DNA from: a virus
Reading direction: 5' to 3' (one strand)
IMG/VR virus record: IMGVR_UViG_3300031576_000204
Span: 1 to 34,729 of that record
DNA length: 34,729 nt
Program-made: the position numbers and the translations under genes
The notes under the pieces: generated by a model
The model's input: the letters and a program-made list of their open reading frames with translations, nothing else
Database searches by the model: none
What the model was told of the DNA's origin: nothing
Shown: positions 1 to 34,729 of the stretch, piece after piece
Layout of the letters: the number at the start of each line of letters is the position of its first letter
How positions within the stretch are numbered: the first letter of the stretch is position 1

Positions 1-127
1 CTCCCCAAGTGCGTTGGCGGCGCATTTATCTATATATATGTCTCAGATTATATATACAGACACATACACACACACACACACACACACTACACACAACCAC
101 ACACTTACACACACATACTAAAAATAT
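1..127. repeat. 127-bp terminal direct repeat (left copy)
   Basis: Bases 1-127 are identical to 34603-34729. An exact overlap of 127 bases equals a common maximum assembly k-mer, so I read it as the overlap of a circular or circularly permuted genome rather than a biological terminal repeat. The unique circle would then be 34,602 bp. The repeat carries part of the non-coding region between the two divergent arms. Confidence 0.9.
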
Positions 128-157
128 GACATATATGTGTGTGTGCGTGTTGTATGG
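61..157. repeat. CA-rich tract and facing TG-rich tract
   Basis: Bases 61-117 are almost pure CA-type dinucleotide sequence and 134-157 is TG-rich. The segment ACACACACATA (107-117) is a perfect inverted match to TATGTGTGTGT (134-144), with a 16-base loop. Alternating purine-pyrimidine DNA of this kind can form left-handed or cruciform structures, and the downstream 158-200 is T- and A-rich. The position between the divergent arms suggests a structural role in replication or packaging, but this is inference. There is no gene in 1-292. Confidence 0.6.
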
Positions 158-199
158 TTTATTTATTTTATTTATTTTTTAAAATAATAAAAAAAAAAC

Positions 200-228
200 T
201 TGACAAACAATATAATAAGTGATAACGT
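200..228 (+). promoter_or_regulatory. Early promoter P1
   Basis: TTGACA at 200-205, a 17-base spacer ending in TGA, and TAACGT at 223-228. The same arrangement is at 1197-1225 and closely related forms are at 1614, 2780 and 7213. The -10 is weak by the classical consensus, but the TG-n before it would make an extended -10. The predicted start of transcription near 235 lies just before the palindrome at 239-262. It would drive the genes at 293 and 641. Confidence 0.6.
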
Positions 229-238
229 ACATAATGTA

Positions 239-262
239 GATAATGATATCGTTATCATTATC
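239..262. promoter_or_regulatory. Palindromic operator O1
   Basis: GATAATGATA and its exact reverse complement TATCATTATC are separated by TCGT. The same palindrome with a 3-base spacer occurs at 1236-1258 and 1652-1674, each time between a TTGACA promoter and a start codon. This suggests a repressor site, or a leader hairpin, shared by the early cassettes. Confidence 0.65.
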
Positions 263-292
263 ATTTTATATATATTTTTTTGAGGGAAAATT

Positions 293-616
293 ATGACAGA
301 AAAAAATCAAATTACAATCAAGACGGCATTTGAAAATCCGTTAAAAGTGTATGCAGAATACGCGTACGACATCAAAGATTGTTTAAAATCATTTGGATTC
401 CGCTTTAATCCAGCATCAAAATGCTGGCGCAAATTTTGCGCCAACGCCGAGGAGGCAAAAATTTTAACTGAAAAATTGAACGCAAAATTTTCCGAGGAAA
501 TAAAAAAATCGGGATATGAAGTTCCGGAGTCAAAATACAAATGGGGATTTCCGGCCTCCGCAACCGGAAAATGTTACAATTGTGATAGCTGGTGCTATGG
601 CGATTGCATGGTATAA
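293..616 (+). CDS. Small early protein with cysteine-rich tail
   Basis: 107-residue protein, first gene of the early arm. The GAGGG ribosome-binding site lies 7 bases before the ATG, directly after promoter P1 and operator O1. Residues 17-62 (centred on GFRFNPASKCW) have the look of the small fold in which a G-[F/A]-x-[F/W] strand is followed by a tryptophan strand, as in DUF5710-like and HARP-like modules of DNA-processing proteins; this is a weak resemblance. The last 15 residues contain C94, C97, C101 and C105, a possible metal site. Position in the first-expressed cassette and small size fit a host-takeover or anti-defence protein, but the function is unknown. Confidence 0.75.
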   Translation: MTEKNQITIKTAFENPLKVYAEYAYDIKDCLKSFGFRFNPASKCWRKFCANAEEAKILTEKLNAKFSEEIKKSGYEVPESKYKWGFPASATGKCYNCDSWCYGDCMV

Positions 617-640
617 TTTTATATTTTAGAAAGGGAAAAA

Positions 641-859
641 ATGACAAAAAGTATCCGGGAGGTACAAAGCAAAATTAAATTACTAGAAGAGAAGTACCCT
701 CTTTTCGATTTTGATATCCACCATGGCGAGGACGATAATATCGCTATTAGCGTCACCTGCATCGACGCCCGAGAAATGGATTATTACATGCCTATATGGT
801 GCCAGCTCACTGGTTATGTCCCCCGGTGGGGAGCGGGCTATGCGTATTTATGGGCGTAG
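641..859 (+). CDS. Small early protein, unknown
   Basis: 72 residues, with AGGGA 6 bases before the ATG and 24 bases after the preceding stop, so it is probably co-transcribed from P1. An N-terminal helix (residues 4-19, KIKLLEEKYP) is followed by an acidic stretch, HHGEDDNIAI, and an aromatic, tryptophan-containing C-terminus. I recognise no domain. A perfect GC-rich hairpin follows the stop at 875-897. An overlapping 85-residue frame at 711-968 is treated as a shadow. Confidence 0.65.
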   Translation: MTKSIREVQSKIKLLEEKYPLFDFDIHHGEDDNIAISVTCIDAREMDYYMPIWCQLTGYVPRWGAGYAYLWA

Positions 860-874
860 GAATAATCTTTGCAA

Positions 875-897
875 TCCGCTCCGTAAAACGGAGCGGA
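875..897 (+). terminator. GC-rich hairpin after the first early genes
   Basis: TCCGCTCCGT (875-884) pairs perfectly with ACGGAGCGGA (888-897) around a 3-base loop. The stem is strong but no T-run follows directly (the next T-run, TTTTT, starts at 909), so it may be a pause, processing or 3'-end protection hairpin rather than a classical intrinsic terminator. Confidence 0.45.
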
Positions 898-985
898 CTC
901 AAAGGCGATTTTTATGCGGATTCAAAAACGCGCAGATTAACATATTAATAAACCAATCAACGGATTAACTGCTACACTCATAATT

Positions 986-995
986 GATAATGATA
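986..995. promoter_or_regulatory. Solitary operator half-site
   Basis: GATAATGATA matches one arm of the early operators, but no second arm follows. It lies upstream of the broken reading frame at 1059, where an intact cassette would carry a full palindrome. Bases 898-1058 otherwise show no gene. Confidence 0.35.
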
Positions 996-1058
996 AATTC
1001 GAATCCGGAAATTGATAAAACTTAAACTTAATATAAAAACATCACAATTGGAGAAGTA

Positions 1059-1188
1059 GTGAGGCTAATTAAAAACAAATACCTCGCGCAAACTTAAGGA
1101 GCAGTTTCCGACTCTCAAGAAAGTATATTGGAGAATAAATGGTATTTGGGCAGAAGGACAATACGGCAATTGCAGGCGAATAAAATAA
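1059..1188 (+). pseudogene. Probable frameshifted small gene
   Basis: A GTG at 1059 sits 5 bases after GGAG and opens the frame V-R-L-I-K-N-K-Y-L-A-Q-T, which stops at TAA 1095-1097. The +1 frame then reads a protein-like stretch, RKLKEQFPTLKKVYWRING and onward, to TAA at 1186-1188, but it has no start codon of its own. Joined by one frameshift near 1085-1095 they make about 43 residues. The start resembles that of the next gene (MRLIKTKE at 1288). Either a decayed cassette gene or a programmed frameshift is possible; decay is more likely given the lone half-operator upstream. Confidence 0.45.
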
Positions 1189-1196
1189 AATAAAGC

Positions 1197-1225
1197 TTGA
1201 CAAACATTAATAATAATGATAACGT
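1197..1225 (+). promoter_or_regulatory. Early promoter P2
   Basis: TTGACA 1197-1202, a 17-base spacer ending in TGA, and TAACGT 1220-1225. Almost the same sequence as P1 through the following palindrome. It drives the gene at 1288. Confidence 0.6.
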
Positions 1226-1235
1226 ATATAATGTA

Positions 1236-1258
1236 GATAATGATATTGTATCATTATC
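1236..1258. promoter_or_regulatory. Palindromic operator O2
   Basis: GATAATGATA, spacer TTG, TATCATTATC. The arms are perfect 10-base inverted repeats. Same position relative to the promoter and start codon as O1 and O3. Confidence 0.65.
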
Positions 1259-1287
1259 ATTTTATATTTTAATTTTTTGGGAAAAAA

Positions 1288-1551
1288 ATGAGATTAATAA
1301 AAACAAAAGAGGCTTCCTTTATGGTAGAAAAATTGCTAATGACAATACAAACTAATAATGCTGACGGTAAATTAGTTGTTAAAATATATTCTATGCCTAA
1401 TCATGAGTTGGCAAATTGTGTATGGAGTATTGTCCCTTGTTCTGGCAAAAGATGTGTGGCTATTTCCATAAACGGAAAATTGCCAAAACCCATTTGTAGA
1501 GATCACATAGAGGTCAAGTTTTCGCAAATGGGCAGTGAACTGGTAGCATAA
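1288..1551 (+). CDS. Small cassette protein, unknown
   Basis: 87 residues. The ATG at 1288 is preceded by TTTTTTGGGAAAAAAA, the same leader form as at 293 and 1703, so I prefer it to the internal ATG at 1321. The sequence is mixed beta-rich (LVVKIYSMPNHELANCVWSI; GKRCVAISING) with no family I know. The gene stands alone between its own promoter and operator (1197-1258) and its own intrinsic terminator (1568-1598), so it is an independently expressed accessory cassette. Such genes in phages often counter host defences, but nothing in this sequence proves that. Confidence 0.7.
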   Translation: MRLIKTKEASFMVEKLLMTIQTNNADGKLVVKIYSMPNHELANCVWSIVPCSGKRCVAISINGKLPKPICRDHIEVKFSQMGSELVA

Positions 1552-1567
1552 TTCCATTCCTCTTCCA

Positions 1568-1598
1568 AAAGGCAGGTTAACTACCTGCCTTTTTTTTT
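1568..1598 (+). terminator. Intrinsic terminator T1
   Basis: AAAGGCAGGT (1568-1577) pairs with ACCTGCCTTT (1583-1592) around TAACT, followed by a long T-run. The same hairpin, loop included, recurs at 2462-2492 after the next cassette. Confidence 0.9.
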
Positions 1599-1613
1599 AC
1601 AACGAAAAAAAGC

Positions 1614-1641
1614 TTGACAAATAACACAACAATAATAACAT
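1614..1641 (+). promoter_or_regulatory. Early promoter P3
   Basis: TTGACA 1614-1619 and TAACAT 1636-1641 with a 16-base spacer. It starts 16 bases after terminator T1 and drives the repeat protein at 1703. Confidence 0.55.
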
Positions 1642-1651
1642 ATACAATATA

Positions 1652-1674
1652 AATAATGATATCGTATCATTATC
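1652..1674. promoter_or_regulatory. Palindromic operator O3
   Basis: AATAATGATA, spacer TCG, TATCATTATC. One outer base differs from O1 and O2; the right arm is unchanged. Confidence 0.6.
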
Positions 1675-1702
1675 ATTTTATATTTATTTTTGAGAGAAAA
1701 TT

Positions 1703-2446
1703 ATGAAATTAGAAAATCTAACGCAGGAGCAGGAAGCGCAAATGGAAAAATACAAGCAAGATTATCTTGCTTATGGAAGATGCACTGACCGGATTGACAA
1801 AGCATCAACGGAAAAAGCCATAAATGATATTTACGTGGAACTGGGAAAACCCGAACCATTAATAATTTACTGCAAATCAATAATGGCAATGTATTTGACT
1901 GTTAATGTCGAGCGGAATATCGGGGAAAACATCGTGCAAAATATCTGGCAAAATATCGGGCAAAATATCTGGGAAAATCTCAGGGAAAATATCGTGCAAA
2001 ATATCGAGGAAAATATCGAGCGAAATATCTGGCAAAATATCAGGCAAAATATCGGGCGAAATATCGAGGAAAATATCGAGCAAAATATCTGGCAAAATAT
2101 CGAGGAAAATATCAGGCGAAATATCGGGCAAAATCTCGAGGACACACTGTGGGGCCAACATTCAGCGCACTGGATTTGTTACTACATTGTTTTCAGAGAT
2201 ATTTTAAAATTGGAGTACAATGAAAAAGATGAAAGATTATTAAATAATTTGGATATTTTGGTAAAATCATGTTGCTGGTGGATACCATTTGACAATGTAT
2301 GTATAGTATCTGACAGGCCGAGCGAATTAAAATTAGACGCACAAGGTAGACTGCATAGTGACAAAGATATGTGCATAAAATTTGTTGACGGGTGGGGATT
2401 CCACGCGATTCATGGTGTAAGAGTGCCGGAGGAAATGATCGCATAA
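1703..2446 (+). CDS. Tetrapeptide-repeat DUF6745-like protein, short copy
   Basis: 247 residues in three parts. Residues 1-67 are a helical head (LTQEQEAQMEKYKQDYLAYG). Residues 68-147 are 20 consecutive four-residue units of form N-[I/V/L]-x-x, where the third residue is W, G, E, R or V and the fourth is Q, E, R or D. Residues 148-247 match what I know of the DUF6745 domain (WGQHSAHW, CCWWIPF, RPSELKLD, GWGFHAIHGVRVPE). Compared with the paralogue at 11301 it lacks about 115 C-terminal residues and ends just after the HGVRVPE segment. It has its own promoter, operator and terminator. The head and C-terminal part are nearly identical at DNA level to the paralogue, with mostly third-base changes. 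The function is unknown; the repeat probably forms an elongated regular structure. Confidence 0.85.
   Translation: MKLENLTQEQEAQMEKYKQDYLAYGRCTDRIDKASTEKAINDIYVELGKPEPLIIYCKSIMAMYLTVNVERNIGENIVQNIWQNIGQNIWENLRENIVQNIEENIERNIWQNIRQNIGRNIEENIEQNIWQNIEENIRRNIGQNLEDTLWGQHSAHWICYYIVFRDILKLEYNEKDERLLNNLDILVKSCCWWIPFDNVCIVSDRPSELKLDAQGRLHSDKDMCIKFVDGWGFHAIHGVRVPEEMIA
1904..2143 (+). repeat. 12-bp tandem repeat array, 20 units
   Basis: Twenty units of consensus AATATC-NNG-NNA encode the N-I-x-x tetrapeptides. The first six bases are nearly fixed, while codon three varies among TGG, GGG, GAG, AGG and GTG, and codon four among CAA, GAA and CGA. No stop codon occurs in the other frames of the array, which explains the long overlapping frames here. 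Confidence 0.95.
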
Positions 2447-2461
2447 TTCCCCCCTCTTTAT

Positions 2462-2492
2462 AAAGGCAGGTTAACTACCTGCCTTTTTTTTT
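2462..2492 (+). terminator. Intrinsic terminator T2
   Basis: Same AAAGGCAGGT / ACCTGCCTTT hairpin as T1 with a T-run, 15 bases after the stop of the repeat protein. The sequence between stop and hairpin is also related to that at T1. Confidence 0.9.
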
Positions 2493-2527
2493 GCATTCAT
2501 AAATCTTTTTTGCAAACGAAATAAATC

Positions 2528-2556
2528 TTGACAACATAGAGAAAATACGCAACAAT
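2528..2556 (+). promoter_or_regulatory. Early promoter P4 (leaderless transcript?)
   Basis: TTGACA 2528-2533, 17-base spacer, AACAAT 2551-2556. Transcription would start near 2563, which is the A of the ATG of the next gene. That gene has no Shine-Dalgarno sequence, so its message may be leaderless. No palindromic operator is present here. Confidence 0.45.
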
Positions 2557-2562
2557 ACACAT

Positions 2563-2772
2563 ATGACTAATATGACTAAAAAACAAAAAGAATTGAGCAA
2601 GTCAGAAGCGGCGGAAGGCGCAAACATATTGTTAGTGCAAGCCGCGCGATTAGAAGCAGCGGCAAGCAAGCTGGAACAACAAGCGCAAGACCTCCGCTTG
2701 CGTGCGGGGGCGCATCGTATATGCGTATGCGGCCGCTTGCTAGAGCGCGACGAAAAATGCGTTTGCGTATAA
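2563..2772 (+). CDS. Small helical protein with C-terminal cysteine pairs
   Basis: 69 residues: a long alanine-rich, charged helix (residues 8-48, probable coiled coil) followed by CVCG at 54-57 and CVC at 66-68, a possible metal-binding tail. There is no ribosome-binding site before either candidate ATG (2563 or 2572), in line with a leaderless message from P4. The codon use is richer in GCG and CGC than in the neighbouring cassettes. Function unknown; it lies between the accessory cassettes and the OB-fold protein. Confidence 0.6.
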   Translation: MTNMTKKQKELSKSEAAEGANILLVQAARLEAAASKLEQQAQDLRLRAGAHRICVCGRLLERDEKCVCV

Positions 2773-2779
2773 AAAAAAC

Positions 2780-2808
2780 TTGAAAGCAAAAGCGAACTTG
2801 AGTAATGT
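2780..2808 (+). promoter_or_regulatory. Possible promoter P6 before the replication block
   Basis: TTGAAA 2780-2785, 17-base spacer, TAATGT 2803-2808, similar to the TAACGT form of P1 and P2. A short hairpin (TTGAG / CTCAA) lies at about 2798-2815. It would drive the gene at 2854 and onward. Confidence 0.4.
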
Positions 2809-2853
2809 TGCTCAATCGCGTGGGTTTAGAAATATATTTTTGAGGATGAAACA

Positions 2854-3219
2854 ATGAACAAAGCAAACAAAATGGTAAAAAAAAATGGCGACGCAATTTC
2901 CGACGATTTTGAGCAATTTAATTTTGGTGGATCGTTAATGTGGACAGAAAACGAAATTGTTATCGGCATTGTGACAGCCGTTGACAAACAGCCGAGTAAA
3001 TTTGGCGGAGATAGCTATACGCTGATGATAACTCTCGACAACGGGTCGATGATAAAGCGGTTCGCGAATGGCAATCTTTTAGGATTTGCAAAATTGGGTG
3101 ATGCAATTATAGGATCACGATTTAAAATATCTTATAAAGGCAAAACCGGCAAAAGCAAAAACGGTAATGCAATGCATTGGTACGAAGTGCAAAAAGCCGT
3201 AACTCAAGTGCCGTTCTAA
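2854..3219 (+). CDS. OB-fold-like protein, single-stranded DNA-binding candidate
   Basis: 121 residues with GAGG ahead of the ATG. Residues 35-95 alternate short beta strands and turns (IVIGIVTAVD; YTLMITLDNG; IGSRFKISYKG) in the order expected for an OB fold, with basic loops (KFGG, KTGKSKNG). Residues 14-28 are acidic and precede the fold, unlike classical SSB where the acidic tail is C-terminal. It stands directly before a nuclease, primase and helicase, which makes a single-stranded DNA-binding role the best guess. No diagnostic SSB motif is visible, so the call rests on fold pattern and context. A structured leader for the next gene follows the stop. Confidence 0.55.
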   Translation: MNKANKMVKKNGDAISDDFEQFNFGGSLMWTENEIVIGIVTAVDKQPSKFGGDSYTLMITLDNGSMIKRFANGNLLGFAKLGDAIIGSRFKISYKGKTGKSKNGNAMHWYEVQKAVTQVPF

Positions 3220-3249
3220 ACGCAATAATTTCCCCCTCTCAAAAAAGGT

Positions 3250-3326
3250 ATCCTCGAAAAGCGGGCTCACTTGCAAAAAGTGAGCCCGGCTTACACGAGG
3301 ATTTTATTTAATTTTATTTCGAGGAT
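3250..3326 (+). promoter_or_regulatory. Structured leader with alternative pairing to the nuclease ribosome-binding site
   Basis: ATCCTCG (3250-3256) is followed by a perfect 10-base hairpin (GGGCTCACTT 3263-3272 with AAGTGAGCCC 3278-3287). Two copies of CGAGGAT follow, at 3296-3302 and 3320-3326. The second copy contains the GAGG ribosome-binding site of the gene at 3333. TCCTCG could pair with either copy, so the RNA could hide or expose the start site. The first pairing followed by TTTTATTT could also act as a terminator after the OB-fold gene. Confidence 0.6.
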
Positions 3327-3332
3327 AAAAAA

Positions 3333-4004
3333 ATGGAACAACATATAAGCCTAAGAGAAGTGCTTATTGTCGCGTTGGAAGCGCGTCCACGTAAAGCGCG
3401 AGACAATGACAAGTATTATGGCTCCGAGCTAGGAAGCTGCCCAATGAGTATAGCATTAAGACAACGCGGGAAAGAGGCTGTAGTAACCCCGTCAAGCGCA
3501 TTGAATATGTATCTAGGGGAAAATGAGCATAAAGGCATACAGGATCTTTGTGCGGGCTCTATAACGGCAATTGAAAAAGAAGTATCTTGTCCATGCCATA
3601 ACATTAAAGGTCACTTAGACTTAAAGCTAAATGGCAAGATACATGACATAAAGACTATAAGTCCTTATGCCATGAAGGATTACAGTAAAACATTGCCATA
3701 CGCGCATCATGTTACGCAATTGCATGCATATATGCACTGTGAGAATGATAAAACTGTTGCATACATTGACTACGTCAATAAGGGTAATGGTGATATGTAC
3801 GAAGTATGTGTACCATGGGATGATGCAATATGGGCGACCATAGAACAAAGAATTGCAAAAGTCAAAGAATTGCAAAAGAGAAAAACGGTAAAACTCGCAG
3901 ACGTAAAAGATTACTTATCATTAGGCAAAGATAAAATCCCATGGGAATGCCGTTATTGTTTTTACAAGAACGATTGTCCGGTATATGCCGATAATTTTAA
4001 ATAA
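3333..4004 (+). CDS. PD-(D/E)XK nuclease of the Cas4/RecB-like type
   Basis: 223 residues. The nuclease core is visible as GHLDL (D96), DIK (D105, K107) and QLHAYM (Q129). A single cysteine at C36 (GSCPMSIALRQ) and three at C206, C209 and C215 (ECRYCFYKNDCP) match the four-cysteine iron-sulphur cluster of Cas4 and AddB-type nucleases. Length is normal for phage Cas4-like exonucleases. It probably resects DNA ends during replication or recombination. The start has GAGG eight bases upstream, inside the structured leader. It is followed after 18 bases by the primase gene. There is no cas1/cas2 or CRISPR array, so a CRISPR adaptation role is not supported. Confidence 0.85.
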   Translation: MEQHISLREVLIVALEARPRKARDNDKYYGSELGSCPMSIALRQRGKEAVVTPSSALNMYLGENEHKGIQDLCAGSITAIEKEVSCPCHNIKGHLDLKLNGKIHDIKTISPYAMKDYSKTLPYAHHVTQLHAYMHCENDKTVAYIDYVNKGNGDMYEVCVPWDDAIWATIEQRIAKVKELQKRKTVKLADVKDYLSLGKDKIPWECRYCFYKNDCPVYADNFK

Positions 4005-4022
4005 TATAATTTCAAATAATAT

Positions 4023-5678
4023 ATGAACAAAATAACTACGCAAGAATTCTTATCGGTATTATACGCCGCAATCGCGCCGGAAAAATATATAGAGTTGCGT
4101 TTGATTCTGGCGCAAAAAGCGCGTCCAAAAGCGCAATTTTTCGCCGTGCATAATTATGACGCGATTGTAAAATACGCGCAGGAATACAATGGAAAATATA
4201 ATATATATTTTGGAGTTGCGCCGCGTGACCGGCTCGGCGGCAAGACGGCAGACGTAAGCGTTATAAGCTGCCTCTGGGCGGATCTTGACGCAAAAGATTT
4301 CGGCGGCGATAAAAGCAAAGCGCTTGCGCGAATAGCGGAATTTCCGCTAGAAGCCAGTATAATTGTCGATACCGGCAACGGGTATCACGGATATTGGCTG
4401 TTGCAAGAAGCTGTTGCGGCGGATGCCGTTGCAGTTGAATATTTGACACGTCTTGCACAGGCATTAGGCGGCGATAAAGTGTACGACTTGCCACGGATAT
4501 TACGCTTGCCGGATACTTTAAATATAAAAGAAGAACACAAGCCTTGTAATATCTTGCATCTATCCGCAAAATTGAAATATACGCTTGATGATTTCGATGA
4601 ATATTTGCCCGCAGTAAGCGTGCAGAAAATAATACAAGAGGTGGATACAACGGATGTTGTCTTAGGTGACAACGAATCGATTAATCAAATCATTATACTT
4701 ACATCGTCAATGTGGATAAAAAACACGCGGCAAAATATGTGTCTTGCGTTAACGGGCTGGATGTTGAAAGCTGGATATGACTCAACCGTTGTGACAACCA
4801 CAATTAGCGGCATAGTTGATATCGTAAAAGATGAAGAGCGTTCATCGCGATTCGCGGCCGTAAATGAAACCGTCCGGAAATTTATGGGCCGGCGTCCAAT
4901 TGCAGGCTACACGCAATTTAACGATATTGTGGAATCAACGGCAAAAGATTTATCGGAACTTGACGCAAAAAAATATCGCGCATCGTATAGCAAATTAAAA
5001 AAAATACTCGGTGACAGCTCAAAACTTGCCGGTAAAAACAAAAAGATAGAAAAAGAAATCGCATTGTTGCGGCAGAGTTTTAACATACAGAAAATAGAGA
5101 AAATAGAAGCGGAAGAACCTTTATATATAATGCATTTTGAGGACAACAAACGGTTGAAGCTTGACATAAATCAATTAACCAATTTTAAACATTTCAAGTT
5201 AAAGCATTTGGCGACATTTAACTATCAGCCGCTTGTATATACGAGCAAAGAAAGCTGGGATGCATTCGTCAATGAGATATTGATTGACTGCGAAACGATC
5301 GCGGTAAACGCGGAAAGCACATATGAAGGCGGCATCGTGCATCGAGTGATAAAAGATTATATCGCGCAATCAACATCGGTTAAAGAAGACCTTACAAAAG
5401 AAGAAGCATATAGGAACTTGATGGGCAACACTCCGGCGAAATATAATAATGTTTATTATGCCAGAAGCGCGAATTTGCTCAATTTGCTTCGCAATCATCA
5501 TATCGCGTTAAAAGACAGCGCGTTTCAATTTATCATGCAAGATAGTTTCAAAGCTTCTCACGTCGTTTTTTATTGCAATTCCAAAAGTGTCCGCGTATGG
5601 TGCATTCCGTTATTTGATGATGATGAATCGCCGCAAAATAATAATGGAACATTGACAGATAATGACAAAAGTAATTAA
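4023..5678 (+). CDS. DNA primase of the AEP (primase-polymerase) type
   Basis: 551 residues. The N-terminal 180 residues carry the archaeo-eukaryotic primase signature: WADLDAKDF (D87, D89), GNGYHGYWLL (H122) and the DLPRILRLPDTLNIK segment (R158, R161, N167). Residues 225-310 (LALTGWMLKAGYD) look like the helical domain that often follows phage primases. No Walker A motif is present, so no helicase is fused. The remaining 240 residues are not recognised. No Shine-Dalgarno sequence precedes the ATG; the leader is pure A/T, and TATAAT occurs at 4005-4010. The 3' end overlaps the helicase gene by 17 bases, so the two are translated together. Confidence 0.8.
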   Translation: MNKITTQEFLSVLYAAIAPEKYIELRLILAQKARPKAQFFAVHNYDAIVKYAQEYNGKYNIYFGVAPRDRLGGKTADVSVISCLWADLDAKDFGGDKSKALARIAEFPLEASIIVDTGNGYHGYWLLQEAVAADAVAVEYLTRLAQALGGDKVYDLPRILRLPDTLNIKEEHKPCNILHLSAKLKYTLDDFDEYLPAVSVQKIIQEVDTTDVVLGDNESINQIIILTSSMWIKNTRQNMCLALTGWMLKAGYDSTVVTTTISGIVDIVKDEERSSRFAAVNETVRKFMGRRPIAGYTQFNDIVESTAKDLSELDAKKYRASYSKLKKILGDSSKLAGKNKKIEKEIALLRQSFNIQKIEKIEAEEPLYIMHFEDNKRLKLDINQLTNFKHFKLKHLATFNYQPLVYTSKESWDAFVNEILIDCETIAVNAESTYEGGIVHRVIKDYIAQSTSVKEDLTKEEAYRNLMGNTPAKYNNVYYARSANLLNLLRNHHIALKDSAFQFIMQDSFKASHVVFYCNSKSVRVWCIPLFDDDESPQNNNGTLTDNDKSN

Positions 5679-7209
5679 AATTTACGGCAGTCCGGGAACA
5701 GGCAAGACGACATATTTGCTTAACCAGTTGGAGATGCTTCTAGCATCGGGATACAGCCTTGACGAAATATGTTTTATATCATTCACAAAAGCGGCGGTGC
5801 GTGAAACTAAGCAACGTATGCTGGATAAAGGCTATGATGAAAACCGATTGCATGGATTTAAAACATTACATGCGCTTTGTTATCGTTTATTGAATTTATC
5901 CGACGATAATGTCTTAAACGCGGCTAAATACAAATCATTTGCGAAAGAGTGCGGTATTCCAGTGGCAATTGCGGACTCTGCCGATATGGAAGAAAATCCC
6001 CTGACTTTTACGTCCACGTCTTACACAAACGAATTAATGCAGTTCATAAGCGTAAATGATTATATGCGCAATGCCTGCATTGATACTATTCCGATGATTC
6101 ACAACATGGACTTGTCGAAATTCATATATTTACGTGAAAAACTCGCCGCCTATCGTGCGGTAAACAACTATTTTGACTTCACTTCATTCATTGAGCAAGC
6201 GATATCGCGTAAAATCAAGTTGCCGTACAAGATCATTATGATAGATGAAGTGCAAGACTTGACGAAATTGCAAATACGTCTGATTGATATGTGGATCGCG
6301 CAGGACAATGTTGACGCATGTTGGTTATGCGGCGATGACGCGCAAGCTATATACACTTTTGCCGGCGCAGATGCGCGTCTTTTTCTTGACCATGAAGGCA
6401 ATGATATCTGTTTAGTTGATTCATGGCGTTTGCCGCAAAGAGTGTTAAATTACAGCCGTGGCATATTTGATAAAATCAAAGTGCGTAAGGACCGTGAGCT
6501 ATTATCTAAAAACAATGAAAACGGCATAGTAAATTATATGAATAGCTTAGACGGCGCTCAGCTTAAAAATAAAAACGTTTTTATTCTGCATCGGCATAGG
6601 TTTGGATGCCAAGCCATAGCCGCGCAATTGCAATCAGCGGGTATTGCATTCACAAATAAACGCGGTTATTCGCCATTTGAATGCAATGAATATAATGCAT
6701 ATAAAGCGATACACCAATACCGGCAAGATAAAGCATTTACAATACTTGGCCTGCAAGCTATTTTAAAATTAACGGCTGTAAATGTGAAGTATATGAAACG
6801 CGGCTTGAAAAACATGATGATGAAAGTGCCGTTTTGTTTGGATATGTATGACGCCGACAAGCTGCTGTCGATTGGATTCACGCCGGAGTTTATCACCGGC
6901 CTTGCGTTAAATCCGTTAGACGTTATGAATAAAGCGGCAATAGATCGATGGATATACTTTGAAAAAGTGTCACAAATGAATGATATTATGGTAAAACCTC
7001 AAATCGCCGTTTCGACAATTCATGGCGTAAAAGGCAACGAAGCTGATTACGTAATATTATTTGATGAAATATCCCACAATACGCAATTATCAATGTATGC
7101 CGATTCGGATCAGGAGCATAGAGTTTTTTATGTCGGCGCAACCCGGGCAAAGAAAGAATTGCATATCGTGCGCACATTCTCGGAATTTACTTATCCATTA
7201 TCAATATAA
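5662..7209 (+). CDS. UvrD/Rep-like SF1 helicase
   Basis: 515 residues. Motifs in order: Walker A GSPGTGKTT (9-17), Ia ISFTKAAVRETKQRM (39-53), TLHALCYRLL (68-77), II MIDEVQDLT (193-201), III GDDAQAIYTFAGA (224-236), IV VDSWRLPQRV (252-261), V STIHGVKGNEAD (451-462), VI RVFYVGATRAKKEL (487-500). This is a complete ATP-driven 3'-5' translocase of superfamily 1, shorter than chromosomal UvrD and close in size to phage recombination/replication helicases. It overlaps the primase gene and is probably its unwinding partner. A new promoter follows its stop after three bases. Confidence 0.9.
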   Translation: MTKVIKIYGSPGTGKTTYLLNQLEMLLASGYSLDEICFISFTKAAVRETKQRMLDKGYDENRLHGFKTLHALCYRLLNLSDDNVLNAAKYKSFAKECGIPVAIADSADMEENPLTFTSTSYTNELMQFISVNDYMRNACIDTIPMIHNMDLSKFIYLREKLAAYRAVNNYFDFTSFIEQAISRKIKLPYKIIMIDEVQDLTKLQIRLIDMWIAQDNVDACWLCGDDAQAIYTFAGADARLFLDHEGNDICLVDSWRLPQRVLNYSRGIFDKIKVRKDRELLSKNNENGIVNYMNSLDGAQLKNKNVFILHRHRFGCQAIAAQLQSAGIAFTNKRGYSPFECNEYNAYKAIHQYRQDKAFTILGLQAILKLTAVNVKYMKRGLKNMMMKVPFCLDMYDADKLLSIGFTPEFITGLALNPLDVMNKAAIDRWIYFEKVSQMNDIMVKPQIAVSTIHGVKGNEADYVILFDEISHNTQLSMYADSDQEHRVFYVGATRAKKELHIVRTFSEFTYPLSI

Positions 7210-7212
7210 ATC

Positions 7213-7241
7213 TTGACATTAATAACAATATATGATAAACA
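7213..7241 (+). promoter_or_regulatory. Early promoter P5
   Basis: TTGACA 7213-7218, 17-base spacer ending in TGA, TAAACA 7236-7241. It is followed by GGAG and the ATG at 7268. It has no GATAATGATA palindrome. Confidence 0.5.
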
Positions 7242-7267
7242 ATACGTATTACATATAGGAGAAAAAT

Positions 7268-7432
7268 ATGAAAAGCAAAAAAGAAGAAAGTGTAAGAGTG
7301 AAGAACAATCACAAGCTTGTTGTGTTTGTGCCGCATGACCATTATCAAAAATTGCGCGCTCAACTGCTGCTGCAGGACAAAGATGTTGCGGATTGGCTGC
7401 GTGGCGCCATAGAAGAGAAAATAAACAAGTAG
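7268..7432 (+). CDS. Ribbon-helix-helix-like DNA-binding protein
   Basis: 54 residues with GGAG seven bases before the ATG. The order is: basic N-terminus (MKSKKEESVRVK), one predicted beta strand (KLVVFVP, residues 17-23), and two helices (YQKLRAQLLLQ and DVADWLRGAIEEKI). This is the Arc/CopG/ParG pattern of a dimeric ribbon-helix-helix repressor or partition protein. It has its own promoter and is followed by a hairpin, so it is a single-gene unit. As the only visible small DNA-binding regulator in the genome it is the best candidate to read the palindromes at 239, 1236 and 1652; that link is inference. Confidence 0.6.
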   Translation: MKSKKEESVRVKNNHKLVVFVPHDHYQKLRAQLLLQDKDVADWLRGAIEEKINK

Positions 7433-7455
7433 CATACACGTATTGTTTTACACAT

Positions 7456-7499
7456 ACATTGCCGCAAGATAGTCTGCTTACGGCAATGTGTGCATTTTA
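7456..7499 (+). terminator. Hairpin after the ribbon-helix-helix gene
   Basis: ACATTGCCG (7456-7464) pairs perfectly with CGGCAATGT (7481-7489) across a 16-base loop, followed by GTGCATTTTA. The T-run is short, so termination may be partial, which would let transcripts continue into 7513. Confidence 0.5.
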
Positions 7500-7512
7500 G
7501 AAAGAGGCAACG

Positions 7513-7797
7513 ATGCCTAATAAAAACTATGTCGCCGGGCGGCGATTTGAATATAAAATATTAAACGCATACAAAAAGAAAGGTTTTACCTGAATCCGGT
7601 CCGCCGGTTCTCATGGCGCATGGGATATTATTTGTTGGGACACCTATAATATTAACTTCATTCAGGCGAAGAATTATTATCCGGGTACAAAAAAGGAATC
7701 GATTGAATTTGAAAAAGCGGCAAGAAATATTAATGGCCGGCTGCAAACATATGCGAAAATTATCACACCACTGGATTTTTTAAAGAAGGGAAAATAA
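7513..7797 (+). pseudogene. Hjc-like Holliday-junction resolvase with in-frame TGA
   Basis: Reading 7513-7797 through one TGA gives 94 codons. Codon 27 (7591-7593) is TGA. Around it the protein matches small Hjc-type PD-(D/E)XK resolvases: RFEYKILNAYKKKGFT (E13), then IRSAGSHGAWDIICW (S33, D38), then FIQAK (Q51, K53). No in-frame restart codon follows the TGA, so termination there would remove D38 and K53 and inactivate the enzyme. The frame is otherwise intact to its end, two bases before the next gene, which suggests either a very recent nonsense mutation, TGA readthrough, or a sequencing/population variant. Other genes here do stop at TGA. GAGG lies at 7504-7507, before the ATG. Confidence 0.7.
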
Positions 7798-7799
7798 AT

Positions 7800-8009
7800 A
7801 TGAGTAAAGAGACCGTTGCAAAAAAGATTTATGAATGCAAACAATGCGGTTTTAATCTCGATCCTCTGGATTATAGCGTAGATAATAAAATCCTGCTTGC
7901 ATTCGCAATAAATCATAAATTGCCCGATACGTATCATTGCCCGAAATGTGTCCGGCTTTGGCTGCATGTTAACGTGCCGGCAATGAGAGCAAAAGAGGCG
8001 AAAAAATGA
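7800..8009 (+). CDS. Zinc-ribbon miniprotein A
   Basis: 69 residues with two cysteine pairs, CKQC (13-16) and CPKC (48-51), spaced as in a zinc ribbon. The C-terminus is basic. The ATG lies two bases after the resolvase stop. Its TGA stop overlaps the next ATG (ATGA), so it is translationally coupled. First of a run of small cysteine-pair genes; function unknown. Confidence 0.75.
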   Translation: MSKETVAKKIYECKQCGFNLDPLDYSVDNKILLAFAINHKLPDTYHCPKCVRLWLHVNVPAMRAKEAKK

Positions 8010-8128
8010 ATTGCGAAATTTGTTTATGCGATATGCGATTAAGCGATTTATATCGCGATGAATCCGGCGTTATATTATGCCCTGAATGTTTTAATGAAAT
8101 CCATGTAAAAGGAGAAAAGTATGTTTAG
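8006..8128 (+). CDS. Zinc-ribbon miniprotein B (40 residues)
   Basis: Reads MNCEICLCDMRLSDLYRDE and onward to GEKYV. Cysteine pairs at C3/C6 (CEIC) and C25/C28 (CPEC) form a minimal zinc ribbon. It starts in an ATGA overlap with gene A and overlaps the next gene by eight bases, the tight coupling expected of a real gene despite its size. Confidence 0.65.
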   Translation: MNCEICLCDMRLSDLYRDESGVILCPECFNEIHVKGEKYV

Positions 8129-8453
8129 AAATTGCGCGGATATAATGCATAAACCGCGTTGGCAGGAAATTGTAATTTGCACAGCATGCCAAGCGCCGGT
8201 AGTTGAAAATGCAATGAAAGGTATTTATCAATCGGCAAGCGCGAAAGTAAACTATTTGCAAACACAGCTTGCAAATGTTCAAAGGCTTGTTGAAAATGGG
8301 CGTAAGTGCAGTTATTGCACAAAGTCGGATATTGATACATATTGTCAAAATTGCATTAACGATATGGCGGAGGGCAAAATTAAGATAAACTTAATCATAT
8401 CTCAGAAGGATATTGATCCTCCAGTGAAAGGAAATTTAAATGAAGTTAAGTGA
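8121..8453 (+). CDS. Zinc-ribbon protein C with helical middle
   Basis: 110 residues. CTAC near residue 20 and the pairs CSYC (63-66) and CQNC (75-78) flank a helical stretch at residues 30-58. AAAGGAGAA precedes the ATG. It stops at TGA followed directly by TAA, and overlaps the next gene by 14 bases. No catalytic motif is visible. It may bind nucleic acid or a host RNA polymerase or ribosome component, but this is only suggested by the metal-site pattern. Confidence 0.7.
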   Translation: MFRNCADIMHKPRWQEIVICTACQAPVVENAMKGIYQSASAKVNYLQTQLANVQRLVENGRKCSYCTKSDIDTYCQNCINDMAEGKIKINLIISQKDIDPPVKGNLNEVK

Positions 8454-8799
8454 TAAAGAACAAATTCGGAATTTAAAGAAAGTTGTAAAAAATTTAAAGT
8501 TAAGTTTATGGGCCCTTGAAAAGTTATATGAAATACAGCACCAAAAATTGGATTTACTCAAAGATCAAGACCATTATTATGACGATAGCGATGGTCTTCG
8601 ACAACGTATCATTGATAATTTACATAGAGAACTAGGTAATATGTCACGATTATTGGAATTGCAAGCATCTTGCTCTCAGTGTGGAATACGAGGTCAATTG
8701 TTATATTGCATTGCATGTCATGATACAGATAAAATAAAAGAAATGTGTGAGATGCGCAATACATTAAAACAAAACATTCAAAACCGAGATAAAAGTTAA
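8440..8799 (+). CDS. Coiled-coil protein D with cysteine pairs
   Basis: 119 residues. Residues 5-45 and 55-75 are strongly helical (NLKKVVKNLKLSLWALEKLY). Two cysteine pairs follow, CSQC (about 78-81) and CIAC (about 91-94), then another helix. Organisation resembles gene C (helix plus paired cysteines), so the two may be distant duplicates. AAAGGAAATTTAA precedes the ATG. Function unknown. Confidence 0.7.
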   Translation: MKLSDKEQIRNLKKVVKNLKLSLWALEKLYEIQHQKLDLLKDQDHYYDDSDGLRQRIIDNLHRELGNMSRLLELQASCSQCGIRGQLLYCIACHDTDKIKEMCEMRNTLKQNIQNRDKS

Positions 8800-8801
8800 A
8801 T

Positions 8802-9044
8802 ATGGAAAAGCGAATGTGTTGGAATTACGGATGTTACAAATGGGTAAATGAACAGCAAGGATGGTGGGAAGAAGCGCATCCGCAGGGTGTGCGTATGACT
8901 TTCTGCAGTATTGAATGTTTGAAAATACATACTGCAATGCTGGAAAAATCCTATGCAAAAATACAACCCGGCACGTTTGTACCTACACAGGAAATACAAC
9001 AGAAAGTTAATGAAGATAAAAAGAAAGGCAAGACATGGAAATAA
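8802..9044 (+). CDS. Zinc-finger-like protein E
   Basis: 80 residues. CWNYGC (6-11) and FCSIEC (34-39) look like the treble-clef pattern of small zinc-finger proteins; tryptophans lie between. The basic C-terminus (KVNEDKKKGKTWK) would suit nucleic-acid binding. No clear ribosome-binding site; the ATG follows the previous stop by two bases, so re-initiation is likely. Function unknown. Confidence 0.7.
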   Translation: MEKRMCWNYGCYKWVNEQQGWWEEAHPQGVRMTFCSIECLKIHTAMLEKSYAKIQPGTFVPTQEIQQKVNEDKKKGKTWK

Positions 9045-9253
9045 ATGCCGAGTTTATTGCGGATATGCAAAACGGTTTTTATCCCTGCGGTAAAGAATAT
9101 AAATATACGGTTCTCTTAAAGACAAAAGAGAAAATTGCAAAACGTATAATGAATTTAGCGGAAAAACATTATTGGCATCTTACACATTGCGGCCATTGCG
9201 CTAAACTGCCTGAAACAGAAAAGGGAACTAATTTAAGAAAGGTGTTAAAATGA
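9035..9253 (+). CDS. Small cysteine/histidine protein F
   Basis: 72 residues. A single pair, CGHC, within HLTHCGHC at about 49-55, with one more cysteine at 18 (YPCGKEY). It overlaps gene E by ten bases and gene G by four (ATGA). The core is helical and basic. Function unknown. Confidence 0.65.
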   Translation: MEINAEFIADMQNGFYPCGKEYKYTVLLKTKEKIAKRIMNLAEKHYWHLTHCGHCAKLPETEKGTNLRKVLK

Positions 9254-9435
9254 CAAAATGCGAAGAATGCACTTGGTATAATAAAGAGCCTTATATTTAT
9301 ACTGACTGCAATCGATGTGAACGGTATGCAAAAAACGAATTTGAACATACAGACAGTGTAGATCCTATGTCTTCCGACTGCTTTAACCCTGAATGCTTTA
9401 AGTGCAGTTGCATGCCGGAACGCGATTTAGAATAA
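9250..9435 (+). CDS. Cysteine-rich miniprotein G
   Basis: 61 residues with ten cysteines: CEEC (4-7), CNRC (20-23) and a C-terminal cluster within DCFNPECFKCSC. The pattern could hold two zinc ions. The middle and end are acidic, unlike the basic neighbours. It starts in an ATGA overlap with gene F. Function unknown. Confidence 0.7.
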   Translation: MTKCEECTWYNKEPYIYTDCNRCERYAKNEFEHTDSVDPMSSDCFNPECFKCSCMPERDLE

Positions 9436-9484
9436 AAATTTTCTAGATTAGAAGTTGTTTTTAATTTTAAAGGATAATTAAAAA

Positions 9485-9673
9485 ATGAATGAAGAATGTA
9501 AACATGAATGGATAGCAAGCAATGTGATATATTGCAGTTATCCCCCTCAATGGGATGAAATATGTAAATATTGCGGTAAAATAGAACGCAGGAGAGGAAA
9601 GCGTCATAACCTAAATGAATATTGTAAGATATATAATAAATTTCACGGCAGAAAGGAGAGAACGGGATTTTGA
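9485..9673 (+). CDS. Zinc-ribbon miniprotein H
   Basis: 62 residues. CKHEW (5-9) and CKYCG (28-32) follow the pattern CxHxW...CxxCG of small zinc ribbons seen in many phage proteins. The C-terminus is basic (RRRGKRH). AAAGGATAATTAAAAA precedes the ATG. It stops at TGA one base before the methyltransferase start at 9675. Confidence 0.7.
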   Translation: MNEECKHEWIASNVIYCSYPPQWDEICKYCGKIERRRGKRHNLNEYCKIYNKFHGRKERTGF

Positions 9674-9674
9674 A

Positions 9675-10409
9675 ATGACTATTGAATTAAACAAAATTTA
9701 TCAAGGTGATTGCTTGGAAGTGATGAAACAAATCCCCGATAAAAGTGTTAATGTGATATTGTGCGATATGCCTTACGGATTTACTACTTGCAAATGGGAT
9801 AAAATTATCGATATTAAAAGTATATGGAAAATTTATAAAAGAATCATTAAATGTAATGGCGCGATAATTCTAACCGCTTGCCAGCCATTTACAAGCAAGT
9901 TAATAATGAGCAATTTGAAAATGTTTAAATATTGTTGGGTTTGGGATAAATCTAAAACCACAGGATTTTTAAACTGTAAAAAACAACCATTGCGCAGAAC
10001 TGAAGATATAATTATTTTTTATAAAAATCAATGTGTCTTTAATCCGCAAATGGTTGAAGGTGAACCATATACAAGAATTAGATTAAATAATAAATGCGAA
10101 GTTTATGACAAATTTCAAACAAATACAACTTTTAACAACGGGCAGTATTACCCGACTAATGTAATTAATATCAATCAAAGTAATCCAATTTTTCACCCGA
10201 CAGAAAAGCCAGTTATGCTTTTTAAATATTTAATTTTAACATATTCGAATCTGGGCGATTTAATTTTAGACAATTGTATTGGCTCGGGGACAACTGCGGT
10301 TGCGGCAAAGGAATTGGGGCGCAATTTTATTGGCATAGAAATTAACCCGAAATATATTAAAATTGCAAACAGAAGATTGGCGCAGAAAGTTCTATGGGAT
10401 GCAAAATGA
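9675..10409 (+). CDS. DNA methyltransferase (N6-adenine or N4-cytosine)
   Basis: 244 residues from the ATG at 9675. A longer frame from 9615 overlaps gene H and adds 20 residues that do not fit the family. Motif IV is CDMPYG (D31-Y34), the catalytic D-x-P-Y. The AdoMet-binding motif I is C-terminal (DNCIGSGTTAVAA), preceded by HPTEKPV, so the order is that of the beta class. Length and motif spacing are typical. There is no cognate restriction enzyme, so it is probably an orphan enzyme protecting phage DNA from host restriction or marking it for regulation. The 3' end overlaps the next small gene (ATGA). Confidence 0.9.
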   Translation: MTIELNKIYQGDCLEVMKQIPDKSVNVILCDMPYGFTTCKWDKIIDIKSIWKIYKRIIKCNGAIILTACQPFTSKLIMSNLKMFKYCWVWDKSKTTGFLNCKKQPLRRTEDIIIFYKNQCVFNPQMVEGEPYTRIRLNNKCEVYDKFQTNTTFNNGQYYPTNVININQSNPIFHPTEKPVMLFKYLILTYSNLGDLILDNCIGSGTTAVAAKELGRNFIGIEINPKYIKIANRRLAQKVLWDAK

Positions 10410-10543
10410 ATCCTAAAATATTCCCATATATTTTAATTGTTTTGGACATAGGCGCGGCGATTGTTTATTTTTGGCATGGCGATATACGTAGGGGAATATA
10501 TTGGACTGCGGCGGCGGTTTTAACAGCAAGCATAACTTTTTAA
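10406..10543 (+). CDS. Small two-helix membrane protein
   Basis: 45 residues, starting in an ATGA overlap with the methyltransferase gene. Two hydrophobic segments (IFPYILIVLDIGAAIVYFW and IYWTAAAVLTASITF) are joined by a short basic loop (HGDIRRG). It could sit in the inner membrane as a hairpin. It lies in the early arm, away from the late operon, so it is less likely to be the holin. Function unknown. Confidence 0.6.
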   Translation: MNPKIFPYILIVLDIGAAIVYFWHGDIRRGIYWTAAAVLTASITF

Positions 10544-10571
10544 CAGAACGGAATTTTTAAGGAGTAGAAAT

Positions 10572-10949
10572 ATGCCTGAACTAAAAACTTGTGATATGTG
10601 CGGTGAAAAACAGATAGCAGGAAAGCTCTGCAATGAATGTCATGGTTGCATTCAATGTTGTGGATGCCCAAAAGAAATTAATTGTATGCTTTGTGGACAG
10701 AAATCAGAATACGATGAACCTACCGAATTATATTTCTGTGAAACAGACAATTGCCCCGCAAAAGGATTTAGCTTCGATAGTGATAACTACTATGATTTCC
10801 AGAACGTATTAAAAAAGGCACAGCAAGAAGCATTTGAGGCTGGATGGCATAACGCTGAAGTAAATACAAAGCAAGTAAGAACAAAAACTAAAGATATTAA
10901 TGAAATACATTTTCAAGACTGGCTGAAATCGAAGGAGACAAAACAATGA
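10572..10949 (+). CDS. Multi-cysteine zinc-ribbon protein
   Basis: 125 residues. The first 65 contain CDMC, CNEC, CIQCCGC and CMLC plus two later cysteines, enough for two or three zinc sites. The C-terminal half is charged and helical (NVLKKAQQEAFEAGWHNAE). AAGGAGTAGAAAT precedes the ATG. It continues the theme of the cysteine-pair genes at 7800-9673 after the methyltransferase. Function unknown. Confidence 0.75.
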   Translation: MPELKTCDMCGEKQIAGKLCNECHGCIQCCGCPKEINCMLCGQKSEYDEPTELYFCETDNCPAKGFSFDSDNYYDFQNVLKKAQQEAFEAGWHNAEVNTKQVRTKTKDINEIHFQDWLKSKETKQ

Positions 10950-11011
10950 ATGAGGCTGGAAAATGAATATAATCGGTGAATTAGCGAACGGAATTTTAAA
11001 GGATTAAATAT

Positions 11012-11314
11012 ATGATGTACAGACAAGGCGATGTGCTGATAGTGTCTTGTGATACTATTCCTAAAACAGCAAAAGAATTAAAGACCGCAGATGCTAAAAT
11101 ATTAGCATACAGCGAAAGTACAGGACATAAACATCAAATTGTTTCTGACAACGTTGTTGTCCTGACAGATGAGGATAGAAAATATCTGTCTTTAATTTCA
11201 GACTGTGAATTAAAACATGAAAAACATGGTGTAATTAATTTGCCAAAACGAAATTATCAAGTGATAATCCAACGGCAATATACACCAAAAGGAGTGCAAA
11301 ATGTCAGGGATTAA
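11012..11314 (+). CDS. 'RQGDVL' small conserved protein, partner of the DUF6745-like gene
   Basis: 100 residues. Conserved-looking features are YRQGDVLIV at the N-terminus, STGHKHQI in the middle, and HEKHGVINLPKRNYQV then QRQYTPKG...VRD at the end. I recall a widespread uncharacterised family with the same landmarks (RQGDVL, TGHxH, HE.H, QREYTP) that often stands beside DUF6745 genes; this is from memory. The histidines H38, H40, H70 and H73 could form a metal site, in a predicted small beta barrel. The gene overlaps the next by 14 bases, so the two are probably made together. AAGGATTAAATAT precedes the ATG. Confidence 0.75.
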   Translation: MMYRQGDVLIVSCDTIPKTAKELKTADAKILAYSESTGHKHQIVSDNVVVLTDEDRKYLSLISDCELKHEKHGVINLPKRNYQVIIQRQYTPKGVQNVRD

Positions 11315-12614
11315 AATAAATAATTTAACACAGGAACAGGAAATCTTGATAGAAAAGTACAAGCAAGATTATCTTGCTTATGGAAGATGCACTGACCGGA
11401 TTGACAAAGCATCAACGGAAAAAGCCATAAATGATATTTATGCAGAACTTGGAAAGCCTACACCATTAATAATTTACTCACAATCAATAATGGAAATGTA
11501 TTTAACTGCTAATATCGAGCGAAATCTCGAGGAAAATATCGAGCGAAATATCAGGCAAAATATCGAGGAAAATATCGAGCAAAATATCTGGCAAAATATC
11601 GAGGAACATATCAGACGAAATATCGGGCAAAATATCAAGCAAAATATCAGGGAAAATATCAGGCAAAATATCGGGCAAAATATCGAGCAAAATATCAGGC
11701 GAAATATCTGGCAAAATATCTGGCAAAATATCGAGCAAAATATCGAGGAAAATATCGGGCAAAATATCTGGCAAAATATCGGGCGAAATATCTGGCAAAA
11801 TATCGAGCAAAATATCAGGCAAAATATCTGGCGAAATATCGGGCAAAATATCGAGGAAAATATCGAGCGAAATATCTGGCGAAATATTAAGCGAAATATC
11901 GGGCAAAATGTTGAGCAAAATATCTGGCAAAATATCGAGGGAAATATCAAGCAAAATATCTGGCAAAATGTTGAGCAAACACTGTGGGGCCAACATTCAG
12001 CGCACTGGATTTGTTATTACATTATTTTCAGAGATATTTTAAAATTGAAATACAATGAAAAAGATGAAAGATTATTAAATAATTTGGATATTTTGGTAAA
12101 ATCATGTTGCTGGTGGATACCATTTGATAATATATGTATAGTGTCTGATAGACCAAGTGAATTAAAATTAGACGAACAAGGCAGATTGCACGATGAAAAA
12201 GATATGTGCATTAAATTTGTTGACGGATGGGGATTCCACGCGATTCATGGCGTGAGAGTGCCAGAATATATTGTGAAAAACCCCGAACAAATTACACCGC
12301 AAAAAATAGACGCAGAAGAGAATGTTGAGATCCGCAGGATAATGATTGAACGATATGGACTGGAGAAATATTTTAAAGATTCAAAAGCTGATAAAATTCA
12401 CACAGATGATTTTGGCACTTTGTACAAAATTGAGCAAAAAGACGATGAACCGATAATGATGGTTAAAGTTGTAAATTCAACGCCTGAAGCAGACGGACAT
12501 TACAAAGATTATTTAATTCGTGTTCCGCCTGAAATGACGACAGCGCATCAAGCTGTTGCGTGGACTTTCGGCTATGATAAAGCGGAAAATTATAAACCTG
12601 CCATAGAAACATAA
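11301..12614 (+). CDS. Tetrapeptide-repeat DUF6745-like protein, long copy
   Basis: 437 residues. Head residues 1-70 match the copy at 1703. Residues 71-226 are 39 tetrapeptides of form N-I-x-x. Residues 227-437 are a complete DUF6745-like region: WGQHSAHWICYY, SCCWWIPFDN, RPSELKLDEQGRLH, GWGFHAIHGVRVPE, then IDAEENVEIRRIMIERYG, and a final part (TLYKIEQKDDEPIMMVKVVN; AHQAVAWTFGYD) absent from the short copy. It is last in the early arm, with AAAGGAG before its ATG. The function of the family is unknown to me. The long regular repeat suggests an extended scaffold or binding surface; the conserved C-terminal part may be the active or recognition domain. Confidence 0.85.
   Translation: MSGIKINNLTQEQEILIEKYKQDYLAYGRCTDRIDKASTEKAINDIYAELGKPTPLIIYSQSIMEMYLTANIERNLEENIERNIRQNIEENIEQNIWQNIEEHIRRNIGQNIKQNIRENIRQNIGQNIEQNIRRNIWQNIWQNIEQNIEENIGQNIWQNIGRNIWQNIEQNIRQNIWRNIGQNIEENIERNIWRNIKRNIGQNVEQNIWQNIEGNIKQNIWQNVEQTLWGQHSAHWICYYIIFRDILKLKYNEKDERLLNNLDILVKSCCWWIPFDNICIVSDRPSELKLDEQGRLHDEKDMCIKFVDGWGFHAIHGVRVPEYIVKNPEQITPQKIDAEENVEIRRIMIERYGLEKYFKDSKADKIHTDDFGTLYKIEQKDDEPIMMVKVVNSTPEADGHYKDYLIRVPPEMTTAHQAVAWTFGYDKAENYKPAIET
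11511..11978 (+). repeat. 12-bp tandem repeat array, 39 units
   Basis: Same AATATC-NNG-NNA consensus as at 1904-2143, almost twice as long. Six consecutive units at 11559-11630 match six units of the short array (2060-2131) with two base differences in 72, but at a different place in the array. Confidence 0.95.
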
Positions 12615-12632
12615 AATTGAATGTGAATTAAT
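12615..12632. other. Junction of convergent early and late arms
   Basis: Only 18 bases separate the stop of the early arm (+) from the stop of the late arm (-). I see no hairpin with a T-run on either strand here, so the two long transcripts may run into each other. Confidence 0.5.
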
Positions 12633-13094
12633 TTAGCCTTGCGCTTCAATCACAACATTTTCCGCCGCTGCAATTACACTTTCCGCATAATCAATAAATA
12701 CACACAAGTTAGTTTTATATTGCCTGATTGTATCAGGCATTTGCATTTGCTTTAATGCCGATTTTGTGCCGTCTGCGTAATATAAATAATACTCTGCGGT
12801 ATAAATTAAGTTTGAATCATCTATCGCCTCTTGTAATGTTAAGCTATACTTCTGCTCCAATATTGGCCTTGCATATTTCCACCAATTATTCAAATCGCTT
12901 GCGCCGGTATGCGGCGTTTGATCTGTTTTTACAATGCCTGTAAAGTTATGTTCAAGAAACGCGCCGCTTATTAATAGATTGAATCGCGGCTTTTTAAACA
13001 TAACCTTGCAATGACCTTGCGCTAAATCAAATTGTGTATTGAGATTATAGTGTATGATGTTTTTGATATTACCCGGAAATATATATTTTTTCAT
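12633..13094 (-). CDS. Distal late protein, unknown
   Basis: 153 residues, last gene of the late arm. An N-terminal basic stretch (MKKYIFPGNIKNI), a beta-rich middle with NWWKYARPIL, and a C-terminal helix (YAESVIAAAENVVIEAQG). It overlaps the preceding gene by four bases. Its place at the end of the tail genes suggests a minor virion, fibre-associated or chaperone protein. No domain recognised. Confidence 0.65.
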   Translation of the reverse strand: MKKYIFPGNIKNIIHYNLNTQFDLAQGHCKVMFKKPRFNLLISGAFLEHNFTGIVKTDQTPHTGASDLNNWWKYARPILEQKYSLTLQEAIDDSNLIYTAEYYLYYADGTKSALKQMQMPDTIRQYKTNLCVFIDYAESVIAAAENVVIEAQG

Positions 13095-13309
13095 GGCGTA
13101 TGACTGTTGACGATATTCGTGATTATTGTTTGTTCCGATGATGTAATATCATCGTAACAATGGACGATAATTAAAACCGGATCTACGCCTATATAACTGC
13201 ATCCGTAAAAACACGCATTTGTATTGGGATATAAAACTACACCGGCGGCAATAAGTTCATTTGTCAATGCGCTTATATTGCAATATTTATCAAATTCAAG
13301 ATTAATCAT
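13091..13309 (-). CDS. Small late protein, unknown
   Basis: 72 residues between two tail-end genes, overlapping the next by four bases. Mixed alpha/beta, with VDPVLIIVHCYDDI as the most regular strand. No motif recognised. It is probably co-translated with the neighbours. Confidence 0.6.
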   Translation of the reverse strand: MINLEFDKYCNISALTNELIAAGVVLYPNTNACFYGCSYIGVDPVLIIVHCYDDITSSEQTIITNIVNSHTP

Positions 13310-13312
13310 ATT

Positions 13313-14053
13313 TTAAGGCGCAATAAAAAGCCCTACACGTTTACAGATTAACGCGCAATGTTCTTGTGTTGGATTTGTCGTTGCTTTAATTTCTTGCGTG
13401 CCACCGGCTCCGGATGTCATCCACATTGGCTGTATGTTTATAGTGCCCGGTGAACTTGCAAGAAATGTGCGTGAATATGTGCCAGACGCAAAATCATTTG
13501 CGCCGACTGTAACCGCAAAACCTTTGTCAAATGTTACCGCGCCGGTTACACGAACAATAAAAGTTGTAGTTTTAGCGCCGCCTGAATTATTTAACCATGA
13601 TGCGGTTAATTGTATGGTTACGGCAACAACATCACCGGTAGACGAGCCTATCACAAATGTTTTTGTGCCCATATTGCCGACAGGCACAAAAACAAGTGAA
13701 TTTGTCGTTGTATCTATTGTTTGCTCCAATGTCATTGAAGGCGAATAAGTTTGAATATATTTATTTATACTATCATCAAAATTAATTTGTTTAAACCGCG
13801 CCATTGATAAAGGAGATGTATACACTAACGGAATATTCTGTAATCTGATTACGCTTAAATTATGCAAAAAGCCTTTTACATCACCGTATGCTTGAGTAAA
13901 AGCGGGATCATTAATAGGATATTCCAATGCGCGTTTAAAATCCGGGACTTGATACGGTTGTGTATATATACGATTCTTATCCGTTTCATTTTGTGTTGTT
14001 TCAGGCACGTTTACACCCGTATTGTCTTTAAAATCCTGATTTTCTTGAGGCAT
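13313..14053 (-). CDS. Tail-associated beta-rich protein
   Basis: 246 residues. Residues 1-30 are acidic and disordered; residues 90-246 are beta-rich with Thr/Ser/Gly/Asn (KTTTFIVRVTGAVTF; YSRTFLASSPG), the composition of phage fibre tips or receptor-facing domains. It follows the largest late gene. It may be a minor virion or tail-tip protein; no enzyme motif is seen. Confidence 0.55.
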   Translation of the reverse strand: MPQENQDFKDNTGVNVPETTQNETDKNRIYTQPYQVPDFKRALEYPINDPAFTQAYGDVKGFLHNLSVIRLQNIPLVYTSPLSMARFKQINFDDSINKYIQTYSPSMTLEQTIDTTTNSLVFVPVGNMGTKTFVIGSSTGDVVAVTIQLTASWLNNSGGAKTTTFIVRVTGAVTFDKGFAVTVGANDFASGTYSRTFLASSPGTINIQPMWMTSGAGGTQEIKATTNPTQEHCALICKRVGLFIAP

Positions 14054-14056
14054 ATA

Positions 14057-17000
14057 TTATCTAACCACAAATAAATCCCATTCACCGATTTCTATATCAT
14101 CGACCATCATTTCCATCGCCCTTGCATGTTGTAATGCTTCATCTGTTCCTATTCGTCTGAAATATAATACTTTTTTGCGTAATTGTCTTAATACCCCTTG
14201 CTTTTGTCTTTCATCAAAATAAATTCTTGCGGCAAGTTCGGCGCCTGTTTTCACATTAATACCGAACATACTTGGAATATAACGCATCCAATAAGGAATG
14301 AATGGTTTATTGTCACCGTCTAATATTGGTTTTATCTGCAGTAAGTTTTCCTCAGGTCTTTTACCTGAAAGCATATCCCATAATGCGCCTATTTGCCATG
14401 TAAAAGGCATTTTTTGCCATATAGATTCAAAAGTAGAGGTATTCATTGCAGGGATGTCAATTGGACTTAATGGACTAACTTTACCGGTTATTGGATCACG
14501 TCTATAAATAACTCCATTATAAGCGGTAATATATTCAGTATCTATAGGCTTTTTTGTAAACAAATTTCTTCCATTAACAATTTGGAAACCGACTTGAATA
14601 ATTGGATTTAATCTTGAAACAACATCCCCGAATCCCTTTGTTACAACGCCTTGAAATGGGTTTACAACACGTAAATTAATCCATATCTGATCGCCGTTTT
14701 CAGTTGCGCCGATTGGCATATAATCTTTTAACCATACAGGTTTATTGGGATCATTGGCAATATCAACGGCAAGACGGGCAATCCTATTCCAAGCAAAGGT
14801 AGTTTTCGTCCGAATAAACGGAGCTTTTGCGATCAGCAAATTTAAGTTTCTAAACCAGCCATAGAATAGGAATACACGCCTTGCCATTGCGCGTTCAAGC
14901 ACGGGCAAATCATAATAATCGAACAATGTTTTATTAACCGCTTCTTTTGCGTCATCAAACGCGCTTTGCAATGTTTTAGACGTTGTTGATTCAAGTTGAT
15001 TTCTTAAACCATCATATTGATTTTGTAAAACGCCGCGTTGACGGATTAAATATAGTTGCCTGTTAAACGCTTCTTGCGCAGGCATAAAACGCATTTGCAT
15101 TAACTTTTGTTGATATGTTTTTAAATCGTTAATTTCTTTTGTAATAATTTTAATATTCATTTTCAACTGTTTCTCCAGTGTAGTTTCAACTCTAGCGGCT
15201 TTTTTTTCTATCAGGGCAAAATCTTTTAAAGCTTCAATTTCTATTTTATCTCGCAGAGTTTTTAATCTATTAAGATTCTTTGCAAGAATTTCGACTTCTT
15301 TACCGCCTTTGCGCGCAATATCTGAAAGTTTTTTATTTAACCTATCTATTTGTTTATCAAGTTTATATAATCTTTTTTTTCTCCCTTCAAAATTCACTTC
15401 TGAAGAAATAGCCTTCGCCTTCGCTATTTCCCGTTTTGTCAATACATCTTCTTTTTGACCAAGTTTTTCTTCCGCCCTTAATCTTTCTGTGTATAAATTA
15501 TATTCTAATTGATTGCGTAATGTTTCTAAATTTTTAATTTTATTTTGCGCATTTGTTATTTGAGTTCTGATACGTTTATGAACAACTGCCTGTTTTTGGC
15601 CGATTTTCTCCTCTGTGCTTAAACGTTGCTTTAATCCTTTTGCCTCAAGTTTTCCGATCTCTTCTTCCGCTTTTATAAATTGTTTACGGGCGGATTTTAA
15701 ACGTAGATTTGTAATCTCTTCGTCAATTTTTTCTACCGCTTTGCTTACAAGGCCGATTTTTAACAATACCGCGCGTTGATTGGTTGAAATTTGCCTGCGT
15801 AATTCCGGTTCTGTCGCAATCTTTTTTATCATATCGTAACTTGAATAACCGGAATCAAAGAATTTTTGGAACTTTAATATTTCCGCCTGTTTTTGCGCTG
15901 AAGTCAACCAAACTAGTTTTCGATAAAATTCATCTATTCTTTGATTTGCATTACGCAATAAAAACTCACCCGCCGAGAATACTTTGCCTAATAGCGGTAT
16001 GTTTTGAACTCCTTTAGGTGCGTGTCCTAATTCAATAGCTCGATAAACATTGGCATACACTTCAGGTAATTCATTCATTAACTCACGCCACTCCTTGCGT
16101 GTCAAACGCCATATTGCAAGCGGTGTTATACCACCATGAAACGCGGAAAGCACGGCGCCGGATATAATATTGCCTATATAAAATGGCGCGTTAAAGGCAA
16201 GAAATCCAACTTTCATCGCTTGTGATGCGCTATCATATACGCCCATAGCAGTTCCCCACATGCCGGTTGGCATCCCAGGCCGCAGTGAATTAACAATGGT
16301 TTGCCCTGAGCCTGTAGGCACAAGCCACAAATTAGGACTTGCAAGTAATATATCGGGATCTAGTTCTTTATTAGTAAGCAAAGCTTGTGTTAAATCCTGT
16401 ACACGTTTAATTCTCGCTTCAGTGCGTATTTCTCTTATGCCTGATTGAACGTCTTTTAGGGCTTCTTTCATTAATTGAACGCTACCCGTGAGTGTTTGCG
16501 CATTAGGTGTAACAATTTCATCAAGGTTAATTATCTCAAATCCTTTGGGAGTCATACCGCCGAGGCGTTTTATTTCTTCTAATATTAATGGTCGTGCGTT
16601 ATAATTTTCCCTTAAAAAATCAAGAGTATCATTTAAACCTTCGATAAATACTCTTTTAAAGAACGCTTGATTAGCCATCTGTCTTGGAATAGTATGAAGA
16701 GGGTCTTTAATATAATCCTGTGAAGCTTTAATACGTTTTTCAAGCATACCAATCTTAGCGCCAACACCGCCCGTTTGAGGCCCTTCAACCGCGCCAAGGA
16801 ACTTTTCAGAGAATGACAAAGGCGGTCTTTCGCGGAATATAGTTGCATATACAGGTTTAACAAATCCGGCTTTATTTAATATAACTTCAACATCATCGAT
16901 GATTGCAAGCTGTTTACTTTGCGGCAGTGTAAGGAATTTATCGGCTGTAAAATTATGTTTTGCAAAAAGTCCCGCTTGTTCCAAGGCCAGCTTAGCCTTC

Positions 17001-17899
17001 GATTCACGCATAATTGCCGGTGTAAATTCCGAGATTTTTGCCGCTTCACGTGTCAACACCCCTTGTGAAAATAAAAGTTGTTTTGATGCGTTTACATCCT
17101 CCGTAAAATGCTGTAAAACCGATTTTGCATTATCGCTAAAAGCTTCAATCTCGGAATCAAGCAATAATCCACGATATGCTTTTTCAATATTTAATCTTTC
17201 AATTTCGTTGATTTTACCCAAGTTTTTATATTCGTTTAATATGATATTTTCAACATCACCACTAGCTCGCCTAAATGAATCACCTATTAAATTTCTCACT
17301 TCTTTTGCCGATTGCGTTAATTCAAGTTTACCGAGTAATGCCAGTGTAGGTTCATAAGTTTCAAGTGGTTTACGGATAAGATTGCCGGCTGTTTTTAATC
17401 CACGTACCGGCAATGATTCTATGAATTTTGCTCTACTTATAATCTTTTCAACTAATGCAGGCGATGCGCCTATGCGTGAAGCTACCTTTGCGCTTGCCTT
17501 TACCGGCAATGACATAATTGCAGGAAGCATTAAAACATCGGTAGTAGTTGTAAACGGCTGTCGATGCATTGCTTTCCAGAAACCGTCTTTATACTGTTCT
17601 TTTATACCTTCCCACAACATGCCGGGTACATTCATAGTTGTTGTTGCCGCTTTAGAGAAAAATGTTTCCGGGTCATCGGTATATGCTTTAGCTAGATAAT
17701 ATGGCGATTTGACAAGATGTAATCCCAATTCTGCAAAACTGCCTAAATCAGTAAGCAAATTGCCTAAGATTGAAGCTCTGTCTCTGGGATCATCAATCGG
17801 CTGTTCTTGATATGCCTGCTCTAAAACATTCGCCTTTGTTAAAGGCGGTAATTGTTTTACACGTTCTACTATATCTTGAGGATTACGTATATTTACCAT
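14057..17899 (-). CDS. Giant internal virion / DNA-ejection protein candidate
   Basis: 1280 residues, the longest gene. The N-terminus contains apolar segments (LMLPAIMSLPVKAS), and about residues 570-620 are hydrophobic (VGFLAFNAPFYIGNIISGAVL), suitable for membrane insertion. Residues of roughly 720-980 are highly charged coiled coil (KKLSDIARKGGKEVEILAKN). The C-terminal 300 residues are globular and aromatic (FYGWFRNLNLLIAKAPF; WLKDYMPIGA). This layout fits an ejected internal virion protein that forms a channel in the host envelope. Two further candidates (17900, 19335) lie upstream in the same operon. No lysozyme or transglycosylase motif was found by eye. Confidence 0.65.
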   Translation of the reverse strand: MVNIRNPQDIVERVKQLPPLTKANVLEQAYQEQPIDDPRDRASILGNLLTDLGSFAELGLHLVKSPYYLAKAYTDDPETFFSKAATTTMNVPGMLWEGIKEQYKDGFWKAMHRQPFTTTTDVLMLPAIMSLPVKASAKVASRIGASPALVEKIISRAKFIESLPVRGLKTAGNLIRKPLETYEPTLALLGKLELTQSAKEVRNLIGDSFRRASGDVENIILNEYKNLGKINEIERLNIEKAYRGLLLDSEIEAFSDNAKSVLQHFTEDVNASKQLLFSQGVLTREAAKISEFTPAIMRESKAKLALEQAGLFAKHNFTADKFLTLPQSKQLAIIDDVEVILNKAGFVKPVYATIFRERPPLSFSEKFLGAVEGPQTGGVGAKIGMLEKRIKASQDYIKDPLHTIPRQMANQAFFKRVFIEGLNDTLDFLRENYNARPLILEEIKRLGGMTPKGFEIINLDEIVTPNAQTLTGSVQLMKEALKDVQSGIREIRTEARIKRVQDLTQALLTNKELDPDILLASPNLWLVPTGSGQTIVNSLRPGMPTGMWGTAMGVYDSASQAMKVGFLAFNAPFYIGNIISGAVLSAFHGGITPLAIWRLTRKEWRELMNELPEVYANVYRAIELGHAPKGVQNIPLLGKVFSAGEFLLRNANQRIDEFYRKLVWLTSAQKQAEILKFQKFFDSGYSSYDMIKKIATEPELRRQISTNQRAVLLKIGLVSKAVEKIDEEITNLRLKSARKQFIKAEEEIGKLEAKGLKQRLSTEEKIGQKQAVVHKRIRTQITNAQNKIKNLETLRNQLEYNLYTERLRAEEKLGQKEDVLTKREIAKAKAISSEVNFEGRKKRLYKLDKQIDRLNKKLSDIARKGGKEVEILAKNLNRLKTLRDKIEIEALKDFALIEKKAARVETTLEKQLKMNIKIITKEINDLKTYQQKLMQMRFMPAQEAFNRQLYLIRQRGVLQNQYDGLRNQLESTTSKTLQSAFDDAKEAVNKTLFDYYDLPVLERAMARRVFLFYGWFRNLNLLIAKAPFIRTKTTFAWNRIARLAVDIANDPNKPVWLKDYMPIGATENGDQIWINLRVVNPFQGVVTKGFGDVVSRLNPIIQVGFQIVNGRNLFTKKPIDTEYITAYNGVIYRRDPITGKVSPLSPIDIPAMNTSTFESIWQKMPFTWQIGALWDMLSGKRPEENLLQIKPILDGDNKPFIPYWMRYIPSMFGINVKTGAELAARIYFDERQKQGVLRQLRKKVLYFRRIGTDEALQHARAMEMMVDDIEIGEWDLFVVR

Positions 17900-19321
17900 T
17901 TATTTTAAAAATTCATCAATCTTTTGTTTTATTTCTTTTGGATATTGTGCAATGCCAGCTTTTACTTGTGGTTGCAATCTTGTTAAATTCTGGATATAAC
18001 TGTCAAGAACAGTTCTCTGTGCCGTTAATTGCTTACGTTCATCCTCCTTGAGAGGATTAAATTGATCCATAAGCGTTCTTTCAATACGCATACGTGCATC
18101 ACGCAAAGCTTGTATATCTTTTGCTAATTCATCTGCACTAAAGCTTAATACTTGCTTGCGTGCTTGCTGTTGTGCTTTTATATCCGCCCTTTGCATACCA
18201 ATGCCAGCTCTAAACTGACGTTCTTCTTCTCTACCGGCCTGTGCAGCTTTTCTACCGACTGCAGCACGTTCTAAGCCCATTCTTTCAGCTCTTGCTTGCG
18301 TAACTCTATTCATTGCAAGCGAAAATACTTGATCGTATCTGCCGGATATTTTACCCAATACAGCCATACCAAGAAGCATAGGCAGGCTAAACAAACTTTC
18401 TTCAATTTCTTTAGCTTCACCAATTAAACGTTCTTCTTTGCCGGAAACTTGACGTTCCTTTAAAAAACTGCGTTTTGCATATTCCCAAGCCTGTTGTTCT
18501 TGCGGACCGGCTTGCTTATACGCTGACTGCATTTGAGCCATCATTTTTGTGCGAGGATCGTTAACGCCAAATTGGGATTCAAATTTATTTAGAATGCCAC
18601 TGACGCCGATCTGCGCAATATCTGCATCATTAAGTATTTTACCGGCTGTTTGAGCTTCATTTAAAACTAAAGGCGTATTAAATATTTGCGTATCAAATAC
18701 TTCTTGCTGTTTTTGCGATGCTAAATCAACTTCTTCTTTTTTTAGTTCCTCCGGAGCGGGAGTAATACCTAAATTCGCATTTATTATTTTATCGATTTCT
18801 TGGTCAGATATAGTGATTTTTTCTGGTCTTATCCCCTCTCTTCTAAGTTCTTCTTCAGGTGTAATTAAGCCCGGTACAGCAATATTACGTTTTCCATATT
18901 CTATTTGTTGTATAACAGGAAATAATCTTGTATTAAATTTCGTATCGGACATATTACCTAATACCCTGCGAAGAATCCTGTCATCATCTTGTGATAAGCC
19001 GACTTGTTCTAGACGTTCTGGAGTAGCTCGTCCAGCAGCTCTGGCCAATTTCCGTCCTAATCGATCTTCAATATTTATTCCTGCAATCAGTCTAATATGG
19101 GTTGGAGGCACACCGAGGGATTCTAATCTTTTTAATCTTTCACTGCCGCGTTTTATCGCTTCAATTTCTTGGTATTGCACCGGTTCTCTTTCTTTGAATC
19201 CCTCCACTTCTCTTCTGCCTCTTGCCGCTTCTGCAGGGCTTAACTCTTCCTGCTGTGGCATCATCCCTACTTGCTGTCCGAGTAAATCTTTTATTGCTGC
19301 AAGGCGAAAATTATTAGCCAT
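17900..19321 (-). CDS. Internal virion protein candidate
   Basis: 473 residues from the ATG at 19321, chosen because AAGGAGATAAATATT precedes it; the longer frame to 19426 would overlap the upstream gene. The protein is helical and rich in Gln, Glu, Arg and Ala (PQQEELSPAEAARGRREV; ARMRIERTLMDQFNPL), with few aromatic residues, as in T7- and P22-type ejection proteins. One mildly apolar stretch (SLFSLPMLLGMAVLGKI) lies near residue 330. Its stop abuts the giant gene. Confidence 0.6.
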   Translation of the reverse strand: MANNFRLAAIKDLLGQQVGMMPQQEELSPAEAARGRREVEGFKEREPVQYQEIEAIKRGSERLKRLESLGVPPTHIRLIAGINIEDRLGRKLARAAGRATPERLEQVGLSQDDDRILRRVLGNMSDTKFNTRLFPVIQQIEYGKRNIAVPGLITPEEELRREGIRPEKITISDQEIDKIINANLGITPAPEELKKEEVDLASQKQQEVFDTQIFNTPLVLNEAQTAGKILNDADIAQIGVSGILNKFESQFGVNDPRTKMMAQMQSAYKQAGPQEQQAWEYAKRSFLKERQVSGKEERLIGEAKEIEESLFSLPMLLGMAVLGKISGRYDQVFSLAMNRVTQARAERMGLERAAVGRKAAQAGREEERQFRAGIGMQRADIKAQQQARKQVLSFSADELAKDIQALRDARMRIERTLMDQFNPLKEDERKQLTAQRTVLDSYIQNLTRLQPQVKAGIAQYPKEIKQKIDEFLK

Positions 19322-19334
19322 AATATTTATCTCC

Positions 19335-20159
19335 TTAACCAAATTGTCCGAATGGACTAATGCCTGAATCAAATATATCGCCTCTTTGCAAACGGCGTTT
19401 TTTAGTCGTTGAAGGCGCAGTGCCAAATAAACCTTTTACACCTGCACCGATATCCCTTACCAACGTTGATACGCCTTGCGGGCCCGATGGCGCACCGGTT
19501 AACGCCATTGCGCCAATGTTTGCCGCTTGTGTTAATAAATCTTGCTGTTTTGCTTCTTGTATTTGTTTTGCTTCTGCACGTCTTTGCAACCCTTGTGTGC
19601 GTAATCCGGCAAGCATAGTTTCAAGTTCGTTTATACTTCCAAGCGTAGAAAGATCAATTTCTCCCAATTGTATCGCAAGATCGCGATTAAAGTCATCGCG
19701 CTGCTGTTTCTCAAAAGAGCCGCCCAATGAACCAAATCGCGTAAACTCAGCCGCCTGCGCTTCTTTTAATTGCTTGCCCGCACTTTCTTCAAGACGATTA
19801 AGTTTTGATTCTGCGAGATTTGTTTGTGCAAGTAGCCGCGCGCCTTCGCGAAGTGTATTTTCATATACTTCATCTTTCTTTGCAATTCTTGTCGCTGTAT
19901 CTTTAATTCCCTTCGACGCTTCTGTTGCAAGCCGGTCCGCTTCGTCTCCGGTTGAAAGCAATGTGCCGCGGCTTCTCATTTGCTCAAGTTTTTGGCGAAT
20001 TCCCGCAAGGCCGGCTTGCGCAGTTGGCTGTAATGCGGTAGATAACCCAGATCTGACATCAGATTCACGCATTGCAATTAATCCGCGTCTTATTTCTTCC
20101 TTTCGCTGTTCTGCGCCCTCTGATGGAATGGTAGTCTTAACCGTTCGCGCTATAGCCAT
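19335..20159 (-). CDS. Internal virion protein candidate, alanine/glutamine-rich
   Basis: 274 residues. Residues 1-190 are long amphipathic helices (LREGARLLAQTNLAESKLN; KQQDLLTQAANIGAMALTG); the C-terminus is glycine-rich (GAGVKGLFGTAP) and basic. Directly downstream of the tail nozzle gene, where P22-like phages carry ejection proteins. No ORF-specific motif. The long antisense frame at 19360-20253 is a shadow of this gene. Confidence 0.6.
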   Translation of the reverse strand: MAIARTVKTTIPSEGAEQRKEEIRRGLIAMRESDVRSGLSTALQPTAQAGLAGIRQKLEQMRSRGTLLSTGDEADRLATEASKGIKDTATRIAKKDEVYENTLREGARLLAQTNLAESKLNRLEESAGKQLKEAQAAEFTRFGSLGGSFEKQQRDDFNRDLAIQLGEIDLSTLGSINELETMLAGLRTQGLQRRAEAKQIQEAKQQDLLTQAANIGAMALTGAPSGPQGVSTLVRDIGAGVKGLFGTAPSTTKKRRLQRGDIFDSGISPFGQFG

Positions 20160-20161
20160 AA

Positions 20162-21727
20162 TTATACATCTCCTGTCAATTCTCTATCTGCAATTTTTAC
20201 CGCCTTCATTGAATACCCGCGTATTTCAATTTCTAAAGACGATGTATTCGTAAAACGCAATCCAAATCGCCGGCCTTTTGCATTTAAAGACGCTGGCACT
20301 TGAATTTTACCGACAACCTCAACTCTACCGCCGGTTGTTGCAACATTTATAGTGCCGGCGGTTCCTTTATTTACACCATCTGCAATTACTTGCACTGTTA
20401 TTGTAGTCGTTCCGGTTGCTTTTGCAAACACATAAATCTCACGTAATTGTTTCATTACATCAAATTCATTAAAGTCATAATCTTTAGTTTCAAACGCCAT
20501 TGTATAAGTAGCGCCGGCGTCATTATAAGTTCCTATTCCGGTAAGGGAATCTAAAAATATTATATTGCCTGTTCCATCATCTTTTTGTGCAAGGATTATT
20601 TGATCTTTTCCAATATCAATCATGCCTCTCGTTATTACGGTATTATTAGCTATTAAATATTTACTCCACGTTTCTATATCTGTGTCATAAACAAACAACG
20701 TTGATTTTCCTGCGGAAGTATCAGGCCCGAATGCAATCTGATTGCCGTGGCGGCCAATAAAGCCGGGAATAAACAAAGCTGAAAATCCGTCGGATTTTCT
20801 GAGCGGATCGCTAATCCTTACATAGTTGCGGCCTCGCAGGACATAAGCGCCTTCTATTGTGCTAAAGAAAACCGTATCATTATAAGCGAAAGGCTTACAT
20901 AAACTCATAGTGGAAGAAAAATCCAATTTAGAATTTAAACCAAAACTAAGAATAGGGTCAATCCTGTAATTACTGGGCGTATCGCCGTATAATCCATATA
21001 CACCACTATCTTTAAATATATATAAAATTTCTTTTGTCGCCAATAATGCGCGAATATTCCCATTTTCATTGGGAAAAACCGGTCGGTTAAATAATCCGTT
21101 TTCTCCTGTTGTCGTCCAATCATCGCCGTTATTTAACGCGCTGGCGTAAATAGTACTGCTGTCTTTTTCCACACCTGAGACATCTATTGGCCAACCCTTA
21201 GCAAGCCATAAACGCCCTTGGAAGGTTGCAATGGCTTGTAATTTCGCAGGTCTGTTGGCAGCTACACCCGGAGCAGGAACAGCAGTAATAGCGCCGCCTA
21301 GAACCGTATGTTTGAATAACCCGCCAATTGCATTGGATATATATACGATATTATTAAAGAAAGAAAAATATGGCCTATTAATTATTGCAGCGCCGGTAAT
21401 ATTTGTATGAACTGTAAGAGTGGAATTAGATTGATGTATAACGGCATTTGAAGTTAAAGTAAGATGAGATAAAGAAGAATAAAAATTTAAAGCGGTATTT
21501 TCATTGAATTTATACTTTTGAAGATCATACGGAAAATGGCTTAAAAATGCGCCGACAAGTATCTGAGCATATCCATCACGTTTACGTATCGCGCCCAAAA
21601 CATTGCTTGTTGTAATATTGTCAAATACCGGCGCTTCATCCGGATTAAGTAAATGACGTGCTTTAAATGTATTTAAACCTCTTGATGTAAGATTAACAAT
21701 TCCAGAGTAATATTCTTTATCAGACAT
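20162..21727 (-). CDS. Tail nozzle / packaged-DNA stabilisation protein
   Basis: 521 residues. The N-terminus (GLNTFKARHLLNPDEAPVFD) and beta-propeller-like repeats (GRLWLAKGWPIDVS; YIFKDSGVYGLYGDT) are typical of the podovirus nozzle family (P22 gp10-like). It follows the head-tail adaptor gene by four bases, the usual order. It would form the tail tube tip that closes the capsid after packaging. Confidence 0.75.
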   Translation of the reverse strand: MSDKEYYSGIVNLTSRGLNTFKARHLLNPDEAPVFDNITTSNVLGAIRKRDGYAQILVGAFLSHFPYDLQKYKFNENTALNFYSSLSHLTLTSNAVIHQSNSTLTVHTNITGAAIINRPYFSFFNNIVYISNAIGGLFKHTVLGGAITAVPAPGVAANRPAKLQAIATFQGRLWLAKGWPIDVSGVEKDSSTIYASALNNGDDWTTTGENGLFNRPVFPNENGNIRALLATKEILYIFKDSGVYGLYGDTPSNYRIDPILSFGLNSKLDFSSTMSLCKPFAYNDTVFFSTIEGAYVLRGRNYVRISDPLRKSDGFSALFIPGFIGRHGNQIAFGPDTSAGKSTLFVYDTDIETWSKYLIANNTVITRGMIDIGKDQIILAQKDDGTGNIIFLDSLTGIGTYNDAGATYTMAFETKDYDFNEFDVMKQLREIYVFAKATGTTTITVQVIADGVNKGTAGTINVATTGGRVEVVGKIQVPASLNAKGRRFGLRFTNTSSLEIEIRGYSMKAVKIADRELTGDV

Positions 21728-21731
21728 TTCA

Positions 21732-22610
21732 TCAATAAATCAAAGGCAGATAATCATCTTCACTTCTTATACACGGCAATTCATCACGAACTTTCTTGGC
21801 ATATTCATCACGCATATTAATCACTTTAGAATTATATTCAGCTTTCCATACTCCAGCAGCTTCATATTTACCCATTACCATTAATGCTTCATAGGCGATA
21901 TATTTACTCAATGCATCGGCGTATTCATCCGGCACTTCGGTAATATCGGCATCAGCGGCTAAATCCTTCGGTCGGCGATGATAAAATAAACGCAGATCCG
22001 CTTGCTTTACAGTTGCACTTATACTATGCGCTTGATCTACAGTCCCGCCAAAACCGCGTATAATCACCTGTAAATTACCTGCACCTGTAGTTGTGCTGCG
22101 GCCATTATATGCAACTTGTTCATTACCTGCATCAGCAAAAATTACAATGCCTGCTTCTCTAAATTGAGATGTATCCGCCACAGGTATATTTGACGTGCCG
22201 GCAATAATGCCTACGGTTAAAGTTGACGATAAAGACGCGGCAGCCGGTGTTGGATATAAACGTAATCTACTGTCATAGTATGTATAAAAATACGGCTGTC
22301 CGTAGTTTGAACCTTTAAACATCCAGTAATCACGAAAGAATTCTTTAGGCTTATAATAAACCGGCTGCATATCCCAGCGGACAATTACATCGGATTTTGC
22401 ATAAAGCAGATCGGCAGGCACGGGATAAAGTTCCTTCTTAGCTTCAAGCGCAATACCAAATTCACGTTCGAAAAACAATGTTCGGATTGCAATATCATTC
22501 TGCGCGCGATTTGCCCAGCGAGCAATATCATTAGACACAATATAATCCGCACTAAGATCGGTTATAATCTTTTTTACATCATCCTTAATATTTAAAAAAG
22601 TTGTAGTCAT
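21732..22610 (-). CDS. Head-tail adaptor (podovirus type)
   Basis: 292 residues. The N-terminal helical part (NDIARWANRAQNDIAIRTL) followed by ELYPVPADLLYAKSD and SRLRLYPTPAA is the pattern of the SU10/P22 gp4-like adaptor proteins, with an inserted beta domain at about 125-200. It joins the portal ring to the nozzle. A Glu/Asp-containing C-terminal tail (LPCIRSEDDYLPLIY) ends the protein. Confidence 0.75.
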   Translation of the reverse strand: MTTTFLNIKDDVKKIITDLSADYIVSNDIARWANRAQNDIAIRTLFFEREFGIALEAKKELYPVPADLLYAKSDVIVRWDMQPVYYKPKEFFRDYWMFKGSNYGQPYFYTYYDSRLRLYPTPAAASLSSTLTVGIIAGTSNIPVADTSQFREAGIVIFADAGNEQVAYNGRSTTTGAGNLQVIIRGFGGTVDQAHSISATVKQADLRLFYHRRPKDLAADADITEVPDEYADALSKYIAYEALMVMGKYEAAGVWKAEYNSKVINMRDEYAKKVRDELPCIRSEDDYLPLIY

Positions 22611-22612
22611 TA

Positions 22613-22897
22613 TTACTTCTTGACAAACATTCCTAAAACATTTGTTACAATAGATTTTAAATACGGATTGTATAGTTTATCATGCGCTAATCCAGCGCCC
22701 GCGCCGGTAAGAAAAGAGCTTATCACCATATTTAAATTTACCCCGTTTAAATTGCCAAATGCCGAATATCCAAATGCCAATATTGCGCTAACCCACGGTT
22801 CTTTATCATTAACATAATTCGGAAAGTATTTCTTTAAAACCTCAACTGCGGCAACACAGCCCAATGCTACGATTGCCAATTCTTTTATTTGTCCCAT
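22613..22897 (-). CDS. Small membrane protein, holin candidate
   Basis: 94 residues with apolar segments at about 7-22 (LAIVALGCVAAVEVL), 38-50 (AILAFGYSAFG) and 57-72 (MVISSFLTGAGAGLA), then a basic C-terminus (MFVKK). Size and topology suit a phage holin. It stands beside two other single-membrane-span genes (22899, 23264), forming the most likely lysis cluster. No endolysin is next to it. Confidence 0.6.
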   Translation of the reverse strand: MGQIKELAIVALGCVAAVEVLKKYFPNYVNDKEPWVSAILAFGYSAFGNLNGVNLNMVISSFLTGAGAGLAHDKLYNPYLKSIVTNVLGMFVKK

Positions 22898-22898
22898 A

Positions 22899-23267
22899 TT
22901 ATCCTCCTTTTTTTAAAATATTAGTGTCTTCTTTTATTACTTTATATCCGGTTAAATAACGTTTACCACCGGCATACCCCAGGCCGCCAGCTCCAAGGCC
23001 GAGCATTGTCCATAATATTTCTTTAATATTAAATACCTCCTCTTGCTGTTCTTTTAATTCTTTAACTTTTTCTTTTGTATCAAGTAAATGCGCTTTTACT
23101 TCAGGATCTTTTGATCTTTCAACCAGCTTTTCCAATCTATCTATTTTCATGTCAAGCTGTTCATTCATGGCCTGCGGATCCCTAAAAAGTACACAACTCA
23201 AACAAGATGAGCAGAGAACCACACAGGCAAAGAATCGTAAACCAAAATATAATACGTTCTCTTTCAT
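22899..23267 (-). CDS. Lipoprotein-like membrane protein with coiled coil
   Basis: 122 residues. Residues 5-25 are a signal-like hydrophobic segment with cysteines at 15, 19, 22 and 25 (ACVVLCSSCLSC); the lipobox fit is imperfect because leucine is not at -3. A charged coiled coil (35-75) follows, and a second glycine-rich membrane segment at about 83-103 (ILWTMLGLGAGGLGY). Possible spanin-like or membrane-tail component. It overlaps the next gene upstream by four bases. Confidence 0.55.
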   Translation of the reverse strand: MKENVLYFGLRFFACVVLCSSCLSCVLFRDPQAMNEQLDMKIDRLEKLVERSKDPEVKAHLLDTKEKVKELKEQQEEVFNIKEILWTMLGLGAGGLGYAGGKRYLTGYKVIKEDTNILKKGG

Positions 23268-23572
23268 TTTCTTTTTGTTTGTTCATATTGGCAAATATTA
23301 TCAAGGCTTTCTGAAACTTTTATTAATGTATCAACAATTTGTTTCTGGCCATTTTGCAAATTAACTTGCCCTATTTGCATCGTAGCAAAGAATTCATTTA
23401 TCAAATCATGATGCCTTTTGCGATCTTCTTCATGCCTATTATCTTGCTTTTCAAATATTTCAATAATTTTTTTATCTTTAACTTCCATAACAGAAATCAT
23501 CTTTTTCATAGTGAATATAATAGCTGCAATGCAAGCACCGATAATTGCAAGAAGTTCTGCATACTTATCCAT
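23264..23572 (-). CDS. Membrane-anchored coiled-coil protein
   Basis: 102 residues. One membrane span at about 6-24 (ELLAIIGACIAAIIFTM), then a long charged helix (KKIIEIFEKQDNRHEEDRKR). The N-anchored coiled coil is the shape of XhlA-type lysis helpers and of inner-membrane spanins. Located in the candidate lysis cluster. No enzyme motif. Confidence 0.55.
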   Translation of the reverse strand: MDKYAELLAIIGACIAAIIFTMKKMISVMEVKDKKIIEIFEKQDNRHEEDRKRHHDLINEFFATMQIGQVNLQNGQKQIVDTLIKVSESLDNICQYEQTKRK

Positions 23573-23823
23573 TATATTCCATTCTTAACTTTATAAACAT
23601 CAATACCTTTATTTACGCAAGTTTGAATCGCGGTTAATATTCCCGCAACATCTGCGGCGGATAATTGAGCAGAAGGCACATCCGGCAGAATGCATTTATC
23701 ACCCGTATCGGTACTTTGTATTATCGGTCCATCATAATAAACAGCTTTAACTTTCCATGTAGCGCCGTCAGGCTCTATGAATATCCTCATCCGCGCTTCT
23801 GTGAAACAAACTTTGTATGCCAT
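23572..23823 (-). CDS. Small late protein, unknown
   Basis: 83 residues. Beta-rich N-terminal half (MRIFIEPDGATWKVKAVYYDG) and a helical end (LSAADVAGILTAIQTCVNKG). Soluble, no motif recognised. It overlaps the next gene's start by one base. Confidence 0.6.
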   Translation of the reverse strand: MAYKVCFTEARMRIFIEPDGATWKVKAVYYDGPIIQSTDTGDKCILPDVPSAQLSAADVAGILTAIQTCVNKGIDVYKVKNGI

Positions 23824-23825
23824 AT

Positions 23826-24347
23826 TTACCTCCTAATTTGAGCAGTTTCTTCTTCTTTATGATTAGTTTCCATTTGCGTTTGCCCATTTTCTTGGACTTC
23901 TTCACAATCATATTCAGGTTTAATTTTTGGTACTTGGTCAATATTTAACTCCTTACGTAATTTCTTTTCACATTTCAAAATACGAGCTATCGGCCATAAA
24001 GTTTCATCAGCCAGACCAATAGAAGCTCTTTGTTCCCTTGCTGTTTTTAAATGTAACTTTGAAAGTAAAACATAATAAGCCCCCCACCATGCATCATCAT
24101 GAATATTTATTTCAATTAAACTGTCAAGTTTAACCCCTTCTTGCCCAAATAACATTGATCCGTTTTCTTCAACCCGGGCATTTTTACGCAATTCTTTACG
24201 CAATTGTAAAACATAATCACTTGCATTAGTTACACCTTGTACACCCGCAGGATCAGTAAAAAACGGCGGCATATTATCGCCGGGTTGATAAGCGCAAGCA
24301 TATAAAAACAAATGTCCCGCTTGATTTATTGTTAATGTATATTTCAT
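23826..24347 (-). CDS. Late protein, unknown (possible fibre chaperone)
   Basis: 173 residues. The fold appears alpha/beta with DDAWWGAYYVLLSKLHL and a helical middle; the last 40 residues are acidic and glutamine-rich (EVQENGQTQMETNHKEEE), probably disordered. It sits directly downstream of the fibre gene, where tail-fibre assembly chaperones often occur; that role is inference from position. Confidence 0.5.
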   Translation of the reverse strand: MKYTLTINQAGHLFLYACAYQPGDNMPPFFTDPAGVQGVTNASDYVLQLRKELRKNARVEENGSMLFGQEGVKLDSLIEINIHDDAWWGAYYVLLSKLHLKTAREQRASIGLADETLWPIARILKCEKKLRKELNIDQVPKIKPEYDCEEVQENGQTQMETNHKEEETAQIRR

Positions 24348-24348
24348 A

Positions 24349-25692
24349 TTATACTAAAGCTACAGAACGATAAGTTCCGTTAATCCTTGCCCTTAAATGA
24401 AATGTTGCAAGAGTAGTATCATGGAAAAATCCAAATGCGCTGTTTAAATTACCAAAATCCGCATCAACAGGGGCGTTAGCCGTAACATCGGATTTATAAG
24501 GTGCAATCATACTTCCTAATGAACCTATTGTTAACGCGCTATTAACAAATGCAACAAATGCTTTTGCACGCATCTCTAAAAATCTTTTTGTAGTTGTACC
24601 TATATTACCGGTTAAATCCGCGCCGATAGGCTCGGTACTTGCCGGTACGGAAAGTAAAACTGTAGTTAACTGTAATGAATTAGTTAACGCCCCCGCGCTT
24701 GTAACAAGTTGAACATCCAGCCGGCTTGTATAAGCCGCCGCCGTTGCATCTGTAGCAACCATCTGAAATAACGCGCCGATTTTATGTGTGCCAGCAGTTG
24801 TTGTTTCAGTTATAAAATTTATTCCTACTCCTATATTATTTGCAACTGCGCCTGTATTCGTATGAATGAATGAATGTACTGTTGTTGTTGCCGCCACAGC
24901 ATCATCTGAAATAGAATTTGATCTTGCATCCAATGCATCTAAATCTGCGCTGAAACTTGAAACATTTCCAATAAATATCTTTTGATTAGCCGGAAATGCA
25001 GTCATTAATGTCACATCGGTAATATCATCATTCATTGTCCATATACCGCCGCTAATTATCATTTCAATCGTATCGCCTGAGCCTGGCACAAATAATAATC
25101 GCGGCGTAGATGTTAAGCGCACAACATCGGTAAATGTAGTGCTTATCTGCGTTATATCGCCGGCGCTATGATTAAAAGAAACAAAACCTGTAAATGAACT
25201 AAAATCACCGCCGACTGCATCGTTACGCTGTATCCTGAAATTTTGATCTGTTAACGACGTTCTCCACAAACCGCCCGCATTAACTGCAAATCCCGTATTT
25301 CTATATCGTAATTCAACAGGATTGTCTTCCAATGTAACAACATCTTTTAAAGATGATGTTCCGTTTACAACTAAATTTGTAAACGTAGTTGTGCCTGTAA
25401 CCGTTGCTGTAAATGCTGCTGCTGCTGTAAATTCTAAAGTGCCACTTGTAGTTACTTTAAATAAAGGTGTTGTTGTAGTAAATTCACCGGTTAAGCTTTT
25501 CTGAAATAACCATTCATTACCTTCAGCTCGCGCTTTAAATAATCCGGCAGGCGCAACTTGATCCGTTTCCTTCCATATATAATCCGGATTAATTGACTCA
25601 ATCTTAAAATCCTTTGCAATTGCATTAAATATTTCTGTTGCTGTATCACTAAATAACTGCGGAGGCGATACTACTTCTACAAAAAAGCTCAT
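24349..25692 (-). CDS. Tail fibre or spike protein
   Basis: 447 residues, dominated by Thr, Val, Ser, Ala and Asn in short beta strands (LEFTAAAAFTATVTGTTTF; TTFTNLVVNGTSSLKDV). IGTTTKRFLEMRAKAF near residue 365 resembles the linker commonly found in phage fibres before the C-terminal domain. There is no recognised peptidase or glycosidase motif. Its gene lies between the head decoration genes and small tail genes, and it is probably the receptor-binding fibre. Base composition is less GC-skewed than the terminase end. Confidence 0.7.
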   Translation of the reverse strand: MSFFVEVVSPPQLFSDTATEIFNAIAKDFKIESINPDYIWKETDQVAPAGLFKARAEGNEWLFQKSLTGEFTTTTPLFKVTTSGTLEFTAAAAFTATVTGTTTFTNLVVNGTSSLKDVVTLEDNPVELRYRNTGFAVNAGGLWRTSLTDQNFRIQRNDAVGGDFSSFTGFVSFNHSAGDITQISTTFTDVVRLTSTPRLLFVPGSGDTIEMIISGGIWTMNDDITDVTLMTAFPANQKIFIGNVSSFSADLDALDARSNSISDDAVAATTTVHSFIHTNTGAVANNIGVGINFITETTTAGTHKIGALFQMVATDATAAAYTSRLDVQLVTSAGALTNSLQLTTVLLSVPASTEPIGADLTGNIGTTTKRFLEMRAKAFVAFVNSALTIGSLGSMIAPYKSDVTANAPVDADFGNLNSAFGFFHDTTLATFHLRARINGTYRSVALV

Positions 25693-25701
25693 AATATCTC
25701 C

Positions 25702-26172
25702 TTACAGAACATGCAATCCATTAGCTCCAATATATACCGATGCCGTTGTGCCAGCTGCATTTCTTACACTTAATCTGAAAAATGCCCTTTTACGCCCAAC
25801 TGTTAATTCATATTCTTCTGCTGCACCTGAAACTGCAGATGCAAGGAATTCACGTATGCTATCATTCATTGTTAATTTATTTGTGCCGGCAACTGAATAT
25901 GTTTCCCTGAAAAAATTTGTGCCTTCATCAGACCATTCAATCAACACTTCCAATGTTGTTGAATCACCTTTTGTGTATCTAATTGAAAAGCTGATATTAT
26001 TATAACTCTTTGCATTCACAAAATCAGGCATTGCAACGAATGATGTTGTTAATGCTTGGCCGGATGCAAATGTGCCAATCAAATCTTTACGATTTGATAT
26101 AGTATTCTTTATCGCTTGTTGTTCAGATATTGCACCACCAGTATCAGTATTATTAAAAAATAACTCTGCCAT
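25702..26172 (-). CDS. Beta-rich virion protein, head decoration or fibre base
   Basis: 156 residues, beta-rich (YNNISFSIRYTKGD; TTLEVLIEWSDEGTNFF; RKRAFFRLSVRNAAGT). This resembles a small jelly-roll or Ig-like capsid or fibre accessory. It stands after the intrinsic terminator at 26186-26222, so it is expressed less than, or separately from, the capsid genes. Confidence 0.55.
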   Translation of the reverse strand: MAELFFNNTDTGGAISEQQAIKNTISNRKDLIGTFASGQALTTSFVAMPDFVNAKSYNNISFSIRYTKGDSTTLEVLIEWSDEGTNFFRETYSVAGTNKLTMNDSIREFLASAVSGAAEEYELTVGRKRAFFRLSVRNAAGTTASVYIGANGLHVL

Positions 26173-26185
26173 TTATGCACCTATA

Positions 26186-26222
26186 TAAAAAATCAGCGGT
26201 TAATTTATACTAACCGCTGATT
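26186..26222 (-). terminator. Intrinsic terminator after the capsid block
   Basis: On the minus strand AATCAGCGGTTA pairs perfectly with TAACCGCTGATT around an 8-base loop and is followed by a T-run. It lies in the 58-base gap after the decoration gene, so it can set capsid expression apart from fibre and tail expression. Confidence 0.8.
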
Positions 26223-26230
26223 AATTCTTG

Positions 26231-26704
26231 TTACCAAAGTTTTACATAAACATTCGACAATGCAGGAGCCGTAGCGCTTTCAAGACAACCAGCTAAACAA
26301 TCACCAAGGTTTTTAGTTCTAAAAGCCCCAACAGTGTTGGATAATTCCAATGCTTGTCCAAAAGTTACACTTCCCGATATTTTAGCGCTTTTTGCGCCAC
26401 TGGCTAAAATATACCCGAAATTACCGGCTGCTAACGCCGACATTGCAACACCTATGGGTATACATTTATCGGCATCAGCCGCCTCAGTTTGTTTTATATC
26501 AGTAAAACCAAGAATAGTAGGCCCTTGTATACACTTTACAACATCGCCAACTACAAGCGTAACTGCACCGGGGACATTTTTTACATACCTATACTGATTT
26601 CCATTACTGTCCATAAATAACGGCCCGGATTTATTTGTCCGTACAGTATCTATTACAGTGCCGTCATTAGATGGCACAAGTGGATAACCTACAAATTGCG
26701 GCAT
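26231..26704 (-). CDS. Capsid decoration / head protein
   Basis: 157 residues directly after the major capsid gene. The repeated beta/glycine pattern (GDVVKCIQGPTILGFTDI; CIPIGVAMSALAAGNFGYI; SGSVTFGQALELS) is that of DUF2190-like capsid decoration proteins, which stabilise the shell. AAGGAGAAAAGTAT precedes the ATG. A terminator follows. Confidence 0.65.
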   Translation of the reverse strand: MPQFVGYPLVPSNDGTVIDTVRTNKSGPLFMDSNGNQYRYVKNVPGAVTLVVGDVVKCIQGPTILGFTDIKQTEAADADKCIPIGVAMSALAAGNFGYILASGAKSAKISGSVTFGQALELSNTVGAFRTKNLGDCLAGCLESATAPALSNVYVKLW

Positions 26705-26732
26705 ATACTTTTCTCCTTAATATTTAATTAAA

Positions 26733-27692
26733 TTATGAATTTGTTAAATTGGTAAACGCGCTTTGCATTCTCCTATTATTACAAATAAGATTTAACATTG
26801 TTTTAATTCCACAAATATAAACATCTTGATTTGCCACCGGCGGAAATACTTGACCTTCAAAATTACGCGCTTCATGGATTGCCAACTGAATCCATCTTGT
26901 ATTTAAAAATACAAGATATTGTCCAGTCGCGCCGGAGACGCCGGATCCGGGAGTTTTTCTATCAATAAAATATGGAATGCCATCAAATACTAAATGCTTT
27001 GCGCCAATTTCAACTATTTGCTCTTTTACACCTGCTATATAACGCTGATTAGCTATCATCAAAAAGTATATATCATTATGTATCCCTGAATTTGAAACCA
27101 TTAAATCAGGGCCGTCGGAATCTTCAGTTGCCGCTTGTATACCACGTTCAGCTTTTAAAAGTGTTATAGTTCCAGCCGTTGCATCAATTTGTGCCGCCCA
27201 AGTTGCAAGATCCGCAACTGCAATCCCGCCGTATGTTGCAGTTGTTGAAAGCAATAATCTTAAACCATCTATATCAATTCCCGCACCGGCTGTATTATCA
27301 CTCCATAAATGAGTTCCCAGGGTATCTCTTAATGAATATTCCAAATTATCTTTTAATGCCATAAGCAGATCGATAACCGCCGAATCACCGCTAGCCTTCT
27401 TTAAATCAACTTCGGCTATCGGTTGATTACCAAAATAATTTCGCCATTCAAATGTCGCATAACTTAATTGCTGATTAGGCGTGCTTGAAAGCGGATCATA
27501 CGGACTATAAGAACCAACCGACCCTGCTGCTGCTGTTGTTAGAGGCATCCTAATGTTTTCTCCACCTCTTAATGTTACCGCTTCTTTATATTTAAATAAT
27601 TCAAAAGTTGCATTGGAACGAAATACGTTATCTGCAACCTTCGGGATAATTGTAGATTGAACTACAGCTCCCAGTTGTGCAGCTAGTGCCAT
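26733..27692 (-). CDS. Major capsid protein (HK97 fold)
   Basis: 319 residues. The N-terminus and the region ENIRMPLTTAAAGSVGSYSP, then an E-loop-like segment and LIDLLMALKD-like spine helix (ALKDNLEYSLRDTLG), followed by a P-domain end (FEGQVFPPVANQDVYICG), fit a small HK97-fold capsid protein. The order scaffold-capsid-decoration supports this. Length 319 is normal. GGAGATATAT precedes the start. Confidence 0.85.
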   Translation of the reverse strand: MALAAQLGAVVQSTIIPKVADNVFRSNATFELFKYKEAVTLRGGENIRMPLTTAAAGSVGSYSPYDPLSSTPNQQLSYATFEWRNYFGNQPIAEVDLKKASGDSAVIDLLMALKDNLEYSLRDTLGTHLWSDNTAGAGIDIDGLRLLLSTTATYGGIAVADLATWAAQIDATAGTITLLKAERGIQAATEDSDGPDLMVSNSGIHNDIYFLMIANQRYIAGVKEQIVEIGAKHLVFDGIPYFIDRKTPGSGVSGATGQYLVFLNTRWIQLAIHEARNFEGQVFPPVANQDVYICGIKTMLNLICNNRRMQSAFTNLTNS

Positions 27693-27714
27693 ATATATCT
27701 CCTAAAAATAATAA

Positions 27715-28659
27715 TTAACCAAAAAGCTGCGCTTTTAAATGATTCCTGAATTGTTTACGATCCATTTTACGCACATCAACATCCTTTGTCGAATCAGGCA
27801 CTGTTGCATTACTCGTGCTATGAATCGTTTTTACGGCAGACGGCGCGCTGCGTTTCTTCGCCTGCTCTTCCCATGTGCGTTTTATCATCGTGAAACCATT
27901 TTGCGATTCATATATCGCTAAGGCTTCTTTAAAATTCATGTCACCGCCATACTTATCTATAATCTGTAAACAGTTGTTTATAACATTTTCAGGAAGCTTT
28001 AATTTAGTTTCCTGTTCTACTTGCCGGATTTCCGTCGATAACTTTTCAGATTCAACTTGCACTTCACGCTCAAATTGATTCTTTTCAATCTGCGTAATCT
28101 TATCACGCATTTCAAGAATGTCTTTATTAGGCATTGTATCGAGCGCCGCAGTTATCCGCTCTTGCGTCTGATCGTCCGAATTTGAATCATGCGCAAATGC
28201 GGGGACAGTTCCATTCTGCGTAAAATAATTATAAACAGTCATAACCGCATCGTTAAGCCGCGGGTTATTTTTCATCTTTGTGTCCAGATCAACATAAATA
28301 CTATATTTATCTTCAAGCTCTTTACGCTTTTTTGCAACACCCTGGGTTTTTTGCGTGTAATCACGTTCACGCATCCATCCATTACGAATTTCTTCGCCTG
28401 TCATTACACGACCGTCTTTAAGTTTATACCTCTTATCATCCTGAAGAGAAAACTCTTGATCATTCTGAGCAGGTGTTTGCACCGATGTTTGAGGCTCTGA
28501 AGATGGCTCTTTTACAGGCATTGGCGGAGTTTCTAAATTGCCATTTTGCGCTAAATTCGGGTTTAATGTTTGCTGCGTTTCTTTTATCGCAGGCATTAAA
28601 ATTTTCGAAACAGCATCGGCAATTTCAGCTCTACCCGATGTAATTTTTCCATTTAACAT
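27715..28659 (-). CDS. Scaffolding protein
   Basis: 314 residues, directly upstream of the capsid gene. Proline- and glutamine-rich N-terminus (residues 30-70), long charged helices (residues 95-125 and 175-225: QIEKNQFEREVQVESEKL), and a basic C-terminus (MDRKQFRNHLKAQLFG) that would bind the capsid interior. These are the usual features of P22-like scaffolds. Its leader has a hairpin and an anti-Shine-Dalgarno strand (28669-28738). Confidence 0.8.
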   Translation of the reverse strand: MLNGKITSGRAEIADAVSKILMPAIKETQQTLNPNLAQNGNLETPPMPVKEPSSEPQTSVQTPAQNDQEFSLQDDKRYKLKDGRVMTGEEIRNGWMRERDYTQKTQGVAKKRKELEDKYSIYVDLDTKMKNNPRLNDAVMTVYNYFTQNGTVPAFAHDSNSDDQTQERITAALDTMPNKDILEMRDKITQIEKNQFEREVQVESEKLSTEIRQVEQETKLKLPENVINNCLQIIDKYGGDMNFKEALAIYESQNGFTMIKRTWEEQAKKRSAPSAVKTIHSTSNATVPDSTKDVDVRKMDRKQFRNHLKAQLFG

Positions 28660-28668
28660 ATATATTTT

Positions 28669-28738
28669 CCTCTAACATTCCCATTCTCTAAGAGATGACA
28701 TGCGTACCCCACAAAGGGTACGCACTATAACCTAGAGG
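28669..28738 (-). promoter_or_regulatory. Structured leader of the scaffold gene
   Basis: On the minus strand: CCTCTA (28738-28733), then the perfect 9-base hairpin TGCGTACCC / GGGTACGCA (28724-28701), then TTAGAG (28691-28686), then TTAGAGG (28675-28669), whose GAGG is the ribosome-binding site of the scaffold gene at 28659. CCTCTA can pair with either TTAGAG copy. Same logic as the leader at 3250-3326. Confidence 0.55.
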
Positions 28739-28772
28739 TTGTTGGGTTTAGAAATATAATCCAAAATAAAAA

Positions 28773-29141
28773 TCAAATAGCAGTCGGAGTAACCGGAGGC
28801 ATCATCATCTGCTCGGCAGGCATCCCAACCGGCGATTCTACAGTTTCTCCTTCGGTTGTTTCCTCTTCCGGTTTTATAAATTCAGCAGATATAGAATCAA
28901 GTTCCTTAATTATCTTCTCAAGTTTCATTCTTATATCTCTGCTGACTTCAGGCAATACACTTCTTAATTGTTCCGTTGCACTTGCAATTGGCGATCCAGC
29001 TTCACGCGATGACATCATTTCCGATTTACCTTCCGGCATCGCAGACGTTGATTCATCAGTCATTGATCCGGCTTCTTCGTTGGGTACTTCACCAATTTTT
29101 ATCCGGATTGCCTGTAATCTTGCATCTTTGTTTCTTGCCAT
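28773..29141 (-). CDS. Acidic late protein, unknown
   Basis: 122 residues. Basic start (MARNKDARLQAIRIK), acidic and methionine-rich ends (EETTEGETVESP; AEQMMMPPVTP), and one amphipathic helix (DIRMKLEKIIKELDSISAEF). Low complexity suggests a flexible head-assembly factor or scaffold helper. It lies between portal and scaffold. No motif recognised. Confidence 0.65.
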   Translation of the reverse strand: MARNKDARLQAIRIKIGEVPNEEAGSMTDESTSAMPEGKSEMMSSREAGSPIASATEQLRSVLPEVSRDIRMKLEKIIKELDSISAEFIKPEEETTEGETVESPVGMPAEQMMMPPVTPTAI

Positions 29142-29142
29142 C

Positions 29143-29331
29143 TTAATATCCTTCCATTAATCTTTTTGCAGCTTCTTTACGCGCAGAAGGATTATGCTTT
29201 TTCTTCTTACGCGATTTGCCCGCTTTAGAATAGGCTATTGCAGCTGCTTGTTTCACGTCGTAACCTTCTCTACGTAATTTAGCAATATTTCTAGAAATAA
29301 TTTCTTGACTACTTCCTTTTGCTAAAGGCAT
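29143..29331 (-). CDS. Small basic virion protein
   Basis: 62 residues. The pattern [18 protein letters not shown] then [19 protein letters not shown] is one I know from many small head-module proteins of gut podoviruses (Kx-S-x-x-I-S-x-N-I ... QA-x-A-I-A). Strongly basic, possibly DNA- or scaffold-binding. The start codon abuts the preceding gene's end. Confidence 0.7.
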
Positions 29332-29337
29332 AAAAAG

Positions 29338-29490
29338 CTATTTACTTGTAATAGCTTTTGCCCCTCCGGATTTACCTTTCATGCTTACAATTTCAGGCGC
29401 TTTGTCATGACTTACCGGAGTTTGATACTGATCTTTAGAAAAAGAACCTTTTGTGCCTTCCGACACCGCAGGTTTAAATGTTTGTTTCAT
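29338..29490 (-). CDS. Small late protein (50 residues)
   Basis: Starts at 29490 after GGAGAAAATAAT and ends with TAG. The protein (start MKQTFKPAVSEG, end GGAKAITSK) is Lys/Ser/Gly-rich and probably disordered. First gene of the scaffold-capsid group downstream of a possible promoter. Function unknown. Confidence 0.65.
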   Translation of the reverse strand: MKQTFKPAVSEGTKGSFSKDQYQTPVSHDKAPEIVSMKGKSGGAKAITSK

Positions 29491-29519
29491 ATTATTTTCT
29501 CCTATAAAATATTAAACTC

Positions 29520-29556
29520 TTATATTATTTATGCTGAATATTTTCATTAAAGTCAA
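29520..29556 (-). promoter_or_regulatory. Possible internal late promoter
   Basis: TTGACT (29556-29551, minus strand) with AT-rich candidates for the -10 (CATAAA or ATAAAT at 17-18 base spacing) in the 96-base gap between the portal and the 29490 gene. It could raise scaffold and capsid expression. Confidence 0.4.
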
Positions 29557-29586
29557 GCATTATTTATGTACATTATTTATATATAT

Positions 29587-31344
29587 TTATAATGCAGACG
29601 CGGCGAAAGATTCTATTGCCGGCTCTTGCGACATTGCCGGCTGTGCCGTTTGCTGTTGCGCTTGCTGTAATATTATCGCCTGCTGTATTTGTTCTTTCTG
29701 CCTTTCTTTCATCTTCTGTATTTCATCTTTATAATTCGGCCAATCCCAAGCACGCAGCAGCCCTTCAGGATCCAATATACCCGCTTTAAATAATTCCCAT
29801 GCTTGTTGCGGCCGCGTCGTTCTAGACTTTGGCAATGTGCCGCCAGCGCCTATTATAATATCAAAATCAATATCCTGCGGAATGTTATTTTTAAACATTT
29901 CATCTTCACTGCTTATCGTAATAAAATCACTGCTTAATGAAGTTTCCCCTGCAACTCTTATTACTCTTTCTGTGCGATAAAATTGTTGTATCATTTTCGT
30001 TATTAATCTACCCATCCGTTTAAATGATTTCTCTAATATTTTCGCCTTTAATGATAATCTGATATTCGCATTCTCGGTAAGCAAAGAACCTAATACCCCA
30101 GTCTCTACGCCTACCGGCCTGACTCCTTGTATTATATCTACATTCCCCAATATCGATTCCATATACTGCTTATCTTGCGATACAGTTTCAAAAAGCGCCG
30201 CCGGAACACTGGGCGTATTCAACCAATTAACTTCACTGCCGGGCGCATATTGCAATATTGATCCAGGCTTCGCTTTAATTTGATCCACATTTACTCCCGC
30301 ATCTGTTGTCACTTTCATCATCGGCGATTGCGTATATTTTAAAATGTCAAGAAGCATTCCACGTGTTTTATTTATATCCAGCTGCAGCATTTTTATAACC
30401 TGCATTTCACCCATTGCGTAAAAACTTAATGTGCTTACATAATCAGGAAAATGCACATAAGGAAAATCATTATGACTAAACGGACTCAGGCCATCTTCAA
30501 GTATTATATTATTTGCAACGACTGTATGACGTATAGTGCCTTCCGGCATTCTTATCCAGCCTTCAACTACAGTCACAAAATCATCCGATCCTTGCTGACG
30601 ACTCACATATTGATTAGACACATAAAAAATATCTTTGCCGTCAACGCTTTTCAATGGCGTTAAATATTCACCTTTTATGTCATTCTTGAATGTTTCGTAA
30701 ATGTTACGCGGATCAATCTTCCCCGGCACAACATATTTGCCTTTATCCGGCCATATTGCCTTAACTTCATCTAATGGCATCGTTTGCACTTGCAATATAT
30801 ATCGGGCATTTTCTAAAGATGTCGCGCCAGGCGATATAAACATACATTCAGGCGCAACGGGTATAAGCATTATATCATTGCCGCTTACACCATTTATTGC
30901 ACCCCATGAAATTTTACAAAATCCATTCCCAACTATAAGCATATCCTTAAATATCGAAATCAATTCCGTATCCATATTGTTAATATCCCAGATACGAGTA
31001 GTTAATTTATTAAATAATTGCGCATATTGTTCATTTGCCGGCTTTTGCGGCAGCACAAATATACCAGGTCGGTTTGCCACTAAATTGCCAAGCAATGTCT
31101 CTATCGCGCCAAATGCAAAGTTTAATACCGGTTTGCTTTTCCATATCGGCATCCTTACATCATAACCCGTCCAGTGCTGCCCTTCATATAAATGCCTGAA
31201 AAATTTCCAATCTTTATCATGTTCGTTCTTTGTGTTTTTAGCCGATGTGTATAACCGGCTCATCCAGTTAATAACATTACGCTGCATTAACGCTTGATTA
31301 TCAACTGCGCTCATTATTGCCGCATCTTTAATTAAATTTACCAT
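29587..31344 (-). CDS. Portal protein (P22/SU10-like)
   Basis: 585 residues. Landmarks include DKDWKFFRHLYEGQHWTGYD, KPVLNFAFGAIETLLGNLV, GNGFCKISWGAI and VAPECMFISPGA, as in P22-type portals, with a long C-terminal helical and glutamine-rich region (QKMKERQKEQIQQA). It forms the dodecameric DNA channel of the capsid. The gene lies two genes after the large terminase. Confidence 0.85.
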   Translation of the reverse strand: MVNLIKDAAIMSAVDNQALMQRNVINWMSRLYTSAKNTKNEHDKDWKFFRHLYEGQHWTGYDVRMPIWKSKPVLNFAFGAIETLLGNLVANRPGIFVLPQKPANEQYAQLFNKLTTRIWDINNMDTELISIFKDMLIVGNGFCKISWGAINGVSGNDIMLIPVAPECMFISPGATSLENARYILQVQTMPLDEVKAIWPDKGKYVVPGKIDPRNIYETFKNDIKGEYLTPLKSVDGKDIFYVSNQYVSRQQGSDDFVTVVEGWIRMPEGTIRHTVVANNIILEDGLSPFSHNDFPYVHFPDYVSTLSFYAMGEMQVIKMLQLDINKTRGMLLDILKYTQSPMMKVTTDAGVNVDQIKAKPGSILQYAPGSEVNWLNTPSVPAALFETVSQDKQYMESILGNVDIIQGVRPVGVETGVLGSLLTENANIRLSLKAKILEKSFKRMGRLITKMIQQFYRTERVIRVAGETSLSSDFITISSEDEMFKNNIPQDIDFDIIIGAGGTLPKSRTTRPQQAWELFKAGILDPEGLLRAWDWPNYKDEIQKMKERQKEQIQQAIILQQAQQQTAQPAMSQEPAIESFAASAL

Positions 31345-31369
31345 ATTTGTTTCCCTTTAATCTCCAAAT

Positions 31370-31768
31370 TTATAATTTGGGAATACAACCGTATTTCGCT
31401 ATTAACGCTTCTGCAAACTCTTTTCGCGTTTTTTCGCGATCTTCCTTATATTCTTTGCCATTTAATATTTTACTGTCAAATTCGCCTCTTAATAATATTA
31501 TCCCCTTCTTCTTTGCAATTCTTTCCAAGTCGCTCGTATTTTGAATGTTTTCCTTCCTCCCAACTACCCATTTCCACGCATCTATTTCCTTTGCAGTCAT
31601 TTGCCCTTGAACACATTCCCATGCTTTTTCTTTATTCCGAGGGAAGTATTTAAATCTACATACTGCTAAACATTTTTTGCATTTAAATGTTTCATCACAT
31701 TTATCCATCACCCTGCGCTCTTGAAATAATAACATGCACTTTTCACATTCATACACATACATGGGCAT
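31370..31768 (-). CDS. FmdB-like zinc-ribbon protein
   Basis: 132 residues from the ATG at 31768 (MPMYVYECEKC, the usual start of the FmdB zinc ribbon; C8, C11, C30, C33). A longer start at 31777 overlaps the terminase stop. The C-terminal two-thirds is basic and helical. It lies between terminase and portal; its role is unknown, perhaps in packaging or in host transcription control. Confidence 0.75.
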   Translation of the reverse strand: MPMYVYECEKCMLLFQERRVMDKCDETFKCKKCLAVCRFKYFPRNKEKAWECVQGQMTAKEIDAWKWVVGRKENIQNTSDLERIAKKKGIILLRGEFDSKILNGKEYKEDREKTRKEFAEALIAKYGCIPKL

Positions 31769-31769
31769 T

Positions 31770-33239
31770 TTAATCATCAACTCCTATCCACGCTTCGTTA
31801 CGATCTGCATTATCCATCCCCATTTGCGATTGAAATTCCGCCATTTCTTCTTGAAATAAATTATATTTATTAATATAGTTTTGCATCCCAATTTCACTGT
31901 ATGGATTTATCTCTTTGGGTTTGCCCCATTTATCTTTATGCGATTTACTCCATGTATATAACGCATATCTCATCGCGTCCATGCAATGATTGTGCGCGTC
32001 AACCGGTTTTTCACCCCTGTTCTTGTCATCTGTGTCTTTATATCTGTATCTTTTTATCTCTTTTAACGTTTCTTCACACTTTGTCGTTATTGTTAAATGA
32101 CCATTTACAATTAATGCCGCAATGTGATTTATCCCCATGTCGATTTCATTGCGCCCAGGATGTATACGCTTTACACCTCGCGACATTAATTCAATTTTAC
32201 CCTGCGGGTTTGACGGATCTGCATAATAACATTCTACTTGTTTGCTTAACGAATTATCAAGTATCGCCGATACGTGTTCGTCGTACGTTTTACCCTTCGC
32301 ATAATATTCATCAAGCATAATCCATTTGTCTTCAAACTTACCGAGCCACACACAAACAAACGCGTCCGAATAGCCGAAGTCGATTCCGCATACGATAGAT
32401 ATATTTTCGGGTGCGATAATAGGCGCAATGACATGCTTTTCATCTGCAAAATCCTTATAAACCAATCCTTCAAATGTCACAAATTTCGCATATATCTCCT
32501 GCTGCGCATATTCCGGCGAGTAGTGCTTTTCCAACTCCTCTATATACTCTCGCGGCACAAATTTATTGTCGTATGATGTGCATTCAATTATTCCCGTTTC
32601 TTCACCATGTTTTAAATATACTTGCTCATATAACCAATTGCCCGTTCGCGGCGTCGTTGCTATCAGCATTTTTCCACCCGTATCCGCAATACGCGCAAGC
32701 AGTATTTTATACGCATCGTAACTCACCATAAATGCTTCGTCCAATCCTACTATGTCTACTCCCGCTCCTCTTAACGATTCAGGATCATCAGCCGATTTCA
32801 TTTCAACTCGTATCACTCCTCGTTCATTTCCCGATGGCGGATATAATAAAAATGCCCTCTCACTCTTACGCTCAACTATTATCGTTTCTGCAGCCGTTTC
32901 ACGAAATATCCGCTCCGTCACTAAGCTCATTTTGTATGTCGGCGATATTATCCACGCTAAATTCTTCTTCAATCTCTTCGTGTATAAATATTTCCATAAT
33001 CCATATACCATCCCCGTCGTCTTACCACTCCTTACTCCTCCCAGCATCACTGAACATTTTTTGTTCCCCTCAAATATTAAATCGAAAAATTCAAGCTGCT
33101 TTGCGTTAAATTCCCGCTCAACTTGCGCTTCATATAACTCCCGACCATATCTGTCTTGCCCAGCGCTTTGCACGCTTTTAAACGTTCGCGCTCCAAATAA
33201 TTCAAGACGGTCTATATCCCCTGTGTTGTAATTAGCCAT
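31770..33239 (-). CDS. terL: Terminase large subunit
   Basis: 489 residues. ATPase: Walker A GGVRSGKT (67-74), Walker B VDIVGLDEA (160-168), coupling motif ATTPRTG (193-199). RNase-H-like nuclease: GIDFGYSD (D286), YYAD (D340), DAHNHCMDAMRYA (D413, D420). Complete. It cuts and pumps DNA into the capsid, probably by the headful mode given the permuted genome. It is preceded by a zinc-ribbon gene whose stop overlaps its ATG. Confidence 0.95.
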   Translation of the reverse strand: MANYNTGDIDRLELFGARTFKSVQSAGQDRYGRELYEAQVEREFNAKQLEFFDLIFEGNKKCSVMLGGVRSGKTTGMVYGLWKYLYTKRLKKNLAWIISPTYKMSLVTERIFRETAAETIIVERKSERAFLLYPPSGNERGVIRVEMKSADDPESLRGAGVDIVGLDEAFMVSYDAYKILLARIADTGGKMLIATTPRTGNWLYEQVYLKHGEETGIIECTSYDNKFVPREYIEELEKHYSPEYAQQEIYAKFVTFEGLVYKDFADEKHVIAPIIAPENISIVCGIDFGYSDAFVCVWLGKFEDKWIMLDEYYAKGKTYDEHVSAILDNSLSKQVECYYADPSNPQGKIELMSRGVKRIHPGRNEIDMGINHIAALIVNGHLTITTKCEETLKEIKRYRYKDTDDKNRGEKPVDAHNHCMDAMRYALYTWSKSHKDKWGKPKEINPYSEIGMQNYINKYNLFQEEMAEFQSQMGMDNADRNEAWIGVDD

Positions 33240-33396
33240 TTCTCTTTATCTCTACCTTTAATATGCCTCTATATATATCTATAAAACATTTATGGCATAT
33301 TTCATATTCGTCCTCTGTTACCGGATTCACCAATTCATATTCATCCTCCGTCATCTCCCCACATATTTTACACCATTTGCTTATCGCCATTATCAT
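33232..33396 (-). CDS. Zinc-ribbon miniprotein between terminase genes
   Basis: 54 residues (start MIMAISKWCKICGEM). Two cysteine pairs, CKIC (9-12) and CHKC (34-37), and a basic end. GGAG lies seven bases before the ATG, which is in an ATGA overlap with the small terminase candidate; its stop overlaps terL. It is too small to be the small terminase itself but is translated with it. Confidence 0.7.
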   Translation of the reverse strand: MIMAISKWCKICGEMTEDEYELVNPVTEDEYEICHKCFIDIYRGILKVEIKRNG

Positions 33397-33746
33397 TTCA
33401 CTTCTCCTTCTATCTCCACTACCGCTTGCGTCTCTTTCTCCTTCTCCTTAAATCCTATGTTAAATGAAAACATCGGCCGCCCATCCGGTATCATCATCCC
33501 CTGCACTTTTGCAATTAATGTCAGCACCGCTATTTGATCTTTCGCCTGCATACTCCTATCCCTTATCCTTAAAAGTTCTCTCAATATATATTCCTTGTCT
33601 ATCAGCTTTTCAAATCCTTTTATTTGATTCCCACTCAATATTAAATTCAACGCTTCCACGCTCTTTTCATCTACCGTTAATCCTAATCCTTCTACCCTCT
33701 CTTTTACACTACGCTTATCTATTATCGGCAGTTTCAATTTGCCCAT
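33393..33746 (-). CDS. Terminase small subunit candidate
   Basis: 117 residues from the ATG at 33746 (AAGGAAG upstream); an ATG at 33785, in an ATGA overlap with the previous gene, would add 13 residues. It is helical (SVEALNLILSGNQIKGFEKLI; KEYILRELLRIRDRS) with a C-terminal beta and acidic tail. The position before terL is what is expected. No helix-turn-helix signature is clear. Confidence 0.55.
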   Translation of the reverse strand: MGKLKLPIIDKRSVKERVEGLGLTVDEKSVEALNLILSGNQIKGFEKLIDKEYILRELLRIRDRSMQAKDQIAVLTLIAKVQGMMIPDGRPMFSFNIGFKEKEKETQAVVEIEGEVK

Positions 33747-33781
33747 CTTTATACTTCCTTCTTCTCTTCTTACTGCATTTA

Positions 33782-34291
33782 TCATATCGTTGCCGCTTTA
33801 CCATTGTTTTTCCCTTCCACTGTATATATCATTTCCGGCTGCTCTTCTTCCACCACTTGTTCTCCTTCTTCTCTCCTTTTCAATCGGTCATTCTCGTTTT
33901 GCAAGCTCTTTAACTGCTCATATATCTCCCTTACCCCTCCCGTGTCTACACTCCTTGCCGTATTGCTCATCATTACCAATATTTCTTCACTACGCTTTAA
34001 AAATTCTTTGTATACCAAATCTATCTTGTAATTGCAGCCTCCTACTTCCATATATAATTTCTTCATGTCTGCCGCATATTCCTTGCACGCTTTTTGCGCT
34101 TCTTCTAATCTCACTTGTATCACTACTTGCTTGTTTATTTCTTCTTCATATCCGCTAATTACCGTTTTCGTCTCTTCTGCCACTTTTTGCAATGCCTTCT
34201 CCGCTCTCTCTATTCGCGCTCCCTGTTCTCCTTGCTTTATATATGCCCATCCCAATACTATTGTCACTCCTATTCCAATCAGCATCTCCAT
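33782..34291 (-). CDS. Membrane-anchored coiled-coil protein, first late gene
   Basis: 169 residues. Membrane span at about 2-18 (EMLIGIGVTIVLGWAYI), then a long charged coiled coil (KALQKVAEETKTVISGYEEE) and an acidic tail. The single N-terminal anchor followed by a coiled coil resembles an inner-membrane spanin (Rz-type), but the position before the terminase is unusual for one. It is the first gene after the late promoter, which may give a leaderless message. Role unknown. Confidence 0.6.
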   Translation of the reverse strand: MEMLIGIGVTIVLGWAYIKQGEQGARIERAEKALQKVAEETKTVISGYEEEINKQVVIQVRLEEAQKACKEYAADMKKLYMEVGGCNYKIDLVYKEFLKRSEEILVMMSNTARSVDTGGVREIYEQLKSLQNENDRLKRREEGEQVVEEEQPEMIYTVEGKNNGKAATI

Positions 34292-34299
34292 ATATTATG

Positions 34300-34328
34300 T
34301 GCATACATTATGTATCCGCTCATGTCAA
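34300..34328 (-). promoter_or_regulatory. Late-arm promoter
   Basis: Minus strand: TTGACA (34328-34323), 17-base spacer, TATGCA (34305-34300). The predicted transcript starts near 34293, two bases before the ATG at 34291, so the message may be nearly leaderless. It would drive the whole late operon. Confidence 0.5.
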
Positions 34329-34424
34329 GACTTTTTCTAAAATCAAAAATGATCCTTAGCTCTATGGGTGACTATACATACAAACATAGGGGGGTAGTGA
34401 GAGGCCGGCGGGGAGCAAAAGCGT

Positions 34425-34570
34425 ATGAGCAACTAGCATGCCGTGAGCGCGCATATATTATGTATAAAATACATAAAATATGTATGACATACATAAAATA
34501 TGTACAAAATACATAAAATATGTAAAAATGCAAAAAACGTGTGTCGTTACGATGCAATTATGAGCAACTA
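34425..34570. other. Candidate origin / control region with iterons
   Basis: Three copies of ACATAAAATATGTA (34471-34484, 34491-34504, 34511-34524) repeat every 20 bases; each is nearly palindromic (ACATA / TATGT). The array is flanked by an 11-base direct repeat ATGAGCAACTA (34425-34435, 34560-34570). Such arrays are typical of replication origins or of multi-operator control regions. Bases 34292-34602 contain no gene; 34380-34440 is locally GC-rich. Confidence 0.55.
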
Positions 34571-34602
34571 ACTTACCGCGCATAGGGCTAAAAAAAAAGT
34601 GC

Positions 34603-34729
34603 CTCCCCAAGTGCGTTGGCGGCGCATTTATCTATATATATGTCTCAGATTATATATACAGACACATACACACACACACACACACACACTACACACAACC
34701 ACACACTTACACACACATACTAAAAATAT
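34603..34729. repeat. 127-bp terminal direct repeat (right copy)
   Basis: Exact second copy of 1-127. Joining the two copies places the early-arm leader directly after the iteron region at 34425-34570, giving one continuous control region. Confidence 0.9.

Follow-up and report, generated by a model that had tools for sequence, protein, structure and literature searches.

An RQGDVL-DUF6745 gene pair of phages and cells, and a tetrapeptide array that may serve phages as a retunable interaction surface

The gp54 protein of mycobacteriophage Tweety carries a tetrapeptide array whose pattern of variation was called consistent with selection for variation by its discoverers (PMC2884959). According to reviews, gaining or losing repeats lets Tweety mutants escape the defence of Phrann or MichelleMyBell prophages (PMC9262239, PMC8549241). 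Variable repeats have also been described for VR2 of the Bordetella phage BMP-1 gene bbp36, in which the unit is 24 bp, the repeat number varies by isolate and the gene is non-essential (PMC2884959). When the Tweety gp54 array was reanalysed here, it comprised 48 units of the form GCC GCA [GGG/TGG/CAG] [AGC/TAC], and in the gp54 relatives of Ochi17 and AlpineSix the units were rearranged while the gene ends, as displayed, were unchanged. In the literature searched, DUF6745 is not mentioned, and the STM4011-4015 gene cluster is given no function. We compared these systems with a pair of overlapping genes encoding an RQGDVL-family protein and a DUF6745 repeat protein in a phage genome.

The gene pair and its truncated second copy

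The window, meaning the whole stretch of 34,729 nucleotides that was analysed, is a virus record whose two ends carry the same repeat, at 56-115 and at 34658-34717 (Tandem Repeats Finder). A first-pass annotation, made from the letters alone, had proposed a two-gene unit at 11012-12614 that ends its arm of the genome. Both ORFs were found at exactly these coordinates, with an overlap of 14 bp (Table 1), and the pair is indeed the final unit of the plus-strand arm. Genes from 12633 onward lie on the minus strand and include those for terminase, portal and the major head protein. The plus-strand arm also codes for a Cas4-like exonuclease and for primase and helicase homologues, and we infer early expression of the pair solely from its map position. 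The overlap of the two genes makes translational coupling likely; the motif AAGGAG (11289-11294) lies 6 bases ahead of the ATG of the DUF6745 gene. No near relatives of the window phage were found with the DUF6745 core or the helicase as query, and every match to its terminase was below 60% identity. A link between the pair and the adjacent DNA methylase was considered and rejected, as one set of 66 viral loci had no methylase homologue and another of 80 had two. Nine early-arm proteins were scanned by Pfam; no radical SAM or ATP-grasp protein was detected among them, nor any radical-SAM/hydrolase gene of the STM4011-4015 type.

Table 1. Features of the RQGDVL-DUF6745 pair and of the second copy in the window.
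Feature	Position	Strand	Description
RQGDVL protein P0001, 100 aa	11012..11314	+	Small, beta-rich; TGHxH and HExH motifs, C-terminus V-x-D-COOH
DUF6745 repeat protein P0002, 437 aa	11301..12614	+	ORF; Pfam PF20530
Gene overlap, 14 bp	11301..11314	+	Putative translational coupling
Helical head of P0002, residues 1-70	11301..11510	+	AF2 pLDDT 84-96 over residues 11-70; common to array-less cellular relatives
Array of P0002, 39 NIxx units, residues 71-226	11511..11978	+	AAT ATC [GAG/TGG/GGG/AGG/AAG] [CAA/CGA/GAA]
Conserved DUF6745 core of P0002	11979..12611	+	GQHxAxW ... HGVRVP ... NxExRR ... VNSTPEPDG ... RVPP
Truncated paralogue	1703..2446	+	Head, 20-unit array (1904-2143) and post-array segment; last ~112 core residues missing
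Paralogue cassette	1594..2486	+	Promoter-like site 1614-1641, ORF, terminator 2462-2486; self-contained; consensus matches only

The upstream protein, P0001, has no Pfam family and matches phrog_27831 (E 8e-14). In an alignment of 50 sequences it carried the marks of the RQGDVL family, namely the RQGDVL start, TGHxH, HExH and a C-terminal V-x-D. Its AF2 model is beta-rich with a mean pLDDT of 78.3, and PADLOC gave no match for it.

The downstream protein, P0002, had been described as 39 N-I-x-x units between a head and a conserved C-terminal domain, a description that held to the unit. The array comprises 39.0 units of period 4, with Asn first in 38 and Ile second in 36 of the 39, and Tandem Repeats Finder returned 39.1 copies of 12 bp (score 495). 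Residues 228-437 match Pfam DUF6745 (PF20530) with an E-value of 7.5e-59 and 198.9 bits against a cut-off of 27 bits, over 198 of the 206 profile positions. AF2 modelled the core with a pLDDT of about 79-95 across most of residues 241-430, and the array as helical with low confidence. Phage matches to baseplate hub proteins were discarded because only the low-complexity array of P0002 was matched, and Pfam matches to GerPC and Gp5_trimer_C, confined to the same region, were discarded likewise. Foldseek and VIA-align found a significant PDB relative for neither AF2 model, profile searches of PDB sequences returned nothing relevant for P0001 or P0002, and the sole good BFVD match in the structure search was an unnamed phage protein of similar length. 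The best PADLOC E-value for P0002 was only 0.026, to a low-complexity Cas2 fragment, and no toxin family was among the matches of the pair in Pfam, phrog and PADLOC profile searches.

The first-pass annotation had also reported a second copy of the repeat protein. Such a copy exists, but it is truncated and has 20 units. Its head and post-array segment are 79-83% identical to P0002, and its DUF6745 match of 54 bits spans only positions 5-94 of the 206 in the profile, with the C-terminal half absent. Compared with P0002, pN/pS was 0.32 in the head and 0.10 in the post-array segment, indicating purifying selection, and the two arrays differ in length (39 versus 20 units) and unit order. The paralogue is bracketed by near-identical intrinsic terminators at 1567-1593 and 2462-2486 (AAAGGCAGGTTAACTACCTGCCTTT), and TTGACA-N16-TAACAT at 1614-1641 is a consensus match for its putative promoter. 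A TTGACA-type site follows each of the two terminators, as if small cassettes shared a common module.

RQGDVL and DUF6745 are genetic partners in phages and cells

The neighbourhoods of both families were surveyed by pattern-seeded scans in which the best 80 loci were kept; the viral collection includes fragments, and contig breaks are frequent inside arrays. The RQGDVL profile identified 66 loci in IMG/VR, and DUF6745 adjoined RQGDVL in 31 of the 32 that had at least 1.5 kb on both sides, while most of the less-flanked loci ended within the downstream repeat gene. Among the best 80 RQGDVL loci of bacterial and archaeal genomes, DUF6745 was adjacent in at least 71 of 75 flanked loci, a lower bound since ORFs that overlap were in some cases overlooked by the strict distance rule. 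The scan from the DUF6745 core yielded 181 viral stretches in IMG/VR; in the best 80, which were examined, RQGDVL was present on the same strand in all 37 intact, flanked loci. In PLSDB, RQGDVL occurred in nine plasmid or megareplicon records with DUF6745 close by in 9/9; eight of the nine were recovered by the DUF6745 search, and in the remaining record (D. ficus) the neighbouring gene is DUF6745. Strands agreed in 41/41 viral and 77/77 cellular loci, the gene order was reversed in 11 of 41 phages, and no fusion of the two genes was seen among the loci compared. RQGDVL and DUF6745 thus form a genetic partnership that spans phages, bacteria and one archaeal MAG. The first-pass annotation had described two uncharacterised families adjacent in cells and phages, a pairing it would have called accidental had they rarely been neighbours; the neighbourhood counts strongly support this description.

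Individual phages illustrate the pair. In the M. abscessus prophage prophiGD102-1 it is formed by genes 37-38, and it is missing from related prophages, as cargo would be. In the Manatee Spring siphovirus the pair is in reverse order and the RQGDVL gene is unannotated. The RQGDVL gene at L006:5681-6049, directly downstream of a DUF6745 gene, is unannotated in GenBank MW202476.

The C-terminus of the RQGDVL protein is invariant. The final residue was Asp in 61/61 viral and 76/76 cellular proteins with a readable C-terminus (137/137), and Val stood two residues before it in 135 of the 137. This invariant end implies that the C-terminal carboxylate would have a functional part.

In cells, the pair commonly has further neighbours. 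At least two markers of the STM4011-4015 cluster, which includes radical SAM/HemN-like, sulfatase-like and LRR proteins, were found in 68 of 75 flanked cellular loci (among the best 80, a mainly actinobacterial and Streptomyces-biased sample), and the cluster accompanies the pair in Streptomyces, Nocardia, Methylobacterium and Deinococcus. The D. ficus replicon NZ_CP021083 has a neighbourhood unlike STM4011-4015, the pair being followed by a VWA-domain gene and, farther away, by a glutathionylspermidine-synthase-like gene. Two Obscuribacterales MAGs (G003 and G004) contain 7 and 20 DUF6745 matches, respectively, a large expansion. Most of the Obscuribacterales DUF6745 copies fetched have no RQGDVL alongside, and RQGDVL is therefore not obligatory beside cellular DUF6745. 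The copies that were read have no array, and some have leucine-rich repeats.

Array occurrence, codon usage and unit order

In the best 80 of the 181 viral stretches, an array was present in 40 of 45 intact DUF6745 genes and in 31 of 35 cut by a contig end. It was absent from the other five intact genes and also from Ma-LMM01; since such array-less phage copies exist, the DUF6745 core functions without an array. Cellular DUF6745 proteins have a non-repetitive or leucine-rich middle and no arrays. Three loci listed as bacterial (L080, L085 and L104) have phage-type neighbours as well as arrays and were counted as phage-derived, and an apparent array in a Streptomyces protein (L098) was set aside as a short N-terminal run that is not central. 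The strongest feature of the system, which the first-pass annotation had not noticed, is that phages have added to a cellular protein an array that is hypervariable at fixed codon positions.

The phage arrays follow one codon rule. A unit spans 12 bp, or else 9 bp in proteins that have a different head. The scaffold codons of an array do not change across its 14 to 75 units, and one or two codons vary at the first or second base. Examples are AGC GTC [TGG/AGG/GGG] [GAC/GCC] in L014, GCC ACG [AGG/GAG/TGG/AAG] [GCC/GAC] in L038 and GCG [CGG/CTG] [GAT/GCT] in L035. The scaffold itself varies by phage (NI, SL, SV, QV, QL, NL, AT, AA, AV). Pooled over 35 arrays (34 DUF6745 arrays and Tweety gp54), pN was 0.145 and pS 0.016, a ratio of about 8.9; over 67 arrays, a set that shares some loci with the first, the values were 0.162 and 0.025, a ratio of 6.5. 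pN exceeded pS in 33/35 and 66/67 arrays, and polymorphic sites fell mostly at codon positions 1 and 2 (82 versus 6 in the 35 arrays, 174 versus 20 in the 67). A low pS could by itself come from repeat homogenisation. Third positions are frozen while first and second positions are diverse, and selection for within-array diversity or site-directed mutation is therefore needed. Several variable sites never carry A (G22/C14/T9 in prophiGD102-1, T14/C11/G9 in L028), which would speak against the target of a diversity-generating retroelement, where substitutions are directed at template adenines; this comparison covered variable sites only.

Two loci differ in layout. The cores of L035 and L039 are near-identical at the C-terminus, one protein having a tripeptide head and array and the other a tetrapeptide one, a contrast suggesting that modules may be exchanged. 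At L059:5371-8112, two tandem DUF6745 genes lie behind one RQGDVL gene and contain ~22-residue CPxFxGFPP repeats with no short units.

Unit order was compared between close relatives. L208, on the L014 contig, and L209 share 98.8% DNA identity in their heads and 96.1% in their cores, and their scaffold codons are equal. Their arrays, of 27 and 30 units, had an order LCS of 15, and shuffled arrays gave 15.1 +/- 1.3. Beyond 600 bp upstream of the array the two DNAs did not align, which suggests that the pair is a mobile cassette passed between phages. In L254 and L256 (core identity 91%), array alphabet and length differ, both arrays being cut by contig ends. From these alignments, array order appears to be rewritten much faster than the flanking domains, as shown in one pair of relatives and more weakly in the two copies of the window, with further support from Tweety. 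Across the pooled arrays, unit order was near random, with no excess of identical neighbours (z -0.5). Only lag 7 exceeded shuffles (z 3.1 among 16 lags), lag 14 gave nothing, and spectral analysis showed no convincing peak. Seven units of 4 or 3 residues correspond to whole numbers of heptads. Arrays could be rewritten through recombination that exchanges them wholesale, through many rounds of unequal crossing-over or through directed mutation.

Proposed role and comparison with known systems

By analogy with Tweety, our best explanation, to which we give even chances, is that a host-derived pair has become in phages an interaction protein that is made early and can be retuned rapidly, with counter-defence as its probable task. 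The unit would be a phage-adapted version of a cellular two-protein module, in which a tandem array of 4- or 3-residue units has taken the place of the leucine-rich repeats or non-repetitive middle seen in cellular relatives. RQGDVL and DUF6745 would form a complex, with the V-x-D C-terminus docking on the DUF6745 core. The array would either determine the reach, and the surface for contact, between head and core or act as the contact surface itself. Changes in unit number or order might then retune binding or direct it to a new target; the bound partner would be a rapidly evolving factor of the host or of a prophage, most likely one that belongs to a defence system. Such retuning would parallel the effect of repeat-number changes in Tweety gp54, and the truncated paralogue could be a second copy tuned differently or a donor for recombination. 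Of the functions guessed at in the first-pass annotation, anti-defence gains weight from Tweety gp54, which combines the same array rule with a counter-defence tuned by repeat number. Surface recognition gained no support: no observation here suggests a protein of the virion or the surface, and the replication arm is where the pair sits.

The pair might instead keep a cellular, probably metabolic or protein-modifying role, the array being a flexible spacer whose sequence hardly matters and which is varied by recombination. The STM4011-4015 genes beside cellular relatives in most actinobacterial loci sampled, the glutathionylspermidine-synthase-like gene near the D. ficus pair, the conservation of core and RQGDVL in array-less copies and the low AF2 confidence of the array all fit this reading. 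We consider it unlikely, as a spacer of indifferent sequence should accumulate synonymous variants too, yet third positions are near-frozen while first and second vary, and the scanned early-arm proteins include no radical SAM or ATP-grasp partner. The array could also be a modular recognition surface in which the variable residue of each unit is one letter of a code for a single polymeric ligand, in keeping with the recurrence on unrelated scaffolds of one small set of residues (W, R, G, E, K with D, A, S, Q). Apart from the lag-7 signal, unit order looks random, and close relatives have no order in common, so that a conserved ligand sequence is unlikely; this makes a binding code quite improbable.

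A phage toxin-antitoxin or abortive system would agree with the layout, in which the small gene comes first and is overlapped by the larger one, and with cargo-like presence and absence. It is very improbable given the reversed order in some phages (11/41), the Obscuribacterales copies that mostly lack an adjacent RQGDVL and the failure to match any toxin family. Selection on the array as DNA, for binding or recombination sites with the protein secondary, would explain why the DNA scaffold is strikingly invariant inside each array; even so, scaffolds are entirely different between phages, the unit may be 9 or 12 bp, variation falls where amino acids change and the frame stays open, and we give this reading scarcely any credence.

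A bolder and rather doubtful reading is that phages rewrite arrays by a dedicated route, either recombination from one array to another or mutation directed at one or two of the codons in each unit. Each lineage would then display a freshly randomised heteropolymer on a conserved RQGDVL-DUF6745 chassis, a phage-encoded library adapting to host defences like antigen-receptor repeats, and in cells the radical-SAM cluster or a ligase would act on the invariant terminal Asp of RQGDVL. Until now, the tunable tetrapeptide protein of Tweety has passed for an oddity of a single mycobacteriophage group. The rule that its array obeys is also common, with an unrelated chassis, among DUF6745-coding IMG/VR phages (181 stretches, best 80 examined), which would make array retuning a testable general strategy. 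The two uncharacterised families gain an obligatory partnership and an invariant C-terminus to probe, and a phage module is linked to an unexplained bacterial radical-SAM cluster.

Among known systems, pentapeptide-repeat proteins resemble P0002 in their Asn-hydrophobic-x-x motif and short tandem units. They differ in that their A(D/N)LXX units have period 5, the arrays described here have period 4 or 3 and AF2 gives no beta-helix, and no pentapeptide Pfam match was obtained for the window protein at E up to 1. By its published description, bbp36 VR2 of BMP-1 is alike in its variable repeat number and unlike in its unit, 24 bp versus 12 bp in the window. The cellular members of Pfam DUF6745 have leucine-rich or non-repetitive middles in place of the phage arrays, and the radical-SAM, sulfatase-like and LRR genes of the STM4011-STM4015 cluster were not seen in the window. 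Ma-LMM01, a lytic cyanophage of 162 kb, has adjacent RQGDVL and DUF6745-like genes (gp175-gp174) in the same order as the window, but its gp174 has no array.

The closest likeness is to Tweety gp54. As in the window protein, a 12-bp, tetrapeptide array lies between unique ends; the scaffold is invariant, third codon positions included, and two codons vary at their first and second bases. In the group of Tweety gp54, Che8 gp57 and PMC gp51, copy number differs between relatives (48, 26 and 15), and the Tweety alphabet (G/W/Q and S/Y, with W/R/E/K/G in relatives) overlaps those of the DUF6745 arrays. The window array shares the 12-bp unit, the frozen scaffold and the first- and second-position variation. 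Array change between close relatives with kept flanks was found in L208/L209, and the paralogues of the window differ by 39 versus 20 units. Tweety gp54 has no DUF6745 core, no RQGDVL partner and another head, and a counter-defence role is published for Tweety only; neither a DUF6745 nor an RQGDVL signal was detected in Tweety gp53-gp55, and gp53 and gp54 gave no Pfam match. Since gp54 is unrelated outside the array, function is transferred by analogy: the window pair may work like Tweety gp54 in its array, yet it is not a member of the gp54 family.
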